Program-made: the position numbers and the translations under genes
Part shown: positions 1-64,000 of the stretch, piece by piece
Numbering within the stretch: position 1 is the stretch's first letter
Layout: every line of letters starts with the position of its first letter
Notes under the pieces: generated by a model
What the model was told of the DNA's origin: nothing
Seen by the model: the letters and a program-made list of their open reading frames with translations, nothing else
Database searches by the model: none
Origin: Pseudomonadota bacterium
GTDB lineage: Bacteria > Pseudomonadota > Gammaproteobacteria > Steroidobacterales > Steroidobacteraceae
Length of the DNA: 64,000 nucleotides
NCBI GenBank assembly: GCA_018241505.1
Contig: JAFEDS010000016.1
Coordinates: 682,001 to 746,000, forward strand
Direction: 5' to 3'

Positions 1-884
1 CCACCTGCGCGCTCGAAAACGGCGAGCGCCTGAGCGGCCTGGCCCATTGCCAACAGTGCGGGAAGAGTCCTGGCCGGGCGACCGTGGCGAGCATGAATGT
101 CAGCTACGCGATCCAACAGAGGTCTTCCGAGGAGCGCCGGTGTTTTCTGCAATTCCTGCAGCGCCGCGGCCACCCACGCCGAAGTCAGAACCAGCCCGGC
201 CCCGGTTTGCCGCAGAAGCGGACACGAAGGTGTCTTTGCGCCAAACAGCTCGCGCACAGCGCCCGCTCCCAACGGCTCGGCCAGTGACACAAACAGGGCG
301 GCAACGACGTTGGATGGCAGAGTGGGTAATACTTCCCGATGGAGGAACGCCGGTAGCTCCTGAATCGTCTCGTCCACCCGGTCGCTGATGAAGGCGTCGA
401 TCAGAACCGGCCAGCCGCCCGTCGCAGCGAGAATCTGCGGATCGACCTTCGCGCCGAGGTCCTGAGCGGACACAAACAACTCATCGTCGCCGATCAGCTC
501 GACGAGCCCGTACATGCGGGGTTTGTGGAGCACCGCGGCAGCCGCGCCGGTGGAACGGCTGGCGACGACGACTTTTCGCGGGCCCGCTCCCGGCTCGATC
601 GATTCGAGGGAATGACTGTCAGGATCATCCAACAGTGCGGCCCGCATTCTGCCCTGCCCGGCCATCCGTCCCCGCAGAGTCTGGAGCAGACGCGTCTTGC
701 CAGTACCGGCGATTCCGCTAATCCAGACGACAGGTCGAGAGCTGTCGAGAGCACGCCGAGCGATGCGCTCATCCCGTCGAGCCAGGAGCTGCAGGACAGC
801 ATCGTGCGAGCGGCCGGCGACGAATGCCCGCGAGGGCGCTCGCCCAGGCGGGTTTCTATCGCGCTTGGGAGCTCGAGTTTTCAC
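1..884 (-). CDS. MalT/LuxR-type STAND ATPase regulator (3' end outside window)
   Basis: The minus-strand frame is open from a GTG at 884-882 to the window edge (294 residues seen), so it has no stop here. A Walker A motif GIAGTGKT lies at about residues 57-64, preceded by FVAGRSHDAVLQLLARRDER, a lead-in like that of MalT-family ATPases. ATGGWPVLID further on resembles the TGGWP signature of MalT/LuxR STAND regulators. The missing C-terminus would carry TPR-like repeats and a LuxR helix-turn-helix if the assignment is right. The GTG overlaps the stop of the upstream MFS gene (GTGA), indicating translational coupling. It probably senses a substrate linked to the Gfo/Idh enzyme and carrier upstream. 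The fold is well supported; the DNA-binding role is inferred from family. Confidence 0.75.
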   Translation of the reverse strand, partial: MKTRAPKRDRNPPGRAPSRAFVAGRSHDAVLQLLARRDERIARRALDSSRPVVWISGIAGTGKTRLLQTLRGRMAGQGRMRAALLDDPDSHSLESIEPGAGPRKVVVASRSTGAAAAVLHKPRMYGLVELIGDDELFVSAQDLGAKVDPQILAATGGWPVLIDAFISDRVDETIQELPAFLHREVLPTLPSNVVAALFVSLAEPLGAGAVRELFGAKTPSCPLLRQTGAGLVLTSAWVAAALQELQKTPALLGRPLLDRVADIHARHGRPARTLPALLAMGQAAQALAVFERAG

Positions 885-2119
885 TGGACGGTTGTGCGCC
901 GATTGCGGAGAAGAATCGTCAGCAGGACACACGCAACAACACCCAGGCCGGCATCTACGAGGAGACTACCGTTAACTCCGCGCCACCCGTAGCCTCGGCC
1001 GTCAACGACGACCATGTACGTGTTGGGGATATTCATAACTGAAACCATCACGCTGAACGTTGTAGCAGCGAGTGGGTTGCGTTGACCAATCGTCTCGAAC
1101 GCGATCGCGATTGCCGTGCTTATAGCGGCAGACTGGAACACGTTCTCGCCAATCAGTGCGACAGCAAAGAGCAGCGGCGTGCGAGGGAACAGCATCAGCG
1201 CAAGCGAGAACCCGGCACCGACGATTCCGATTGACAGGTAGAGATATTGCAATGGCAAGAGATTGGCGATCATGGGGAAAATCAGGCAGCCCGCGACGCC
1301 CGCCAACAGCACGCCCGCGCCACCTACTGCGCCGACGAAACGAGCTGAGGCGCCGAAGTCGCTTCCAAGTCCGCCGAGCAAATTGACAAGCGCGAACGAC
1401 GACGCAGGCAGTATGAACATTGCCAGCGCGATCAATACCTGCGGTCGCCGCACCACGCCGACGACGTCGCCAAAGAACTCTCGGAAGCTTTCGCTCGCCA
1501 GGCGCCGATCGGCTTCCGGTGCCTGCATCCAGGGAAACACCGTTAACGGCAACAGCAGGACGGCTGTGAGAATCGCCGCAGCCGCGAGTGGACTGAAGCG
1601 GAGCGCAACTTCCCCTGCGACGACTGCCATTGCCCCACCACCGCTGATGTTGGCGATAGTGACCCACGCGCTGAGCGCGTTGCGTTCGTCGGGTGAAACA
1701 ATGCTGGAAAGCCAGCCACCGAGCGCGCTTTGGTAGAGATTCGCGGAAAAGAAACCTGTTACCAACAGCGCTTCGGCGAGGGGGATGTTGTCGAGACTCA
1801 GCATCCCGAAGAACAGGAGCACGGCGGCAAATACGGCAGTCACTACCGAATACCAGCGTCGACTGAAGTGCACGTCGAGCATCGGGCTTGCAACGATGGA
1901 CCAAAAGCCCGGCGAAATCGTGACCGCGGTCATCGCTGAGATAGTTGCCTCGGGTACGTGCCGGGCGTTCAGTAGTTGCGGGATGGAGATGACGAGGATA
2001 CCGCCGTACATGCCAAACGGCGCATTTGTCATTCCCATCAACCACAAGGGTATGGCGCGCGGCCGCACGGCTGGACTAGTGGGCTCTTTGATCGCACCGT
2101 GTCTCACGGTGCTTCCCAT
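881..2119 (-). CDS. MFS transporter (AmpG/PAT-like)
   Basis: A 412-residue inner-membrane protein with about 12 hydrophobic segments. The early segment PLWLMGMTNAPFGMYGGIL resembles the first helix of AmpG-like (PAT) major facilitator carriers. The substrate is unknown; a sugar or sugar-derived compound is suggested by the oxidoreductase upstream. Its start overlaps the end of the Gfo/Idh gene by 16 bp, and its TGA overlaps the GTG of the STAND regulator, so the three genes look like one transcript. A later in-frame ATG at residue 29 is possible but would clip the first helix. Confidence 0.85.
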   Translation of the reverse strand: MGSTVRHGAIKEPTSPAVRPRAIPLWLMGMTNAPFGMYGGILVISIPQLLNARHVPEATISAMTAVTISPGFWSIVASPMLDVHFSRRWYSVVTAVFAAVLLFFGMLSLDNIPLAEALLVTGFFSANLYQSALGGWLSSIVSPDERNALSAWVTIANISGGGAMAVVAGEVALRFSPLAAAAILTAVLLLPLTVFPWMQAPEADRRLASESFREFFGDVVGVVRRPQVLIALAMFILPASSFALVNLLGGLGSDFGASARFVGAVGGAGVLLAGVAGCLIFPMIANLLPLQYLYLSIGIVGAGFSLALMLFPRTPLLFAVALIGENVFQSAAISTAIAIAFETIGQRNPLAATTFSVMVSVMNIPNTYMVVVDGRGYGWRGVNGSLLVDAGLGVVACVLLTILLRNRRTTVQ

Positions 2120-3108
2120 CGGCCCGAAGCTGCCGATCGATACAGCGCGTCAATGACCCGCATGTTGGCGATCGCATCCTCAATGGGAAACTCCTGCGTG
2201 ACTTCGTTGCGAAATGAGGCGGCTGCGAGGTCGCATTGCAGTTGATACTGGTCGACTGCTGCGAACTCCTCGACGACGCTCGAGCTGCCATCGAGGCTGT
2301 CACCCGAATCGATGACAATCCGGCAGGCGTGCTCTTTGGGTGGCGTGAACGGGATGGGTATTTCGATTCGGCCGCGAGAACCGAGCACGACCACCCTCTG
2401 ATAGAGGGCAAGCTGCAACGAGCTCGTGAGCACGAGCTGCTCACCCCCAGCAAAGGCCACGAGGCCGCTCGTCACCCGGTCGACTCCAAATGTCGGATCC
2501 CGGTCGATGAGGGCGATGACGCGCACTGGCTCAGTGCCAAACAGGTAGCGGGCCGTGACGATCGGATAACAACCGACATCGTAGAGGGCACCGCCTCCGT
2601 ACTCGAGACGATTACGTACGTTCTGCGGGTTGGCGACTGGAAACGTAAAGGCCGATTGCAACGCCCTAACCGTGCCGATTCGTCCGCTGCGCACGAGTGT
2701 ACGGACGCGATGCCATTGCGGGTGGAAGCGCACCATGAAAGCCTCGATGACCCGCTTGCCGCTTCGGTCGCGGGCGGCAATGATGGCCTGCGCTTCCTGC
2801 GCATTGAGGCCGATCGGCTTTTCGCACAGCACGTGCTTCCCAGCGTCGAGCGCTTTGACCGTCCACTCGACATGCAGATGGTTGGGTAACGGGTTGTAAA
2901 TCGCCTCGATCTGCGGGTCCTCCAGCAGCGCGTCATAGCTGCTGTAGCTGCGCTCAATGCCGAAGCGTGCGGCGACAGTGCGGGCCCGCTCTGCGTCTCG
3001 GGATGCGATAGCCGCGACGACACCGCGCTGGCCCGAAAGAATTGCCGGGATCACGCGCTTGATGCCGATGTTCGCGGTACTGAGAATTCCCCAAATGACT
3101 TTGTCCAT
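2104..3108 (-). CDS. Gfo/Idh/MocA family NAD(P)-dependent oxidoreductase
   Basis: A 334-residue protein starting MDKVIWGILSTANIG, a typical N-terminal Rossmann segment, with the family lysine motif CEKPIG near residue 95. Members oxidise or reduce sugars and cyclitols with NAD(P). The start at 3108 is preferred over an upstream in-frame start (3231) because AGAAGG sits just before it and the homologous N-terminus begins here; the upstream extension is Arg-rich and looks non-coding. It is first in the operon with the MFS carrier and the STAND regulator. Substrate unknown. Confidence 0.88.
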   Translation of the reverse strand: MDKVIWGILSTANIGIKRVIPAILSGQRGVVAAIASRDAERARTVAARFGIERSYSSYDALLEDPQIEAIYNPLPNHLHVEWTVKALDAGKHVLCEKPIGLNAQEAQAIIAARDRSGKRVIEAFMVRFHPQWHRVRTLVRSGRIGTVRALQSAFTFPVANPQNVRNRLEYGGGALYDVGCYPIVTARYLFGTEPVRVIALIDRDPTFGVDRVTSGLVAFAGGEQLVLTSSLQLALYQRVVVLGSRGRIEIPIPFTPPKEHACRIVIDSGDSLDGSSSVVEEFAAVDQYQLQCDLAAASFRNEVTQEFPIEDAIANMRVIDALYRSAASGRWEAP

Positions 3109-3486
3109 TTGCCTTCTACCACCCCTACATGCGTGTATTGGCAATGGTAACCAAGTACGTGCGGAGTGCGGGCGCCACGGCGGGGCCCGACGGCGGCGGG
3201 AGCGGACGGGGCTCGAAGAACCAGCTCTCATAAACCAATAACTTACTGATTTACCTGGAGATCAAATCCCTTGTGTTCCCCGGGACTCACCTGTGGTCTA
3301 GCCCTACACTTGCTCAGCTCCTATCGCCACGGGGCCGCCGGTAACGATGGCTTGTTGCTGCGGTTTGGTGGCCTCGGTATTCCCGCCGTCCGTGATGGCG
3401 TTGAGCGGCTCGTCCGCGCGGCCCAGCGAATAGAGAAACTGCATTCGACGGGAAGCTGATTAGCTCACCGGAATCATCCCGCCGAG
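3109..3486. other. Intergenic gap, leader of the Gfo/Idh operon
   Basis: This 378-bp gap lies upstream of the minus-strand Gfo/Idh operon and downstream of the DUF6152 gene. I see no convincing gene; the 62-codon frame at 3271-3459 lacks a ribosome site and any recognisable sequence. It contains a near copy of part of tRNA-Asp at 3199-3217, listed separately. No clear hairpin terminator was found. Confidence 0.6.
3199..3217 (+). repeat. Near copy of the tRNA-Asp 3' region (possible att remnant)
   Basis: The bases GGAGCGGACGGGGCTCGAA match 32061-32079, inside the tRNA-Asp gene (acceptor stem 3' strand plus T arm), at 18 of 19 positions and in the same orientation. A tRNA 3' fragment in direct orientation is the usual trace of integration at a tRNA gene. 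No integrase was recognised between the two copies, so the site assignment is tentative. Confidence 0.4.
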
Positions 3487-3894
3487 CTACTTCAGGCCCG
3501 GTTTTTCCGCGTCCCGCAAGCTCGACGTGAGTACCTGACCCGTAGCCAGGAACTTGGCCGAGTTGAACGCACCACCGTGCTTGCCGTCGCGCAGCGGATA
3601 GAACTGCAACTCGATCCGGTCACCCGGTTTGAATGACTTGCGCGACCAGCCCATCCGCGTGAGGTTGCCGGGGCTCGTGAGCTCCATCGACCAGATCTGC
3701 ACCGGCGTACCCGGTTTCGGGGACACCTCCACCAACAGAACCACATGCGGGTTCGTCCACCGGAATTCGGTGACTGTCGCGCTGAACGTTGTCGAGTTGT
3801 TGAAGTCGAACATGGCGAACGAATGATGCGCCAAACCCGGTGGCGCCAGCGCGGCCGCCAGTACACACACACAGCACAGTAGTTTCAATTTCAT
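3487..3894 (-). CDS. DUF6152 family periplasmic protein
   Basis: A 135-residue secreted protein: signal peptide of about 22 residues (MKLKLLCCVCVLAAALAPPG) followed by HHSFAMFD, the start motif of DUF6152. A small beta-rich domain follows with FRWTNPHVVLLVEV and an RIELQFYPLRDGKHGG segment. Function is unknown; the His pair at the mature N-terminus could bind metal (inference). It is the last gene of a five-gene minus-strand cluster with the 279-residue secreted protein, two DUF6644 membrane proteins and a C-type cytochrome lipoprotein. Confidence 0.85.
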   Translation of the reverse strand: MKLKLLCCVCVLAAALAPPGLAHHSFAMFDFNNSTTFSATVTEFRWTNPHVVLLVEVSPKPGTPVQIWSMELTSPGNLTRMGWSRKSFKPGDRIELQFYPLRDGKHGGAFNSAKFLATGQVLTSSLRDAEKPGLK

Positions 3895-3909
3895 GCAGCC
3901 CTTCCAGGT

Positions 3910-4749
3910 TCACTTGTCTTCAGGGAGCGTGTTGCCACCTTCCGATTGCAAAGCGGGCACGAACACAGCATTGCCGGCGGCGTCCTTGCCCTCAGAATAA
4001 TTGCCCTGCAGGCATACGCCTTCAACGATGTCGTATTTTTTCGCTCGCTGACGAAACAGGATCAGCTTGGTCTTCCAGGTGCGAGTCAGCACGTGCGGCG
4101 CGCTAATCTCCAGGTCATCGTTCAGGGTGTCAGGTCCGACCAGGTGGATGCGCTCGACGATGTGCATATCGCCGTTGTTGGGTAAACCAACAGCCTCGCT
4201 GGAGGCGATGTAAGTCTCAGGAAGCACCCCGACGGTGTCGACCACGAGGGTCTTGTCCTCCCAATGGCCGATCGAGTGACCGTGGAACGTAGGATCCGGG
4301 TCCGCTGGATGCGGTCGTCCATCGGTGTAAATCCGGCGCAACCGATTGCCATCCGACTCGCCGAGGAGAGTGACTCGGCCGGGCGTAAATAAAAACTCCA
4401 CGGCGTTGTGGGTGATGAGCATCCAGCTCGGCATGGACTCGGGCAGACAGTTCACGAACAGACCCTTCGGATTGCCTGCTTTTTCCGCTGCCACCAGCTT
4501 AGCAATTTGCGCGGCCGCGGCCGCATTCCACGGAATCGGATTCGACTTCATACGCGCATCCTGATCCTTCAGGGTGGGAGTCCAAACACCACTCCAATCA
4601 GGCAAATGAGCAAGCGCCGCCCACTCAGATGGCTGCGGTGCCAGGTTGATTTCCGGGTCGCCGCCACCGAATGCCGCAGCGGCTGCACTCATAGCGGCAG
4701 CGGTTGCGACGCCGACCATCCACGTCGATTTGCGAATCGAGCCTTGCAT
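3910..4749 (-). CDS. Conserved secreted protein of unknown function
   Basis: A 279-residue protein with an Ala-rich signal peptide ending near residue 28, then WAALAHLPDWSGVWTP. The body has HAVEFLFTPGRVTLLGE and GHSIGHWEDKTLVVDT. I do not recognise a named domain, but the WSGVW...GHSIGHWE pattern recurs in secreted proteins that accompany DUF6152 genes. It sits 15 bp upstream of the DUF6152 gene and 10 bp downstream of a DUF6644 gene, so it is almost certainly co-transcribed. No catalytic motif is evident. Confidence 0.75.
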   Translation of the reverse strand: MQGSIRKSTWMVGVATAAAMSAAAAAFGGGDPEINLAPQPSEWAALAHLPDWSGVWTPTLKDQDARMKSNPIPWNAAAAAQIAKLVAAEKAGNPKGLFVNCLPESMPSWMLITHNAVEFLFTPGRVTLLGESDGNRLRRIYTDGRPHPADPDPTFHGHSIGHWEDKTLVVDTVGVLPETYIASSEAVGLPNNGDMHIVERIHLVGPDTLNDDLEISAPHVLTRTWKTKLILFRQRAKKYDIVEGVCLQGNYSEGKDAAGNAVFVPALQSEGGNTLPEDK

Positions 4750-4759
4750 TCTTGAACCT

Positions 4760-5257
4760 CTAGGTCGGCGCGTTGAGCGTGAAGCCGATCCATCTGCCGA
4801 ACGCAGCTATAGCTATCCACAGACACAGCGATAACGCGCCAACGAACCGAGCGCGTAGCGGAGTCAACGCCGGCGTCTGCCAGCCATCCATACCACGACT
4901 CAAAAATAGGTGAAATAAAGTCATGTTCATGCCTGCCAGCGCTATCAACGCCATCTTGAACTGAAAGTAAAAGTTGTGCGCGTACACCGTCGCATTGGAT
5001 ATGAACATGAGTCCACCCGTCAGCACAACGAACACGAATGCAGTCCAGGTAACCGGAAGGACGGCGGCCATCGTTTGAGCAACAGTGCGATCGCGGGAGG
5101 CCATGCCGAGAAGGCGCAGGTCCACAATCGCGATTGACCCTAAGACCAGGCTCAGTGCGAGCACGTGCGCGCATTCTATCCAGGGGAACAGGCTCTCGCC
5201 CTCGCGAATCGCAGTCGCGAGGCCACTGTTCTGCAGGCTTTGGAGAAATGGTTCCAA
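4760..5257 (-). CDS. DUF6644-like four-helix membrane protein (1)
   Basis: A 165-residue integral membrane protein with four hydrophobic segments (about residues 25-50, 65-87, 97-118, 135-157). It shows ECAHVLALSLVLGSIAIVDL in helix 1 and HNFYFQFKMALIALAG before helix 3. A His in helix 1 and another before helix 3 are reminiscent of b-type heme membrane proteins, but heme binding is only inferred. It lies 4 bp downstream of a second, diverged member of the same family, suggesting a heterodimer or an old duplication. Confidence 0.78.
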   Translation of the reverse strand: MEPFLQSLQNSGLATAIREGESLFPWIECAHVLALSLVLGSIAIVDLRLLGMASRDRTVAQTMAAVLPVTWTAFVFVVLTGGLMFISNATVYAHNFYFQFKMALIALAGMNMTLFHLFLSRGMDGWQTPALTPLRARFVGALSLCLWIAIAAFGRWIGFTLNAPT

Positions 5258-5261
5258 CGAG

Positions 5262-5768
5262 TCAGCTTCCCTGAACGTAGGCGATCCATCGGCCTGCGCA
5301 GATTATAGCGATCCACAGCGGGATCGACGTTAAAGCGATCAGGCGCCCTGCCCGCCTTCTGCCGGCCGACTGCTCCCAGAACGCTGCGTTACTGCGGACG
5401 GGCAGTTGACAAGCCAAAGTCACGCCTGTGGCGGCGATCAGCAGCCCCATCTTCAACAGGAATACCGGGTTTTGCAGTGCTCGAGCAGGCTCGGCCACGA
5501 TGAGAATAGTTCCCGTTGCCAGCAGCATCAGTAACGGCCACCAAATGAAGGGTAGAAATCGGGCTGCAACGCGAGCTACCGACTGATCGTAGCTGCGGAC
5601 TCCCAGCAAGCGCAGGTTGATCATCAGCGCTGAGCTCATCACTGCCGCGACGCCCAGAATGTGAATCGTCTGAACGGCCGGAACGATCCAGTCAATCGTT
5701 TGAATCGTCTGACTGACAGGCGTCGCGGCGAGCCAATTACAGAACGAATCCAGAAACTGAGCCGCCAT
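5262..5768 (-). CDS. DUF6644-like four-helix membrane protein (2)
   Basis: A 168-residue membrane protein aligning in layout with its downstream neighbour: WIVPAVQTIHILGVAAVMSS in helix 1, LRLLGVRSYDQSVARVAARF in the following loop and FLLKMGLLIAATGVTLA in helix 3. The shared LRLLG(M/V) loop shows the two are paralogues. It keeps the helix-1 His but lacks the second His of its partner. The start is 2 bp from the end of the cytochrome lipoprotein gene, which supports one functional unit in the inner membrane. Confidence 0.78.
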   Translation of the reverse strand: MAAQFLDSFCNWLAATPVSQTIQTIDWIVPAVQTIHILGVAAVMSSALMINLRLLGVRSYDQSVARVAARFLPFIWWPLLMLLATGTILIVAEPARALQNPVFLLKMGLLIAATGVTLACQLPVRSNAAFWEQSAGRRRAGRLIALTSIPLWIAIICAGRWIAYVQGS

Positions 5769-5770
5769 GA

Positions 5771-6376
5771 TCAGTTACCGGGGCGGGTTTGATTCGGGTA
5801 CCAGTAAGTCAGGTGACAGGCCTCGCAAGCGCGATCGACTACCCCACCGGCTTCCATCAGCCCTTGGGGATTTCTCTCGTCAATTGCCGCGAGTGCCTGC
5901 GCCGCTGCAGCCTGGAGGTTGCGCGCGAACTGAATGAAGGTGTCGTGAGTAGTCTCGATTCGCTGTTGAATCTCGCCAGTACTCAGTTCGCCGGGTGCAG
6001 GTATGGGACTCCCTGGCGCCGAGGCGCGGGCGGCCGCGACGGTACGCCCTGGCATGCTCAACAGGTTGGCAGCCTCAATCAACGTGATGGCATTGTAGCG
6101 AACCCTCTGCCACTCCTCGTCCGTGCGCGGCTGCCGATCCTCAACTCCCCGTTTTGTCGCGATGTAGGCAACCGAATCCCACAAAACGTCAGCCGACGGA
6201 TCAATGATTCCATCCATCAGGTCCTGGATGGTGGCGGTAAGGCGATACGACTGTGTCGTTGCGCTGGCAATCGCGGCGGATGTCTGGACCGCCGGGGACA
6301 CTCGCGACGATGGAGCCGTCGGCAACCCAGAGTCAGGCGAACAGCCGACTAGCCCGAGGACGGCTCCCGTGATCAA
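5771..6376 (-). CDS. C-type cytochrome lipoprotein, cytochrome c'-like
   Basis: A 201-residue protein with a lipobox ending LGLVGC and a single heme-attachment motif CEACH near the C-terminus (about residues 184-188, followed by LTYWYPNQ). A mostly helical body with C-terminal CxxCH is the pattern of cytochrome c'-type four-helix bundles. It begins the redox-like cluster and could carry electrons to or from the DUF6644 pair. The start is odd: no ATG or GTG fits. TTG at 6376 gives a short leader without positive charge; an ATC at 6391-6389 lies better after GAAGGAA and would add an Arg. Confidence 0.75.
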   Translation of the reverse strand: MITGAVLGLVGCSPDSGLPTAPSSRVSPAVQTSAAIASATTQSYRLTATIQDLMDGIIDPSADVLWDSVAYIATKRGVEDRQPRTDEEWQRVRYNAITLIEAANLLSMPGRTVAAARASAPGSPIPAPGELSTGEIQQRIETTHDTFIQFARNLQAAAAQALAAIDERNPQGLMEAGGVVDRACEACHLTYWYPNQTRPGN

Positions 6377-6759
6377 GCCCGAAGATCGGATGGCGTAATT
6401 TCCTTCGATACCCCTGCGCTTGAGACTACAACAGATCGATGCCTCGAAACAGGAGCTACGGAATGAGGCGATCAGGCACCGAGTGGCCGCAGGCCTCCTA
6501 TCTCACAACGGGTCAACGGCGATTTAGAACACCTGCGCCCAGTCCTTCGGCGCCAATTGGTGACTCGCCTCTGTCACCTTTTTACAAGGCTGCAACCTGG
6601 TCGCAGCCCGTTCATCGTCACTATCCTGTCGTCATGTGCGTGCCTCAGAGCCTTCATCGGGCGCCGAACCTGTCGAACTCGAGCTGCCGGGCCAATGGTA
6701 TATTCTGCGGCGCAGCATCGAACTGTCGGGATGCCGCTAACGGCGGCGGAGTAGACCCA
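6377..6759. other. Divergent intergenic region, redox cluster / amidase
   Basis: About 380 bp between the minus-strand cytochrome lipoprotein and the plus-strand amidase. An in-frame extension of the amidase runs back to 6439 but has no signal peptide or family similarity, so I treat it as non-coding. A TATATT element at 6699-6704 is a weak candidate for the amidase -10. No hairpin or repeat stood out. Confidence 0.45.
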
Positions 6760-8337
6760 ATGCATCCATTGAACCGCGTGACGGCCCCCCTAAAGCCAGC
6801 CGCCCGAATGTCAACGCGCTGGCCGACAGCCGGCTGGGTGTTAGCTGTGGCGGCATGCGCAACTGTCTCGTCCGGTTGGGCAGCTCCAGCCAGAAATCCC
6901 GCTGCCGAGGCCGTCGTCGAGGGCACCATTGGCGATATCCAGGCTCGAATTGCGTCTCGAGAGTTACGCTGCAGTGATGTTGTAGGGGCGTACCTGGAGC
7001 GGATCAAAGCGTATGACAAACCGCGCGCCCTGAACGCGATCACCACTATCTCGTCCCAGGCATTGTTGGAGGCTCAGAAGGAGGATCGCTCGCTCGGCCA
7101 TGGACGGTCTATGCCGCCTCTGTTTTGTGTGCCCGTTGTTGTCAAAGACAACATGGACACTGCTGGCATGCCCACCACGGCGGGATCCATCGCTCTCAAA
7201 GAAAACCGGCCGCCTGATTCAGTGGTCGTGCAACGCCTGCGGAGCGCTGGAGCCATCATCATTGCCAAATCCAACATGGCAGAGTGGGCGTTCTCGCCAC
7301 GGCGTACCATCAGCTCCACTGCGGGCGAAACGGCCAACGCCTATGCGCTCGAACGGGTGCCGGCAGGCTCATCCGGTGGCACGGCTTCGTCGGTCGCTGC
7401 CAGCCTGGCCCTCGTCGGTCTGGGCACGGACACAGGAAATTCCATTCGCGGCCCTTCGTCACACCTGGCGCTCGTAGGGATGCGCTCTACCCTGGGGCTG
7501 GTTGATCTTCAGGGCATCGTGCCGCTGCTAGCAGACTACGACGTTGCCGGACCTATGACGCGCACTGTCGAAGATAATGCCCGAGTGTTGAGTGTCATCG
7601 CTCGTACACCCGAGGGTAAGCAGATCGACTATACGAAGGGGTTGCGGACTGCGACCTTGCGCGGTGTGCGGATCGGCATTTTGCGCGCTCTTGCCGATCC
7701 CAAGGAGATGACTCGGGACATCGGACTCACATTCGAGCAGGCGTTGAGTGATTTGCGCGCAGCCGGCGCGATCATAGTCGAGGATGTGACGATTCCCGAC
7801 CTGAACCGGGAGGGTGGTCTTTATTGCCCAGGGTTTCGGACTGACGTGAACAACTACCTGGCGAGCTTGGGTGACTCGGCACCCATCCACGATGTCGCCG
7901 AGGTATTTCGACAAGGACGCTACGCGCCAGAGTCCAAGGAACAGTTCGAGTTTTTCATGCGTGGGTCTGAACAGCCCCAGGCAGCCGCCTGTCCTGATTT
8001 CGCCTCCTCACCTGCGCGGGTTGCATTCCGTCACGACGTGATCGCCGCCATGGAGGCTGCCAAGGTGGCGGTGCTCGCCTATCCGAGCTGGTCGTCGCCG
8101 CCCGCCCTGCGCTCACGGGCTGTCGAAGACTACAGCGGCGATAACTCCCAACGTGTCGCTCCTCCGACTGGCTTGCCGGCATTGACAGTACCTATGGGCT
8201 ACTCCAAGGGAAACCTGCCCGTGGGATTGCAATTACTCGGTCGGGCGTATGACGAAGCAACGATCTATCAGATCGCATATGCCTACGAGCAAGCGACTCA
8301 CCACCGCGTACCGCCTACCGGATTCCCGGCGCTCTAA
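6760..8337 (+). CDS. Amidase signature family hydrolase, exported
   Basis: A 525-residue amidase. Residues 1-42 form a basic then hydrophobic leader (TAGWVLAVAACATVSSGWAA), so the enzyme is probably exported. The Ser-cisSer-Lys triad is visible: Lys129 in VVVKDN, the cis-Ser in PAGSSGGTAS (about 204-205), and nucleophile Ser228 in GTDTGNSIRGP. The usual DTGGS is DTGNS here. The ATG at 6760 follows GGCGGAG. Family members hydrolyse amides; the physiological substrate cannot be read from sequence. It stands alone, divergent from the cytochrome cluster. Confidence 0.92.
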   Translation: MHPLNRVTAPLKPAARMSTRWPTAGWVLAVAACATVSSGWAAPARNPAAEAVVEGTIGDIQARIASRELRCSDVVGAYLERIKAYDKPRALNAITTISSQALLEAQKEDRSLGHGRSMPPLFCVPVVVKDNMDTAGMPTTAGSIALKENRPPDSVVVQRLRSAGAIIIAKSNMAEWAFSPRRTISSTAGETANAYALERVPAGSSGGTASSVAASLALVGLGTDTGNSIRGPSSHLALVGMRSTLGLVDLQGIVPLLADYDVAGPMTRTVEDNARVLSVIARTPEGKQIDYTKGLRTATLRGVRIGILRALADPKEMTRDIGLTFEQALSDLRAAGAIIVEDVTIPDLNREGGLYCPGFRTDVNNYLASLGDSAPIHDVAEVFRQGRYAPESKEQFEFFMRGSEQPQAAACPDFASSPARVAFRHDVIAAMEAAKVAVLAYPSWSSPPALRSRAVEDYSGDNSQRVAPPTGLPALTVPMGYSKGNLPVGLQLLGRAYDEATIYQIAYAYEQATHHRVPPTGFPAL

Positions 8338-8430
8338 CATTGGTTAGAATCGCCCGCGCAAATGGTACGTCTCGCTCCCCTCGAGCGCATAACGGAGTGC
8401 CATGTATTCTCCCTGCCGGCGCCTGCGGCT

Positions 8431-9486
8431 CTACAAAATTCCCAACACTTTCGAGTTGAATGCGTGGTCCGCACCGCGCCCGGCGAAATTGTCGAAGCCA
8501 TGTTCGGTGACGTGGATGATGTGTTTGGCAACGAACGGCGCGCCTTCGCGTGCACCGTCCTCGGGATGCTTCAGCGCGCACTCCCACTCCACGACCGCCC
8601 AGCCCGGATAGTCGTACTGCGCGAGCTTGGAGAAGATGCCAGTGAAATCTACCTGGCCGTCGCCGAGTGAGCGGAAGCGTCCGGGCCGGTCAACCCAGTC
8701 CTGGTAGCCGCCGTAGACGCCCGACTTCCCCGACGGGCGGAACTCGGCGTCTTTTACGTGGAAGATTCGGATGAACTCGTGGTAGTAGTCGACGTATTGA
8801 AGATAGTCGAGCTGCTGCAAAACGAGATGGCTCGGGTCGTAGAGCATGCGGCAACGTCGATGATGTCCAGTCGCAGCGAGGAAACGCTCGAACGTGACGC
8901 CGTCGTGCAGGTCTTCGCCGGGATGGATTTCGTAGCAGACGTCAACGCCCGCGTCATCGAAGGCATCGAGGATCGGCACCCAACGCCGCGCGAGTTCGGC
9001 GAAACCGTCCGCGACGAGCCCGGCCGGACGCGGCGGCCACGGATAGAAGGTATGCCACTGCAGCGCGCCTGAGAACGTCGCGTGCGCGACCAGGCCGAGA
9101 TTACGGCTGGCCTGTGCCGCGAGCTGGAGCTGGTCGACCGCCCACGCAGTGCGCTTCTCTGGATTGCCGCGCATCGGTTCTGGCGCGAAGCCGTCGAACA
9201 ACAAATCGTAGGCCGGGTGTACCGCGACAAGCTGCCCTTGCAGGTGCGTGGACAACTCGGTTATCCGGACGCCACAGCCTTCGACGCGGCCCTTGAGCTC
9301 CTCGCAATAGGTCTTGCTCTCCGCCGCCTTGCGGAGGTCGATGCAGCGCTCGTCCCAGCTCGGAATCTGCACGCCGTTGTAGCCGAGCTGAGCCATCCAC
9401 TTACAGATACCTTCGAGGGTGTCGAACGGCGGCTTGTCGCCCATGAACTGGGCGAGAAAAATCGCTGGCCCTTTGATCGTCCTCAT
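8431..9486 (-). CDS. Sugar phosphate isomerase/epimerase-like TIM-barrel protein
   Basis: A 351-residue cytoplasmic AP-endonuclease-2-type TIM barrel (MRTIKGPAIFLAQFMGDKPP...). Metal-ligand motifs are visible: CYEIHPGEDLHDG, LYDPSHLV and FHVKDAEF, then VVEWECALKHP near the C-terminus. Proteins of this fold include 3-keto-sugar isomerases and keto-glycoside lyases. The ATG at 9486 overlaps the TGA of the upstream Gfo/Idh gene (ATGA). It is the last gene of the large sugar operon. A substrate derived from a 3-keto-glycoside is inferred from context. Confidence 0.88.
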   Translation of the reverse strand: MRTIKGPAIFLAQFMGDKPPFDTLEGICKWMAQLGYNGVQIPSWDERCIDLRKAAESKTYCEELKGRVEGCGVRITELSTHLQGQLVAVHPAYDLLFDGFAPEPMRGNPEKRTAWAVDQLQLAAQASRNLGLVAHATFSGALQWHTFYPWPPRPAGLVADGFAELARRWVPILDAFDDAGVDVCYEIHPGEDLHDGVTFERFLAATGHHRRCRMLYDPSHLVLQQLDYLQYVDYYHEFIRIFHVKDAEFRPSGKSGVYGGYQDWVDRPGRFRSLGDGQVDFTGIFSKLAQYDYPGWAVVEWECALKHPEDGAREGAPFVAKHIIHVTEHGFDNFAGRGADHAFNSKVLGIL

Positions 9487-10637
9487 ACAAACTCCGTCCA
9501 CTTCTGTTGCGACCACGCCGAGCGGATTGCCGCCTCGATAAACGCCATGCCGCGCACTCCGTCGTTGATGCCAGGAAAGTCGTAGGAGCGTGGATCGAAT
9601 TTTGCGCCGTCGGCATGGGCGCGCACGCTGCGATAGAACGCGGCGTAAATGTTCGCAAACGCCTCAACATAGCCTTCGGGATGTCCCGGTGGCGTGCGTG
9701 TGCTGCGCGTCGCAGCTTCGCCAAGATAGGGTGAGCCCGTACGCAGGATCTGCAGCGGCGCATTGAGTGACCGTAGTACGAGCGAGTTAGGGTCGGCATG
9801 CCGCCACTCGATCGATCCCAACTCACCATAGATTCTCAGCGAGAGATTGTTTTCCTCGCCGGCAGCGACCTGCGTCGCCACAAGCACGCCGCTCGCGCCG
9901 TTGTCGAAGCGCAGCAGCATCGAAGCGTCGTCGTCGAGCTGGCGCCCCGGTACGAAAGTATTCAACATCGCAGCTATCTGCGTGATGCGCAGGCCACTGA
10001 CGTATTCGGCCAGGTGCGCCGCATGCGTGCCGATGTCGCCGATCGCGCCGCCCGCACCCGAGCGCGTGGGATCCGTGCGCCAGCTCGCTTGCTTCTGCCC
10101 GCCGCCTTCGAGATCCGTCGCGAGCCAGCCCTGCGGATATTCGACGTAAATCTTGCGCACCCCGCCGATGCGCCCGCCTTGGATGAGCGCGCGCGCTTCC
10201 TTGATGAGCGGATAGCCGCTGTAGGTATAGGTGACGGCGAGAACACCGCCCGTACGCTCGACCGCCGCCTGCAGATCGCGCGCCTCGTTGAGCGAAAAAC
10301 ACAGCGGCTTGTCGACAACAACGTGGAAACCGTGTTCCAGCGCGAGCCGCGCCGGCTCGTAGTGCACGTGATTTGGCGTAACGACGGCGACGAAGTCCAT
10401 GCGCCGATCCGCCGGCAGCGCGAGCTCCGCCTCGAACATCTTTGCGTAGCTCGGATACGCACGCGCCGGATCAACTTGGTAGGCCGCGCCCGCCTCGCGC
10501 GAACGCTGCGCGTCGCTGCTGAACGCACCGCAGACGAGTTTGGCTTCGCCATCCAGTTCCGCCGCGATGCGGTGGATTCGTCCAATGAATGAACCGGGGC
10601 CGCCGCCGACCAATCCCATGTGTAGTTTTCGCGGCAT
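9483..10637 (-). CDS. Gfo/Idh/MocA family oxidoreductase
   Basis: A 384-residue NAD(P)-dependent enzyme with N-terminal Rossmann motif GLVGGGPGSFIGRIHR, the FVAVVTPNHVHYEPARLALE segment and the VVDKPLCFSL lysine motif, followed by GGAIGDIGTHAAHLAEYVSG, typical of sugar C3 dehydrogenases and reductases of this superfamily. The body is about the usual length. It overlaps the downstream TIM-barrel gene by ATGA. In this operon it could form or reduce a 3-keto sugar inside the cell. Confidence 0.9.
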   Translation of the reverse strand: MPRKLHMGLVGGGPGSFIGRIHRIAAELDGEAKLVCGAFSSDAQRSREAGAAYQVDPARAYPSYAKMFEAELALPADRRMDFVAVVTPNHVHYEPARLALEHGFHVVVDKPLCFSLNEARDLQAAVERTGGVLAVTYTYSGYPLIKEARALIQGGRIGGVRKIYVEYPQGWLATDLEGGGQKQASWRTDPTRSGAGGAIGDIGTHAAHLAEYVSGLRITQIAAMLNTFVPGRQLDDDASMLLRFDNGASGVLVATQVAAGEENNLSLRIYGELGSIEWRHADPNSLVLRSLNAPLQILRTGSPYLGEAATRSTRTPPGHPEGYVEAFANIYAAFYRSVRAHADGAKFDPRSYDFPGINDGVRGMAFIEAAIRSAWSQQKWTEFV

Positions 10638-10688
10638 GATGTTTCGCTACCCAAACAGCTTCGGGTTTTCCACGGCAGTCAGTTTCGG

Positions 10689-11501
10689 TCACTTGTCCCC
10701 AAGCGGACGAATCCAGATATTGCGGAAGCGGACCGGCATATGGTGATCCTGCAGCTTCAGCGGCATGTCAACTTCATGAATGACCGCTCTTGGCAGCGCG
10801 TGGTGCACCGTTGCGCCGAGCAGCTCAGTGTGGTTCTGCACGAGCACGCCGTTGTGGAAGACGGTTACGTAGCCAGGCACAGACTGTTTCCCATTCGCGA
10901 AATGCGCGGTCGTGTAGACAATGTCGTATGTCTGCCATTCGCCAGGTGGCCGCGACGCATTGACCCGCGGCGGAGACTGCCCATAGACAGCCCCGGCCTG
11001 CCCGTCGGCGTAGGTCAAATTGTCGTAGCTATCGAGTACCTGGATTTCATAGAGACCCGCGAGGAACACACCGCTGTTGCCGCGCCCCTGACTATTGCCG
11101 GTCGGCGGTAACGGTTCGCGGAACTCGACATGCAATTGGCAGTCGCCAAACTTCTGCTTCGTAACGATGTCGCCACTACCGCCGACGACTTCAGCATAGC
11201 CATTCTCGACCTTCCACCGCGCTGGTCCACCGTTCTCCGATTGCCACGCGTCGAGATTCTTGCCGTCGAACAGGACGACGGCATCGGACGGGGCTGCGGC
11301 GGGTTGATCGGCCTTGCCCGGCGTGACCACGCGCGGACGCGGCCGATTGTCGTCATGCACACGCCACGGGCTGTTCGGGAGCTGGGGCGTGTCGGTGTAG
11401 CCGGTTGGAAATTTTTCGTCTTCAGCGTGGACGCCGAAGGCGGCGACGAGCAGCGCCATGAGCGGGCCTCTGCGCAGTACCAGGCGTGTTCTTGATGTCA
11501 T
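10689..11501 (-). CDS. DUF1080 protein, probable 3-keto-glycoside hydrolase
   Basis: A 270-residue exported protein beginning MTSRTRLVLRRGPLMALLVA, with a jelly-roll DUF1080 domain: DAVVLFDGKNLDAWQSENGG, RGNSGVFLAGLYEIQVLDS, EWQTYDIVY and a C-terminal RFRNIWIRPL. The DUF1080 family is now described as 3-keto-disaccharide hydrolase, which fits the GMC dehydrogenase in the same operon. The start at 11501 is chosen because it yields the signal peptide; an upstream in-frame start at 11588 would overlap the esterase gene by about 50 bp. Confidence 0.85.
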   Translation of the reverse strand: MTSRTRLVLRRGPLMALLVAAFGVHAEDEKFPTGYTDTPQLPNSPWRVHDDNRPRPRVVTPGKADQPAAAPSDAVVLFDGKNLDAWQSENGGPARWKVENGYAEVVGGSGDIVTKQKFGDCQLHVEFREPLPPTGNSQGRGNSGVFLAGLYEIQVLDSYDNLTYADGQAGAVYGQSPPRVNASRPPGEWQTYDIVYTTAHFANGKQSVPGYVTVFHNGVLVQNHTELLGATVHHALPRAVIHEVDMPLKLQDHHMPVRFRNIWIRPLGDK

Positions 11502-11539
11502 CGAATTGGTCTCGCTGAAGTCAGTGAGGAAACCGTCAT

Positions 11540-12700
11540 TCAGCACGACTTGTCGAGTGGCTTTCCTGCCAACCGGTCGTGCAGCCAATCGAGCGTATGC
11601 GACCCGTCGAAGGTGCCGTGGCTCTTGTCCTCCTGCAAGTCAATCTCAATCTTTGTGCCGAGTTTGCAGGCGTCTTCGATGGCTTTCTTCGTCCACCCTG
11701 CATTGATGTATTCGTCTTTCCCGGCGTAGATGACGAGCATCGGCGCATCGGCCTTGTGCTGGGGTACGGCCATCGCCTGCAGCAGGCCCTGAAGCTTCAG
11801 TGTCGCCTCGTGCGTAGACGGCTTCAACTCGTCCGGCTTGATCTGCAGCACCGCACGATTGCGCGCTTCCAGGTCCTTACAACTTCCGAGCGCGTCCAAG
11901 TTCGCCTTCACCGAGCCGCGAAGATATTGACTCAGGTCGAGATCCGGATGCGCCCGCGCCTGGGTGATCAGGACCGCCGTGTATGCTGCGCTCTGCACCG
12001 GTGTCATCGCTTCGTCTTCAGCCATTTGCGGATAGCCTGAAATGTTCGCTGCCGGCACTTCGTTGACGGCGCCGGCGAGATGAAGCTCAGGCGCATACAC
12101 CGAGGCCTGCTCTGCCGCGGCCCACGACGCCCCGCCACCCTGCGAGCCACCGACGGTCACCCATCGGTTGGAAATCACGCCAGGCTTCGCGTTACGCAGC
12201 GCGCGCACGGAATCGATGACGTTGTAGCCCTCGGCCTTGTTGTCGAGATAGACATGCATGCCGCCGCCGCCGAGTCCTTGGTAGTCGGTGAACGCGACGG
12301 CATAGCCGGCCTTTAGATATCCGACCACCATCACCACCATCCCGAACAGGTTCGGCGAACTCGATGGGCCGCAATCATTGTTGATACCCGTGGTGCCGTG
12401 CGCGTGCGCGAGCACCGGCCAGCCGCCGGCGGGCGGCGTGCCGGCCGGGATGAATAAGGCTCCGGTGACGACGGTGTGCTGGCCGTTGCTCGAAGTGGAT
12501 CGATAACGCACGCGCAGTGCTTCGGCACCGATGTCGCGGATTGACTGATCGATGTCTGCGTACGGCTTCACTTCGACGATTGTGCCCGGCTCATCGGTCG
12601 CAGTCGCCACGGGCGTTTTCGCCGATTCATTGTGAGATCGGCACCCGCCGAGCGGCGCGAGGGCAAGCGCACACGCCATTGTCAGAACGGAACGCATCAA
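11540..12700 (-). CDS. Alpha/beta hydrolase lipoprotein (secretory-lipase-like)
   Basis: A 386-residue lipoprotein (lipobox LAPLGGC, Cys20) with an alpha/beta hydrolase domain. The oxyanion segment is LAHAHGTTGI, nucleophile elbow GGSQGG (Ser186), the acid probably in VIYAGKDEYI, and the His in DKSHGTFDG. The layout resembles the LIP secretory-lipase family. It would sit in the outer membrane or periplasm and could deacylate a glycoside or ester taken up by the TonB receptor. Its ATG overlaps the stop of the Tat TIM-barrel gene by ATGA. Confidence 0.88.
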   Translation of the reverse strand: MMRSVLTMACALALAPLGGCRSHNESAKTPVATATDEPGTIVEVKPYADIDQSIRDIGAEALRVRYRSTSSNGQHTVVTGALFIPAGTPPAGGWPVLAHAHGTTGINNDCGPSSSPNLFGMVVMVVGYLKAGYAVAFTDYQGLGGGGMHVYLDNKAEGYNVIDSVRALRNAKPGVISNRWVTVGGSQGGGASWAAAEQASVYAPELHLAGAVNEVPAANISGYPQMAEDEAMTPVQSAAYTAVLITQARAHPDLDLSQYLRGSVKANLDALGSCKDLEARNRAVLQIKPDELKPSTHEATLKLQGLLQAMAVPQHKADAPMLVIYAGKDEYINAGWTKKAIEDACKLGTKIEIDLQEDKSHGTFDGSHTLDWLHDRLAGKPLDKSC

Positions 12701-13695
12701 GATTTTTCTCCGGCAAACAGGGACGTGAGAAAGCGATAGTCATTTTTTACCGCATCCATCGGCGTGGTCGGAAACGGTGTTTCCTGTTCGACGAACGCGT
12801 GCTCGACCTGACTATCGCGCATCAGCTCGACCACCTCGTTCCATTTGACGATGCCAGTGCCGATATCGGTCGAAGCCAACTCCATCACCGCGTTGCCGGG
12901 GCGCTTGGTATCCTTGAGATGCAGCAGCTTGAGGCGCTCGCCGAGCAGCTTGAACAACGCACCCGGATCCTGCTTCGCCGAGACGGCCCAGCCGATATCC
13001 AGCTCGAAATCGAGCACTTGCGGATCGGTGCGTTCAACGAGGATGTGATACCCGTTCGTATCGCCCGAAAGCGGAGCAAACTCCATGCCGTGGTTGTGAT
13101 AGGCCAGACGCACGCCGAGCTTGCCGAGCGCGGTTCCCTTCTCGTTGAGGAAGTCAGCGGTGCGCTTCCAGTCGTCGGCCTCGAGTGTCGAGAACAGTTT
13201 CGACACCGCCGCCTCGTTGAAACCCGCGGGCGGGTGTTGCAGCACGTCGTTGATGCGGTCCGGCATGTATGGAATTGGCACGACAGCGTACTTCGCGCCG
13301 AGCTTCTCGAGGTCGTTGGCAAACTTCGGCAGATCGTCGAAGCTCCACATTCCCTTCATCGTGCGCGGCGCCGCATGCACGGCGGGTGCGGCGAGGTGGG
13401 CGGCGTCGAGCAGCTTGCGCAGTTCCGCCCCAGGTCTGCCGTAGTTACCGGGAAATTCAACCTCGCGATATCCGATGACCGCGAGCGCCTTGAACACGGC
13501 ACCGAGGTCGTCGCCGTCCTCGAGTCCCAATGTATACAACTGCAGGCCGGGCACCCATTTCAGCCGCGGCCGCTTGGCGGAGAGCTCGCTCGCCGCAGCC
13601 AACACCGGCCACTGGCATGCGGCCGCCGTCGCAACTGCCGCGCTGCCGAGCGCCTTCAGCCAGCACCGACGCGAAAAGCGAACAGGTTTACTCAT
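12697..13695 (-). CDS. Tat-exported TIM-barrel sugar isomerase/lyase-like protein
   Basis: A 332-residue protein with an RR signal (SRRCWLKALGSAAVATAAA) followed by a xylose-isomerase-like TIM barrel: KWVPGLQLYTLG, GYREVEFPGNYG, LAYHNHGMEFAPL, DFELDIGWAV, LLHLKDTKR, HAFVEQETP. The His/Glu/Asp metal ligands of the fold are in place. Periplasmic homologues of this type sit beside GMC dehydrogenases in 3-keto-glycoside clusters, where they may act as isomerase or lyase. Its ATG overlaps the stop of the subunit-3 gene by 4 bp. Confidence 0.88.
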   Translation of the reverse strand: MSKPVRFSRRCWLKALGSAAVATAAACQWPVLAAASELSAKRPRLKWVPGLQLYTLGLEDGDDLGAVFKALAVIGYREVEFPGNYGRPGAELRKLLDAAHLAAPAVHAAPRTMKGMWSFDDLPKFANDLEKLGAKYAVVPIPYMPDRINDVLQHPPAGFNEAAVSKLFSTLEADDWKRTADFLNEKGTALGKLGVRLAYHNHGMEFAPLSGDTNGYHILVERTDPQVLDFELDIGWAVSAKQDPGALFKLLGERLKLLHLKDTKRPGNAVMELASTDIGTGIVKWNEVVELMRDSQVEHAFVEQETPFPTTPMDAVKNDYRFLTSLFAGEKS

Positions 13696-14318
13696 GCGAG
13701 GCCTACTTTTTTCAGTACTTCCAGGGGAGGGCCGTCAAACCTCGGCAACGGCACGTTGCCAATGTATTGCAGATCCTGGCGGCCCTGCGGAGTCGTATAG
13801 AAACCTCCCATGGTCAAATCGCGGTAACGAGCGAAGAACCGGGCCCCGGCTCGGAATTCAGGCTTGGCTTTGGGCAGATAGCAGACATCGTCACAGATGC
13901 CGTGCAGTTGCTCCATGCTGAGATCGGTTGCGAATTTGACATGGCGGCGCTGTGCCTCGGCATCGAACCAGGCGAAGCCGTCGAGCACCGTCGCGCGGTC
14001 CTCGCGCTGGCGCGGGTACGGCGCGCTGATCCATTCGTCGACGAAATCGACCACGCCAACCACCGAAGCGCTCGGCGAGCTTGCGTCGGCCGGAATGATC
14101 GTGTCGCACAACACCGTCGCGAGCTGACGCTGGGCGGGCGTCAACGTCAACGGCCATAGCTCACCGGGATGATACGGATCGATCAGCTTCGGATCGGAGC
14201 CATAGGGCTTGGCTTCGACCGCATTGGCCGCAGAACCAACAGGCGTCAGTCCCAGCGACCTGAGCGGCAGGCTCGTCGCAACCATCAGCATCCATCGCAG
14301 GCTCGTGCGCCTGTCCAT
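13692..14318 (-). CDS. Gluconate 2-dehydrogenase subunit 3 family protein
   Basis: A 208-residue protein with an N-terminal MDRRTSLRWML leader and the family segment LTPAQRQLATVLCDTIIPAD, then VVDFVDEWISAPYP and GFYTTPQGRQDLQYIGN. In known sugar dehydrogenases (gluconate 2-dehydrogenase, glucoside 3-dehydrogenase) this small subunit escorts the flavin subunit through the Tat system. Its start abuts the end of the GMC gene with a 1-bp overlap, so the two are translationally linked and very likely form one complex. Confidence 0.9.
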   Translation of the reverse strand: MDRRTSLRWMLMVATSLPLRSLGLTPVGSAANAVEAKPYGSDPKLIDPYHPGELWPLTLTPAQRQLATVLCDTIIPADASSPSASVVGVVDFVDEWISAPYPRQREDRATVLDGFAWFDAEAQRRHVKFATDLSMEQLHGICDDVCYLPKAKPEFRAGARFFARYRDLTMGGFYTTPQGRQDLQYIGNVPLPRFDGPPLEVLKKVGLA

Positions 14319-16114
14319 CAGAGCTCCTTACGGCGCATGCGGTCGAGAATGTGGTCGGCCACCCGCCATGCGTTGGCCATGATCGTCAACGTTGGGTTCT
14401 TGTCCGCATTCGACGGAAACGACGAACCGTCGGCAAGGAACAGGTTCTTCACGTCCCAGGCTTGGCACCATTTATTGAGGACCGAATGCCGCGGATCATC
14501 GCCCATCCGAGCGCCGCCGAGTTCGTGGATGATGCTGCCCCCTGGGGCGATGGCCTTGGCACCGTCCGATTCGGGCAACGTGCGCACGCGGCCACCCATC
14601 GACTCGATCAACTCGGCGAACGTCTTCTGCATGTGTGCGGCCTGGCGTGTCTCGTGCTCCGACCATTTCCAGTGGAAACGCAGCACGGGGATGCCCCACT
14701 TGTCCTTCACATGCGGGTCAATCTCGCAGTAGGAGTGCTCGTTCGGAATCATCTCGCCGCGCCCTGCGAAGGAAATCATCGAACCGTAGTAGCGCCGTGC
14801 GTCTTCCTTGAGGTTTGCGCCGTAGCTGCCGCCGGTAAGCCACTCGAAGCCCGCCGTCGTGTAGTAATCCGGCATCCGGCGTCCGCCGACGAACTCGATG
14901 TGATAGCCGCGAGCGAACCCGAGGTTGCCAGCTTTCTGCGCCTCGTAGCCCCACCACGGCACGTACATATGCAGGCCGGAGACGCCCTCCTCGTTATGCG
15001 GCGGCAGGCTTTCGAGCAGCGGAATCTGCCCTTGAAGATCAGCGCCGACGGTGTCCATCAGGTATTTGCCAACCTTGCCACTGGAGTTGGCGAGGCCATG
15101 CGGAAATTGCGCCGACTTCGAATTGAGCAGGATGCGCACCGTCTCGAATGCGCTCGCCGCGAGCACCACCACGCGTGCGGTGGCATGCCTGGATCGGCCC
15201 GAGTGGCGGTCGACGAAGCGCACGCCTGAGGCGCGACCGTCCTTTGCCAACATTATTTCCGCGACCATCGCATCGGTGACGATGTCGAGCTTACCGGTCT
15301 CCAGTGCTGGTGGTAGATGTACGGTCGTTGACTGGTAGTTGGCCCGAATCGAGCAGCCGTTGCCACATGGCGTCGCCCACAGACATGGCGAGCGGCGACG
15401 CATGTCGCGCGCGATAATCTCCTGCGCCGCTGTGTTGCCCGGGTGCAGCTTGGCCGGTGCGTTCTTCCAATCCAACGGCGCTGTGAGCACGGCGCGATGG
15501 CAAGGGATCGTCGGAAAGCCCAGCTTGGCGGAGTGCTTCTGGACAAGCAGATCGCTGACAATCGGCTTCGGTGCCGGCAGCAAGCAACCGTCCGGCGAGT
15601 TTGGCGTGTTCTCCAGCCCTTCGTTGGAACCGTAGACGCCGACAAGCATCTCGACCTTGTCGTAATACGTCGCCATATCCTCGTACGCAATCGGCCAGTC
15701 GAAGCCGAGGCCATCGCGGCTGTATGGCTTGAAGTCGTAGGGACCGTTGCGTAGTGAGATGCGGCCCCAGTGGTTGGTCCGGCCACCGAGCATCCGTGCG
15801 CGCCACCAGCTAAAGCGGGCGCCCTTCGCCAGCGTGTACGGCTCGCCGGGCACCTGCCAACCGCCATCCACCGTTGCGTCATAGAAGCCGAATGGCTTCT
15901 CTGGCGTGTCGGTGCCGCGCAGCGGCGCCATGTCGGGAGTCTGAAACATCGCCGTCTCGGTGGCGGGATCGTACTTCCTACCCGCTTCGAGCATGAGCAC
16001 GCGAGCGCCTTCCATCGTCAGCGTGTAGGCCATCTGGCCACCGCCGGCTCCCGAGCCGACGACGATGACATCGTATTCGTTTCGTGCAACCGCTTCGGCA
16101 TCGACAAACGGCAT
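14318..16114 (-). CDS. GMC-family FAD sugar dehydrogenase, catalytic subunit
   Basis: A 598-residue flavoprotein: the N-terminal dinucleotide motif DVIVVGSGAGGGQMAYTL, LEAGRKYDP, MLGGRTNHWGR near the FAD, SPCLWATPCGNGCS, and C-terminal IIHELGGARMGDDP with NPTLTIMANAWRVADH. The His of HELGG and the Asn of NPTLT are the expected catalytic pair. With the subunit-3 partner encoded next, it matches glucoside/sugar 3-dehydrogenases that oxidise C3 of glycosides in the periplasm. No dedicated cytochrome subunit is in the operon. Substrate specificity is inferred. Confidence 0.9.
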   Translation of the reverse strand: MPFVDAEAVARNEYDVIVVGSGAGGGQMAYTLTMEGARVLMLEAGRKYDPATETAMFQTPDMAPLRGTDTPEKPFGFYDATVDGGWQVPGEPYTLAKGARFSWWRARMLGGRTNHWGRISLRNGPYDFKPYSRDGLGFDWPIAYEDMATYYDKVEMLVGVYGSNEGLENTPNSPDGCLLPAPKPIVSDLLVQKHSAKLGFPTIPCHRAVLTAPLDWKNAPAKLHPGNTAAQEIIARDMRRRSPCLWATPCGNGCSIRANYQSTTVHLPPALETGKLDIVTDAMVAEIMLAKDGRASGVRFVDRHSGRSRHATARVVVLAASAFETVRILLNSKSAQFPHGLANSSGKVGKYLMDTVGADLQGQIPLLESLPPHNEEGVSGLHMYVPWWGYEAQKAGNLGFARGYHIEFVGGRRMPDYYTTAGFEWLTGGSYGANLKEDARRYYGSMISFAGRGEMIPNEHSYCEIDPHVKDKWGIPVLRFHWKWSEHETRQAAHMQKTFAELIESMGGRVRTLPESDGAKAIAPGGSIIHELGGARMGDDPRHSVLNKWCQAWDVKNLFLADGSSFPSNADKNPTLTIMANAWRVADHILDRMRRKEL

Positions 16115-16116
16115 CG

Positions 16117-17736
16117 TCAGGTTCTCTTGCTGCCTTTCAGCGTGGGTCTGGTTTCGGGATGCACGGTCGCGGCCATCTGAGTGAGGCTGTTGAGAAAGGC
16201 CACCTCTATTTTGTCCGCGTCAAAGCGCAAGGTCACGTTGTCGAGATGCGGCGTTTCGTAGTAGCGCCACTGCATCTGGAAGGTATCGACATCTTTCCAA
16301 GCACCGGCTGCGGCGAGTTTCGCCGGGCCCTTCGGATTTACGTAGGTCCCGATGAGCTCGGTAAACTCGGGCGGTGTGCCCGGGAGCTCGGTTTCGCCGT
16401 CGTGCCAGCGGCCGATGCCGCACGTGACGGCATATACACATTGGCCGATACGGAATTCGATTCGACATGCATCGGCCTCGAACGCGAGGATCAATTCGTC
16501 GATGCCAAGAGAATTGGGGTTGATGGCGTATTCCGCGCGCTGCGCCTGGCGGGGCGAACTGCGCGCGCCTTCAGGTGGTTTCAGACTCAGGGAGGATAAC
16601 TGTGTACTCAGCCTCTGCGACGATGCGGGATCCGCAGGCAGCGCCTTGTCATGTAGGCCGGGCAGCAGATGATCCCAGACCAGGTTGAGCAGGCCCTGCA
16701 TGTCGAGCGTGCGGCTCGTGATCGCCACGACGGTTTCAAGCTCCGGCAACACGATGCAATATTGCCCGAACGCGCCGTCGCCGCGGAAGCCTTCGTGCCG
16801 GCAGCGCCAGAACTGATAGCCGTAGCCCTGGTGCCAGTCGCTGTCCTTCCTGAGTTGGGCCAGGTCCTGACTCGGCGCGGGTGGCTGTTGGATCTTGAAG
16901 CTCGTTGCCTCCTCGATCCACGCCGCCGGCAGCAACTGCCGACCGTTCCAACGACCCTTCTGGAGATAAAACTGGCCGAACTTCGACAGAGTGTCGGTCG
17001 TTGCACTGAGACCCCAGCCCCCGCAGTTGATACCGCGTGGGCACTCTGACCAGACCATCTTCGGGAGGCCGAGCGGATCGAAGAAACGTGGCCGCAGATA
17101 GTCGACGACCTTCGCTCCGGTCACCGTTTGCACAATCGCGGACAGCATGTAGGTGGCGGCACTGTTGTAGAGGAAGACGCTGCCAGGCGGGAAGCGGATC
17201 GGCAGCGCTAGAAAGGTCCGCACCCAGTCCTGCTCGCGCGTAACGACGGGTGTGGTGTCGTTCTCCTGACCGACCGACATGGTCAGAAGATGCTCGACGC
17301 GCAATGCGGTTAGGTTCTCGCCGATCTGCTTCGGCGCCTGTCCGGGAAAGAAATCGACGACCTTGTCGGTGAGCCTGAGCCTGCCCTCGGCAATCGCGAA
17401 CCCGACCGCCGTGCAAGTGAAGCTCTTGCTGAGCGAATACAGCCGATGCGGCGCGTTTGCACGGTATGGCGCCCACCAGCCGGACGCGGCAGCAAGCCCT
17501 TTGTGCGCGATGATCAGGCTGTGCATCTCATGAGGGCTGGCCGCGACAGCATCAAGAAACGCATGGACAGCCACCGAGGAAACGCCCAGCGCTTCGGGCC
17601 CGCGATCAGCCCGCGCGTGGGCTACACCGGGGATCTGCTGATCGAGGCCCGTGGCGAACGCAGTCAGCCCCAGTTGATGGAGAAAGCCCCGCCGTGTTTG
17701 ATTCACTGTCTGCCGGTCCGATTCGACGAGGCCCAT
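16117..17736 (-). CDS. Serine hydrolase, class C beta-lactamase-like, exported
   Basis: A 539-residue protein with a leader containing TRRGFLHQLGLTAFATG (Tat-like, partial) and a beta-lactamase/PBP domain at about residues 55-370. The SxxK motif is SLSKSFT and the second motif is YNSAATY. A separate C-terminal beta domain (about 400-539) resembles the extra domain of esterase-type members. Such proteins often act as esterases or peptidases. It is 2 bp downstream of the TonB receptor and 2 bp upstream of the GMC gene, so it belongs to the glycoside operon. Confidence 0.85.
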   Translation of the reverse strand: MGLVESDRQTVNQTRRGFLHQLGLTAFATGLDQQIPGVAHARADRGPEALGVSSVAVHAFLDAVAASPHEMHSLIIAHKGLAAASGWWAPYRANAPHRLYSLSKSFTCTAVGFAIAEGRLRLTDKVVDFFPGQAPKQIGENLTALRVEHLLTMSVGQENDTTPVVTREQDWVRTFLALPIRFPPGSVFLYNSAATYMLSAIVQTVTGAKVVDYLRPRFFDPLGLPKMVWSECPRGINCGGWGLSATTDTLSKFGQFYLQKGRWNGRQLLPAAWIEEATSFKIQQPPAPSQDLAQLRKDSDWHQGYGYQFWRCRHEGFRGDGAFGQYCIVLPELETVVAITSRTLDMQGLLNLVWDHLLPGLHDKALPADPASSQRLSTQLSSLSLKPPEGARSSPRQAQRAEYAINPNSLGIDELILAFEADACRIEFRIGQCVYAVTCGIGRWHDGETELPGTPPEFTELIGTYVNPKGPAKLAAAGAWKDVDTFQMQWRYYETPHLDNVTLRFDADKIEVAFLNSLTQMAATVHPETRPTLKGSKRT

Positions 17737-17737
17737 C

Positions 17738-20104
17738 TCACAGGCTGTATTTCACCGTCAAGAGGTACGAGCGTGGCGACTGCGGCAGAAATGCATTGTT
17801 CATCACAAAGCCGCTGCGATTGGTCAGGTTATCGATGTTGGCGTGCACGTCGAAATGGCCAGTAGCATAACCGACGAACGCGCTAGCCTGGGTCAAACCC
17901 GGAATGCGTACGTCATAGTGCCAGTCGCCGCCCAGCACGCCGCGCGTCTCGGACTGCGCGTGTATCCAGCCGCCGAGGTAGACGCCGTCCAGCAGCCCTC
18001 CTGCAAAAGTATATTTCGCGGTCAGGTTACCGGCCTGGCGCGGGGTCGATCCGAAGCGGCGGCCGATTTCCTGAGGGGTGCCCGGGAAATCCAGGTACTT
18101 CGCCACGGGCAAGTCAGTAAAGTTGGCGGAAAGCTGCAGGTTCGCGGTCGGCAGCCAGGTGACCTCCGCCTCCCAGCCCTGCGCCCGCCCCACGCCGCCC
18201 AGGTTATAGGAAATGATCGAGCCGTCCGCGTGGGAATAGTCGGCTGTCGCGATATTGCTCAGGTCATCGCGAAAGAACGACACAGTGCTCGTGACGGCGC
18301 CGTTGAGCCACGCCGTCTTCACGCCGATCTCCTTGCCCGTGCCTTTCTGCGGCGGCAGGGCCTGTTCGGTGCCCGGTTGCACGAAGCCATTCGGCGTAAA
18401 TGACTTCGAGTAGTTCGCGAAGAACGCCGTGTTGGCCCAGAACGAGTCCGGCGAAAACGGCTTACCCAGAATGCCAATCTGCGGTGTCGTGGCGCTGGAG
18501 GCGAACTGCCGGCCGGGGAGGATTTCGTTCTCGGTCTTCGTGTAGCGCACACCGAGCAGCGCGTGCAGGCGGTCGTCGAACATCGACATCTGCTCCGCGA
18601 CGTAGTAGGCGCGGGTATTCTGATGGCCCGTGTCCTTCATGTTGAGGACGTTCGGCGTCGGAAAAAACTGGAGCACAGCGTTGAATTCGTCCTGCAGCTT
18701 GATCGGGCCGTCGGTGAAGAAGCTCCACGGCTGACCGCCGGCGCCGACAGGACTGGGACCGAGCCATCCCTGGAAGAGATCCAAGCGGGAGTAGGAGACC
18801 TGGTAGCCGACCAACATCGAATGACTGATCGGGCCGGTGTCGAAGTAGAGGGCGGTCTCGAGCTTGTTCTCCCAGCCGCTGCCTTCCTGGATCGCCCTTT
18901 CCACACCGGAGGAGAACGGACTCGTGCTGACCCGCCCGTCCGGGCCGATCACCAGGGCCCCGCTCAGAAACATGGTCAGGAAGTTCCAGTTATAGTCGAC
19001 GTGGGCGAAATTGTCGCGGATCTGCACGTGGTCGTTGACGGTGTAGCTCGTTTCCGTGCTCCAGAACTTGCTTCTTTCGTTGTTGAAGTTCTGCGGGCCG
19101 AGGACATTGTAGCGTGACCCGCCCGGCAGGTATTGCTGCACGGTGATCTGCTGTGGCGGCACGTTCGGACCGATGTTCTGCGCAACCCAGGTAGTGAGAT
19201 CGGCGCTCGGGGGAGCACCCGAGCCGATGAATCCTGGATAGCTTACCGGCAGCGTCGAGAACTGGTCCTTGTGGTCAGAATAGCGGTAATTGGCGTTGAT
19301 GCTCAGGCCGTCGATGGGCCGATAGGTGAGACCGAGGATCGCGGTGCGTTCCTTCTGCCCGGTCCAGTCGACCCAGCCGTCAGCGTTCTTCGCGTACAAG
19401 TCGACCAGATAGGCCAGCTTGTCGGCGACGATGGGGCCGGTCGAGAAAAGCTCGCCACTGCGATACGACCAGCTTCCCACCTCGCCCTGAGCGTAGGTGC
19501 TCGAGTTGAACGAAGGCTTCTTGTAGATGATGTTGATCTCTCCGCCAGGCGGAACGTTGCCATTGAAGACCGCGGAAGGACCCTTGATCACCTCGATACG
19601 ATCCACCCCAACCGTGGAGCCGAGTCCCCCGACGTAGCTGAGTGAATCGAAGCCGTCCACCTGCGGCGTAATCTGGAAACCGCGCACGGCAAAGTTGGTC
19701 ATTGTCTCGCCACTGTTGCTCTGTCCGGTGACGCCCGTCAGCGAGCCGATCACCTCCATGATCTGCGAGGAGCCCGTGTCCTCGAGAAACTGCGAGTTGA
19801 TCGCCGAAATCGAAATGGGCGTGTTGATGATTTCGGTCACTACGCCCGTCGCGCTCGTCGCCGCGCTCGTGCGATAGCCAATCACCTGCACCGTCTCCAG
19901 AAGTGATGGCCTGTTGCTCTCCTCCGACGCACTCGCCCTGTCGCCTGACTGGGAATTGGCCGCGGGAGGCGTCGCCTGCGCGTCCGCTTCAGCCGGGTCG
20001 CCGGCCCAGGAGTACGCGGGCAGGATGAGCGCGGCGAGCAGGCCACGGCGAATGGCGATGGAAAGTTTGGAAAACCGAATCGGACCTGTGTCCCGCATCA
20101 TCAT
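17738..20104 (-). CDS. TonB-dependent receptor (siderophore-receptor type)
   Basis: A 788-residue outer-membrane receptor. A basic-hydrophobic leader ends near SWAGDPAEA; the TonB box region is about residues 65-75 (LLETVQVIGYR). The plug has INTPISISAINSQFLEDTG, NFAVRGFQI and VDRIEVIKGPSAVFNGNVPP; the barrel ends LTNRSGFVMNN then a terminal SYLLTVKYSL. The subfamily is that of siderophore receptors, but as the first gene of a sugar-oxidising operon it probably imports a glycoside. AGGGG lies before three successive ATG codons. Confidence 0.92.
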   Translation of the reverse strand: MMMRDTGPIRFSKLSIAIRRGLLAALILPAYSWAGDPAEADAQATPPAANSQSGDRASASEESNRPSLLETVQVIGYRTSAATSATGVVTEIINTPISISAINSQFLEDTGSSQIMEVIGSLTGVTGQSNSGETMTNFAVRGFQITPQVDGFDSLSYVGGLGSTVGVDRIEVIKGPSAVFNGNVPPGGEINIIYKKPSFNSSTYAQGEVGSWSYRSGELFSTGPIVADKLAYLVDLYAKNADGWVDWTGQKERTAILGLTYRPIDGLSINANYRYSDHKDQFSTLPVSYPGFIGSGAPPSADLTTWVAQNIGPNVPPQQITVQQYLPGGSRYNVLGPQNFNNERSKFWSTETSYTVNDHVQIRDNFAHVDYNWNFLTMFLSGALVIGPDGRVSTSPFSSGVERAIQEGSGWENKLETALYFDTGPISHSMLVGYQVSYSRLDLFQGWLGPSPVGAGGQPWSFFTDGPIKLQDEFNAVLQFFPTPNVLNMKDTGHQNTRAYYVAEQMSMFDDRLHALLGVRYTKTENEILPGRQFASSATTPQIGILGKPFSPDSFWANTAFFANYSKSFTPNGFVQPGTEQALPPQKGTGKEIGVKTAWLNGAVTSTVSFFRDDLSNIATADYSHADGSIISYNLGGVGRAQGWEAEVTWLPTANLQLSANFTDLPVAKYLDFPGTPQEIGRRFGSTPRQAGNLTAKYTFAGGLLDGVYLGGWIHAQSETRGVLGGDWHYDVRIPGLTQASAFVGYATGHFDVHANIDNLTNRSGFVMNNAFLPQSPRSYLLTVKYSL

Positions 20105-20290
20105 CCCCTGGTTTCTTTAAGTTTTTCGGACCGCTTTCGCCAACGGCCCGCTCTGCACCGATCGCACCCGACCCGGGCGGCTCTCATTAGGGCATGCGCC
20201 GGCGAAGAGCGGCTATGCGTCAATTTGCCAGGTTCGTATACAGACTTAATCGTCCGCGGCGATCGGCGCGCGCAGGCCGCCTACCGGGCC

Positions 20291-20310
20291 GGACCGGACC
20301 GGACCGGACC
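20291..20310 (+). repeat. Tandem (GGACC)x4 pentanucleotide repeat
   Basis: Four perfect head-to-tail copies of GGACC, preceded by a one-base variant (GGGCC at 20286-20290). The tract lies between divergent promoters, where a change in copy number would alter spacing. Slippage is inference only. Confidence 0.8.
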
Positions 20311-20365
20311 GCGCATTGTCGACAAGATGCGGGACGATGAGGCGATCCGCACTTGCCTTTTTTAA

Positions 20366-20380
20366 ATTGCGTAACGCAAT
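20366..20380. promoter_or_regulatory. Perfect dyad ATTGCGTAACGCAAT (candidate operator)
   Basis: Seven-base arms around one central base form a perfect inverted repeat 65 bp before the AraC start and inside the divergent control region. Its size fits a regulator half-site pair. Which protein binds is unknown; AraC proteins more often use direct repeats, so another factor is possible. Confidence 0.45.
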
Positions 20381-20444
20381 ATGATTTCACAACTGGCGCA
20401 ACCGAAGGGATTCGGGTCGCTGCTGCAGATCGAGAGGGGGGGCA

Positions 20445-21344
20445 ATGGAGCCGAGATTCGAAACGGTGCAGGCCGATGCCGCAAGCTCGTTCCGCTGCTT
20501 GTGGTACACGTGTCGCAGCTTCGCCGAAAACCATACTTGGCACTACCATCCGGAATTCGAGCTGATCTGGGTCGTGCGGGGCCACGGCACCCGATTCGTC
20601 GGCGACAACATCGAGTCCTACCATCCTGGCGACCTCGTCCTGACCGGACCCAACATGCCGCATTGCTGGCACAGCGATGCCGAGGTCGGCGGACACCCGC
20701 CCGAGGCCGCCGTCGTGCAGTTCCGGCCGGAGATGTTCGGCCACGATTTCCTCGACCTGCCGGAATTCGAGCAGATCAAGCGCCTGTTCCGCGCCTCCAA
20801 GTGTGGCCTGCACATCGAAGGCGAAACGGCCGAGCAGGTGCAGGCGCAGATGCGCTCGCTGTTCGAAAGAAAGGGCATCGCACGGCTGATCGGCCTGCTC
20901 GACATTCTGCGCGTGCTGGCGGAGACCGAACACGATGTGCGCTATCTCGCCAGCGCCGACTACCACATCACCAACGACATCACCGAACTGAACCGGCATC
21001 GCATCGAGATGATCCATCGCCACGTGCGCCAGAACCTGAGCAGCGAGATCAATCAGGCGGATGTCGCTCGTCTCGTCGGGCTCACGCCGCCGGCTTTCAG
21101 CCGATTCTTCCGCCGTGCCACCGGCCAGACCTTCGTCGGCTTCGTCAACATCCTGCGCATCAACGAAGTGTGCCGCGAAATGACCGAAGGCAACGACTGC
21201 ATCACCAACATCGCCATGAACTGCGGCTACAATAACATCGCCAATTTCAACCGCCAGTTCCTCGCCCTGAAGGGAATGAATCCGAGCCAGTACCGCGAGC
21301 AGCATCTGCGCATGAAGCAGAACGCGACCACCTTTCATAGTTAA
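20445..21344 (+). CDS. AraC family transcriptional regulator
   Basis: A 299-residue regulator with an N-terminal cupin-like sensing domain (WHYHPEFELIWVVRGHGTRF, SYHPGDLVLTGPNMPHCW) and a C-terminal double helix-turn-helix (INQADVARLVGLTPPAFSRF and CITNIAMNCGYNNIANFNRQ, then MNPSQYR). The first half resembles regulators of sugar catabolism. It is divergent from the nine-gene glycoside operon and convergent with the fucose-type operon, so it could control either or both. A long minus-strand frame overlapping it is an antisense shadow. Confidence 0.93.
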   Translation: MEPRFETVQADAASSFRCLWYTCRSFAENHTWHYHPEFELIWVVRGHGTRFVGDNIESYHPGDLVLTGPNMPHCWHSDAEVGGHPPEAAVVQFRPEMFGHDFLDLPEFEQIKRLFRASKCGLHIEGETAEQVQAQMRSLFERKGIARLIGLLDILRVLAETEHDVRYLASADYHITNDITELNRHRIEMIHRHVRQNLSSEINQADVARLVGLTPPAFSRFFRRATGQTFVGFVNILRINEVCREMTEGNDCITNIAMNCGYNNIANFNRQFLALKGMNPSQYREQHLRMKQNATTFHS

Positions 21345-21372
21345 TGAGCGCGAAAAATTGCGCGCCAATTAA

Positions 21373-22140
21373 CTAATAGGGCCAATTCGGCTGGGTAAAT
21401 ATGCCGCCGTCGACGCCCAGCGTCTGGCCAGTGATGAAACTCGCCCGTTCGCTGCACAGAAACAGCACTGCGTTGGCGACGTCGGTGGGCGTACCGACTC
21501 GGCGCAGCGGTGTAATCCGCGACCAGGTGCTGCCGTAGTCGGGCGACTCCTGGCGCGTGCGCGCGATCTCTATCGCGCCCGGCGCCACGCAGTTCACCGT
21601 AATCCGGTGCGGTCCAAGCTCCATCGCCGCGCTGCGCGTGAGCTGGTCGACACCCGCCTTCGACGCCGAGTAATCGACCAGATTGGGAAACGCGATCTTG
21701 CTGCATCCGGAGCCGATGTTGACGATGCAGCCGCCGCGCCCGGCGGCGATCATCAGGCGCGCCGCCTTCTGGGTGTTGAGAAAACACCCCTTCAGGTTGG
21801 TGCGGATGACACGGTCCCAGTCGGCTTCGGCCAGATGGAGTAGCGGGCTCCAGGTCTGCACGCCGGCGTTGTTGACCAACAGCCGCGGCGCGGAATCGAA
21901 ATAGCGCGCCGCGTCGTCAAAGAAAGTATCAATCTGTTGCGCAACGCCAGCATCGCATGCGGCGACGAACGCGCGGCGGCCGGCCGCCGCGATGTCCCGC
22001 GCCAGTTGCTCGGGTTGGCCGTCCTCGTCGAGATAGCTCACAGCTATGTCCCACCCGTCGCGAGCCAATGCCGTCGCGATCTCCCGGCCGATGCCCGACG
22101 TGCCCCCGGTGACCACCGCCCAACGATTGTCTGCGCTCAT
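21373..22140 (-). CDS. SDR oxidoreductase, probable sugar 1-dehydrogenase
   Basis: A 255-residue classical short-chain dehydrogenase: TGGTSGIG cofactor motif, NNAG, Ser in NIGSG, catalytic YSASK and the C-terminal FITGQTLGVDGG. The sequence resembles glucose/fucose 1-dehydrogenases. ATG at 22140 follows GAGGG, which overlaps the upstream gene's stop. As the last gene of a three-gene operon with a diketo-deoxy-sugar-acid hydrolase and a keto-deoxy-fuconate-dehydrogenase-like SDR, it plausibly performs the first oxidation of L-fucose or a similar deoxysugar. Confidence 0.88.
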   Translation of the reverse strand: MSADNRWAVVTGGTSGIGREIATALARDGWDIAVSYLDEDGQPEQLARDIAAAGRRAFVAACDAGVAQQIDTFFDDAARYFDSAPRLLVNNAGVQTWSPLLHLAEADWDRVIRTNLKGCFLNTQKAARLMIAAGRGGCIVNIGSGCSKIAFPNLVDYSASKAGVDQLTRSAAMELGPHRITVNCVAPGAIEIARTRQESPDYGSTWSRITPLRRVGTPTDVANAVLFLCSERASFITGQTLGVDGGIFTQPNWPY

Positions 22141-22148
22141 CCGTGCCC

Positions 22149-22994
22149 TCAAATCCGGTAGCGTCCGACGCGCTGGCGCTGCGCGCCCAGGCCGTCGATA
22201 GCCAGTTCAACGACATCGCCTTCCCGCAGCCACTGCGGCGGTTTCATTCCCATGCCTACACCGTGCGGGGTGCCCGTGCTGATCACGTCGCCCGGCTGCA
22301 GGCTCATGAACTGGCTGATGTAGTGCACGAGAAACGGCACGTCGAAGATCATGTCTCGCGTGTTGCCAGACTGAACCACCCGACCGTTGACCCGGCATTC
22401 CAAGCGCAACGAGCGAAAATCCGCGACCTCGTCCGCAGTCACCAGGTACGGTCCCATCGGACAGAACGTGTCACAGCCCTTGCCCTTGTCCCACTGGCCG
22501 CCGCGCTCGATCTGGTAGCTGCGCTCGGAGACATCGTCGATGATGCAATAACCCGCGACGTGGTCCAACGCGCGCTCCAGCGAAATGTAGCGGGCCTCCA
22601 TGCCGATCACGACGCCGAGCTCGACCTCCCAATCACCTTTCTGCGCTCCCGGCGGCAGCACGATGGCGTCGTTCGGCCCAACGATCGACGAGGTCGCCTT
22701 GAGAAACAGTACGGGTTCTTGCGGCGCCGGCTGACCCGTCTCGCGAGCGTGATCGACATAATTGAGACCGACGCAGACGATCTTGCCAACACCCTGGAGC
22801 GGTGGCCCGATACGCTCGCCGCCGTCGACGCGCGGCAGTGATTCGGCTGCTACCCCGCGCAGTTCAGCGATCGCGACCATGAAATTCGAGGCACGAAAAT
22901 CCGGCACAACCGCGGCAACGTCCCGCACGGTTCCGGAAGCGTCCATGAGGGCCGGCCGCTCCTGGCCGATCGGCCCGTATCGCAACAATTTCAT
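22149..22994 (-). CDS. Fumarylacetoacetate hydrolase family enzyme, probable 2,4-diketo-3-deoxy-L-fuconate hydrolase
   Basis: A 281-residue protein with an N-terminal MKLLRYGPIGQERPALMD domain and the FAH core: KIVCVGLNYVDHARE, PVLFLKATSSIVGPND, GDWEVELGVVIG (E-x-E metal ligands), GYCIIDDVSER, and FMSLQPGDVISTGTPHGVG. The family includes diketo-acid hydrolases giving pyruvate plus a small acid. Position between two SDRs, one closely like 2-keto-3-deoxy-L-fuconate dehydrogenase, makes the fuconate assignment the best fit. The rhamnonate branch remains possible. Confidence 0.88.
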   Translation of the reverse strand: MKLLRYGPIGQERPALMDASGTVRDVAAVVPDFRASNFMVAIAELRGVAAESLPRVDGGERIGPPLQGVGKIVCVGLNYVDHARETGQPAPQEPVLFLKATSSIVGPNDAIVLPPGAQKGDWEVELGVVIGMEARYISLERALDHVAGYCIIDDVSERSYQIERGGQWDKGKGCDTFCPMGPYLVTADEVADFRSLRLECRVNGRVVQSGNTRDMIFDVPFLVHYISQFMSLQPGDVISTGTPHGVGMGMKPPQWLREGDVVELAIDGLGAQRQRVGRYRI

Positions 22995-23004
22995 GCCATG
23001 CCCT

Positions 23005-23739
23005 TCAAAGCGAGAAACCTCCGTCGATCACGATGTCGGTCCCGGTCATGAACGCGCTCTCGTCGGAAGCGAGAAGCGTAGCCACGGCCGCGATTTCCGC
23101 GGGCGTACCGAGCCGCCCCATCGGCTGGCGCGCAATCATGTCGACCCGCATCTGCACCGGATCGGCCGCCGCCGCGATGCGCTCGCCGAGCGAAGGTGTA
23201 TCGACCGTACCGGGACTGATCGAATTGCAGCGCACGCCCTCGCCGACGAAATCAAGCGCAACGGCGCGTGTCATCGCGATGACCGCACCCTTTGTCGCCG
23301 AATACACGAAACGCCGGCGCGCCGCCGCGGTCGTCGACACGACGGAGGCGATATTGATGATCGAACCGCTGCGCCTTTCGCGCATGCCGGGCAGGACTGC
23401 CTTGATCATGACGTAGACGGATTCGACGTTGATCCGAAGGCTGCGCGCGAAATCCGCCTCGTCGCACTCGAAGATGTCGCCGACCGCGACATAGCCCGCG
23501 CAGTTGACCAGAACGTCGATGCGCGGATACCGCGCCGCGACCGCCCTCGCTGCTTTCGCATCGCTCGCATCCAGCCTCACAGCGGTCGCATCGTGCGGCA
23601 AATCGGTGAAGTGTTCATCGCTGATGTCGCTCGCAATCACCGTCGCGCCCTCGGCGCAGAACCGGTCGACGATAGCGCGGCCGATGCCCTGCCCCGCTCC
23701 CGTCACCAAGCACGTGTTTCCCGCCAATCTGCCGCCCAT
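23005..23739 (-). CDS. SDR oxidoreductase, 2-keto-3-deoxy-L-fuconate dehydrogenase-like
   Basis: A 244-residue SDR (TGAGQGIG, NCAG, Ser in IASVVS, catalytic YSATK). RCNSISPGTVDTPSLGERI and MGRLGTPAEIAAVATLLASD match the DHRS6-like subgroup that includes bacterial 2-keto-3-deoxy-L-fuconate dehydrogenases. The ATG at 23739 is preferred since GGAGG lies 5 bp before it; an in-frame start at 23772 adds eleven residues without similarity. It heads the operon with the FAH-family hydrolase, 10 bp downstream. Lactonase and fuconate dehydratase genes are not in the window. Confidence 0.88.
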   Translation of the reverse strand: MGGRLAGNTCLVTGAGQGIGRAIVDRFCAEGATVIASDISDEHFTDLPHDATAVRLDASDAKAARAVAARYPRIDVLVNCAGYVAVGDIFECDEADFARSLRINVESVYVMIKAVLPGMRERRSGSIINIASVVSTTAAARRRFVYSATKGAVIAMTRAVALDFVGEGVRCNSISPGTVDTPSLGERIAAAADPVQMRVDMIARQPMGRLGTPAEIAAVATLLASDESAFMTGTDIVIDGGFSL

Positions 23740-23971
23740 GGGCCCCTCCGCTTTCGGACAGATGGTAGGCACGGCTCGTTCCGACCAATAGCTCTTAGTT
23801 GATGCGCCTGCGGTATCGGTTTGACTTCACCCAGGTAAGCCGAGGAGTTGCGGATGCGAAAAAAACGTACTTCTCGTCGGCTAATACAAGCGTAGCGGGC
23901 ATAGTTTCGTCCTCACAACAATGCGCAAGCCGGAGTGTCTGATCGAAACCAACTACGCAGCAGAGGGAACT

Positions 23972-25624
23972 ATGTTCAATCAGAATTTCATTTCCGCAAA
24001 CCGCTTACGAGTGCATCTATTGGTCTTGGGCCTGATCGCAGGCTGTTGTGCGACAACGGTCGATGCAGCCACCTACTACATTGACTCCGTCAACGGCTCC
24101 GACGGCGCCGCCGGCACGAGCACGGCAACCGCGTGGCAATCACTGACCAGGGTGAACGCGACGACATTTCTCGCGGGCGACCAGATTCTGTTTCATACCG
24201 GCCAAAGCTGGTCAGGGCAGCTTCATCCTCTGGGATCCGGCACCTCAGCAGCGCCCATCGTCATTTCGAGTTATGGCGGCGGCGCAAAGCCGATCATCGA
24301 CGGCAGCTCGCTCAGTAGCGGCGGCGCCGTCTATCTGTACAACCAGGGCGGCTGGACTATCGATGGACTCGAGGTCGTCAACGACTCTGGGGTGCCCAAC
24401 GTCGGCACTCTGAGCGGCGGCTTCCTCGGCGGCGGCACAGGGATCAACCGCAGCGGCATCTTTATCGACAACGAAAGCGCCGGGGTTCTGTCCGACATCA
24501 CGATCCAGAACAATTACGTGCACGACGTCAATGGTTGTTTCGCCTGCAGCGGTGACGATCCACACGCCAACGGAGGAATCATTGTCGTGGACGACGCATC
24601 GAACGTTGCATTTTCCGACGCTCTGGCTGTAGGAAACGAAAGCTACAACAACGTACAGATTCTCGACAACACAGTGAGCAATGTGGGGCGCGAAGGCGTT
24701 GTCTTTTGGGACAATTCGGCGGGGCTCAGCTATGTCGTTCTTGCCCCGGCTGCCTTGAGCAACAACGTCACGATTCACGGGAACGAGGTATACAACGTCG
24801 ATGGTGATGGAATTACCATCTCTGGAGCACGAAACAGCCTCATAGATCACAACATCGTCGGCGCAGCCGGCCTGGTGACACTGGCCGGATCGAGCCAGGC
24901 TTCATCGGGTGGCATCTGGGCCATGAAAACAATTGGCGTAACGATGCAGTACAACGAAGTTTATGGCGTTCTGAGCGCGGCCGGGGTCGATGGCCAGGCC
25001 TTTGACAACGATTTTTACTCGGACAACACCATCGTTCAATACAACTACAGCCACGACAACCAGGGCGGCTTCATGTTGATGGAGGGGCAGCCGATCGTGG
25101 GCGGAACCAACCTCACCGTGCGCTACAACCTCAGCGTCAACGATGGCTATAGTGGCGTGAAGGGCGTGTTCACATCTGAATATGGGACCGTTGGCACCGT
25201 CAATATCTACAACAACACGATATACATCGCCGCGGGATTGCCCGCCAACCCGATCTTTTGCGACGGCTGCTTCCCCTATGGCTTGAACGGCAATGTCTGG
25301 AATTTCGACAACAACATCATCGCGAACTTCGGCACCGGCAAATATACCAATCCGGCCGGTCCGTACGTCGCCTTCTCCAACAACCTGCTTTTCGGTAACC
25401 ACCCCTCGGGCGAGCCCGCTGATGCCCACAAGATCATCGCCAATCCACTGTTCGTGTCGCCTGCGTCGACCGCGCCGTACGGCATCGGATCGGTGTCGGG
25501 ATATCAGGTGGGCGCGGGCTCACCCGCCATCGGCGCCGGCGCCGTCATTTCGAATAACGGCGGCCAGGACTATTTTGGTAATCCCGTATCGGCGACGGCC
25601 GCTCCGACAATCGGCTTCTACTGA
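23972..25624 (+). CDS. Secreted right-handed beta-helix protein
   Basis: A 550-residue exported protein: signal peptide up to about residue 35 (HLLVLGLIAGCCATTVDA), then TYYIDSVNGSDGAAGTS, the start of many parallel beta-helix carbohydrate-active proteins (DUF1565/pectate-lyase-like). The body has many Asn-ladder turns (NNYVHDVNG, NNVTIHGNEVYNVDGDGITI, QYNYSHDNQGGFM). No definite lyase catalytic set is recognised. ATG at 23972 follows GAGGGA; an upstream ATG lacks a site. The next gene begins 2 bp after the stop, so this protein leads a kinase/enolase-like operon. Confidence 0.85.
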   Translation: MFNQNFISANRLRVHLLVLGLIAGCCATTVDAATYYIDSVNGSDGAAGTSTATAWQSLTRVNATTFLAGDQILFHTGQSWSGQLHPLGSGTSAAPIVISSYGGGAKPIIDGSSLSSGGAVYLYNQGGWTIDGLEVVNDSGVPNVGTLSGGFLGGGTGINRSGIFIDNESAGVLSDITIQNNYVHDVNGCFACSGDDPHANGGIIVVDDASNVAFSDALAVGNESYNNVQILDNTVSNVGREGVVFWDNSAGLSYVVLAPAALSNNVTIHGNEVYNVDGDGITISGARNSLIDHNIVGAAGLVTLAGSSQASSGGIWAMKTIGVTMQYNEVYGVLSAAGVDGQAFDNDFYSDNTIVQYNYSHDNQGGFMLMEGQPIVGGTNLTVRYNLSVNDGYSGVKGVFTSEYGTVGTVNIYNNTIYIAAGLPANPIFCDGCFPYGLNGNVWNFDNNIIANFGTGKYTNPAGPYVAFSNNLLFGNHPSGEPADAHKIIANPLFVSPASTAPYGIGSVSGYQVGAGSPAIGAGAVISNNGGQDYFGNPVSATAAPTIGFY

Positions 25625-25626
25625 GC

Positions 25627-26604
25627 ATGCCTGATCGAACCTTGGATTCCCGACCCTCGTCCGGGCTGCTCGGCCCGGACGAGGGTTGTGGAAATGCTGT
25701 TCACGAGATATCGCTCGACGGCGGCGTTTCCAGCGACATCCGAATCGTTTCCACGCCACAGGGCAAGCAAGTCGTCAAACGTGCGCTCGGCAAGCTCAGG
25801 GTCGAAGCAGAATGGCTTTCCGATCCGGCGCGTTCGTCGATCGAGGTGCAGGGACTTCGGGCGATAGCCATGCTGCTCGGTCAGGCGCATGCGCCGAGAG
25901 TGTTATGGGTCGATGAAGCGTCACATCAATTCGCGATGGAACTGATTGAACCGCGCTTCCGCAACTGGAAGCGGGAGTTGCTTCGCGGCAATGTCGACAT
26001 CGACAACGCCGTGGCGGCAGGCCGTTTACTGGGGCAATTGCACGGCCGGTCGTCCGACGATCCGAGTCTCCCGGCACAGTTCGCAAACACAGCGCCCTTC
26101 GTCGAACTGCGTATCCGGCCTTTTTTCGAGCGGATCGCGCAGCGGAATCCCGCTCTGGCGCCAAACGTCGCGCATACTGTGCAAGAGCTTCTCATAACCC
26201 GGAACGCATTGGTCCACGGCGACTACAGTCCGAAGAATTTGCTCGTCGATGGGCACGACATGGTGATCCTCGATTGCGAAGTAGCACATTGGGGCGACCC
26301 CCGTTTTGACATCGCCTTTTGCCTGGCTCACCCGTTGCTGAAGTTGTTTCGCCGAGCCGCATCCGCGCCGCCGCTTCTGTCCAGCATTCTCGCGTTTCTG
26401 ACTGCCTATCGCCGGGAAGGACGCCCCGTTCTCGATCGGCATTTCGTCCGCCAGTTGGGCTGCCTGATACTCGCGCGTCTCGAGGGCGATTCACCCGTCG
26501 ACTATCTCTCCGACCTCAATGCGGATGAGGTCAAGCGATTTGCCACTGAACTGATTCTGCAGCCGACAACATTCGCCCAATTCGCCTTGGACACGCCGGG
26601 ATAG
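25627..26604 (+). CDS. APH-fold kinase (aminoglycoside phosphotransferase-like)
   Basis: A 325-residue cytoplasmic small-molecule kinase. Lys51 in VVKRAL is the likely ATP lysine; Brenner motif VHGDYSPKNLL gives Asp199 and Asn204; LDCEVAHWGDP supplies the metal Asp216. These are the landmarks of the APH/choline-kinase fold. Substrate unknown. It lies between a secreted beta-helix protein (2 bp) and an enolase paralogue (8 bp), so it probably phosphorylates the enolase-like enzyme's substrate precursor. The first 20 codons contain a strong 14-bp hairpin, and no better start codon lies downstream. Confidence 0.88.
   Translation: MPDRTLDSRPSSGLLGPDEGCGNAVHEISLDGGVSSDIRIVSTPQGKQVVKRALGKLRVEAEWLSDPARSSIEVQGLRAIAMLLGQAHAPRVLWVDEASHQFAMELIEPRFRNWKRELLRGNVDIDNAVAAGRLLGQLHGRSSDDPSLPAQFANTAPFVELRIRPFFERIAQRNPALAPNVAHTVQELLITRNALVHGDYSPKNLLVDGHDMVILDCEVAHWGDPRFDIAFCLAHPLLKLFRRAASAPPLLSSILAFLTAYRREGRPVLDRHFVRQLGCLILARLEGDSPVDYLSDLNADEVKRFATELILQPTTFAQFALDTPG
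25653..25686 (+). promoter_or_regulatory. Perfect 14-bp stem, 6-nt loop hairpin over the kinase 5' end
   Basis: ACCCTCGTCCGGGC at 25653-25666 and its exact complement at 25673-25686 enclose TGCTCG. The hairpin begins 26 nt after the kinase ATG and 29 nt after the beta-helix stop. There is no T-run, so it is not a standard terminator. It could lower kinase/enolase expression relative to the secreted protein or stabilise an mRNA end. Confidence 0.6.
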
Positions 26605-26612
26605 GATTTGAA

Positions 26613-27926
26613 ATGAGCTGTTCTACTGACACGAGGGTCGCATCGTTGCAGGGCAGGTCCGTGTTCGACTCGCGCGGGCGGCCGACCGTAGAGGTCGAAG
26701 TCATTCTGCGTTGCGGTGCAGTCGGGCGCGCGGCAGCACCTTCAGGTGCGTCGACTGGCCGCCACGAAGCCCATGAACTGCGTGATGGCGATCCTTCCGT
26801 TCACGAGGGCCGCGGAGTGCAGAAAGCCGTCGATCACGTGAACGGCGAAATTGCGCGCAACCTGATCAACAAGAACGCGCTCGACCAGTCAGCGTTGGAT
26901 ACATTTCTCCGCGATCTCGACGGAACCAAACATTTCAATCGTCTCGGAAGCAACGCCGTTCTGCCTACCTCGCTGGCAATCTGCCGCGCAGCCGCTGCCG
27001 CTCGAGCCATGCCTTTATATCGCTACGTCGCCTTGCTCGCGGGAAACGCCAGTCCTTCGCTGCCGCTGCCGATGGTCAACATTCTGAGCGGCGGAGCGCA
27101 CGCCGCCCGCAGCATGGATTTGCAGGATTTCCTCGTCATTCCCGTTGGCGCGAAAGATTTCACCCAAGCAATGCGGATGGTGCTCGGGGTCAGGCACGCA
27201 GCCGACCAGGTCATGCGCGAGCGCGGCCTGCCGACGCTTCTCGCGGACGAAGGAGGGCTCAGTCCCGGCTGTAAAAGTACCGGGAAGGCGTTGGATCTGC
27301 TGGTGGCAGCGATTCGCACCGCCGGATTCGAACCGGGACTCGAAATAGCGGTCGCGCTCGATGTGGCAGCCAGCGAGCTTTACGCTGCGGACGGATACGA
27401 ATTACGCAACGAAGGACGGCGTCTGTCGAGCGCCGAAATGATTTCCGCCGTGTTGGATTGGCGACGCCGATATCCAATCATCTCGATCGAGGATGCGCTG
27501 CACGAAGATGACTGGGACAACTGGACGAAACTGACTTCCGCCTTGCCCGCAACGCAGATCGTAGGAGACGATTTGTTCGCGACGAACGTCTCCCGCATTG
27601 CCCAGGGAGTCCGCCTGCGGGCTGCCAACGCCGTGCTGATCAAGCTCAATCAGAATGGCACTCTGTCCGGAACGCTCGAAGCAATGGCTGAAGCGCGGCG
27701 CGGGGGGTTCGCGACCGTCGTCTCGGCGCGCTCCGGTGAAACCGAAGACACGTTCATCGCCGACCTGGCGGTGGGTACGGGCGCTGGACAAATCAAGATT
27801 GGATCGGTTCGCACCTCCGAGCGCATGGCGAAATACAACCAGCTCGTCCGCATTGGCGAAGACGCGTCGCTGCCATTCGAGCTCCCGTCATGCCTGACAA
27901 CTCGCGAGCCAGCTCGAGGCCAGTGA
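26613..27926 (+). CDS. Enolase paralogue with altered active site
   Basis: A 437-residue enolase-fold protein. Retained: PSGASTGRHEAHELRD, Glu213 in ADEGGLSP, metal ligands Asp250 (ALDVAASE), Glu293 (SIEDAL) and the Asp pair at 319-320 (VGDDLF), Lys344 (LIKLNQNG) and Lys395 (GQIK). Changed: the normally invariant His of SHRSGETED is Ala372 (SARSGETED), the Glu of QEFM is Asp172 (QDFL), and NGGAHADNN is SGGAHAARS. Housekeeping enolase rarely tolerates loss of that His, so a different substrate or weaker dehydration is likely. It directly follows the APH-fold kinase. Not the housekeeping eno (no pyrG context). Confidence 0.9.
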   Translation: MSCSTDTRVASLQGRSVFDSRGRPTVEVEVILRCGAVGRAAAPSGASTGRHEAHELRDGDPSVHEGRGVQKAVDHVNGEIARNLINKNALDQSALDTFLRDLDGTKHFNRLGSNAVLPTSLAICRAAAAARAMPLYRYVALLAGNASPSLPLPMVNILSGGAHAARSMDLQDFLVIPVGAKDFTQAMRMVLGVRHAADQVMRERGLPTLLADEGGLSPGCKSTGKALDLLVAAIRTAGFEPGLEIAVALDVAASELYAADGYELRNEGRRLSSAEMISAVLDWRRRYPIISIEDALHEDDWDNWTKLTSALPATQIVGDDLFATNVSRIAQGVRLRAANAVLIKLNQNGTLSGTLEAMAEARRGGFATVVSARSGETEDTFIADLAVGTGAGQIKIGSVRTSERMAKYNQLVRIGEDASLPFELPSCLTTREPARGQ

Positions 27927-27986
27927 GCGTAAGACAGATCGACAGACACACCTCGCATGACGAACGTGCATTCTGGAGCTTTGCAG

Positions 27987-28862
27987 TCAGTGCGATGTGA
28001 GCGGTCGGGCGCTGGCTGTGGCTCCCTCGATCCGCGTGTCGCTCCCTACGGGTGCCCATTGCTCGAGATCCTGCAAAAGCTGGGTTGCGTGGTCGCGAAT
28101 CGCTTCGATGGCGTCTTCACCCAGTTGCAACCGCAATGGGGTTCGCTCCGACGCAAGGGCGCGGTCGATTGCCGCTGCTGCCTTGGTCGGATCGCCGAGC
28201 TGGGCACCATGCATGTTGCGGGCGAACTCACGGGTTCCCCCTACGGCCTGCCGGTAGACCTCCATTGCAGGCATTTCCCGGGTGCCTGAGCCCAGCAGGT
28301 TGGTGCGAAAATTACCGGGCTCGACAATCAGCACTTTCACACCGAATCCGGCCACTTCCTGGGCAAGCGCTTCCGAGAAGCCCTCCAATGCGAATTTCGA
28401 CGCGGAATACGCGCTGAAGCCGGCGAAGGACAATTGTCCGCCGAGGCTGGAAATGTTGACGATGGCGCCGCCTTGCTGCGCCCTCAGCACCGGCAGCGCT
28501 GCCTTGATGACAGCGACCGCCCCGAAGAAGTTGGTTTCCAGAAGCGCCCGCAGCTCATTCTCCGGGGTCTCCTCGGCGGCACCTACAACACCATAGCCGG
28601 CATTGTTGATGAGCACGTCTATCCGGCCGAAGCGCGCAACAGCAGCCGCAACTGCAACTGCAGCTTGCGCATCCTGCGATCGATTGACGTCGAGCTGGAG
28701 GGCGAGCACCCGGTCCGGCGCCTGCGCAATCAGGTCTTTGAGCCGTTCGGGATTACGAGCGGTGGCGACTACGTTATAGCCGCTGTGGAGGGCGTAATTG
28801 GCAAAGGCGGAACCGAAGCCGGATGACGCGCCCGTAATGAACCAGGTTTTTGGGGTGGACAT
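27987..28862 (-). CDS. SDR family oxidoreductase
   Basis: A 291-residue short-chain dehydrogenase: TGASSGFG, NNAGYG, Ser in NISSLGG, catalytic YSASK and a longer C-terminus, as in the subgroup often called oxidoreductase/short-chain dehydrogenase with NADPH preference (ARNPERL after strand 2). It is divergent from a LysR regulator 113 bp away, the usual arrangement for a regulated dehydrogenase. Convergent with the enolase paralogue, so not part of that operon. Substrate unknown. Confidence 0.9.
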   Translation of the reverse strand: MSTPKTWFITGASSGFGSAFANYALHSGYNVVATARNPERLKDLIAQAPDRVLALQLDVNRSQDAQAAVAVAAAVARFGRIDVLINNAGYGVVGAAEETPENELRALLETNFFGAVAVIKAALPVLRAQQGGAIVNISSLGGQLSFAGFSAYSASKFALEGFSEALAQEVAGFGVKVLIVEPGNFRTNLLGSGTREMPAMEVYRQAVGGTREFARNMHGAQLGDPTKAAAAIDRALASERTPLRLQLGEDAIEAIRDHATQLLQDLEQWAPVGSDTRIEGATASARPLTSH

Positions 28863-28941
28863 GACTCTTCACTCACTCGGTAACGGCGTTGCGCCGGACT
28901 GGAGAGAGCATGAGGCCTCTGGGACTAGATGATAATATAGG

Positions 28942-28959
28942 ATAATTAGAATTAGTTAT
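28942..28959. promoter_or_regulatory. Candidate LysR box between SDR and lysR-type gene
   Basis: ATAATTAGAATTAGTTAT forms an AT-rich imperfect dyad (ATAA and TTAT arms, seven of nine positions symmetrical) in the 113-bp divergent region, 17 bp ahead of the LysR start. Such T-N11-A-like dyads are typical LysR targets. Confidence 0.45.
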
Positions 28960-28975
28960 GCGATTTGGTGCATGA

Positions 28976-29890
28976 ATGTGGCGCGAGCTCCTTCCGCATC
29001 TGCCGGTATTCCTGGCCGTAGCCCGCCGCGGCGGCTTTGCAGCGGCCGCGAATGAGCTCGATATGAGTCCTTCGGCGGTGAGTCATGCGATCCGAGTGAT
29101 CGAAATGCGTTTGGGGTCTCCCTTGTTTGCCAGGACCACCCGCAGTGTTGCCATGACGGAGGCGGGTCGAAGACTCAACGATTCCATCGCGGCAGCATTT
29201 CAGGAGATTCAGGCTGCGCTCGAACAAGTACAGTCCGAGCAGGGACAAATCTCGGGCTCGTTGCGTCTAAATGTCCCAACCGTCGCGCTCCCGATGGGAC
29301 TCACGTCCGTGATTACCACGCTGTCCCGACGTCATCCGCAACTGGTGGTTGAAGTCACAACGGACGCCGCACTGACCGATATTGTGGCGGCCGGCTTTGA
29401 TGCGGGCATTCGTCTCGGGGAAATGATTGACAAGGACATGATTGCCGTCCGCCTCACGCCGCCATTCAAGGCGGTCATGGTGGCGGCGCCTGACTATCTG
29501 GCGGCCAGAGGCGAGCCGGCGCGCGTTGCCGACTTGAGTCAACACAACTGTATCGGCTATCGGCTGCTGTCATCGGGCGCTGTCTATGCGTGGGATCTGC
29601 GCGACGCGGGCCAGGAAGTGTCCGTTCGAGTGTCCGGCTCGACTTTGGTCACCGATCCTCTTTATGCCAAGGAGCTGGCATTGGCCGGGGTGGGCATTGC
29701 CTACCTGTTTGAGCCTCTGGCGCGCGGGGAGATGCGCGACGGCAAGTTGCGTTCGGTGCTGCCGGAGTCGGCCATCGATGAGCCGGGATTGTTTCTCTAT
29801 TTTCCCCGCCGGGCTGCCGACGCACCCAAGTTACGGGTTTTCATAGACGTTGCACGGGAGGTCTTGCGTACAGAGTTGATGTGCCAGTAG
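28976..29890 (+). CDS. LysR family transcriptional regulator
   Basis: A 304-residue regulator. The N-terminal helix-turn-helix reads FLAVARRGGFAAAANELDMS then PSAVSHAIRVIEMRLGSPLF, with the arm RTTRSVAMTEAG. The effector domain follows (GSLRLNVPTVALPMG...). The closest pattern is the group that controls divergent SDR genes. It overlaps the next ORF's upstream extension but not its preferred start. Confidence 0.93.
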   Translation: MWRELLPHLPVFLAVARRGGFAAAANELDMSPSAVSHAIRVIEMRLGSPLFARTTRSVAMTEAGRRLNDSIAAAFQEIQAALEQVQSEQGQISGSLRLNVPTVALPMGLTSVITTLSRRHPQLVVEVTTDAALTDIVAAGFDAGIRLGEMIDKDMIAVRLTPPFKAVMVAAPDYLAARGEPARVADLSQHNCIGYRLLSSGAVYAWDLRDAGQEVSVRVSGSTLVTDPLYAKELALAGVGIAYLFEPLARGEMRDGKLRSVLPESAIDEPGLFLYFPRRAADAPKLRVFIDVAREVLRTELMCQ

Positions 29891-29922
29891 GCTTGCGCAC
29901 TCTAGGAAGGACAACAACAACA

Positions 29923-30306
29923 ATGTCGCGGATCGTCACTGCATTGCTCGTGGTCGGTGCAATCGCTTTGGGGTTGCCACCGTTCTTTACTGATGGGGCC
30001 TGTACAGCAGAATTCGATGCGGCAAGCGCTGCCGTACAGCGCATGCGTCCTGAGATCGGGACCGTGTCTCTCGCGCGTCCGTACCTGCAATCGCACGTGA
30101 TGTCCTATCAGGTGGTCCCCCCGGAACGCTGCGAGCCCTGGGCGCGACGCGAAGAATATGCGTGCCCGGGGGGACCGGTCTTCCTGATCGCCATGCCCGT
30201 CAAAAACAAGGTCTGCCGGTACTACAGGGATGACAGCATCCGGATTCATCAAGAAAAATGGCATGTCGGTGTTTGTGAACCAGCACCGGTGAGACTAACT
30301 TCGTAG
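29923..30306 (+). CDS. Small exported Cys-rich protein of unknown function
   Basis: A 127-residue protein starting MSRIVTALLVVGAIALGLPP, a good signal peptide. The mature part has five Cys (in GACTAEF, ERCEPW, YACPGG, KVCRYY and VGVCEP) that could form disulfides. I recognise no family. AGGAAGG lies 12 nt upstream of ATG 29923. An earlier in-frame start at 29881 overlaps the LysR stop and would bury the signal peptide, so it is not used. Confidence 0.6.
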   Translation: MSRIVTALLVVGAIALGLPPFFTDGACTAEFDAASAAVQRMRPEIGTVSLARPYLQSHVMSYQVVPPERCEPWARREEYACPGGPVFLIAMPVKNKVCRYYRDDSIRIHQEKWHVGVCEPAPVRLTS

Positions 30307-30380
30307 AAGCCAACTGCTGACCAAGCGTGATTCACATCGACTGTACGTGCGAGGAGCACCCCTCGTGGGTACCACACCGC

Positions 30381-31757
30381 CTACGAGTTGGTCTCCGGGG
30401 GCGAAGGAACCAGGAAGTAGCGACGCTTTGGATCCTGCAGACTCGATCCGATTTCCTGCACCACCCCACGGCCGACAAGTGCCAGTAGTCGAGTTCTCGT
30501 AGCGCGAGGTGTCCGACCGACTTGCGCTGCGATCTCATTAGTCGATAAGCCTGTACCGGAAGAAAGAGCGGCAACAATAGCGAGATCGATGTCGTCCAAT
30601 AAAGGCCGCCGGGCTGCTGTGCCTCTACGGATGGTGACACGAAAGCGTGTACCTATCTCTTCCAGACGTGGCTCCGCAACACCTGCATCACGACAGGCAG
30701 CAATCATTTTCCTGATCCCGCTACCCCATTGCTCGACGTAGCCAAGCTCGCGGAACACTCGCCCAACTACGCGATTTCGGAGCCTCGAAACGCCGTCGTG
30801 CAGATCTTGAACCGTTAGGCCAAACGGCAACATCCCAGGATTCTCGACCTCCAAACGGTCGTCAAAAAACGCTATGCGGATTGGCGCTCCCTTCTGGGAA
30901 TAATCCGCATGGACGGCAGCGTTGACGATTGCCTCACGTACAGCGGCGGGCGGGAGAGTCCACGTGTCGGTGTTGCGTGCACCGCGGATATCAATTCCAT
31001 GCAGATCGTGCTTCTGAACGAAGCCAATTGCCTCCTCTACAGCCTCGGGTAACGAACTGTGTATGTTCAATGTATCGATCAGGCGCACCTTTTCGATTCC
31101 ATCGAAGCGACCCGCCTGGATCCAGGCATCAGGAAAACGCTGCTCGCGGTCGCGCCCAAAGAGCAGCAAGCCACCAACGGTCGGGACTTTACGCCCTTGG
31201 TGTTTTGTCATGACACGCAACGTGTCCAGGTCACCTCTTTTCAGCTTCCGCTTGGGTGCGAACAACTCTGAAGCAGCTCTGAAGTCAATTGCTTCAGAGT
31301 CGAGATCCACCAGCGGCTCTTCATCGTAACTTTCCCCAGAAGCGAAACGTCGCAGCTCCGCAATGAGCTCTTTATCCGCCTGACGATTTGACGATCCGAC
31401 GCGAACGTAGACGCCTCGCTCCGCCCCCGCACTCTTGAGGTAATGTGGACGACTGTAGCTAGGGTAAACCTGTACAGCCAATACGTTAGTTCGCCTCCAG
31501 GGCAAGACTTCGAGTTCCGGTACTAGGCGCGGCAACACGTTGTCGCTGAGAAGGTTTGCCAAACGCTCTTCGGCGCCAAGGGGATCCGCCACGCCCCGAA
31601 CGTGTCGAGTGCGGTCTTCAACGCCTACCAGCAGAGTGCCCCCAGCAGTGTTTGCGAACGCGACGATGGTTCGCAACGCGCCTTCCGGAGAGGTTAAATC
31701 ACGCTTGAATTCAAGCGTCTTCCCTTCAGGTTGCTTGAGAAGCTCATTGAGATTCAT
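30381..31757 (-). CDS. AlbA_2/HATPase transcriptional regulator-like protein
   Basis: A 458-residue protein with an N-terminal Schlafen AlbA_2 domain (GKTLEFKRDLTSPEGALRTI, FANTAGGTLLVGVED), a middle region, then an HATPase_c_4-type domain (LPPAAVREAIVNAAVHADYS, GAPIRIAFFDDRLEVENPG, WGSGIRKM), and a C-terminal winged helix (LSTNEIAAQVGRTPRATRTR). Such proteins are called ATP-binding regulators; some sit in defence islands. It stands alone near tRNA-Asp. Three copies of an 8-bp motif overlap its ribosome-binding region, and the same three-copy pattern recurs inside the gene, which suggests autoregulation. Confidence 0.88.
   Translation of the reverse strand: MNLNELLKQPEGKTLEFKRDLTSPEGALRTIVAFANTAGGTLLVGVEDRTRHVRGVADPLGAEERLANLLSDNVLPRLVPELEVLPWRRTNVLAVQVYPSYSRPHYLKSAGAERGVYVRVGSSNRQADKELIAELRRFASGESYDEEPLVDLDSEAIDFRAASELFAPKRKLKRGDLDTLRVMTKHQGRKVPTVGGLLLFGRDREQRFPDAWIQAGRFDGIEKVRLIDTLNIHSSLPEAVEEAIGFVQKHDLHGIDIRGARNTDTWTLPPAAVREAIVNAAVHADYSQKGAPIRIAFFDDRLEVENPGMLPFGLTVQDLHDGVSRLRNRVVGRVFRELGYVEQWGSGIRKMIAACRDAGVAEPRLEEIGTRFRVTIRRGTAARRPLLDDIDLAIVAALSSGTGLSTNEIAAQVGRTPRATRTRLLALVGRGVVQEIGSSLQDPKRRYFLVPSPPETNS
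31266..31299. promoter_or_regulatory. Intragenic cluster of three CTCTGAAG motifs
   Basis: CTCTGAAG occurs at 31266-31273 and 31277-31284, and inverted (CTTCAGAG) at 31292-31299. The two direct plus one inverted arrangement repeats the promoter-proximal cluster at 31760-31804, about 500 bp away. It could be an auxiliary operator for looping; this is inference from the pattern. Confidence 0.55.
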
Positions 31758-32056
31758 AGCTCTGAAGTTTACTCTGAAGTCGAATCCAGAACCATGCTTC
31801 AGAGTACATTGATCGCATCAGAACTGGGTAATGACGATCGGCGGGCACGCATCCGCAATTACTCAATGCGCTAAGTATTTTCAGTCAGTATCACGAGCAA
31901 ATGTACGAGGAGAAGATCGGTAGATGCCACGGATGAGAGTCAGGAAAGTGAACGGCCCCGGCCAGAGCCGATGGATACACGATGGATGGGATTTGCCACT
32001 AATTAGCAACCAGGAGGATGGCCGTTTACGTAAGCGACTGATTTAAAGCTAATAAC
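31758..32056. other. Intergenic gap between the AlbA_2 gene and tRNA-Asp
   Basis: Roughly 300 bp. Apart from the operator cluster at its left edge I see no gene, terminator hairpin or repeat. It is locally less GC-rich than its surroundings (for example the TTACTCAATGCGCTAAGTAT stretch), as is common beside a tRNA integration point. Confidence 0.5.
31760..31804. promoter_or_regulatory. Promoter-proximal cluster of three CTCTGAAG motifs
   Basis: CTCTGAAG lies at 31760-31767 and 31772-31779, and CTTCAGAG at 31797-31804. The first copy is 3 bp from the start codon of the AlbA_2 gene, so in the transcript it covers the ribosome-binding region. The cluster could bind the gene's own winged-helix domain. 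Confidence 0.6.
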
Positions 32057-32133
32057 TGGCGGAGCGGACGGGACTCGAACCCGCGACCCCCGGCGTGACA
32101 GGCCGGTATTCTAACCAGCTGAACTACCGCTCC
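32057..32133 (-). tRNA. tRNA-Asp (anticodon GTC)
   Basis: A 77-nt tRNA on the minus strand with encoded CCA. The 5' acceptor strand is GGAGCGG (32133-32127), D arm GTAGTTCAGCTGGTTAGAAT, anticodon loop CCTGTCACG reading GTC, T arm GGGTTCGAGTCCC, and a paired acceptor 3' strand. Length and sequence are close to E. coli tRNA-Asp. Its 3' end faces the putative 29-kb island to the left. Confidence 0.97.
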
Positions 32134-32259
32134 GGCTAGAGGGGGGCGAATCCTAGCCGATTGGCGAACGAGGCTTCAAGCTATTTCGCAGCCGGTGCCC
32201 GCCACGCACATGCCACCACACGCGCCCCTGCTCTTGCCAAGCCATTCATGAACTTAGCC

Positions 32260-32877
32260 TCAGAACAGCGTCACCAGCAGCGTGCCCGCTAGGACCAGCA
32301 TCGTGACCCCGATTATCGAATCGAGCACCTGCCACGCCCGTGCCGTGCGAAACACCGGGCGCAGTAGCCGCGCCCCGAAGCCCAAGGTGCTGAACCACGC
32401 CCCGCTGGCTGCGGCAGCGCCACCGACGAACCAGAGGCGCGCGTCGGTCGGCTGCCGGGCGCCTATCGAGCCCATAAGTAGCACGGTATCAAGGTACACG
32501 TGAGGGTTGAGGAAGGTGAACGCCGCAACCTGCGCAACTGCGTTCCGAACAGAGATGCGGCGCGCGCCGTCCGCGGCGACGTCCATCGAGCTGGCGCGGC
32601 GGCCACGCGCGAGCGCACGAGCGCCGTACCAGCCAAGGAAAAGGGTACCTGCCGCGGTCAGGAAGAACGTCAGTCGGGGTGCTTCACCGAGCACCCTGGA
32701 GACGCCGGCGACACCCGCGCTAATTAAAAGAAGGTCCGCTACCGCACAGAACGCGACGATCAGAAGCACGTGTTCGCGCCGCAGTCCCTGGCGCAGGACG
32801 AAAGCGTTTTGAGCCCCGATCGCGACAATTAACGTCGCGCAGACGGCGAATCCGGTGGTGAAGGCTGAGATTGGCAT
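32260..32877 (-). CDS. argO: LysE/ArgO family amino-acid exporter
   Basis: A 205-residue membrane protein with six hydrophobic segments, starting MPISAFTTGFAVCATLIVAI and GAQNAFVLRQGLRREHVL, the LysE/ArgO signature. It exports arginine or lysine. It is divergent from an ArgP-type LysR regulator 71 bp away, the same arrangement used for ArgO control, which supports the symbol. A second ATG at 32883 is possible. Confidence 0.9.
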   Translation of the reverse strand: MPISAFTTGFAVCATLIVAIGAQNAFVLRQGLRREHVLLIVAFCAVADLLLISAGVAGVSRVLGEAPRLTFFLTAAGTLFLGWYGARALARGRRASSMDVAADGARRISVRNAVAQVAAFTFLNPHVYLDTVLLMGSIGARQPTDARLWFVGGAAAASGAWFSTLGFGARLLRPVFRTARAWQVLDSIIGVTMLVLAGTLLVTLF

Positions 32878-32902
32878 GAACAAAGCTTGCCGCCCTGCCC
32901 AC

Positions 32903-32937
32903 CTTAAATCCAGTTAAACTTTCTGGACCTGGTTAAG
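32903..32937. promoter_or_regulatory. Candidate ArgP-binding dyad between argO and argP
   Basis: CTTAAATCCAG at 32903-32913 faces CTGGACCTGGTTAAG at 32923-32937, an interrupted dyad with CTTAA/TTAAG ends and CCAG/CTGG inner arms. It fills most of the 71-bp divergent region, where an ArgP box is expected. The exact half-sites are unproven. Confidence 0.45.
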
Positions 32938-32948
32938 GACAGCTAAAG

Positions 32949-33845
32949 ATGCTCGACTACGCTTCCATGTCAGCCGTCGCGGTTGTTGTGCGAGAAGGCA
33001 GCTTCGATCGCGCTGCGCGCGCGCTCAATGTCACTCCCTCTGCGGTATCGCAACGGGTCAAACAGTTGGAAGAGCGTGTGGGTGGCGTTCTGATTGTCCG
33101 CGGGCAGCCCTGCACTGCCACTGAGATGGGGAGGCTGATCTGCCGACATGTTGAGCAGGTTGGAATGTTGGAGCACGAGTTGCGCGGTGCCCTGCCGCGG
33201 CTGGGACCCGCCGAGGCGACGAATGAGCGAGTAACCATCCGTGTTGCGGTGAATGCCGACAGCATGGGCACCTGGTTTATTCAGGCAATGGCCAGCTTCA
33301 TGGACACGGACCGGACGTTGCTGGATGTGGCCATTGATGACCAGGAGCACACGCAGGAATGGCTGCGCACCGGTGACGTGTTGGCTGCGGTTACATCCGA
33401 TCCGCAACCGGTCCAAGGATGCGAAAGCATTCCGCTCGGAAAGTTGAAATATTGCGCCGTGGCCAGTCCCAGTTTCATAGACAAATACTTTCCCGACGGG
33501 GTGACGGCAACATCCCTGGCCGCGGCGCCGAGCCTGAGATTCGACCGCAAGGACCAACTGCAAGCGCGGTGGGTACGGAGCGTTTGCCGGCGCGACGTGG
33601 ACATTCCCTCCCACTGGATGGCCTCGACACAGGCGTTTACCGACGCAAGCGTGGCGGGAATCGCATGGGGGATGAATCCTCATGCCATGGTGGCATCGCA
33701 TCTCCGCGCCGGTACGCTCGCAGAGCTAGTGCCGGGAAAGCAACTAACAGTGCCGCTGTTCTGGCAGCATACACGCCTGCAGATGCCGATCTTGGCGCGA
33801 CTGACGAAAGCCGTGATCGCCGCTTCACGCGCGGCACTCAAGTAA
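32949..33845 (+). CDS. argP: ArgP-like LysR family regulator
   Basis: A 298-residue LysR regulator: MLDYASMSAVAVVVREGSFD then AARALNVTPSAVSQRVKQLE is a near-standard ArgP N-terminus, with RGQPCTATEMGRLICRHVEQ following. ArgP senses lysine/arginine and activates argO. The divergent argO homologue supports the call. The stop precedes the DUF763 ATG by 14 bp, but that gene is probably expressed separately. Confidence 0.92.
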   Translation: MLDYASMSAVAVVVREGSFDRAARALNVTPSAVSQRVKQLEERVGGVLIVRGQPCTATEMGRLICRHVEQVGMLEHELRGALPRLGPAEATNERVTIRVAVNADSMGTWFIQAMASFMDTDRTLLDVAIDDQEHTQEWLRTGDVLAAVTSDPQPVQGCESIPLGKLKYCAVASPSFIDKYFPDGVTATSLAAAPSLRFDRKDQLQARWVRSVCRRDVDIPSHWMASTQAFTDASVAGIAWGMNPHAMVASHLRAGTLAELVPGKQLTVPLFWQHTRLQMPILARLTKAVIAASRAALK

Positions 33846-33859
33846 CTCATACTCACACG

Positions 33860-35179
33860 ATGGGCAATCGAACCGGTAGCGCTGACCTTCCGCTCCACGG
33901 TGGATTTGTGCCGCCTTGGCTCGTCACGAGAATGGCGTCTCTTGGGCGCGTTGTCGTCGAGGCGATTGTTCACCACTACGGCCGTGACGAGTTGCTTCGC
34001 CGGCTGGCACACCCCTTTTGGTTCCAGTCGTTTGGCGCTGTAATGGGGATGGACTGGCATTCGTCGGGAATTACGACGAGCGTCATTGGCGCGCTGAAGC
34101 GTGGCCTCTCGCCTATTCAGAGCGAGCTTGGTCTGTATGTTTGCGGCGGACGTGGGAAACATTCTCGACGAACACCAGACGAGCTCATACAGGTCGGCGA
34201 ACGCACGGGGCTGGATGCGTCGCCGCTCGTGCGGGTCAGCCGTCTCGTAGCGAAGGTTGACAGTGCGGCAGTTCAGGACGGGTTTGACCTGTACCTGCAT
34301 TCTTTCATCGTTACTGATGATGCGAAATGGTGCGTTGTACAGCAAGGCATGAGCGACGCCCGTGGCGAGGCTCGGCGGTATCACTGGCTGTCGGAGGACC
34401 TGCAGAGCTTTCTGGACTCTCCGCACACCGCGATTGAAGGAAAAAACAAGGGTGTTATCGTCAACCTGGCGGACGCGAGGGCCGCGCGCAATCGAGCCGC
34501 CGGCCTGGAGTTGCTCGATCACGGACCGGACCTGACGATTTCTGTTCTAAAGCGGCTGCGAGATAGCACTAACATCACCACGGGCCGCCACCCAAGCATA
34601 AACAGGCGCGCGCTCGGGCAAACCAGTACGGCCCTAAGTCTCTTTCCAGAACTGGAGCTGGAGCCCGCGCCACCGCCACCAGCAAAAGATACGCCTCCGT
34701 TACCCCACCTCCACATGCCAGCGCATCACGACGTCCGAGCATCAGATGTCGTCCTGCGACGTTTGCACGGGGTCCTCGCGGCAGCGGCCGACCGTGGGCC
34801 GAAAGACTTCACCGATCTACTGCTCTCGCCCGGCGTCGGCGCACGCACAGTGGCATCATTAGCCCTCGTCGCAGAAGTTGTTCACGGAACGCCATCGCGA
34901 TTCTCGGATCCAGCGCGCTTTTCTATGGCGCATGGAGGAAAGGACGGCCACCCGTTCCCCGTACCACTGCGGGTCTACGACGAAACCATCCGCGTGCTGA
35001 GAAGCGCAGTAGATCGCGCGAAGCTGGGAAATGCCGACAGGCTCCACGCAATTCAACGTCTCGACCGCGAATCGCGCACGCTCGAGAAGGCAGCATCCGG
35101 CCCCGCTTTTGATGAGTACGTGCGAAGCGAACGCGCGAAGTCGCCCGACTATGATGGCCGAACGGTGTCGCCAGCCTGA
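33860..35179 (+). CDS. DUF763 family protein
   Basis: A 439-residue protein beginning GNRTGSADLPLHGGFVPPWL and HPFWFQSFGAVMGMDWHSSG, the DUF763 signature found in archaea and bacteria. The function is unknown; a nucleic-acid role has been guessed because of a helix-hairpin-helix-like stretch (LLLSPGVGARTVASLALVA). A Pro-rich linker (about residues 270-285) separates two parts. The ATG at 33860 is preferred; the longer frame back to 33419 overlaps argP in another frame and lacks family similarity. Confidence 0.87.
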   Translation: MGNRTGSADLPLHGGFVPPWLVTRMASLGRVVVEAIVHHYGRDELLRRLAHPFWFQSFGAVMGMDWHSSGITTSVIGALKRGLSPIQSELGLYVCGGRGKHSRRTPDELIQVGERTGLDASPLVRVSRLVAKVDSAAVQDGFDLYLHSFIVTDDAKWCVVQQGMSDARGEARRYHWLSEDLQSFLDSPHTAIEGKNKGVIVNLADARAARNRAAGLELLDHGPDLTISVLKRLRDSTNITTGRHPSINRRALGQTSTALSLFPELELEPAPPPPAKDTPPLPHLHMPAHHDVRASDVVLRRLHGVLAAAADRGPKDFTDLLLSPGVGARTVASLALVAEVVHGTPSRFSDPARFSMAHGGKDGHPFPVPLRVYDETIRVLRSAVDRAKLGNADRLHAIQRLDRESRTLEKAASGPAFDEYVRSERAKSPDYDGRTVSPA

Positions 35180-35181
35180 CT

Positions 35182-36423
35182 CTAGCGCGATGCCAGACGC
35201 GCAGCCTTACCCAACAGATAGTTCCTTTCCGGCAAGCTCGCGGTCCGCTCAGCGGCCCGTTGGTAGTGTTCCAGCGCGAGCGCCTGATCGCCTGCGCGCT
35301 CATACAAATGGGCTCGCACGGCATCGACGCGATAGTGCCCCTGGAGCTTCGGGTCCTGCGCGATCGTATCGACCAGTCGCAGTCCCGCATCCGGCCCTTC
35401 GACCATGGCAGCCGCCACCGCACGATTCAGTGCGACCATCGGATTGTTGCTCATGCGCTCCAACAACTCATAAAGTGCATGGATCTGGGCCCAGTCGGTC
35501 TCCTCCATCGATGCGGCCTCATCGTGGAGCGCTGCTATGGCGGCCTGAAGCTGGTACGGACCGACACGGCCTTGCTTCATGGCATTCCATACCAACTCAG
35601 TGCCCTCCTGGATGACCGCCCGGTCCCAGGAGCCTCGATCCTGCTCGTCCAGGGGAATCAACTCTCCGGCCGGCCCCGAGCGGGCCGCCCGGCGCGCGTC
35701 GGTTAGCAACATCAAGGACAGCAGGCCGGCAACCTCGGGCATATTCACTGTTGCAGCCATCAACAAGCGGGCGAGTCGAATAGCTTCGCTCGACAGATCC
35801 ACGCGCTGCAGCTCGCTACCCGAAGAGCTGGCATACCCTTCGTTGAAGATCAGGTAGAGAACGTGCATCACGGCATCGAGCCGTTGGGAGCGCTCCTGAT
35901 CCGAAGGCAAGCTGAACGGAACATTCGACTGTTTGATGAGTTGCTTGGCGCGGCTGATCCGCTGGGCCATGGTAGCTTCCGGCACGAAAAAGGCGGCCCC
36001 GATTTCTCTGGTGCTGAGCCCGCCCACAGCCCGCAGAGTCAACGCTATGGCCGACGTAGCTGTCAGCGACGGATGCGAGCACATGAACAGCAACACCAGT
36101 GCGTCATCCTGCTCGACCTCCAACTCAACTTCGTCGCCTGTCACGAGCGGTTCCTCATTCGCGACCTGCTCCTCGCGCCGGCGACGCGCGACATCGCTGC
36201 GGCGATGGTCAGTGAGGCGCCGAAAGGCCGTCTTGTACAGCCACCCGCCGGGATTCTCCGGCACTCCCTCGGTTGGCCAATGCAGGGCAGCCTCCAGGAG
36301 CGCCTCCTGGACTGCATCTTCGGCCGCGCCAAAGTCGCGATAACGCCGGGACAGCGCGCCTAGTACCTGTGGCGTCAGCTCACGCAACAGGTATTCGACG
36401 CTCGCCGTGTGTGCGCCGCTCAT
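35182..36423 (-). CDS. ECF42-type RNA polymerase sigma factor with TPR-like C-terminus
   Basis: A 413-residue sigma factor. Region 2 is at about residues 10-85 (FGAAEDAVQEALLEAALHWP, NPGGWLYKTAFRRLTDHRRS); region 4 includes LSTREIGAAFFVPEATMAQR. The long helical C-terminus (DUF6596-like, residues 190-413) ends with TPR-like helices (ALALEHYQRAAERT). Group ECF42 uses this C-terminus instead of an anti-sigma and is coupled to a DGPF/YCII protein, exactly as here: the downstream-facing ATGA overlap with the gene at 36420 joins the two. Confidence 0.92.
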   Translation of the reverse strand: MSGAHTASVEYLLRELTPQVLGALSRRYRDFGAAEDAVQEALLEAALHWPTEGVPENPGGWLYKTAFRRLTDHRRSDVARRRREEQVANEEPLVTGDEVELEVEQDDALVLLFMCSHPSLTATSAIALTLRAVGGLSTREIGAAFFVPEATMAQRISRAKQLIKQSNVPFSLPSDQERSQRLDAVMHVLYLIFNEGYASSSGSELQRVDLSSEAIRLARLLMAATVNMPEVAGLLSLMLLTDARRAARSGPAGELIPLDEQDRGSWDRAVIQEGTELVWNAMKQGRVGPYQLQAAIAALHDEAASMEETDWAQIHALYELLERMSNNPMVALNRAVAAAMVEGPDAGLRLVDTIAQDPKLQGHYRVDAVRAHLYERAGDQALALEHYQRAAERTASLPERNYLLGKAARLASR

Positions 36424-36818
36424 TCCCCGTCAGGCAGTCCGTCCATGACGCGGCGAAGCTCGATAGGAATGACGAGCGGCTTGCCGTCGGGACCGGGCGC
36501 TGAAGAGGCCCTGGCGGCGATCTCGTGAGCGCGCTCAACCTTCTCCACGGAAATGATCCAGAAGCCCGCCAGGAATTCCTTGCTCTCCGCAAAGGGTCCA
36601 TCGGACACCACGGGCGCACCCCCCGGCCCACAGCGCACAATCTGCGCCATCCCCGGCGGTGTCAGCCCTTGGGCCTCCACAAACTCTCCGGATTTCACCA
36701 GATCGCGGTTCAGATCGTGCATGAACCGCATGTGCGCCTTGAACGCCTCCGGGTGCCACTTGTTGATCTGGTAGTCGCCCGAGCCGCGCGGCGTGTTCAT
36801 CATCAGCATGAATTTCAT
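36420..36818 (-). CDS. YCII-related DGPF-domain protein (ECF42 partner)
   Basis: A 132-residue dimeric alpha-beta barrel (MKFMLMMNTPRGSGDYQINK) with the diagnostic VSDGPFAESKEFLAGFWII. DGPF proteins occur beside ECF42 sigma factors; their biochemical role is uncertain. It precedes the sigma gene and overlaps it by ATGA, so the pair is one transcriptional unit. Confidence 0.92.
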   Translation of the reverse strand: MKFMLMMNTPRGSGDYQINKWHPEAFKAHMRFMHDLNRDLVKSGEFVEAQGLTPPGMAQIVRCGPGGAPVVSDGPFAESKEFLAGFWIISVEKVERAHEIAARASSAPGPDGKPLVIPIELRRVMDGLPDGE

Positions 36819-36836
36819 TTGCTTCAGTCCTCTCGT

Positions 36837-37076
36837 TTATCGGCGGCCGCTGCGGGTTTGCGCAATCAGCGCGCCCAGCCAGCCGCTAGGCAGCGTGACC
36901 GCGATTATTGCGAGTGAGTACCACGACTGCCAGATACCCCAGGTCGCCACGGCCCCTACGACACCAATGACAAAGCCAATACCGGCCAGAGCCAGTGAAT
37001 GTGTCATGCGCCGCCGAGGCGCAAGCCGGGCGGTGAGGTAGCAACCGAACACGCCGAACACGGTTCGATACAGCAA
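36837..37076 (-). pseudogene. N-terminally truncated small membrane protein
   Basis: A 79-residue frame with two helices: LYRTVFGVFGCYLTARLAPR and LALAGIGFVIGVVGAVATWG. Complete relatives I know of begin with another 40-50 residues carrying an extra helix; here the upstream frame reads charged, non-hydrophobic residues, so the 5' end seems lost. It lies 18 bp upstream of the DGPF gene. It might still be translated from 37076, but a remnant is more likely. Confidence 0.5.
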
Positions 37077-37286
37077 CCCACGGCAGAGGTCAGTATGGCG
37101 GTGGTCATGAAATTGTCCTTCAGTTCCGGCATCCCGAATTGGGACGTTCTGAAGGGAAGTCGGAGCCGAATACCCGCTCTCTACATCCGCGAGGAAATAT
37201 TTTTGGCAGCCGGCGACCCGGCAGCCCGGCGGTCGGCGGGGCGAGGCGGGGCCGGGGCCGGGGCGCGGCCCTCGAGCGGCGCGCGG

Positions 37287-37919
37287 CTACCGAACGGCCG
37301 CAGCCAGCTCCGCAATGCTCACGAACTCCACCCCGTAAGCACGCTTGAGCCAGCCACGCTGGGCCGGATGCATGACTGAATCGCGTCCCGCCTTGACGGC
37401 CCGATCTTCAGTGCAAAACAGATCGTTCGCGTAACCGTGATGAGCAGCGAGGCTGTCGCCGTCGGCCCACTCCGCGACAGCGCGTGCGACCTTCTTCATG
37501 TCGCTCGGAGAAAAGCGAGCCACCTTCAACATGTGGGCGTACCCCAAGCCCCTGGCCTCGATCGCCGCCGCTATCGATTCAAACCTCTCGAGACGCGCCG
37601 CAAGAGCCCCTTCGTCCGCATCCATCGCGTAGAGCTCGCCACTCGAGTCGTCAATCCGGACGCAGCCGTTGCGCGGCACATTGAGAATCCGCATTCCGAG
37701 ATCCAACGCCCGCTTGACCCGCGCAACTCTCTCCTCCTCCACCTCGGAGCGGTGGCTCCCGACGCCACCTTCGACAGTGACCACCGTTTCGCAGAAGAAC
37801 CCCTGAAGTCGCTTTGACTTCAGGGACTCATGGATGGCGGTGCACTCGTCCCGCATCGCGCCAGCCAACTCCGGCTGAGTGACGGGATCGAGTGTGTTGG
37901 TATCGAACGTGACCCGCAA
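37287..37919 (-). CDS. PIN-like domain protein
   Basis: A 210-residue protein starting RVTFDTNTLDPV, a PIN-domain first strand with the catalytic Asp and Asn, and ending with NDLFCTEDRAVK, the late acidic motif. The middle (ARVKRALDLGMRILNVP, YAMDADEGALAARLER) has the acidic and helical spacing of this fold. It may be a ribonuclease. No antitoxin gene is adjacent; the M61 peptidase gene ends 9 bp upstream. Family membership is moderately secure, toxin function is not. Confidence 0.72.
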   Translation of the reverse strand: MRVTFDTNTLDPVTQPELAGAMRDECTAIHESLKSKRLQGFFCETVVTVEGGVGSHRSEVEEERVARVKRALDLGMRILNVPRNGCVRIDDSSGELYAMDADEGALAARLERFESIAAAIEARGLGYAHMLKVARFSPSDMKKVARAVAEWADGDSLAAHHGYANDLFCTEDRAVKAGRDSVMHPAQRGWLKRAYGVEFVSIAELAAAVR

Positions 37920-37928
37920 GGCTCACCT

Positions 37929-39845
37929 TCAAGGGGTCCGGGATTTGAAAATATCCGCCAGCCGGTCAGGCGTTCCTTGAATGCGCTCCAGATCCGGATA
38001 ACGTGGCCCGCCGGTGTAATCGATGGAGACGGTGCGGAAGTTGTCCATGTTGCGGACCAATAGCTGGATTGGCTGATGATGATCGCGTGCGTCAATGAGC
38101 GCCTGGTCCAGCAGCTCCTTCTTGTAGGCCACGCCATTGACCGCGATCAGAGTGGTTCCGGTGGTCAATCCGGCCTTGTAGGCAGGGCTGTCCCAGACAA
38201 CCTGACTCAACTTTGCGTCATGGTCGAGCGAGATTCCCAACGAATAGGTTAGGTTGGTGTGTTTATACAGCTCTTCGACCTCTTTGAGATAGGCCGACGG
38301 CTTGTCACGGTAAACCAGGCGCCATCCGGAACGCTCTATCCCTTGCAGAGGTGCGCCCGGTCCGTGCGTATCCAGGCGTGAGCGCAGGAAAGTGGCCCAG
38401 TCATTCGGGACCAGTTGATTGAGGACCTTGACGATGTCCTCGAACTTGTACGTCAGCGTAACGTAGCTGCCATCATTGACGCCGAAGAAATTCTTCGCGA
38501 AATCATCCAGAGACACCTTGCCGTTGCTCATCTCGCGCAGGCGTGTGTCCACGTCCAACCAGATCAGGGCACCTTCGATGTAATAGTCTTCGGTGCGCTG
38601 ATAGGAAACCCAGGACTGCGCGCGCCGGGCGAGCATAATGGGCTGATTGTCCGTGTCCTGAAGATTGCGCCAGGAGCGGCCCGCGCGCAGATCCTGGAGC
38701 TCCGCGGCCACATTGGCAAGGTTGCCGCGCACGGCTTCCTGGCTCATGAGTCCGGATCGTGCTGACAAGACATATCCCCAATACTGTGTCTGGCCCTCAT
38801 AAACCCACAGCAGGGAGTCAGCCATCGGAACGTTCAACGTCGGTGTCCACAAATCCGCCGGCCGCCTGAACTTGCCATTCCAGGAGTGCGTCATCTCGTG
38901 CGGCAGCAACTCGTGTTCGGGCTCTGACTTCCCGTAGTCTTTGAAGTAACCTGCCTTGACACCGTCCTCGCTGGAGCGATGGTGCTCGAGTCCGATGGTG
39001 CCGAAGTGATCGCTGATGGAAAACAGGAAATCGTAATGATCGAAATGGTGTGAATTGAACAGCGTGCCCGCTTCAGCCACGAGCTTGTGGTGTGCAGCGA
39101 TTTGTTCCGGCGTTGAATTCAACTCATCGGCAGTGTCGGCAAAGACATCCAGTCGCACCGGAGCATTTCCCACCGTGCCGAGGTCAACGACTTTGGAGTA
39201 CATGCCCGCCACCAGAGGGGAGTCGAACAGCGAGTTGAGCGATGTGGTAGCGAAGTGCACCACGTCACCCTCGCGCTGCGCACCATCGAGTGCCGTCGCA
39301 AACTTCCACCCGGGAGGCAACATGATAGTCGGATCAACCTTGATGCCCCGCATGTAGTAACCGGCGGGATAGACCATCATGTTGAGCCATTGCACCCCCA
39401 GGATCTGCGGCGTCATCACCGTGCGGCCCTGGTCGGTGGTGGGAGACAGAAATTGCAAGTCAACTTCCAGCTCCTTCACGCCCCCTGGCACTTGCAAGTG
39501 GAACGAGTACACATCAAGAGGGTCCCGAGTCCATTCGAGGCGTTTGCCATTGCCCTGGACAACGAGGCCGGCCATTTGATCGATGGGACCGCGCGGCGAA
39601 TGGCTACCGGGTACCCACTCGGGGAACTGCAAAACCAGGCTGCCCGCTTTGACGGGAATCGTCTGATGCACGCGGAAAATCCGCCGTGCCAGGTCGGTAG
39701 CATCGACTCGTACTGTCAGCGTTCCCGGATAAGGAACGTCACGTGGCGTGACGGTGCCGTTTTTCGCTTCTGCGTTTGCGATGAGCGGCAAGGTAGTGGC
39801 AGCGATCAAGGTTGTCAGCAGTAATTCCGGCCCCAGCCTGTTCAC
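37929..39845 (-). CDS. M61 family glycyl-aminopeptidase-like metallopeptidase
   Basis: A 638-residue exported zinc peptidase: signal peptide RLGPELLLTTLIAATTLPLI, N-terminal beta domain, gluzincin motif PHEMTHSWNGK (about residues 315-325) with the downstream Glu in LLWVYEGQTQYWG, and a C-terminal PDZ domain (TYSLGISL, DSPAYKAGLTTGTTLIAVNG). The GTG at 39845 is preferred because GGGGG lies 9 bp upstream and the signal peptide begins directly; an ATG at 39896 would add seventeen residues. Confidence 0.9.
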   Translation of the reverse strand: MNRLGPELLLTTLIAATTLPLIANAEAKNGTVTPRDVPYPGTLTVRVDATDLARRIFRVHQTIPVKAGSLVLQFPEWVPGSHSPRGPIDQMAGLVVQGNGKRLEWTRDPLDVYSFHLQVPGGVKELEVDLQFLSPTTDQGRTVMTPQILGVQWLNMMVYPAGYYMRGIKVDPTIMLPPGWKFATALDGAQREGDVVHFATTSLNSLFDSPLVAGMYSKVVDLGTVGNAPVRLDVFADTADELNSTPEQIAAHHKLVAEAGTLFNSHHFDHYDFLFSISDHFGTIGLEHHRSSEDGVKAGYFKDYGKSEPEHELLPHEMTHSWNGKFRRPADLWTPTLNVPMADSLLWVYEGQTQYWGYVLSARSGLMSQEAVRGNLANVAAELQDLRAGRSWRNLQDTDNQPIMLARRAQSWVSYQRTEDYYIEGALIWLDVDTRLREMSNGKVSLDDFAKNFFGVNDGSYVTLTYKFEDIVKVLNQLVPNDWATFLRSRLDTHGPGAPLQGIERSGWRLVYRDKPSAYLKEVEELYKHTNLTYSLGISLDHDAKLSQVVWDSPAYKAGLTTGTTLIAVNGVAYKKELLDQALIDARDHHQPIQLLVRNMDNFRTVSIDYTGGPRYPDLERIQGTPDRLADIFKSRTP

Positions 39846-39967
39846 AATTAGCAGCCCCCAGGTGATGTTTCTGTGGGGGCAGTATATCTGCACCACACGG
39901 GTGCATCAGCGTGTCACCGACTGAAACAACTCGAGAAGAGCTTGAGTTTCGCTTTGATTTTCTTCAG

Positions 39968-40447
39968 CTACAGCAACTCTCTCGGGCTGACGAGGATCCC
40001 ATCCTCATCGCTGTACACCCACGCACCGGGCCGAAACTCCACCCCACCAAAGTTGACAGGCACATCCACCTGTCCCACGCCATTCTTGACGCTCTTCCAA
40101 GGATTGGACCCCAACGCCTTGATGCCGATGTCGATGTCGGCTAACGCCACGGTGTCCCGCACGACACCCCAAATCACGATCCCGGCCCATCCATTCTTCT
40201 GTGCCGACCCGGCGATCATGTCACCGACGAGTGCGGAACGCAGCGAGGCGCCGCCGTCGACAACCAATACGCTGCCATTTCCGGGCGTACCCAATGTCTG
40301 CTTGATCAAGCCATTGTCTTCGAAGCACTTGATCGTACGAACAGGACCGGCAAATCGAACGCGACCCCCATATTGCCGAAATTGCACTTCGCAGCTACGA
40401 ACCACGTCCGCATGGGCATCAACCAGATCAGCAGTGGCAAAACTCAT
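39968..40447 (-). CDS. rraA: RraA family protein
   Basis: A 159-residue RraA: MSFATADLVDAHADVVRSCE, the loop VVDGGASLRSALVGDMIAGS, NGWAGIVIWGVVRDTVAL and DIGIKALGSNPWKSVKNGVG. RraA inhibits RNase E; related proteins are 4-hydroxy-4-methyl-2-oxoglutarate aldolases. The Gly-Asp and Arg-Asp motifs of the aldolase fold are present. Its ATG overlaps the stop of a 51-residue ORF (ATGA). Confidence 0.9.
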   Translation of the reverse strand: MSFATADLVDAHADVVRSCEVQFRQYGGRVRFAGPVRTIKCFEDNGLIKQTLGTPGNGSVLVVDGGASLRSALVGDMIAGSAQKNGWAGIVIWGVVRDTVALADIDIGIKALGSNPWKSVKNGVGQVDVPVNFGGVEFRPGAWVYSDEDGILVSPRELL

Positions 40448-40599
40448 TTTTTCTCGCTCAGTAACTTCTCGAGGTTGATGACGGCATCGCGACCGTAACG
40501 CTGTGCAAGTCTGGCGATCAGACGGACATCGAGCGACTGTTCTGCAATGTTCAATGCGTTTGCCGCGTCAGCAGATTTACCGGGTCCCGTCGCTCTCAC
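40444..40599 (-). CDS. Small ORF, 51 residues, upstream of rraA
   Basis: A GTG-started frame (VRATGPGKSADAANALNIAE...RDAVINLEKLLSEKK) whose stop overlaps the rraA ATG (ATGA). It begins 1 bp after the stop of the 53-residue ORF. It is helical and Ala/Leu-rich; I recognise no family. The tight spacing on both sides supports translation, but its small size keeps confidence moderate. Confidence 0.5.
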   Translation of the reverse strand: MRATGPGKSADAANALNIAEQSLDVRLIARLAQRYGRDAVINLEKLLSEKK

Positions 40600-40600
40600 T

Positions 40601-40762
40601 TCACCGGTCCTTCCGTGCCGATCGAATCCTCTGGCCTTCGGCGTGCAGCTTCATCATGAGCTGACAATGCACGACAAACGCTTTGAGCCGCTGCTCGGGG
40701 GTCAGCCGTTTCGCATCGGACAACAATGCCCGGCGGGCTATTTTGGCAACCTTTGATTCCAT
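40601..40762 (-). CDS. Small basic ORF, 53 residues
   Basis: A 53-residue frame: MESKVAKIARRALLSDAKRL, TPEQRLKAFVVHCQLMMKLH, then a basic tail RSARKDR. Predicted helical and positively charged. The LTPEQRLxAFVxHCxLM pattern recurs in small proteins of unknown role. It precedes the 51-residue ORF and rraA in the same direction. An in-frame extension to 40822 exists but has no obvious ribosome site. Confidence 0.5.
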   Translation of the reverse strand: MESKVAKIARRALLSDAKRLTPEQRLKAFVVHCQLMMKLHAEGQRIRSARKDR

Positions 40763-40848
40763 GTACGGAATGGTACCAAGACTAGAAACGATTGCGCGTC
40801 CGCAAAGATTGCATTTGCCCATCGGACCGAAGGCAGCCCCCTTGAATC

Positions 40849-40870
40849 AACTCATTGAAATAAATGAGTT
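40849..40870. promoter_or_regulatory. 8-bp perfect dyad before the ECF sigma gene
   Basis: AACTCATT at 40849-40856 pairs exactly with AATGAGTT at 40863-40870 around GAAATA, then TTTT. It lies 52 bp before the sigma ATG and between divergent genes, so an operator or short terminator are both possible. Confidence 0.45.
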
Positions 40871-40922
40871 TTCAGACCCTTTTCAACCATGCATGTGATA
40901 CTTGGCGGGGGCGCCGGTATAT

Positions 40923-41447
40923 ATGCCCATGACCCCCGAGCAGGCAATCGTGGACGCAAGTAGCCCAGAGGATCTGGATTGGGACGCGGTGTACGCCGAC
41001 CAGGCTCCGCGCGTCTACAACTACTTCCGCTTTCGCCTGGGGCGCACGGCCGACGCCGAAGACCTCACAGCACGCACCTTTGAAAAAGCCTGGCGATCGC
41101 GCGGAAGCTACCGACACGATCTGGCCGGGTTCTCCACCTGGTTGTTCAAAATCGCGCAAAACGTCCGGATCGATTTCCTACAGTCCCAAAAAGCCCACCT
41201 CCCCATCGATGTGGCTCTCAACGTAGCCGCAGGCAGCAGCCCCGATGAGGATCTCGAGCGCGAATCCGACCTGGCGAGATTGGCGAGCCTCACCAGGGAC
41301 CTGCCCGATCGCGAACGCGAACTGATAGCGCTGAAGTACGGCGCCGCCATCAACAACCGCCTCATCGCTCAACTCACCGGGCTGAGCGAGTCGAATGTCG
41401 GAACCATCCTGCATCGCGTCGTCCAGACGCTGCGCAGTCGATGGTGA
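40923..41447 (+). CDS. ECF sigma factor (first gene of PstS/STN operon)
   Basis: A 174-residue sigma factor. Region 2: VYNYFRFRLGRTADAEDLTA then KAWRSRGSYRHDLAGFSTWL, FKIAQNVRIDFLQSQ. Region 4: LPDRERELIALKYGAAINNR, IAQLTGLSESNVGTILHRVV. ATG at 40923 is preferred over a TTG at 40902. The next gene starts 14 bp downstream of its stop and encodes a one-helix membrane protein, the usual place for an anti-sigma factor. Confidence 0.92.
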   Translation: MPMTPEQAIVDASSPEDLDWDAVYADQAPRVYNYFRFRLGRTADAEDLTARTFEKAWRSRGSYRHDLAGFSTWLFKIAQNVRIDFLQSQKAHLPIDVALNVAAGSSPDEDLERESDLARLASLTRDLPDRERELIALKYGAAINNRLIAQLTGLSESNVGTILHRVVQTLRSRW

Positions 41448-41461
41448 TCCGGAGTGCAGCA

Positions 41462-42673
41462 ATGAACGATGATTTCCTACACCGTATCCGAGTCGAGCCA
41501 CCGCCCGACTTTCTGGCGCGACTGAAGTCGCGCCTGGACCTGCAGCCACCGCCGCCAAAACCAGCTTCGCGGCTCGGCAGGTTCAGGATGCTCGCGACAC
41601 TGCTGCTGGTGAGCGGCAGTGTGTTCGCGATTACGTTGATGATCCTCAATCGCGGCGAGCCCGATAGCCCCATGACAGCAGAGCCGGAACATGCGCTCCA
41701 GAAACAGGCGGTCGTCGCGGCTTCCAAACCAACACCCAGCGTCAATTCAGCCAATCGGTCAGAAGCCGGGCCGGCCAAGGAGACCGGGACAAACTATATC
41801 GCCGTCACTACAACGTCACTCCAGCCGTACCTGTCCTATCTCACAGAGACGTATTTCCCCAATCGCGGCCATGGCATCAAGGCAGTGGCCACCCAAAACG
41901 TGGCCGACGCGCTCACGCAATTGTGCACCCGGCCGGAAGCTGGTAAATCCGAGCAACCGAAGACGCGGCCCTCTATCGCCCTGGTTACCCGGCGGATGGG
42001 CCAATCCGAATCTGAAAAATGCTCGCGAGCTTCCGGCCCGTTCAATGAAAACCCCGTTGGTTACCAGGTCCTGGTACTGGCGCGGAGCAAGCTCTACGGC
42101 GCGTTCAGTCTGACGCCCGCTGAGATATTTCTTGCGTTGGCATCCAAGGTTCCCGACCCGGCGCACCCTGACAAGCTCATACCAAACCCAAACACCGTAT
42201 GGAGCGAAATCAACGGTGCGTTGGAACGAGAACCGATTGAGGTCATCGGCCCGAGCCGCTCATCGGCCATCGGACTCGCTCTGCGCGAAATACTGCTGGA
42301 AACGGGTTGCCGTTCATTGCCGTCAATGGCTGCAACGAAGGATTGCCCCGACGTGCGCACAGACGGCATTTACACCGAAGTGGCAAACCCTCGTGACATT
42401 GCGCTGATACTGCAAACCAAGCCCAACGCCGTCGGCGTAACGCCCTACGGACTCGGCAGTTCATCCATAAACTCCCTCGTGGACATCCCGATTGGAGGTA
42501 TCGAACCCTCCCTGCAGGCGATTGCCAACGACACCTACCCGGGCTCCCGCGCGCTGTATCTGTACACGAACGGCTCTACCTGGGGCCCTACTTCGTCCTA
42601 TATCACCAGTTCCCTCTGGTTTATGGGATCCGATTTGCAAGCTCGTTTTGCCATCATGCCACCACGGAATTAA
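41462..42673 (+). CDS. Membrane-anchored PstS-like protein, putative anti-sigma factor
   Basis: A 403-residue protein: cytosolic residues 1-42 (MNDDFLHRIRVEPPPDFLAR), one membrane helix at about 43-63, a Pro/Ala-rich linker, and a periplasmic domain of about 300 residues that resembles PstS-type phosphate-binding proteins (VGYQVLVLARSKLYGAFSLT, PAEIFLALASKVPDP, NTVWSEINGALER, EVIGPSRSSAIGLALREILL, ILQTKPNAVGVTPYGLG). The short cytosolic part and position after the sigma gene suggest anti-sigma function; this is inference. No zinc-binding anti-sigma motif is visible, so the mode of sigma binding would be unusual. Confidence 0.82.
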   Translation: MNDDFLHRIRVEPPPDFLARLKSRLDLQPPPPKPASRLGRFRMLATLLLVSGSVFAITLMILNRGEPDSPMTAEPEHALQKQAVVAASKPTPSVNSANRSEAGPAKETGTNYIAVTTTSLQPYLSYLTETYFPNRGHGIKAVATQNVADALTQLCTRPEAGKSEQPKTRPSIALVTRRMGQSESEKCSRASGPFNENPVGYQVLVLARSKLYGAFSLTPAEIFLALASKVPDPAHPDKLIPNPNTVWSEINGALEREPIEVIGPSRSSAIGLALREILLETGCRSLPSMAATKDCPDVRTDGIYTEVANPRDIALILQTKPNAVGVTPYGLGSSSINSLVDIPIGGIEPSLQAIANDTYPGSRALYLYTNGSTWGPTSSYITSSLWFMGSDLQARFAIMPPRN

Positions 42674-42676
42674 ACC

Positions 42677-43291
42677 ATGAAGATCGTCGCCATACTCCTG
42701 CCATTAATGTGTGTCAGCAGCGTAGCAGCCGCCGATGTCAGCTCATCGTCCGAACCCGACACCGGCATACCCATCGAAAAAATCATCACTTCGGTCGCCA
42801 ACCAGACCCACCGCAAGTTTGTCATTGACCCTCGCGTGCAGGCTCGAGTCCACCTCGTCGGCGAGGACCCCACACAAGTTACCTACAACGAGCTGCTCAC
42901 AATCCTGGAGCTGCATGGCTACGTCACGTTCGAAAGCAGCGGCTATGTAATGGTGCTGCCGGACGCCAACGCGCGGCAGGTACCTCAACAAATGCTCGCA
43001 AAGGGTCAAACATATCCCGACGCCCAGGTCGTCAACTACACAATCCCAGTCGTGAACGGCCCCGCCGGCTTCCTGGTCCCCATACTGCGTCCTTTGCTGC
43101 CGCAGTACGCACAGCTCGCAGCAGCAGGCTGCTCTAATACCTTGTTGATCACCGACCGGTACGCGAACGTCAAACGTATCGAAGCCATTGTGAAAGCATT
43201 GGATGTCGGCACTCCGTACAAGCCGGAGAAATGCGAAATGGCCAACCCGGGCGAGCACCGCGATCAACCGGCGAAGCGAAGCGATTCTTAA
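42677..43291 (+). CDS. Stand-alone secretin N0/STN-like periplasmic protein
   Basis: A 204-residue exported protein (signal MKIVAILLPLMCVSSVAAAD). Residues 30-95 read as an N0/STN domain (IPIEKIITSVANQTHRKFVI, VTYNELLTILELHGYVTFES, GYVMVLPD) and 110-180 as an N1-like KH fold (VVNYTIPVVNGPAGFLVPIL, NTLLITDRYANVKRIEAIVK). Such domains normally form the entrance of GspD secretins or the signalling domain of FecA-type receptors; here no channel follows. The start is 3 bp after the PstS-like gene, so the three form one operon. Confidence 0.85.
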   Translation: MKIVAILLPLMCVSSVAAADVSSSSEPDTGIPIEKIITSVANQTHRKFVIDPRVQARVHLVGEDPTQVTYNELLTILELHGYVTFESSGYVMVLPDANARQVPQQMLAKGQTYPDAQVVNYTIPVVNGPAGFLVPILRPLLPQYAQLAAAGCSNTLLITDRYANVKRIEAIVKALDVGTPYKPEKCEMANPGEHRDQPAKRSDS

Positions 43292-43358
43292 CGCCATAGC
43301 CCACAGCCACCTGGCACGCGCTGGCGACCGGCGCCGGCAGCAGCTACGCTAGAAGGCT

Positions 43359-44672
43359 ATGACTGACGCCGACCTAGGGCCTCTGGCCGCAACGCCAGAG
43401 GCCATTCAACCCAGGAACTCGCCCGCGCGAATCTTATTCGCCAGCCTCATTGGCACCACTATCGAGTTCTTTGACTTCTACATCTACGCAACAGCCGCGG
43501 TACTGCTGTTCCCCAAGCTGTTTTTCCCGTCGAGCGATGCCAACGCCGCAACGCTGCAATCATTCGCAACCTTCGCGCTGGCCTTCTTCGCCCGGCCCGT
43601 CGGTTCGGCCATCTTTGGTCATTTCGGTGACCGCATCGGCCGCAAAGCGACTCTCGTTGCAGCGCTCCTCACGATGGGACTGTCAACCGTCGGCATCGGG
43701 CTCCTGCCGACCTACACCCAGATCGGAGTGGTAGCTCCCTTATTGCTCGCGCTACTGAGGTTGGGACAAGGGCTCGGCCTCGGAGGTGAATGGGGTGGCG
43801 CGGTGTTGCTGGCCACGGAAAATGCGCCACCCGGCAAACAAGCGCTCTATGGAATGTTTCCACAGCTCGGGGCACCGGTCGGGTTCATCCTTTCGTCCGC
43901 GACATTTCTATGGCTGAAGACAGGACTGACCAGTGAGCAACTCCTGAGTTGGGGTTGGCGAGTACCCTTCCTCGCCAGCGCGCTACTCGTCTTCTTCGGG
44001 CTGTATATCAGGTTGCGCCTGACTGAAACTCCGGCGTTCAAACGCGCGATGGCAAGACATGAGCGCGTCCGGGTTCCCATGCTTGCAGTCATCCGCGAGC
44101 ATCCAGTCACACTGATACTCGGGATGTTTGGTGCAACAGCGACCTTCGTCGTCTTCTATCTGATGACGGCTTTCGCGCTGAGTTGGGGGACGTCGCGACT
44201 CGGATATCCCCAGGCGGATTTTCTGATCTGGCAAATGATCGGCATGCTGTTCTTCGCCGCAACGATCCCTCTGTCGGCCTGGCTGGCCGACCGCATCGGC
44301 CGGCTGGAAGTACTGATCGGCGCGACCGTACTCATAATTGTGTTCGGATTTGTCTTCGCATCCCTGCTGGGTTCGGGAACAACGGGCGGCGCCCTGTCAT
44401 TCCTGTGCCTCGGACTCGCCGCGATGGGGCTGACCTATGGGCCCCTTGGAACAGCACTGGCTGAATTATTTCCGACGGCAATCCGGTTCACTGGTGCCTC
44501 GGTGACATTCAACCTGGCGGGCATCGTGGGCGGTTCCCTGACGCCGTACTTCGCGACGTATTTGGGAAACACCTACGGCTTACCCTACGTTGGCTACTAT
44601 CTCGCCGGTGCCGGTATAGTGACGCTCATTGCACTGGTCTCCATAAGGGCTCGCCATGCGCTGGAGAAATGA
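43359..44672 (+). CDS. MFS transporter, MHS (metabolite:H+ symporter) family
   Basis: A 437-residue carrier with twelve helices. GTTIEFFDFYIYATAAVLLF and LLALLRLGQGLGLGGEWGGA are the MHS signatures shared with ProP, ShiA and KgtP. The GDRIGRK loop lies between helices 2 and 3. The substrate is probably a carboxylate or osmolyte. The 3' end overlaps the cupin gene by 17 bp, suggesting co-expression. Confidence 0.92.
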   Translation: MTDADLGPLAATPEAIQPRNSPARILFASLIGTTIEFFDFYIYATAAVLLFPKLFFPSSDANAATLQSFATFALAFFARPVGSAIFGHFGDRIGRKATLVAALLTMGLSTVGIGLLPTYTQIGVVAPLLLALLRLGQGLGLGGEWGGAVLLATENAPPGKQALYGMFPQLGAPVGFILSSATFLWLKTGLTSEQLLSWGWRVPFLASALLVFFGLYIRLRLTETPAFKRAMARHERVRVPMLAVIREHPVTLILGMFGATATFVVFYLMTAFALSWGTSRLGYPQADFLIWQMIGMLFFAATIPLSAWLADRIGRLEVLIGATVLIIVFGFVFASLLGSGTTGGALSFLCLGLAAMGLTYGPLGTALAELFPTAIRFTGASVTFNLAGIVGGSLTPYFATYLGNTYGLPYVGYYLAGAGIVTLIALVSIRARHALEK

Positions 44673-45102
44673 CGGCATCCGCGTAGTCAGGAACAACGAG
44701 CTGGACGCCCGCACTGCCCAGACTCTGGGCATGCAACGTAGGGCCGCGGTCACTACCGAGCTCACCGGCGCAACCAAAATCTGGGCCGGCACGGTGACCA
44801 TTGAGCCCAAGGCCAAAACGGGCGCTCACCACCATGGCGACCTGGAAAGCGTCATCTATGTAGTCAATGGCGTGGCACGACTGCGATGGGGTGACCGGTT
44901 GGAGTTCGTCGCGGAGGCCGGCCCGGGCGACTTCATTTACGTTCCGCCGTATGTGCCCCACCAGGAAATCAACGCCAGCGAAGATCTGACACTGCATTGC
45001 GTACTGACACGCAGCGGTCAGCAGGGGCTCGTGGTCAATCTCGACATCGAGCCCGTCGAAGTACCCGAGCTCGTTCGCTGGATCGACGACCTACACTCTT
45101 AA
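44656..45102 (+). CDS. Cupin domain protein
   Basis: A 148-residue single-domain cupin: metal motif GAHHHGDLESVIYVVNGVAR (His-His/Glu) and the second motif GDFIYVPPYVPHQEINASED. Possible role as a small-ring isomerase, dioxygenase or sensor. It overlaps the MHS gene start-to-stop by 17 bp, so it could act on the transported compound. Confidence 0.85.
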   Translation: MRWRNDGIRVVRNNELDARTAQTLGMQRRAAVTTELTGATKIWAGTVTIEPKAKTGAHHHGDLESVIYVVNGVARLRWGDRLEFVAEAGPGDFIYVPPYVPHQEINASEDLTLHCVLTRSGQQGLVVNLDIEPVEVPELVRWIDDLHS

Positions 45103-45725
45103 CGTATATCCAGAATCTTGTGCGTCTGTAAGCTCAAACGCCATTGCGGGTGAGCCAGGCAATACGCCAGCGCCCGCTGGGTATTTTCCGCCTTGGCGGA
45201 GGAATCCAGGGGCTGCAGAAAGAAATGCTCGAACTCGAGCCCCTGAAAGCGCTCCGGTTCGGCGCCTACTTGCGGAAACACCAGTTTCAACTCGTTGCCT
45301 TTCAACAGCCGCAACTCACTGCCCGCCTTGGGGCTCACGGTGAGCCACAACTTCCCAGCGGGCGGATCCACCGTGCCGTTCGTCTCCACAGACACAAACC
45401 AGCCGGCACGATTGAACGCACTCAGCAATTCCGTATCGAGTTGCAGCAGCGGCTCCCCGCCCGTGCACACCACAAACGGCGGCACTGAAGAATCGGGCCA
45501 ATGCCGGGCGACCGCCGCAAACAGCTCGCCGGCGCTACCAAACTTCGTGCCACCCACAAAGTCGGTGTCGCACCAGCGTGAGCAGCCGCCGGGGCCTTTG
45601 TCGCGATCACGCTCGAGGCCGGTCCACAGGTTGCACCCTGCAAAGCGCAAAAACACCGCCGGGCGGCCCGCGTGAGCGCCCTCGCCTTGCAAGGTGTAAA
45701 AGATCTCCTTGACCGCGTAGCTCAC
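45099..45725 (-). CDS. queE: 7-carboxy-7-deazaguanine synthase
   Basis: A 208-residue radical SAM enzyme. The 4Fe-4S motif is CNLWTG...CSRWCD (Cys31, Cys48, Cys52), the longer CX16CX2C spacing of E. coli-type Que[10 protein letters not shown] is the GGE motif. It makes CDG in queuosine biosynthesis. The GTG at 45725 overlaps queC's TGA (GTGA) and is preferred over a long in-frame extension inside queC. It overlaps the cupin gene end by 4 bp. Confidence 0.93.
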
Positions 45726-46447
45726 TTCAATGGGCCGGTGAGAATGCGCGCCGCCAGCGGGTCCGGCGCCCCGAGCTCGGCGAACCCTTTCGCGCGCAAC
45801 GTACAAGAGTCACACAACCCGCACGGCACCCCATTCGAATCCGGGTCGTAGCAACTACTCGTCAATCCGAAGTCGACACCCAATGCGAGCCCACGCGCAA
45901 TAATCTGCGCCTTGCTGAGCTCTATCAGCGGTGTATGTATTTTCAACCGCTGACTGCCCTCCACCCCCGCGCGGGTGGCCAGGTTGGCCATGCGCTCGTA
46001 CGCGGCGATGAACTCCGGACGACAGTCGGGATAGCCGCTGTAGTCGAGAGCGTTCACGCCAATGAAAATATCCTGGGCGCCGAGCGTTTCCGCCCAGCCC
46101 AGCGCGAATGACAGGAAAATAGTGTTGCGGGCCGGTACATACGTGATCGGTATTCCCGTCGACATTGCCTCCGTGGAGCGCCCCTTGGGCACATCGATGT
46201 CGGCAGTGAGCGCCGAGCCACCAAACTGGCGCAAGTCGATATCAACAATGACGTGCTTGCGTACCGCCATGCGCTCGGCAATGCGCCGGGCGAATTCCAG
46301 CTCGACCACATGCCTCTGTCCGTAGCGGAAGGACATGGCATAGGGCTCGAAACCCTCGGACCGGGCAATTGCGAGGGTCGTGGTCGAGTCGAGTCCTCCG
46401 CTGAGAAGGACGATGGCGCTTCGGGATTTATTGGGGGGCTGGGTCAC
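45722..46447 (-). CDS. queC: 7-cyano-7-deazaguanine synthase
   Basis: A 241-residue ATP-dependent amidoligase: PP-loop [16 protein letters not shown] near residue 16, [18 protein letters not shown], and the zinc Cys cluster [17 protein letters not shown]. It converts CDG to preQ0 in the queuosine pathway. Downstream queE is coupled by the overlap. Confidence 0.96.
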
Positions 46448-46458
46448 AGCCCCGAACT

Positions 46459-47373
46459 CTACTTAAGGGCGTCGTTCAGCACAAACGCGAGCCTCACACC
46501 CGCCTTGCTCAACTGGTCGGCGACGACACTCTTGGCATTTTTGACGTATGGCGCCGGCAGCGTGTAAATGCCGTTCGCCCCGGCGGCCGGCAGCGGCCCA
46601 TAGATGTTTACCTTGGAAACTGAATAGGTCTCGATCGCCCAATCGTTGGCTGTGCCGGCCGACCACTGCCGACGCTTCGCGGCCGTGATCTTTTTGATCA
46701 GCTTATTGGCAACCGTCGTCGCACTCTTACCCTGCACAGCGACAAACTGAGTGTCCCAGAAACCGTGCAACTCGCCCGAGCTCTTGCCCGCGCTCTTGGG
46801 CAAAGCCGGCACGGCCCGCACTTTCTTATCGTTGCCGCCCCTGTCGTTGGCGTCGCTGGAGTGCAGCGGTTGGTGCAGGTCGCCAACGAAGTGAAGAATG
46901 AACTGCAATGCGAACAGGCGCTCCTGCGGATTGGTTGCGGGATCGCGCAACTCGGCAACAAACTCATTGATCTTGTCCACCACACAATCATTGGGCGGAC
47001 CGTTGAACGCCGTCGCACCATTCAACGGTGGCTCGCCGAAGCAGGCTGCCTTCAGATCGGGTGGCCCGGAGATCTGCAGGTCAACAAAATGCCAGTTGTG
47101 GGTCTGGTTGTAATTGGCGGTGTTCTTCGCCCGGTAGTGATCCGCCCAGGTTGCCTCCGAGTCGATGTTCGTAGTCGTCGTGAGCTGCGTGGTGTCGCTC
47201 GCCAGCAGGGTGTTGACCTTGGTCGCCACCGCCGGATCCAGGTAGTGTTTGGCAATCAGTGCCGCCACTTCGTGACCTTCGTCGCCCCACGCGAATGCCG
47301 GCGTTGTCACACAGGAAAGTGTTACCATGGATCCCAGTGCCGCAACGGCCGAAGTCAACTTTCCAAAGCGCAT
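46459..47373 (-). CDS. S1/P1 nuclease family phosphoesterase
   Basis: A 304-residue exported nuclease. The signal peptide ends TTPAFA so the mature protein begins with Trp29, which supplies a zinc ligand in this family (WGDEGHEV). Further ligands are in [28 protein letters not shown] and ELHGFWD. It probably cleaves single-stranded nucleic acids in the periplasm. Its start codon coincides with the preferred start of the divergent acyltransferase. Confidence 0.93.
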
Positions 47374-48542
47374 TGTCCTCTCCTATCAGTACCCGGGCGA
47401 ATGGACTCGACACGCTGCGCGCGGCGGCCATTGCCCTGGTGTTCATGAACCACTACATGGCGTTTGTCAGCTCCGAACCGACCTTCGGATGGGGCAGCGT
47501 CGTGGGCTGGACGGGTGTCGACCTGTTCTTCGTCCTGAGCGGCTACCTGATCGCGAATCAGCTTTTCGCCGGACTCGCCCGCGGCGCGACACTCTCGCCC
47601 CGCCTGTTTTATGCCCGACGCGCGTTCCGCACACTGCCGGCCTTCTGGGTGGTCCTCAGCCTGTACTTCCTGTTTCCCGCCTTCATGGGAGGCAACACAC
47701 CGCCACCCCTGTGGCGATTCCTGACTTTCACCCAGAACCTGGGACTGCATGGCGGTACGGCGTTTTCCCACGCATGGTCTCTCTGTATTGAAGAACAGTT
47801 CTATCTCATCCTGCCTCTGCTGCTGGTTGCGGGAGCGCGCTTCTCCTGTAACCGCAGCCAGGGATGGACACTGGTCCTGGCGTTGTTGCTGGTCGGTGTC
47901 GTCTCCCGCTCGCTTCTGTGGAACACCTACGGTCCCGACAAACCCGGCTACTATCCCCACATCTACTATTCAACTCTGTGTCGATTTGATGAATTCTTGC
48001 CGGGCGTCGCGACCGCGATGTTGAAGAACTTCCACCGGCCGCTCTGGCAACGCATCACACGTTGGGGACACTTCTGGACGTTGATCGGTGCCGCAGCGGT
48101 CGCAACGATGCTGTACTGCGTGGATCGGTTCTATAACATCGACGGCTACGGCTACACGTTCTTCATGACGGCCGCGGGTTACTCACTCAATGCCATGGCA
48201 TTCGCGCTGCTGGTCATTGCGGCATTGAGTCCCAACTCCTGGCTTTCCCGTATCCGCATCCCGGGGGCCTATCACATCGCGCTGTGGTCCTACTCCACCT
48301 ACCTGTCGCACAAGGCGGTGCAAATGATCCTGGCGCGTAACCTCAAACCTTTGCAGCTACCGCCGTTCGCGCTGGCGTGCATCATCCTGGCCACCGCGAT
48401 CGTCATCGGAGCCCTGCTCTACTACCTGGTGGAGCGGCCGTTCATGGCCTTGCGCGACCGCCGGGTCCCCAGTAACTTCATTGGCCATGGCACGAGTGTT
48501 TATCACCGGCTCAGCCGACGGCCTGGGACAGATGGCGGCTGA
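47373..48542 (+). CDS. Acyltransferase 3 family membrane protein
   Basis: A 389-residue multi-helix acyltransferase of the OafA/YrhL type: the first helix RANGLDTLRAAAIALVFMNH, WTGVDLFFVLSGYLIA, FYARRAFRTLPAFWVVL, HAWSLCIEEQFYLILPLLLV. It likely modifies a cell-surface glycan. The start is uncertain: a TTG at 47373 gives a normal-length leader, but it shares a base with the S1/P1 nuclease start on the other strand, so the promoter must lie inside that gene. Confidence 0.82.
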   Translation: MSSPISTRANGLDTLRAAAIALVFMNHYMAFVSSEPTFGWGSVVGWTGVDLFFVLSGYLIANQLFAGLARGATLSPRLFYARRAFRTLPAFWVVLSLYFLFPAFMGGNTPPPLWRFLTFTQNLGLHGGTAFSHAWSLCIEEQFYLILPLLLVAGARFSCNRSQGWTLVLALLLVGVVSRSLLWNTYGPDKPGYYPHIYYSTLCRFDEFLPGVATAMLKNFHRPLWQRITRWGHFWTLIGAAAVATMLYCVDRFYNIDGYGYTFFMTAAGYSLNAMAFALLVIAALSPNSWLSRIRIPGAYHIALWSYSTYLSHKAVQMILARNLKPLQLPPFALACIILATAIVIGALLYYLVERPFMALRDRRVPSNFIGHGTSVYHRLSRRPGTDGG

Positions 48543-49275
48543 GCTTCTGGTTGCCGCAGGACACCGTGTGGTCCTGCACGCCCGCAATCCGCAAAGAGCG
48601 GATGTGGCTCTTGCAAAAAACCCCGACGCTGAAGCTGTCGTCGTTGGCGATTTGTCGAGTATCGAACAGACCTACTCCGTGGCTGACGAGATCAACCGGC
48701 TCGGTCAGTTTGACGCCGTCATCCACAACGCGGGAATCGGTTACCGCGAGAATCGCCGGATCGCAAGCGTCGACGGCCTGCCACTCGTGTTTGCAGTAAA
48801 TGCCCTTGCACCGTACATCCTGACGGCGCTGATCAAGAAGCCTGCCCGACTCGTCTATCTCAGCTCCGGGATGCACCACGGCGCGCATGCGAACCTGGAT
48901 GACCTCGAGTGGAAGAAGCGCTCATGGAACGGCTCCAGCGCCTACGCCGAATCCAAACTGCTGGATGTCTTCCTCGCCTTCGCTGTGGCCCGGCTATGGC
49001 CGGGAGTGCTTTCCAACGCCGTGGAACCAGGTTGGGTGGCCACCAGGATGGGAGGACCGGGTGCGCCCGACGACCTCGCGGCTGGGCCGAAAACACAGGT
49101 ATGGCTCGCCGTCAGCAACGATCCGGAGGCGAAGGTCACCGGTGGGTACTTCTATCATAAGAAGCCGCGTAAACCGAACCCGGAAGCCTCGGTCACGGCA
49201 GTCCAGGACCGGTTCCTCGCCGAATGCGAGCGCATGTCGGGCGTGAAGCTGTCCGCTACTTCATTGTCACACTGA
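48487..49275 (+). CDS. SDR family oxidoreductase
   Basis: A 262-residue short-chain dehydrogenase: ARVFITGSADGLGQMAAELL, HNAGIGYREN, LVYLSSGMHHG and the catalytic YAESK. The active-site Ser is in LSSGM. The 5' end overlaps the acyltransferase gene by 56 bp and the 3' end overlaps the convergent TonB receptor by 20 bp. Substrate unknown. Confidence 0.88.
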   Translation: MARVFITGSADGLGQMAAELLVAAGHRVVLHARNPQRADVALAKNPDAEAVVVGDLSSIEQTYSVADEINRLGQFDAVIHNAGIGYRENRRIASVDGLPLVFAVNALAPYILTALIKKPARLVYLSSGMHHGAHANLDDLEWKKRSWNGSSAYAESKLLDVFLAFAVARLWPGVLSNAVEPGWVATRMGGPGAPDDLAAGPKTQVWLAVSNDPEAKVTGGYFYHKKPRKPNPEASVTAVQDRFLAECERMSGVKLSATSLSH

Positions 49276-51376
49276 ATCCGCCCAGGACGTTGAATCCCGG
49301 ACCCGGTTCGAAGTACCGGCTGTTGCCGTCATCCACGATGACGGACCCGACGTAACGGCGGTTGAGAAGATTGTTCAGGCGCAGAAATGCGTTGAACCTG
49401 AATTGCCGCAACTCGATCCCATAGCCACCGTCCAACCCTGCCACGGCATACGCGGGGGCGTATACGCTGTTGACGTCATTTACGGCCACATTACTGACGT
49501 ATTGTGCGCTCGCGCTGGCATGCCAGCCGGTTTCTGCGCCCCAGCGAAGCTGCGCATACACATTGTTCTTGGGCACACCGGGCAACCGATTGCCTGCAGT
49601 TACCAATACAGTTGGTTTCGCACACGGCGCCGCCACGCAGGTCAGATACGCATCGCTGTAGTGAGCATCGACGTACGTGTAGGCAAGCTGCAGACGCCAG
49701 TCGGGCGCCAGCCGATAGTTGAGAGAATACTCAGCGCCCTGCCGCCGGGTGCGGCCACTGTTCTGAAAGGTTGAACGGCCGCCGATATTGGTGTCGACAA
49801 CAATCTCCTGGCGCGTGAGCGCCTGGAACACCGCAAACTCCGCCGTGATGTCCGGATCGATAGCAATCTTGACGCCGAGCTCGGTGTTGTTGCTGCGAGC
49901 CGGCCGCAGGTCGAGATTCAAGCCGGAAGTGCCATCGGGGCGATAAGCCAACTCGGAACCCAGCGGCGTCTGAAAACCCTGTCCGAACGAGGCATACAGG
50001 CGCAACCAATCCGCCGGCTTGAACACCAGGCCGGCCACGGGGGAGGTCGCACCGTAAGTGATCTCGCCGCTGTCGTCCTTGTTGGTGGCGGTAATGTAGT
50101 GATCGTTCGAAGTAAAGTTCACATCGCTGTGGCGTACACCCACCATGGCCGACCACATGCTGGCGAAATCCCAGGTCCCCTGGGCATACTCGTCGATGTT
50201 GTGCACGATGTTGTTTTCGTTGCGGCGCATGGCACCCTGGACGCCGAGCGTCGCGCCAACGAAGTTATTGTAGCCGCGGCGCAGCTCATTCTGATTGTCG
50301 TAGCTGACACCCACCACCCAGCTCATGGGCCGGTCGAACATATCGCCCTTCCAGGACCAGCGGGCGTCGCCACCTCCATACTGCCGGTTCAAAGCCACGA
50401 CCCCGCCGGCACTTCCCGGCGCCCCCTGGGAGGCGGACGGAATCGACAGGAACTGCTGAACGATGCGATGCCCACCATACCCCAGCAACCGCACGGACTG
50501 CTGCTCATTGAGGGTCAGGTCGTACACCAACCCGACCTGTTGCTGCTGCAAGCTCTTGCGCGTGTTGAACCGAGTCGCCGCGGGATCGGTGGACTCCGGG
50601 TCAGCGGCAAACTCCTGGGGCGTCAGACCCAGGGGGTCCTGCGCATTCGGTCTGGCCACGACATTGGCAATGAGGGCCAGGTGGTTGGCATCGTTGAACG
50701 AGTAGTCCACCTTGCCATTGAATGAATCATTTTTCGCGGCACTGTGCTCGCGAAAGCCAGCCACCTGGAAATGCGAGTAGTCGAGGTTGTAACCCAGCGC
50801 CCCGATGGCGCCCAGCGCGTTCAGGCTGGCACGCAGGTTGTCAAAACTGCCATACGCAACGGCGCTCCGCAGCCGCAACGGCCCACTACCCGTGGCCGTG
50901 AAGAGTTGAATGACGCCGCCCGCGGAGTTTCCGTACAGGGCGGAGAAAGGCCCGCGCAGAATTTCCACTCGCGAGGCGGAATCCAGGTTGAATTGGGATA
51001 CCTGCCCCTGCCCGTCCGGGCCCGTAGCCGGGATGCCATCCTGATAGACGCGCACACCGCGAATACCGAATGCCGAGTTGGCGCCGATACCGCGAATGGA
51101 TACCTGCTGATCCTGCGCGTAGTTATTCCGGTTGCGGGCCAGCAATCCAGGGACGCTGGACACGTCGTCAGCGAGGTTCACACCGAGCGCGTCGTTGCGG
51201 AGCTGCTCGGCCGACACGCTGCTGATGGCAGCCGGAATGTTGAAGGGATCAACCGCGATTCGGGTTGCCGTGACGACGACTTCGTGGAGCGTCGGCGAGT
51301 CTGACTCCGCGGCGGCGATGGCCAACGCCGGGCCTCCCGTGGCGCACAGAACCAGCGCAATTGCGCGTTTTTTCAT
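49256..51376 (-). CDS. TonB-dependent receptor
   Basis: A 706-residue outer-membrane receptor: signal KKRAIALVLCATGGPALAIA, TonB box LHEVVVTATR, plug with QVSIRGIGANSAFGIRGVRV and SRVEILRGPFSALYGNSAGG, and a barrel ending NLLNRRYVGSVIVDDG then an aromatic GGFSVTMK. The subgroup resembles receptors for small organic ligands. It is divergent from an amidohydrolase with a perfect 17-bp dyad between them. The ATG at 51376 yields the signal peptide; a longer in-frame start at 51529 does not. Confidence 0.92.
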   Translation of the reverse strand: MKKRAIALVLCATGGPALAIAAAESDSPTLHEVVVTATRIAVDPFNIPAAISSVSAEQLRNDALGVNLADDVSSVPGLLARNRNNYAQDQQVSIRGIGANSAFGIRGVRVYQDGIPATGPDGQGQVSQFNLDSASRVEILRGPFSALYGNSAGGVIQLFTATGSGPLRLRSAVAYGSFDNLRASLNALGAIGALGYNLDYSHFQVAGFREHSAAKNDSFNGKVDYSFNDANHLALIANVVARPNAQDPLGLTPQEFAADPESTDPAATRFNTRKSLQQQQVGLVYDLTLNEQQSVRLLGYGGHRIVQQFLSIPSASQGAPGSAGGVVALNRQYGGGDARWSWKGDMFDRPMSWVVGVSYDNQNELRRGYNNFVGATLGVQGAMRRNENNIVHNIDEYAQGTWDFASMWSAMVGVRHSDVNFTSNDHYITATNKDDSGEITYGATSPVAGLVFKPADWLRLYASFGQGFQTPLGSELAYRPDGTSGLNLDLRPARSNNTELGVKIAIDPDITAEFAVFQALTRQEIVVDTNIGGRSTFQNSGRTRRQGAEYSLNYRLAPDWRLQLAYTYVDAHYSDAYLTCVAAPCAKPTVLVTAGNRLPGVPKNNVYAQLRWGAETGWHASASAQYVSNVAVNDVNSVYAPAYAVAGLDGGYGIELRQFRFNAFLRLNNLLNRRYVGSVIVDDGNSRYFEPGPGFNVLGGFSVTMK

Positions 51377-51439
51377 TGACAGCGGACACTCCGACGGCAC
51401 GCGGGCGCGGATGCTAGCATGCGGGTTCGCGGCCTGACG

Positions 51440-51456
51440 TTCATGATTTTCATGAA
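51440..51456. promoter_or_regulatory. Perfect 17-bp dyad TTCATGATTTTCATGAA
   Basis: Seven-base arms around TTT lie between the divergent TonB receptor (start 51376) and amidohydrolase (start 51483). The position is ideal for an operator that governs both. The protein that would bind is not evident nearby. Confidence 0.55.
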
Positions 51457-51482
51457 TTTTCACTCCTCTCGAGGATTCTTGG

Positions 51483-53429
51483 ATGAATACATTGCTGGTA
51501 GCACTGCTGTTGGCCACTGCCGAGCGCAAGGACCAGATCCTGATTCAAGGCATCAACCAGGGCTCCCAGACCGTGGCGCCGCAGGGTCCTGATTCAGCGC
51601 GAGCCGAGTTTTCTTTCAATGATCGCGGCCGGGGCGATCACATCATTGCCACCTGGAAGCTCGATGCCGCAGGCGTCCCGATCGAGTATTCCGGGAGCGG
51701 CAACGACTACATGAAATCCCCCGTCTCCGAGACGTTCAACCTCTCCGGTGGCAAAGCCAAATGGCACAGCCGATCCGAGCAGGGCGAAATCGCGGTGAAG
51801 GGCGAAAGCTTCTACATTCCTGCCAACCCGCCACCGGAATTCATGGGCGTCCTGGCTCGCGCGCTGTTGAAGTCTCCCCATCACGCCCTTCCACTCTTGC
51901 CCGCCGGTGAAGCACACATTACGGCGGTTGGAACCAGCGGCGAGCTGACGCTGTATCACATTACGGGTCTGGACTTTAGTCCAACACCCATCTGGCTCGA
52001 CCACGATGGCAACATGGGTGCCTCGATTTCGGGCTGGGTCTCCGTGGTTCCGACCGCCCGGGTTGCGACCGTCGGAAAACTGACTACCGAACAGAGCAAG
52101 GCCGACACCGCCTGGGCGGCCAATCTGGCAAAACAACTCACCCACATTCCGACAGGCGACCTGCTCATCCGTAACGCCCGTGTGTTCGACCCCCGGGATC
52201 TGTCAGTCACACCCGGGACGAGCGTGTTGGTACGCACCGGCCACATTGTTCGTGTGAGCCCCGACACCGCGATGAAGGCGGCCCAGGGCGCGGAGGTCAT
52301 TGATGCTCACGGCAGGTTCCTGATGCCGGGGCTGTGGGACAACCATCAACACTTCTCCGGCAACGATGGGCCACTCGATCTCGCGAACGGCATCACCAGC
52401 GCCCGGGACATGGCGAATGACCTGGACGAGTTTCCGGCCCGCGTAGCCCGATACGACGCGGGCACGGAGTTGGGCCCACGCGTGTTCAAAGCAGGCATCA
52501 TCGACGGCACCGGCCCCCTGGCGGGTCCCACACGCATGCGAGTTGATACACCCGCGGAAGCGCTGAAGGATGTGGCCTGGTACGCCGATCACGGCTATGG
52601 ACAGATCAAAATCTACTCCTCCGTCAAACCCGAGCTCGTGCCACTCATAGCGGATGCGGCCCACGCTCGCGGGCTGCGCGTAAGCGGCCACGTACCTGCT
52701 TTCATGTCGGCACAGATGTTTGTGGAGGCCGGTGCGGATGAGCTCCAGCACCTGAACTTCATTGTATTGAATTTTCTGTTTGACCAGGTGAAGGATACCC
52801 GAGGCACCGCTCGGTTCACTGCCGTAGGCGAGCACGCACATGAGCTGGGCCCGGATAATCCCAAGGTTCAGGCGTTCGTCCGCTTCCTGAAAGTCCATCA
52901 CACCGTGCTCGATCCCACCCTGAGCATTTTCGAAAGTATGTTCTCGGGCGATCCGGCCGGCCCGCCATTGGGGCTCGAGAAAATCGTGCCGCGCTTTCCG
53001 GCCCAGGTGCGGCGCAATCAGCTTTCTGGTGCGCTGGCCGTGCCAAAGGACCAGGAGGCTGCCTATAAAGAGGCATTCCCGGCAATGCTGCGCCTGTTGA
53101 AAATGCTCTCGGACGCCGGAATCACCATCGTGCCCGGGACGGACGCGCTGTCGGGGTATACGCTCCTGCACGAGCTGGAGTTGTACGCCCGTGCGGGCAT
53201 TCCACCGGCGCAGGTGCTCAGAATGGCCACCCTGACGTCAGCCCAGGTTGTGGGTGCGGACCGCGAGCGCGGTACGATTGCTGCTGGCAAACTGGCCGAC
53301 ATGGTGCTGATCGACGGCGATCCCACCGCACGCATTGAGGACATTCACAACGCCACGCTCGTTTTCAAAGGTGGGAACATCTATCAGCCGGCGCAGATTG
53401 AGACGGCGCTGGGCATCGCTCCCAAATGA
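51483..53429 (+). CDS. Amidohydrolase family protein, imidazolonepropionase-like
   Basis: A 648-residue metal-dependent hydrolase. An N-terminal beta domain precedes the amidohydrolase barrel at about residue 225 (TGDLLIRNARVFDPRDLSVT). Metal ligands are visible in MPGLWDNHQHF, Lys in YGQIKIYSSV, His in RVSGHVPAF and ADELQHLNF, Asp in VPGTDALSG. The composite cyclases/prolidases of this group often hydrolyse small exogenous amides or peptides. GAGGA lies 7 bp before ATG 51483. It is followed by DUF427 with an overlapping-type junction. Confidence 0.9.
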   Translation: MNTLLVALLLATAERKDQILIQGINQGSQTVAPQGPDSARAEFSFNDRGRGDHIIATWKLDAAGVPIEYSGSGNDYMKSPVSETFNLSGGKAKWHSRSEQGEIAVKGESFYIPANPPPEFMGVLARALLKSPHHALPLLPAGEAHITAVGTSGELTLYHITGLDFSPTPIWLDHDGNMGASISGWVSVVPTARVATVGKLTTEQSKADTAWAANLAKQLTHIPTGDLLIRNARVFDPRDLSVTPGTSVLVRTGHIVRVSPDTAMKAAQGAEVIDAHGRFLMPGLWDNHQHFSGNDGPLDLANGITSARDMANDLDEFPARVARYDAGTELGPRVFKAGIIDGTGPLAGPTRMRVDTPAEALKDVAWYADHGYGQIKIYSSVKPELVPLIADAAHARGLRVSGHVPAFMSAQMFVEAGADELQHLNFIVLNFLFDQVKDTRGTARFTAVGEHAHELGPDNPKVQAFVRFLKVHHTVLDPTLSIFESMFSGDPAGPPLGLEKIVPRFPAQVRRNQLSGALAVPKDQEAAYKEAFPAMLRLLKMLSDAGITIVPGTDALSGYTLLHELELYARAGIPPAQVLRMATLTSAQVVGADRERGTIAAGKLADMVLIDGDPTARIEDIHNATLVFKGGNIYQPAQIETALGIAPK

Positions 53430-53437
53430 GGCACACC

Positions 53438-53806
53438 ATGAAGACCCCGGGCCCCGATCATCCCATCACCATTACACCCAATCGTCAGCGGGTGTTGGTG
53501 AAAGCGGCTGGAGCGTTGATTGCGGATACACGTGAAGCGTTGACCCTTCAGGAGGCAGCGTACCCTCCCGTCTACTACATTCCCCGTAAGGATGTGGACA
53601 TGAAGCTGCTGCAGCGGACCGATCACAGCAGCCACTGCCCCTATAAGGGCGATGCGTCCTACTACAGTGTTCCCAGCGGCGGCGAGAAATCCGTCAATGC
53701 GGTGTGGAGCTACGAGAACCCCTATCCGGCCGTTGCGCAGATCAAGGACTACGTGGCGTTCTATCCGAGCCGCGTGGATGCCATTGAGGAACGGCCGGCT
53801 GTCTGA
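53438..53806 (+). CDS. DUF427 domain protein
   Basis: A 122-residue protein with the DUF427 pattern: TPNRQRVLVKAAGALIADTR, PPVYYIPRKDVDMKLLQRTD, HCPYKGDASYYSV, WSYENPYPAV and KDYVAFYPSRV. Function unknown. GAGG six bases before 53438 picks that ATG over 53426, which overlaps the amidohydrolase stop. Its 3' end overlaps the convergent MFS gene by 46 bp. Confidence 0.88.
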   Translation: MKTPGPDHPITITPNRQRVLVKAAGALIADTREALTLQEAAYPPVYYIPRKDVDMKLLQRTDHSSHCPYKGDASYYSVPSGGEKSVNAVWSYENPYPAVAQIKDYVAFYPSRVDAIEERPAV

Positions 53807-55065
53807 GCCTCCCAATCCAACTCGGCGACCTTCGGGATCATAAACACGTAACCGGCAAATCCGACCACGCCGACGGCGGCCGCCACTATGAACGCCAGTT
53901 GGAAGTGACCGGTCCAGTCCACGACGAACCCGGTCAGCGCGGGCGCCACAATGCCGGCCAGGTTGCCGATGGTGTTCTGTATTCCCACCCAACGGCCGGC
54001 CGCGGCGGGACCGGCCAGGATCTGTGACACCGCGAATACGCCCGGAGACTGCAGTCCGCACACCGCCTGGTAGACAAAAATCGCAGCCAGGGCCACGGGA
54101 CGCGGCCCCAGCGCCATGCACAACATGCAGACAATGAATCCGAGATGGCTGCCACCCAGCACCCACTTGTAGCCCCGGTTGGTCGAGCCACCCCGGCCAA
54201 TGTAGCGATCGAGCGCCCATCCACCGCCAATGGCGCAGGCCGCGTTGACGAAATAGGCGGCACTGGCAAAGCGGGTCATGTCGGTGTCGGAAAAGCCGCG
54301 CTCGTGCACCAGGTACAGCGGCAGCCAGGACAACATGAAATAGAAAGTGTAGTTGCTGGAAAAATGGCCTAGACCGGTACCCCAGAGCGAGCGCTGCCGC
54401 AGGATCATGGCCGTGGTGGCAATTTCAGTGGCGTGCGCATCTTCGGCCCGGTGTTGGACCCGCACGCGCGACCACGGCCATAACCAAACGAGTGAGGCCG
54501 CGCCAAAAATAACAAACATGGCGCGCCAGCCGAAGTGAGTCATCAACACCCCACCGGCAAAGGTTCCCACCACAGGGCCCATCAGGTAAGCGAAGGCAAT
54601 GATGCCGTTGGCAGTAGCCAGGCTTTGACTGGGAACTGTGGTGGCCAGAATTTTCGAAGTGCTCGGAAACCCGACACTCTCTCCCACGCCGAGCAGCAGG
54701 CGCAGAATCACAAGCAACACAAAACCCGACACGACACCCACCAACATTGTCGCCAGCGCCCAGGTTGCCAATCCACAGGCCAGGACGCGATGCGCGCCAT
54801 AGCGCTCCGCCAACCAGCCCGTCGGGATCTGGACCAGCGCGTAGGTCCAGAAGAATGCGGAGCTCAACATCCCGACTTGCGAGAACGTGAGGTGAAGATC
54901 CTCCTGGATGTGATGGGCGGCGGTCGGCAAGGCGCCGCGATCGACATAGTTGAGAAACAGTACCGCTGCCAACAGCAGGACGACCGGGCTGCGGGCCGCC
55001 CGGGCGGCGTCGGCGGCGGCGGCATTCTGAGGGGCTGTAACCGGGATCAGGTCGCGACATCCCAT
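53761..55065 (-). CDS. MFS transporter (ACS-family organic anion type)
   Basis: A 434-residue carrier: VVLLLAAVLFLNYVDRGALP in helix 1, WTYALVQIPTGWLAERYGAH, LLLGVGESVGFPSTSKI, and HFSSNYTFYFMLSWLPLYLV. This is the pattern of hexuronate/galactonate-type anion:cation symporters. The ATG at 55065 is chosen; the much longer frame to 55878 runs antisense through the neighbouring gene. Only 21 bp separate it from the divergent carrier. Confidence 0.9.
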   Translation of the reverse strand: MGCRDLIPVTAPQNAAAADAARAARSPVVLLLAAVLFLNYVDRGALPTAAHHIQEDLHLTFSQVGMLSSAFFWTYALVQIPTGWLAERYGAHRVLACGLATWALATMLVGVVSGFVLLVILRLLLGVGESVGFPSTSKILATTVPSQSLATANGIIAFAYLMGPVVGTFAGGVLMTHFGWRAMFVIFGAASLVWLWPWSRVRVQHRAEDAHATEIATTAMILRQRSLWGTGLGHFSSNYTFYFMLSWLPLYLVHERGFSDTDMTRFASAAYFVNAACAIGGGWALDRYIGRGGSTNRGYKWVLGGSHLGFIVCMLCMALGPRPVALAAIFVYQAVCGLQSPGVFAVSQILAGPAAAGRWVGIQNTIGNLAGIVAPALTGFVVDWTGHFQLAFIVAAAVGVVGFAGYVFMIPKVAELDWEAQTAGRSSMASTRLG

Positions 55066-55086
55066 AGATTCATGTAAGGATAGTCT

Positions 55087-56391
55087 ATGCCAAGCCCATC
55101 CTTGCGTCGGCGTCAGATTGCCATTGTGGCGCTGCTTTTTGTCGGCTACGCCAGCCTGTACTTCTGCCGGGCCGACCTGTCCGTGGCCACGCCCCTCATT
55201 ATTGAAGAATTGAAGGGCCGCGGGCTGAGTCAGAAGGACGCCCTGTGGTGGGTCGGAACGATCACCTCCGTGGGCACCTTTGGATATGCGTTGGGCAAGC
55301 TGTTTCTGGGGGGCCTGGGCGACTACTGGGGCGGCCGCATCAACTTTCTGATCGGGCTGGCCGGCGCGGTACTGTTCACCGTGTTGTTTGCTTCCACCGG
55401 CCTGATCCCCCTGTTCACACTGGCCTGGTTCGGCAACCGCATCACCCAGTCGCTGTCGTGGGCGGGATTGATCAAGCTTTCGTCGAGATGGTTCAATTTC
55501 TCCTCCTACGGCACGGTGATCGGCATCCTCAGCGTCAGCTTCCTGGTGGGAGATGCCGCAGCCCGTCAGTTGATGGGCTCGCTGCTGCACCATGGATTCC
55601 CCTGGCGCACCCTCTTCTATTTCGCCGCGGGGGTCGCCGGCGCCTGCCTGACCATTAATTTCCTGTTCCTGCGGGAATCGCGCACCGCGCTGGGCTTCGA
55701 GGAAGCCCAGGCCAACCCTCTCAATCTGTATTCGAAGTCCGAATCGCCGCCCGCCAGCATCTCGGCGCTCGTCAGGCCGCTGTTCCGTAGTCCTGCGTTC
55801 CAACTGGTGTGCCTGCTGTCCTTTACCCTGACCATCGTCCGCGAGACCTTCAATAACTGGACCCCCGAGTACCTGCATGCCTTCCTGGGATACAGCCCCG
55901 GGGACGCCGGCAGCACGAGCGCGATTTTTCCGGGCGTGGGAGCGATTTCAGTGCTGCTGACCGGCTGGCTCAGTGACCGTCTCGGTATGAACGGGCGTGC
56001 GCTCCTGATGTTCATCGGCTTGAGTATCGCTACGTTGGCACTCGTTGCCCTCATGTCGGTGCCTTCCGAAGCCGGCAGGACGCTCATGCCCCTGTTGGCC
56101 ATTGGGGGCGTGGCTTTCTGTGTTCTCGGACCGTACTCGTATCTGGGCGGCGCGTTTGCACTCGACTTTGGCGGCAAACAGGGAAGCGCCCTGGCATCCG
56201 GACTGATCGATGGCATCGGCTATCTGGGCGGCATCCTCGCGGGAACGAGCGTCAGTCAGATTTCCAGCGCGTATGGCTGGCAAGGCGTGTTCGTGGCTCT
56301 CGCCGGTGTCACCGCGCTATCCGCGGTAGCTTCCGGTGTGTTGTACGCCCTGCGCTACCGGGCGGCAGCTATTCAACAGCCAGCGCAATGA
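55087..56391 (+). CDS. MFS transporter, organophosphate:phosphate antiporter family
   Basis: A 434-residue carrier resembling GlpT/UhpT/PgtP: LLFVGYASLYFCRADLSVAT, KLFLGGLGDYWGGRINFLI, RITQSLSWAGLIKLSSRWFN and RETFNNWTPEYLHAFLGYSP. Such proteins import organophosphates, and relatives occur in phosphonate operons. The PhnZ-like gene begins 10 bp after its stop. AAGGA precedes ATG 55087. Confidence 0.9.
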   Translation: MPSPSLRRRQIAIVALLFVGYASLYFCRADLSVATPLIIEELKGRGLSQKDALWWVGTITSVGTFGYALGKLFLGGLGDYWGGRINFLIGLAGAVLFTVLFASTGLIPLFTLAWFGNRITQSLSWAGLIKLSSRWFNFSSYGTVIGILSVSFLVGDAAARQLMGSLLHHGFPWRTLFYFAAGVAGACLTINFLFLRESRTALGFEEAQANPLNLYSKSESPPASISALVRPLFRSPAFQLVCLLSFTLTIVRETFNNWTPEYLHAFLGYSPGDAGSTSAIFPGVGAISVLLTGWLSDRLGMNGRALLMFIGLSIATLALVALMSVPSEAGRTLMPLLAIGGVAFCVLGPYSYLGGAFALDFGGKQGSALASGLIDGIGYLGGILAGTSVSQISSAYGWQGVFVALAGVTALSAVASGVLYALRYRAAAIQQPAQ

Positions 56392-56401
56392 GAGGCTACC
56401 T

Positions 56402-56950
56402 ATGAGTCTCGCGGACGAGGTGTGCAAGCTCTTCGAGCAGCGCGGGTCGAGCGCCTATTTCGGTGAACGGATTACGATGACCGAGCATGCGTTGCAGGCG
56501 GCGTGGTTCGCCCGCGAGGAATCGGCGCCTCCCGAGTTGGTTGTTGCCGCGCTCCTGCACGATATCGGTCACCTGGTCGAAGCCGTGCCCGACGATCTCA
56601 ATGATTGGAAGACGGATGCTCACCATGAGGAAATCGGCGCCCGCTGGTTGGAGCAGCGCCTGCCGCCGGAAGTCTCAGGGCCGGTACGCCTTCACGTTCC
56701 CGCCAAACGTTATCTGTGCGCAACCGACCGGAACTATGTCGCCATGTTGAGTCAGGCGTCCGTGCTCACGTTGAATCTGCAAGGCGGGCCGATGAACGGG
56801 AACGAAGTGTTACAATTCGAAACAGAACCCTTTTACAAGGAGGCTGTTCGTCTGCGGCGTTGGGACGATCAGGGCAAGGTTGTAGGGTTGAAGATACCAG
56901 GGCTGGACGAGTATCGTGAGCTCATCGAAAAGCTCGCGCGGCGAGCGTAA
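56402..56950 (+). CDS. PhnZ-like HD-domain oxygenase (phosphonate catabolism associated)
   Basis: A 182-residue HD-domain protein: SAYFGERITMTEHALQAAWF, AALLHDIGHLVE, DAHHEEIGARWLE and VPAKRYLCATDRNY. The YxxE segment (YFGE) near residue 19 and the His/Asp set match the PhnZ/TmpB group, mixed-valent di-iron oxygenases that cleave 1-hydroxyphosphonates. It follows an organophosphate-type carrier. The companion Fe/2OG hydroxylase PhnY is not in this window. Confidence 0.87.
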   Translation: MSLADEVCKLFEQRGSSAYFGERITMTEHALQAAWFAREESAPPELVVAALLHDIGHLVEAVPDDLNDWKTDAHHEEIGARWLEQRLPPEVSGPVRLHVPAKRYLCATDRNYVAMLSQASVLTLNLQGGPMNGNEVLQFETEPFYKEAVRLRRWDDQGKVVGLKIPGLDEYRELIEKLARRA

Positions 56951-56958
56951 AGGCATGG

Positions 56959-59196
56959 ATGAAGTCACACCATCTGGCGACCACGCTCTTACTCCTCTGC
57001 GCCGCGGCAACCGCCGATAGTCCGGCGCCCATCCGACCCCACCTGCACTTCTCCGGCGGGCGGCCCTCGCAACAAAGCCTCAGCCCCAACGCCCGGAAGA
57101 TGGATTCCGCGCTCGCGGAAGTTGCTCAGCACATGAAGGTTAGCAGCGTTCAACCGAGCGCCAGCGATCTTCTCATGCTGAACCCGGGGGCGAAGTTCAT
57201 ACAACGGACATCCGATGCAACACCGCTCGTGTCCGTTGATGCCATCACGCGCGGCGATCCCCAACAGCTCGAGCGTCAGTTGATTCAGCTCGGGCTGCAG
57301 AGGCCCGCGGTGTATTCAAATGACGTGGGAGGATGGTTGCCGGTGAGTCAGATCGAGGCAGCGGCCGCTCTCACGGAGTTGCATTCGATTCGTGCGGCGA
57401 TGTCCCGCACGCGCAGTGGCGCCGTGACCACGCAAGGCGACTTTGCCCAGCACAGCAGCTCGCTTCGAACCACGTATCCGACTTTGACGGGCGCAGGGAT
57501 TACGGTCGGTGTTCTATCGGACAGCTACAACTGCTACCCCACCTACGCGAAGAACAATGTGCCCGCTTCGGGGTTTGGTGGATACGCCCCGAATGGCTTC
57601 ACGGCAACCGCGACCGATGATGTGAACAGCGGCGATCTGCCAACTGGCGTGCAGGTCCTGGGGGAAGCGCCGTGCATGGACTACGGCGCGCCCTCTCGAC
57701 TACCTTTCGGGGATGAAGGCCGGGCCATCATGCAGATTGTTCATGATGTAGCACCATCGGCAGGCCTGTCTTTTTACACAGCGGAGAACAGCGAAGCCGA
57801 TTTCGCCGCCGGCATCGGCGCCCTGCAAACAGCCGGCGCCAAGGTGATAGTCGACGATGTTGGATACTTCGATGAGCCGTTCTTCCAGGACGGCCAGATA
57901 GCCCAGGCGATCGATGCCGTGGCCGCGAAGGGTGTCGCGTATTTTTCCTCCGCGGCCAATGAGGGCACAAACGCCTATGACAATACGTCGCCGAGCTTCA
58001 CTACTCTATCCAACACAGCGCCCACAACGGGCGAATACCTTCTGAATTTCGACAACTCCGGCGCGACCAACACAACATCTCTGTCGGTCGACATTCCGGC
58101 ACTGCGTCCGGGATACCTCGTGGCGGTGGTCCTGGAGTGGGACCAGCCATATGTCACCGGAGCTCCAGGCAGCCCCGGGGCAAGCAGCCACCTGGATCTG
58201 TGCATCGCCACCACCGGAACAGATCCGATCATTGGGTACAGCGGAAGCTCAGCTTGCACAGGCCCCAATTCCACCGGCCAGGACCCGGTACAGGTCCTCA
58301 TTATCAACAATCCGGCTAACTCGACCGGATACACCGCGCTCGAAACAGTGCAAATCACAGTTGGCCTGGCGGATGGAACCGCGCCCCCGGGCCGCATCAA
58401 GCTAGCCGTTGAAGGCAACGGGCTGAGCACGGTCATTCACGGCAACTATGCAAAAAACCCCACCTTGCAGGGGCATCCCGGTGCGGCCGGCGCGGCAGCC
58501 GTGGGCGCGGCCGCTTTCTACAAAACACCGGGCTGTGGAGTAACCACCGCGGTTCTCGAGAGCTTTTCCTCGCAGGGCGGCACACCGATTCTGTTCGACA
58601 AAACCGGCACCAAGCTGCAGACGCCCATCATGCGCCAGAAGCCCAACTTCGTGGCTCCCGACGGCGGCAATGATACTTTCCTGGGTTACAAGGCCACCGG
58701 TGATATGAGTAGCGTCAGCCAGTGTGCCAACAACACGAGTTATCCCAACTTCTTCGGTACGTCCGCGGCGGCCCCGCACGCCGCTGCCATTGCAGCCCTC
58801 TTGCTGCAGGCCGACTCCACATTGACGCCGGCGCAGATTTACGGGGCAATGCAAGCGTCGGCATTGCCGATGGCCACCCCGTCTCCCGACGTCAATACGG
58901 GTTATGGATTCATCCAGGCGGATGCGACCTTTTCCGCGTTGAAATTGAGCGCGCCGCCGGCCCAGCCCGCAAGCAATCCGCCGGCCGCTTCCAGCGGTGG
59001 CGGTGGTGGCGGCGGCGCACTCGACGGGTTGGTGTTGTGTATGTTGGGTGGGTTGGGGGCCGCTCGCCTGCTACAGCAGCGACGTGCCCTTGGGCGCGCG
59101 CACCACAACCGTGCCGGCGATCTTGTCGTGCCAGGCCTGATGGTCGTGGTCAATGGCAATCCAGATAAAGCCGAGTCCGACCACCGCCAGGGATAG
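56959..59196 (+). CDS. Subtilase (S8)-like serine protease with Glu at the His position and GlyGly-CTERM-like tail
   Basis: A 745-residue exported protein: signal HHLATTLLLLCAAATADSPA, a propeptide-like region to about 170, then a subtilisin-like domain. Asp188 is in VGVLSDSYN, the oxyanion Asn in SAANEG, and Ser602 in FFGTSAAAPH. At the usual His site the sequence is GDEGRAIMQIVHDVAP, with Glu253 aligning to His, as in sedolisins. Residues 679-709 form GGGGGGG, a hydrophobic helix and QQRR, a GlyGly-CTERM-like sorting tail. A further 36 residues follow, antisense to the RDD gene. Confidence 0.85.
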   Translation: MKSHHLATTLLLLCAAATADSPAPIRPHLHFSGGRPSQQSLSPNARKMDSALAEVAQHMKVSSVQPSASDLLMLNPGAKFIQRTSDATPLVSVDAITRGDPQQLERQLIQLGLQRPAVYSNDVGGWLPVSQIEAAAALTELHSIRAAMSRTRSGAVTTQGDFAQHSSSLRTTYPTLTGAGITVGVLSDSYNCYPTYAKNNVPASGFGGYAPNGFTATATDDVNSGDLPTGVQVLGEAPCMDYGAPSRLPFGDEGRAIMQIVHDVAPSAGLSFYTAENSEADFAAGIGALQTAGAKVIVDDVGYFDEPFFQDGQIAQAIDAVAAKGVAYFSSAANEGTNAYDNTSPSFTTLSNTAPTTGEYLLNFDNSGATNTTSLSVDIPALRPGYLVAVVLEWDQPYVTGAPGSPGASSHLDLCIATTGTDPIIGYSGSSACTGPNSTGQDPVQVLIINNPANSTGYTALETVQITVGLADGTAPPGRIKLAVEGNGLSTVIHGNYAKNPTLQGHPGAAGAAAVGAAAFYKTPGCGVTTAVLESFSSQGGTPILFDKTGTKLQTPIMRQKPNFVAPDGGNDTFLGYKATGDMSSVSQCANNTSYPNFFGTSAAAPHAAAIAALLLQADSTLTPAQIYGAMQASALPMATPSPDVNTGYGFIQADATFSALKLSAPPAQPASNPPAASSGGGGGGGALDGLVLCMLGGLGAARLLQQRRALGRAHHNRAGDLVVPGLMVVVNGNPDKAESDHRQG

Positions 59197-61194
59197 AAAG
59201 CAACCCAGCGCTCGGACTATGGCCGTTGGCCAGTCGACCGGACGGCCATCAACACGCGCCACCTGCAAGCCGCAGATGATGCCGCCGATGGTGGAGCCTT
59301 TCAGCTTCCACATGACGGCACCGTAGGCCGCCAGAGCAATCAAGTGCACATCGCCAAAATCAGGGATTTGATGCGCGATGATGCCTATCAGTATGAGATC
59401 CAGCAGAAGCGCGCCCATGCGGATGCCGAAGCCGGCACGGGGTAGCGCTGACACATTCAGCGGCGGTTGGCCACTTGTTCCCGCACCAGCGGCGCCCGAG
59501 GGCGCGTGCGGCGGCGCTCCCCCGCCCAACGGGGTGCCGCCCGGGGTATTTGCGTCCGCGGCACTTGCACTTGGGGCACCTGCGCCCGCAGCACCGACGC
59601 CAGCAGCACCTGCGCTCATACTGTCGCCGCCCATGTCGTTTACTCCTGTGCTGGTTGGCCCCGACGCATAGAAATCCGTCGCGCCTTCTTCTATGCCGGC
59701 CGCAAACCCACGCGCCGTGGCACCCGGCGGCGGCCCGTCGGCCGTGAAATCGCCAAACTCCGACGCGCGCGAGACCGTGGCATTCGAGCCGACCGCCCCG
59801 CCACCTTGTCCACTCGCCGCCGCGCCTTCGCTCGCCCCCCCGCCCATCGCCGTGCCGCCCGTCCCGCCGTCCGCCGCACCATAGGCTGTCGCCGCGCCTC
59901 CGGTCGGCCGGCCACCCATCGCAGCGCCACCCGGCGCGCTGGTGCCGGCGCGCCCCATTCCAACGCCTCCGCCAAGCCCCGGAGTGCCACCGCCGCCACC
60001 GCCGCCCGCCGACCCCGGGCCTCCACCCGAGCGCGCCAACCGCCCCGCTCGCACACTCAGCAGCAGCGTATAAACAACCACCCCCAACCCCAACAACTCC
60101 AACAACTTGTAGATAACAAACCCCACCACCGGAATGGTGTAGATCAGCATCAGAATCAACCCACCCACAATGACGCCAACGACGGTGTGAGTCGCGGGGT
60201 CGTTGGCCAGCGATGGCGTGCAGCGCTTCCCGATGGTGGCCAAAACGACAATCTTCCCGAATACCGCCGCGCACAGCACGGCGATTGCCAGGAACGGTAC
60301 GGCAGCGATTCCCAACACGGTAATAAACAGCAGCACAAACAGAACTGGGATACCGAGCGTGAGGAGCAGCGCGGCCAGGATGGAGTGGCCCGCGTCCGTC
60401 TCGAGAGTATGGACACACTTATCCACCGCCCCCCGAAACAGGAAGGCCATAAACGCATAAAGCGCCAGTAGTCCCAGCGCAATTCCCCATGCCCATCCTA
60501 GACCTGGCCCGAACGCAAGTGGCCTGCCATACAACAGACAGCGCTCCATCCATGGGCGCAGCCATTCGAAATCCGCCCAGTCGACACCGAACACATGCTG
60601 CACGTGACCATCAATCACGGCATTGGGATCCTTCTTGAGCTCTCCCCCCACCACAACAACATTGCCATGGACTTTGGCCTCGGGCCCGAGCTCCACGTTG
60701 CCCATCACAGCGACAACGTCTCCATTCACCTCGCCGTTGATATAGGCGCTGCCCATCACAGCAACAGCGGAGTTGTTGACCTTGCCACCGGTTATACGAG
60801 TGGCACCGAGCACCGAGACGACAGCATCTTCGACATCACCCGCGCTAGTCGCGGATCCGAAAACCGCCACCACGCTGTCGGCGTGCTCGCCGGCGCGCAA
60901 CTCGGCACGGCGCCCGATCGAAACGACATCGTCACTATCGCTGTGATGCCTATGATGGTGGTGCGCGGAAACATCCTCATCGTCATCGCTCGACGAATCA
61001 TCCTTCGATGCGGAATCAAACGTCGTTGTCTTGCCATCGTCCGCCGACGCTGTCTGACCATCTGCCGTCGACGGCGCCGCCGCAGTGTCCTTCGAGGGTG
61101 TCGCAGAGTCCTGTGCGTGCGCTGTGGTCAGCAGCAAGCAGCACGTAAACAAGGCCGCCCAACACCGCAATGATTTGAAAAAGTTGATGTTCAT
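59071..61194 (-). CDS. Bactofilin-like / membrane / RDD fusion protein
   Basis: A 707-residue envelope protein. Signal NINFFKSLRCWAALFTCCLL; a His/Asp-rich stretch (VSAHHHHRHHSDSD); a beta-helix of short repeats like bactofilin/DUF583 (RAGEHADSVVAVFGSATSAG, GEVNGDVVAVMGNVELG); four hydrophobic helices (about 220-400); a Gly/Ala-rich low-complexity linker of about 170 residues; and a C-terminal RDD domain (RAGFGIRMGALLLDLILIGI, KGSTIGGIICGLQVARVDG, GLGFIWIAIDHDHQAWHDKI). The ATG overlaps the anti-sigma-like gene stop by ATGA. It is probably the output of the ECF operon. Confidence 0.85.
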   Translation of the reverse strand: MNINFFKSLRCWAALFTCCLLLTTAHAQDSATPSKDTAAAPSTADGQTASADDGKTTTFDSASKDDSSSDDDEDVSAHHHHRHHSDSDDVVSIGRRAELRAGEHADSVVAVFGSATSAGDVEDAVVSVLGATRITGGKVNNSAVAVMGSAYINGEVNGDVVAVMGNVELGPEAKVHGNVVVVGGELKKDPNAVIDGHVQHVFGVDWADFEWLRPWMERCLLYGRPLAFGPGLGWAWGIALGLLALYAFMAFLFRGAVDKCVHTLETDAGHSILAALLLTLGIPVLFVLLFITVLGIAAVPFLAIAVLCAAVFGKIVVLATIGKRCTPSLANDPATHTVVGVIVGGLILMLIYTIPVVGFVIYKLLELLGLGVVVYTLLLSVRAGRLARSGGGPGSAGGGGGGGTPGLGGGVGMGRAGTSAPGGAAMGGRPTGGAATAYGAADGGTGGTAMGGGASEGAAASGQGGGAVGSNATVSRASEFGDFTADGPPPGATARGFAAGIEEGATDFYASGPTSTGVNDMGGDSMSAGAAGVGAAGAGAPSASAADANTPGGTPLGGGAPPHAPSGAAGAGTSGQPPLNVSALPRAGFGIRMGALLLDLILIGIIAHQIPDFGDVHLIALAAYGAVMWKLKGSTIGGIICGLQVARVDGRPVDWPTAIVRALGCFLSLAVVGLGFIWIAIDHDHQAWHDKIAGTVVVRAPKGTSLL

Positions 61195-61766
61195 CGTTGT
61201 ACGTACAGTGTGCGGTAGGCAAGCGTGCCCAAACCAAAGAGCACGGCATACAGCACGAAGCCCACACCAGCTCCTATATAGAGCCATCCCGGGGGAATCA
61301 ATTTGAGAACCTGGCTGCCAAGTGACACCGTGGCAGACACCGCATCGCTGGTTCGGTGCAATGTATCCACAGCGGCGACATCGGAAGTTCGAACGAACTC
61401 GACCGCCCACATCACACCGACCAGAGTCAGTTTGATAAAGCCGAAGGAAGCAACCAGGAACGCAGCGCGGGCCAACACCGGCCAATGAGCGAAGCCCTTG
61501 CTCCACCAAGGCCGCGCCGCAATTCGTGCAAATACGCGCGCCTCCAGGGAAGCAGGCGCCCGCCGCGGCGGCTGCGACCGCGCCAACCCACCAATGAGCT
61601 GTGCCAACCCGCCGCCTTCCTCGCGGCCCGCTCCAGCGCCCTCGCCATCCAACGCGGCCCGCTCGCCGCGCCCTAACGCGCCGCCTTCGTCGCGGCCCAC
61701 CTCGGCGGCCAAATCGCGGCCCGCTCCACCGCGTTCGCCCGGCAACCGGCCGCGTGGGTCACTCAT
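61191..61766 (-). CDS. Putative anti-sigma factor, membrane protein
   Basis: A 191-residue protein. Residues 1-60 are an unusual Gly/Glu/Arg/Ala-rich segment with imperfect repeats (GRDLAAEVGRDEGGALGRGE). A short basic stretch follows, then a hydrophobic helix at about residues 95-118 and a second at 160-182. No zinc anti-sigma motif is evident. Position between the ECF sigma and the envelope protein, with 4-bp overlaps on both sides, makes an anti-sigma role likely. Confidence 0.7.
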   Translation of the reverse strand: MSDPRGRLPGERGGAGRDLAAEVGRDEGGALGRGERAALDGEGAGAGREEGGGLAQLIGGLARSQPPRRAPASLEARVFARIAARPWWSKGFAHWPVLARAAFLVASFGFIKLTLVGVMWAVEFVRTSDVAAVDTLHRTSDAVSATVSLGSQVLKLIPPGWLYIGAGVGFVLYAVLFGLGTLAYRTLYVQR

Positions 61767-62338
61767 ACCCCACCCGCCCGCTGCAGCAACTTCGCCATAG
61801 CCGCCCGGCCACGCTGAATATCCGTCTTCACCTTCGGCAACGAAATCCGCAGTTGCTCCGCGATCTCGTCGTAAGACAGCTCCTCGAAGTGATACAACAC
61901 CAGCGGCACGCGATAGTGCTCAGGCAACTCGCGCAAAGCACGCTCCACTCTCTCGTGGCGCTGGCTCGCGTCGAGGTCCGAAAGCAAGGTATCCGGCACG
62001 GGGAACTCAACTTCCGCATCATCCTCGGTGCGCATCTCCGAGAAGAAGCGCCAACGCCGGCGATAACGCGACAGGTGATTCAGAGTCAGCCGGGTGGTCA
62101 CTGTCTTGAGCCAGCCGCCAGCGGTTGGACTGGTGCGCAGAGTGGGAAAGTTTTCATACGCCTTGATGAAAACCTCCTGCGCGATGTCTTCCGCCTGCGC
62201 ATCGTTGCCCGTGAGGCGCACGGCAGTCGAGAAGACCATGTCCTGATAGGAATGCATAAATGTCGCGAATTCGGCCTGGTTTTCCACTGGCGTACTTGCG
62301 TTTGTACGTAGAACACCGCTCGGCGGAAAAAGTCGCAA
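61763..62338 (-). CDS. ECF sigma factor, RpoE-like
   Basis: A 191-residue ECF sigma: region 2 FMHSYQDMVFSTAVRLTGND, QAEDIAQEVFIKAYENFPTL; region 4 LRELPEHYRVPLVLYHFEEL, YDEIAEQLRISLPKVKTDIQ and RGRAAMAKLLQ. It starts a three-gene operon with the membrane protein and the bactofilin-like/RDD protein. Stop overlaps the next start by ATGA. Confidence 0.94.
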   Translation of the reverse strand: MRLFPPSGVLRTNASTPVENQAEFATFMHSYQDMVFSTAVRLTGNDAQAEDIAQEVFIKAYENFPTLRTSPTAGGWLKTVTTRLTLNHLSRYRRRWRFFSEMRTEDDAEVEFPVPDTLLSDLDASQRHERVERALRELPEHYRVPLVLYHFEELSYDEIAEQLRISLPKVKTDIQRGRAAMAKLLQRAGGV

Positions 62339-63559
62339 TTATTTTTGGAGCTCGGCCCCCTGCACAATCTGCCCCGTCATCCCCTGCGGCTGGGCGGTAA
62401 TAAACGGCCCCTTCTGCGCCGCCGGAGTGGCACTGCGACGCAACTTGCGCCACAGGTCATAAATCGTCAGGGCGCCCGTCAGAATGGCGAGCGTCTCAAA
62501 GTACGACTGCGGCCCAAACGCGGCCATCAGACTGCCGGCCAGTATCGGCGCAATCGCCGCCGCCGTTCCATTCAATGACAACAACGCACTGCTCGCGGCA
62601 ATCATTTGTCCGGGCTCCAGCTTGTCGTTCACGTGGGAAACCGCCAGGGAATACAACGTCAACACGAACGCACTGAACGCTCCCGCCATCGTCAGGAACA
62701 GGAAATGAGGCATATGCGGGAAGACTACTATGCTGCCCGCGGAGAACGTCGCAATCGTACAGACGATGGCGATCACGGTCCGACGGTCCATGCGATCCGA
62801 TAGTCGGCCCATGGGGTACTGAGTCAGTGTTCCGCAGAGAATACTGACCGCCATGAACTCGGCAACGCCCGCGGTATCGAGGCCGCTCAGGCGCGCATAG
62901 ACAGGTCCCATCGCGAAGATCGTTGAGCTGATCATTCCGGACACCGTCACTGCGACCACACCCAGGGGCGAATTCTTATAAAGGTCCCGGTACCGCACCT
63001 TCATCGGCACATGCGTCTCGGGTGAATGGTGCGAAGACAGGACGATCGGGATCATCGCCAGCGAGATCAGCACCGAGACCAGCATGAAGGGTGTGGCAGT
63101 GCTGGGATCGGCCAGATTGAGCAGAAATTGCGCAGACCCCAGACCTACATAGAGTACGAGCATGTACGTGGCGAGCAGTGTTCCACGATTGGAACGACTT
63201 GCTCCGGCGTTGAGCCAGCTTTCGGCCACCACATAAATGCCCGCAAAGCACACGCCCGAGACCAATCGCATAACGGCCCAGAGAGGGGCATTTACGAATG
63301 AACCCTGCACCAGGATGGTGGCCGAGGCGACTGCCGCGAGGGCCGCAAATACCCGGATATGCCCCACTTTGCGCACCAATCGGGGTGCGCCGAAGGTACC
63401 CAATAGGTACCCTACGTAGTAACAGGACATGATGGCACCAGTGACAGGTGCCGGAATTCCTTCGAGCGTGGCACGGAGGCCGAGTAGCGTGCCCTGCAGG
63501 CCGGCGCCCAGCATAAGGACGCCCATGCCCAGCAATAAGGGCCACACGGTGGAGATCAT
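62339..63559 (-). CDS. MFS transporter, YcaD-like
   Basis: A 406-residue carrier: MISTVWPLLLGMGVLMLGAG, GAIMSCYYVGYLLGTFGAPR, RLVSGVCFAGIYVVAESWLN, GRLSDRMDRR, and FVLTLYSLAVSHVNDKL. These are the marks of the YcaD/Sugar-efflux-like MFS group. The ATG at 63559 is chosen; an in-frame upstream extension to 63760 runs antisense into the formate dehydrogenase gene and lacks helix similarity. Substrate unknown. Confidence 0.9.
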   Translation of the reverse strand: MISTVWPLLLGMGVLMLGAGLQGTLLGLRATLEGIPAPVTGAIMSCYYVGYLLGTFGAPRLVRKVGHIRVFAALAAVASATILVQGSFVNAPLWAVMRLVSGVCFAGIYVVAESWLNAGASRSNRGTLLATYMLVLYVGLGSAQFLLNLADPSTATPFMLVSVLISLAMIPIVLSSHHSPETHVPMKVRYRDLYKNSPLGVVAVTVSGMISSTIFAMGPVYARLSGLDTAGVAEFMAVSILCGTLTQYPMGRLSDRMDRRTVIAIVCTIATFSAGSIVVFPHMPHFLFLTMAGAFSAFVLTLYSLAVSHVNDKLEPGQMIAASSALLSLNGTAAAIAPILAGSLMAAFGPQSYFETLAILTGALTIYDLWRKLRRSATPAAQKGPFITAQPQGMTGQIVQGAELQK

Positions 63560-63642
63560 GGTGGCTGAAATTGAGTCGCGTGCGGTTGGCCGGCGCGCAT
63601 CATATCCCGCCCATGGTTGGTAACGGTTTGAGTTGGCACACT

Positions 63643-63670
63643 TCTGAGTTAATATATTTGATATATCAGA
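63643..63670. promoter_or_regulatory. AT-rich imperfect dyad before the formate dehydrogenase gene
   Basis: TCTGA at 63643-63647 and TCAGA at 63666-63670 flank AATATATTTGATATA. The element lies 19 bp before the ATG at 63690 and is a candidate promoter/operator. Confidence 0.35.
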
Positions 63671-63689
63671 GTGCCAGGGTGGGACAGGC

Positions 63690-64000
63690 ATGATATCGAT
63701 CGACGAACAGGATCTGGGTACCCCTGCACGTGTGAGCGAAAAGCTCGTCACACTGACCATCGATGGTCAGGAAGTGACGGTGCCCGCCGGCACGTCCGTC
63801 ATGCGCGCTGCCGCGCTGGCGGGTACGAAGATTCCGAAGTTGTGTGCCACCGAGCAGCTCGAAGCGTTCGGCTCGTGCCGCCTCTGCCTCGTACAGATCG
63901 AGGGCATGAAGGGCCTGCCCGCCTCGTGCACCACCCTGGTCAGCCAGGGCATGAAGGTCACGACCCAGAATTCGAAGATTGCCGACGTCCGCCGTGGCGT
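63690..64000 (+). CDS. Formate dehydrogenase alpha subunit, N-terminus (runs off window)
   Basis: The first 103 residues of a molybdenum formate dehydrogenase alpha subunit (FdsA/FdhF-type). LVTLTIDGQEVTVPAGTSVM then KLCATEQLEAFGSCRLCLVQ shows the N-terminal 2Fe-2S ferredoxin domain with a C-C-C pattern, followed by LPASCTTLV, giving the fourth Cys. NuoG and other NADH-linked hydrogenase subunits share this domain, so the remainder is needed to decide. It faces away from the MFS gene. Confidence 0.8.
   Translation, partial: MISIDEQDLGTPARVSEKLVTLTIDGQEVTVPAGTSVMRAAALAGTKIPKLCATEQLEAFGSCRLCLVQIEGMKGLPASCTTLVSQGMKVTTQNSKIADVRRG

Follow-up and report, generated by a model that had tools for sequence, protein, structure and literature searches.

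What might a cell sense with a sigma factor whose anti-sigma candidate resembles a phosphate-binding protein on its outer side, and whose operon also encodes an exported secretin N-terminus lacking a channel? The question is raised by positions 40923-43291 of the window, i.e., the whole 64,000-nucleotide stretch of Steroidobacteraceae DNA analysed here, where the genes for an ECF sigma factor, an anti-sigma candidate with one helix, and an exported N0+N1 protein all lie on the forward (+) strand. The original prediction, made from the sequence, had proposed just this make-up of an ECF gene, a PstS-like one-helix protein and a channel-less N0-N1 protein, and Pfam profiles confirmed it.

Conservation of the Three-Gene Operon in Steroidobacteraceae

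A search with a profile of the sigma factor at E 1e-30 gave matches in 9 of 217 genomes of the family. Eight of these genomes, namely the window's own and seven of one other genus, carry the complete operon, and with the further locus L102 the predicted association of the three genes recurs in the same order. The ninth sigma-positive genome (G005) has a sigma factor and an anti-sigma candidate of a different kind, and the N0-N1 protein of the window found no match there within 16 kb. A scan of named genomes yielded 40 loci with related sigma factors, made up of the seven known operons, which are recorded mostly as Steroidobacter and Peristeroidobacter, L102, and 32 loci of other architecture. 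Cultured carriers of the operon are Steroidobacter agaridevorans SA29-B, Peristeroidobacter soli JW-3, P. agariperforans KA5-B, and S. gossypii S1-65. At E 1e-40 the sigma profile matched only the window's own genome across 369 genomes of the class, and the anti-sigma alone, used as a query against the genome contigs, found no relative.

With the start codons chosen here, the intergenic gaps measure -4 to 40 bases in the eight Steroidobacteraceae operons, so that some of the genes overlap. The gene that follows the N0-N1 gene differs between genomes, being an MFS transporter gene in the window and a second ECF gene in L088, and was therefore rejected as a fourth member of the operon. No Rfam RNA element reached the gathering score between positions 39500 and 45000. 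The operon is a real, conserved form of sigma/anti-sigma signaling with a clear architecture.

Two observations were made beside this operon. In Steroidobacter agaridevorans, genes for a second ECF-like protein and a membrane protein (L088:8676-9829) lie directly 3' of the operon. In the window itself, positions 35182-36818 contain a further sigma-like gene, its product extended at the C-terminus by a long stretch, side by side with a small YCII/DGPF-like gene on the reverse (-) strand.

The Sigma Factor and Its Promoter Box

The sigma factor gene (40923-41447, +) encodes a short protein with both regions expected of an ECF sigma factor. Region 2 scores above the Pfam cut-off (Sigma70_r2, E 1.5e-13), region 4 falls just below it (23.7 vs. 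24.1 bits), and TIGR02937 is matched with 86.5 bits, over cut-off. The best NCBIfam model is BldN-like and stays below its cut-off.

Alignment of the operon upstream regions revealed an ECF-type promoter box, GTGATAC-N14-SGTATA, directly 5' of the sigma gene; in the window it reads GTGATAC-N14-GGTATA (40895-40921, +). Because the pattern was drawn from the operons themselves, its presence there is not independent evidence. The exact pattern occurs as a single genomic copy, at the operon, in six of the eight operon genomes, and the remaining two carry the box at the operon with one mismatch. A reversed-pattern control for the exact box gave no occurrence in the operon genomes. When one mismatch to GTGATAC-N14-CGTATA was allowed, 19 sites were found in the eight genomes, 8 of them at operons and 11 elsewhere, against 9 for the control. 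Further regulon members were thus considered and rejected, the 11 off-operon sites being about as numerous as the control sites. Ten of the 11 fall within a longer ORF on either strand, and one of these ten (G257, L142) lies 92 bases 5' of a 469-aa ORF. Since the box is nearly unique in the operon genomes, we read the sigma factor as having one strong target; it probably switches on only its own operon, on a scan that would let weaker targets escape.

The start codon of the sigma gene, taken to be the second ATG for the window and L099, is found 7 or 8 bases after the -10 element in the window and in the eight relatives checked, L102 included. In the window, the first ATG (40923) follows the -10 by one base and the second (40929) by 7 bases, and 40929 is the more likely start. 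This spacing predicts a leaderless operon mRNA.

Sigma factors of the same ECF group were found in Chloroflexota, Acidobacteriota, Eiseniibacteriota, and other Gammaproteobacteria, at the 32 loci of other architecture. These loci share with the operon the sigma factor, in most cases the N-terminal motif of the anti-sigma, and in 22 of 32 cases the promoter box, whereas their C-terminal domains are different and several of them have an ABC-transporter ATPase gene after the anti-sigma candidate. In the form GTGAYA-N15-SGTATA, the box occurs once each in 29 of the 40 loci, comprising the seven source operons and those 22; it is absent from the other 10 and from L102. A tblastn search with the N0-N1 protein of the window at E 1e-3 gave no match in any of the 32 loci. 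L100-L130 show one promoter box across phyla together with anti-sigma candidates that carry other sensor domains. The C-terminal part of the anti-sigma candidate is a DUF4367 domain in two of three scanned loci, with one of these two matches just under the cut-off; a literature search on DUF4367 with a sigma factor found no paper.

The Anti-Sigma Candidate Retains a PstS Fold but Has Lost Its Binding Motifs

The second gene (41462-42673, +) encodes a one-helix anti-sigma candidate of 403 amino acids with a PstS-type periplasmic domain. Its cytoplasmic N-terminus (41462-41581, +) contains the motif MNDDFL...F..RLK and, according to the structure model, two helices (residues 3-11 and 15-26), and we infer that it binds the sigma factor. 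The motif is present in all eight Steroidobacteraceae copies and, on visual inspection, in roughly 23 of the 32 loci with a different architecture. A transmembrane segment follows (41591-41647, +), with a hydropathy maximum of 2.37 in the window of residues starting at residue 44. The outer domain (41786-42670, +) has the PstS fold and four invariant cysteines (C155, C187, C283, and C295), and its predicted resemblance to PstS is borne out by a profile match to PF12849 (PBP_like_2). In a Pfam scan of the anti-sigma up to E 1, PBP_like_2 was the only match, and a FecR-type domain was absent. The structure models of the operon proteins were built from 8 and 9 sequences.

We aligned the eight Steroidobacteraceae anti-sigmas with 30 free PstS-like homologs, i.e., the best matches for which loci had been kept plus the copy from the window's own genome; one of them, L043, lacks its start. 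The four cysteines, R177, E183, N242, W247, G263, P264, R299, and D301 are present in all 38 proteins. In contrast, the GGG and SGTRD motifs, which we take to line the phosphate site of PstS, have been lost from the anti-sigmas. The G, T, and R of SGTRD are found in 30 of 30 free homologs each, vs. 0, 0, and 2 of 8 anti-sigmas, and its S and D in 29 and 29 of 30 vs. 3 and 0 of 8. Glycine stands in the three GGG columns in 29, 29, and 30 of the 30 free proteins vs. 1, 0, and 0 of the eight. In the first loop, a region of loose alignment, the G, S, and S are retained in 29, 29, and 28 of 30 vs. 2, 6, and 2 of 8.

As both motifs have been lost in all eight anti-sigmas, the domain is probably not a phosphate sensor, although another ligand is possible. 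Two of the replacements are themselves conserved, the third GGG column being an alanine (A150) in 8/8 and the T column a leucine in 6/8; in addition, a serine or threonine is retained beside R177 in 8/8. These positions speak for some remaining constraint on the domain, and the two conserved replacements may point to a changed ligand instead of the loss of any ligand.

Within 400 bases upstream, the best Pho-box match departs from the consensus at 6 positions in the window and at 4-6 positions in eight other loci, against a mean of 5.2 in random sequence, in a sequence scan which by its nature cannot exclude PhoB. The suggestion of an anion-reporting sensor in the manner of PstS hence finds no backing in the binding motifs or in the Pho-box scan.

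The Third Gene Encodes a Free N0-N1 Protein Without a Channel

The third gene (42677-43291, +) encodes a stand-alone exported protein of 204 amino acids with an N0 (42761-42967, +) and an N1 domain (43028-43213, +) of the secretin type. The outer-membrane channel domain is absent, as the ORF ends shortly past N1. C152 lies inside N1 and C186 just after it; both are invariant in the eight Steroidobacteraceae operons, and L102 lacks this pair. The protein is more like a type II secretin than like the domain of a TonB receptor. FecA- and FpvA-type domains were absent among the best 50 structural matches listed for the N0-N1 model, a result that excludes nothing. Compared with the N0-N1 region of GspD/XcpQ, the protein has the same fold and 27-34% identity to XcpQ in structural alignments, but the channel and the aromatic first strand are gone and the cysteine pair is found in the eight Steroidobacteraceae operons.

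In a tree of 18 free N0-N1 proteins (9 from operons and 9 from elsewhere; short ORFs that are perhaps contig-end fragments, such as G755 and G030, were left out) and 32 GspD N-terminal regions, a branch with 100/100 support sets all 32 GspD to one side, apart from the free proteins, whose own branches are long. The two sets also differ at the N0 strand. In ETEC GspD, a conserved residue, Phe9, lies in the first N0 strand, which has been reported to help dock the HR domain of GspC (PMC3169554). The corresponding column is aromatic in 32 of 32 GspD vs. only 1 of 18 free proteins (G080, Y); in the window protein it is occupied by D28, and the alignment pairs residue 29 with residue 10. As 17 of the 18 free N0-N1 proteins are without this docking aromatic, binding to GspC by the described mode is not expected of them, and a role as a GspC decoy of that kind was rejected.

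The nine free N0-N1 proteins found elsewhere (L033, L034, L035, L036, L037, L183, L184, L185, and L186) belong to the same order, and no common neighbor was seen among their genes. In their flanks of 3.3 to 15 kb each, no close relative of this sigma factor was found; the strongest sigma match is weak (L184, about 4.5 kb away, E 0.002). Free N0-N1 proteins therefore have some role without this sigma factor.

A Related Operon With Apparently Exchanged Parts

L102:2694-5237 is the same three-gene operon with an E. coli-type PstS sensor (E 8.3e-46), on a single 6.3-kb contig. The contig belongs to a MAG labeled Chloroflexi, a label that looks doubtful given the placement of the L102 sigma factor, which the tree joins to the eight Steroidobacteraceae sigma factors as their sister (89/88; the branch is not starred). 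Blastp matches of the L102 anti-sigma to the other anti-sigmas stop by residue 152, before the PstS domain. In the alignment of L102 to E. coli PstS, changes likewise affect the stretch that surrounds the GSGT motif. The N0-N1 protein of L102 groups among other free proteins in another branch of the tree, and an AU test, chosen after the tree had been seen and involving long branches, rejected the nine operon N0-N1 proteins as one group (p 0.0155). The L102 promoter box has a weaker -35 element. From this one locus it would seem that a PstS fold and an N0-N1 protein stay paired even as the individual parts are exchanged.

Discussion

The original prediction had compared the operon to FecI-FecR-FecA signaling. 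Of this comparison the kinship of fold stands, whereas the Pfam scan of the anti-sigma gave no FecR-type match and the third protein is nearer to a type II secretin. FecA is an outer-membrane TonB-dependent receptor with a signaling domain, whereas the protein here has 204 residues and consists of N0 and N1 only. The nearest analog, likened by published description, is VreA-VreI-VreR (PUMA3) of Pseudomonas aeruginosa. The vreAIR operon is described as encoding a sigma factor, an anti-sigma factor, and a mostly soluble protein with the N-terminal domain of a secretin or TonB receptor but no barrel (PMC2729926). Both systems thus encode such an exported barrel-less protein with a sigma/anti-sigma pair; the gene order vreA-vreI-vreR and a second VreA domain modeled as TolA-like are unlike the operon here. 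According to the published account, the vreAIR operon depends on PhoB and is without autoregulation, and VreI acts on other targets (PMC4971064), so that the two probably also differ in regulon and perhaps in PhoB control. In FoxA/FoxR and PupB/PupR, a secretin-like domain has been described to touch the periplasmic part of the anti-sigma factor (PMC11637429). There, both partners are secretin-like and one is part of an outer-membrane receptor, whereas here the anti-sigma candidate has a PstS fold and its putative partner is free.

We give roughly even chances to the explanation that the operon is a self-contained, autoregulated ECF switch in which a PstS fold without its usual motifs acts as a protein-interaction sensor. 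The sigma factor would be held by the short cytoplasmic N-terminus of the anti-sigma. The PstS-like periplasmic part, with its usual binding motifs lost, would most likely read a protein, and the third gene would export to the periplasm a free type II secretin N0-N1 protein, which most likely binds this domain. By analogy with the FoxA signaling domain and FoxR, N0-N1 would decide whether the anti-sigma holds or is lost. Released sigma factor would then read essentially its own promoter and produce more sigma, anti-sigma, and N0-N1, and apart from N0-N1 the switch would have no new product. We infer the autoregulation as well as the contact between N0-N1 and the anti-sigma and its sign. The conservation of the operon, the near-unique box, the loss of motifs from a fold that is kept, and the replacement of parts in L102 argue for this explanation, and the ABC-transporter ATPase gene after the anti-sigma candidate in related loci may be an analogous use of the third slot. 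The FoxA signaling domain has been reported to protect FoxR from proteolysis (PMC11637429), a precedent for a secretin-like domain that steadies an anti-sigma factor. Counting against it are the nine free N0-N1 proteins without this sigma factor and the lost motif columns, which are not all random. In phosphate-starved P. aeruginosa, VreA was reported to be dispensable for the expression of its regulon (PMC4971064), which by analogy would also count against this explanation.

The conserved replacements (A150 in 8/8, L in 6/8 at the T column) would be expected if the PstS-like domain were instead a small-molecule sensor of altered specificity, whose ligand alone frees the sigma factor and leaves N0-N1 as a downstream product only. 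The retention of the fold and of R177, E183, N242, W247, R299, and D301 in all eight anti-sigmas fits as well, as does the use of a second, different PstS type by L102. We nevertheless regard this as a doubtful alternative, given that the G, T, and R of SGTRD remain in 0, 0, and 2 of 8 and the GGG columns in 1, 0, and 0 of 8, and that the upstream Pho-box matches are no better than chance. Cell-surface signaling of the FecI-FecR-FecA kind with a lost outer-membrane barrel is very improbable: the anti-sigma lacks a FecR Pfam match, the N0-N1 protein is of the GspD type, and the best NCBIfam model of the sigma factor is BldN-like, albeit under its cut-off.

In a further reading, close to the secretion state that the original prediction had suggested, the operon would be a monitor of type II secretion. 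The pseudo-PstS domain and exported PstS-like exoproteins would compete for N0-N1, and a periplasmic backlog of substrates would free the sigma factor. The PstS-like protein Psp is reported to leave P. fluorescens mainly via the Hxc type II system (PMC2225411), and the substrate PelI to contact GspC and GspD (PMC7949064). GspC scores over the cut-off in 7 of the 8 operon genomes, the eighth genome being 75% complete, and a separate PstS-like gene is present in 8/8 operon genomes vs. 1/3 compared genomes without the operon. However, the N0-N1 protein lacks the GspC-docking strand, visual inspection showed no type II gene next to the operons in the flanks listed, and the exoprotein role of the PstS-like proteins would hold by analogy. 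Moreover, type II secretin matches are common irrespective of the operon: 89 of 99 relatives have them, as do 263 of the 296 genomes searched in the order. These counts include stand-alone N0-N1 proteins, and among the matches listed nearly all lie in long ORFs. On balance we think this reading unlikely. A bolder version, to which we likewise give little credence, is that a ligand-dead PstS mimics a type II exoprotein and is read by the N0-N1 decoy, that the self-only switch thereby reports secretion traffic, and that the pairing has outlived the non-orthologous replacement of both partners.

Among the matches listed in our literature searches there was no paper on a PstS-type anti-sigma factor or on this operon, and the combination in which the three well-known parts are joined here was likewise absent from those matches. 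With VreA as the first, the operon becomes the second example of a free secretin-type domain whose gene accompanies those of a sigma/anti-sigma pair, and its presence in named cultured strains makes it open to testing. The finding also draws attention to free-standing N0-N1 proteins as a group. If it is true that the PstS-like sensor reads secretion traffic, the operon would reveal a means by which a cell gauges its own type II secretion.
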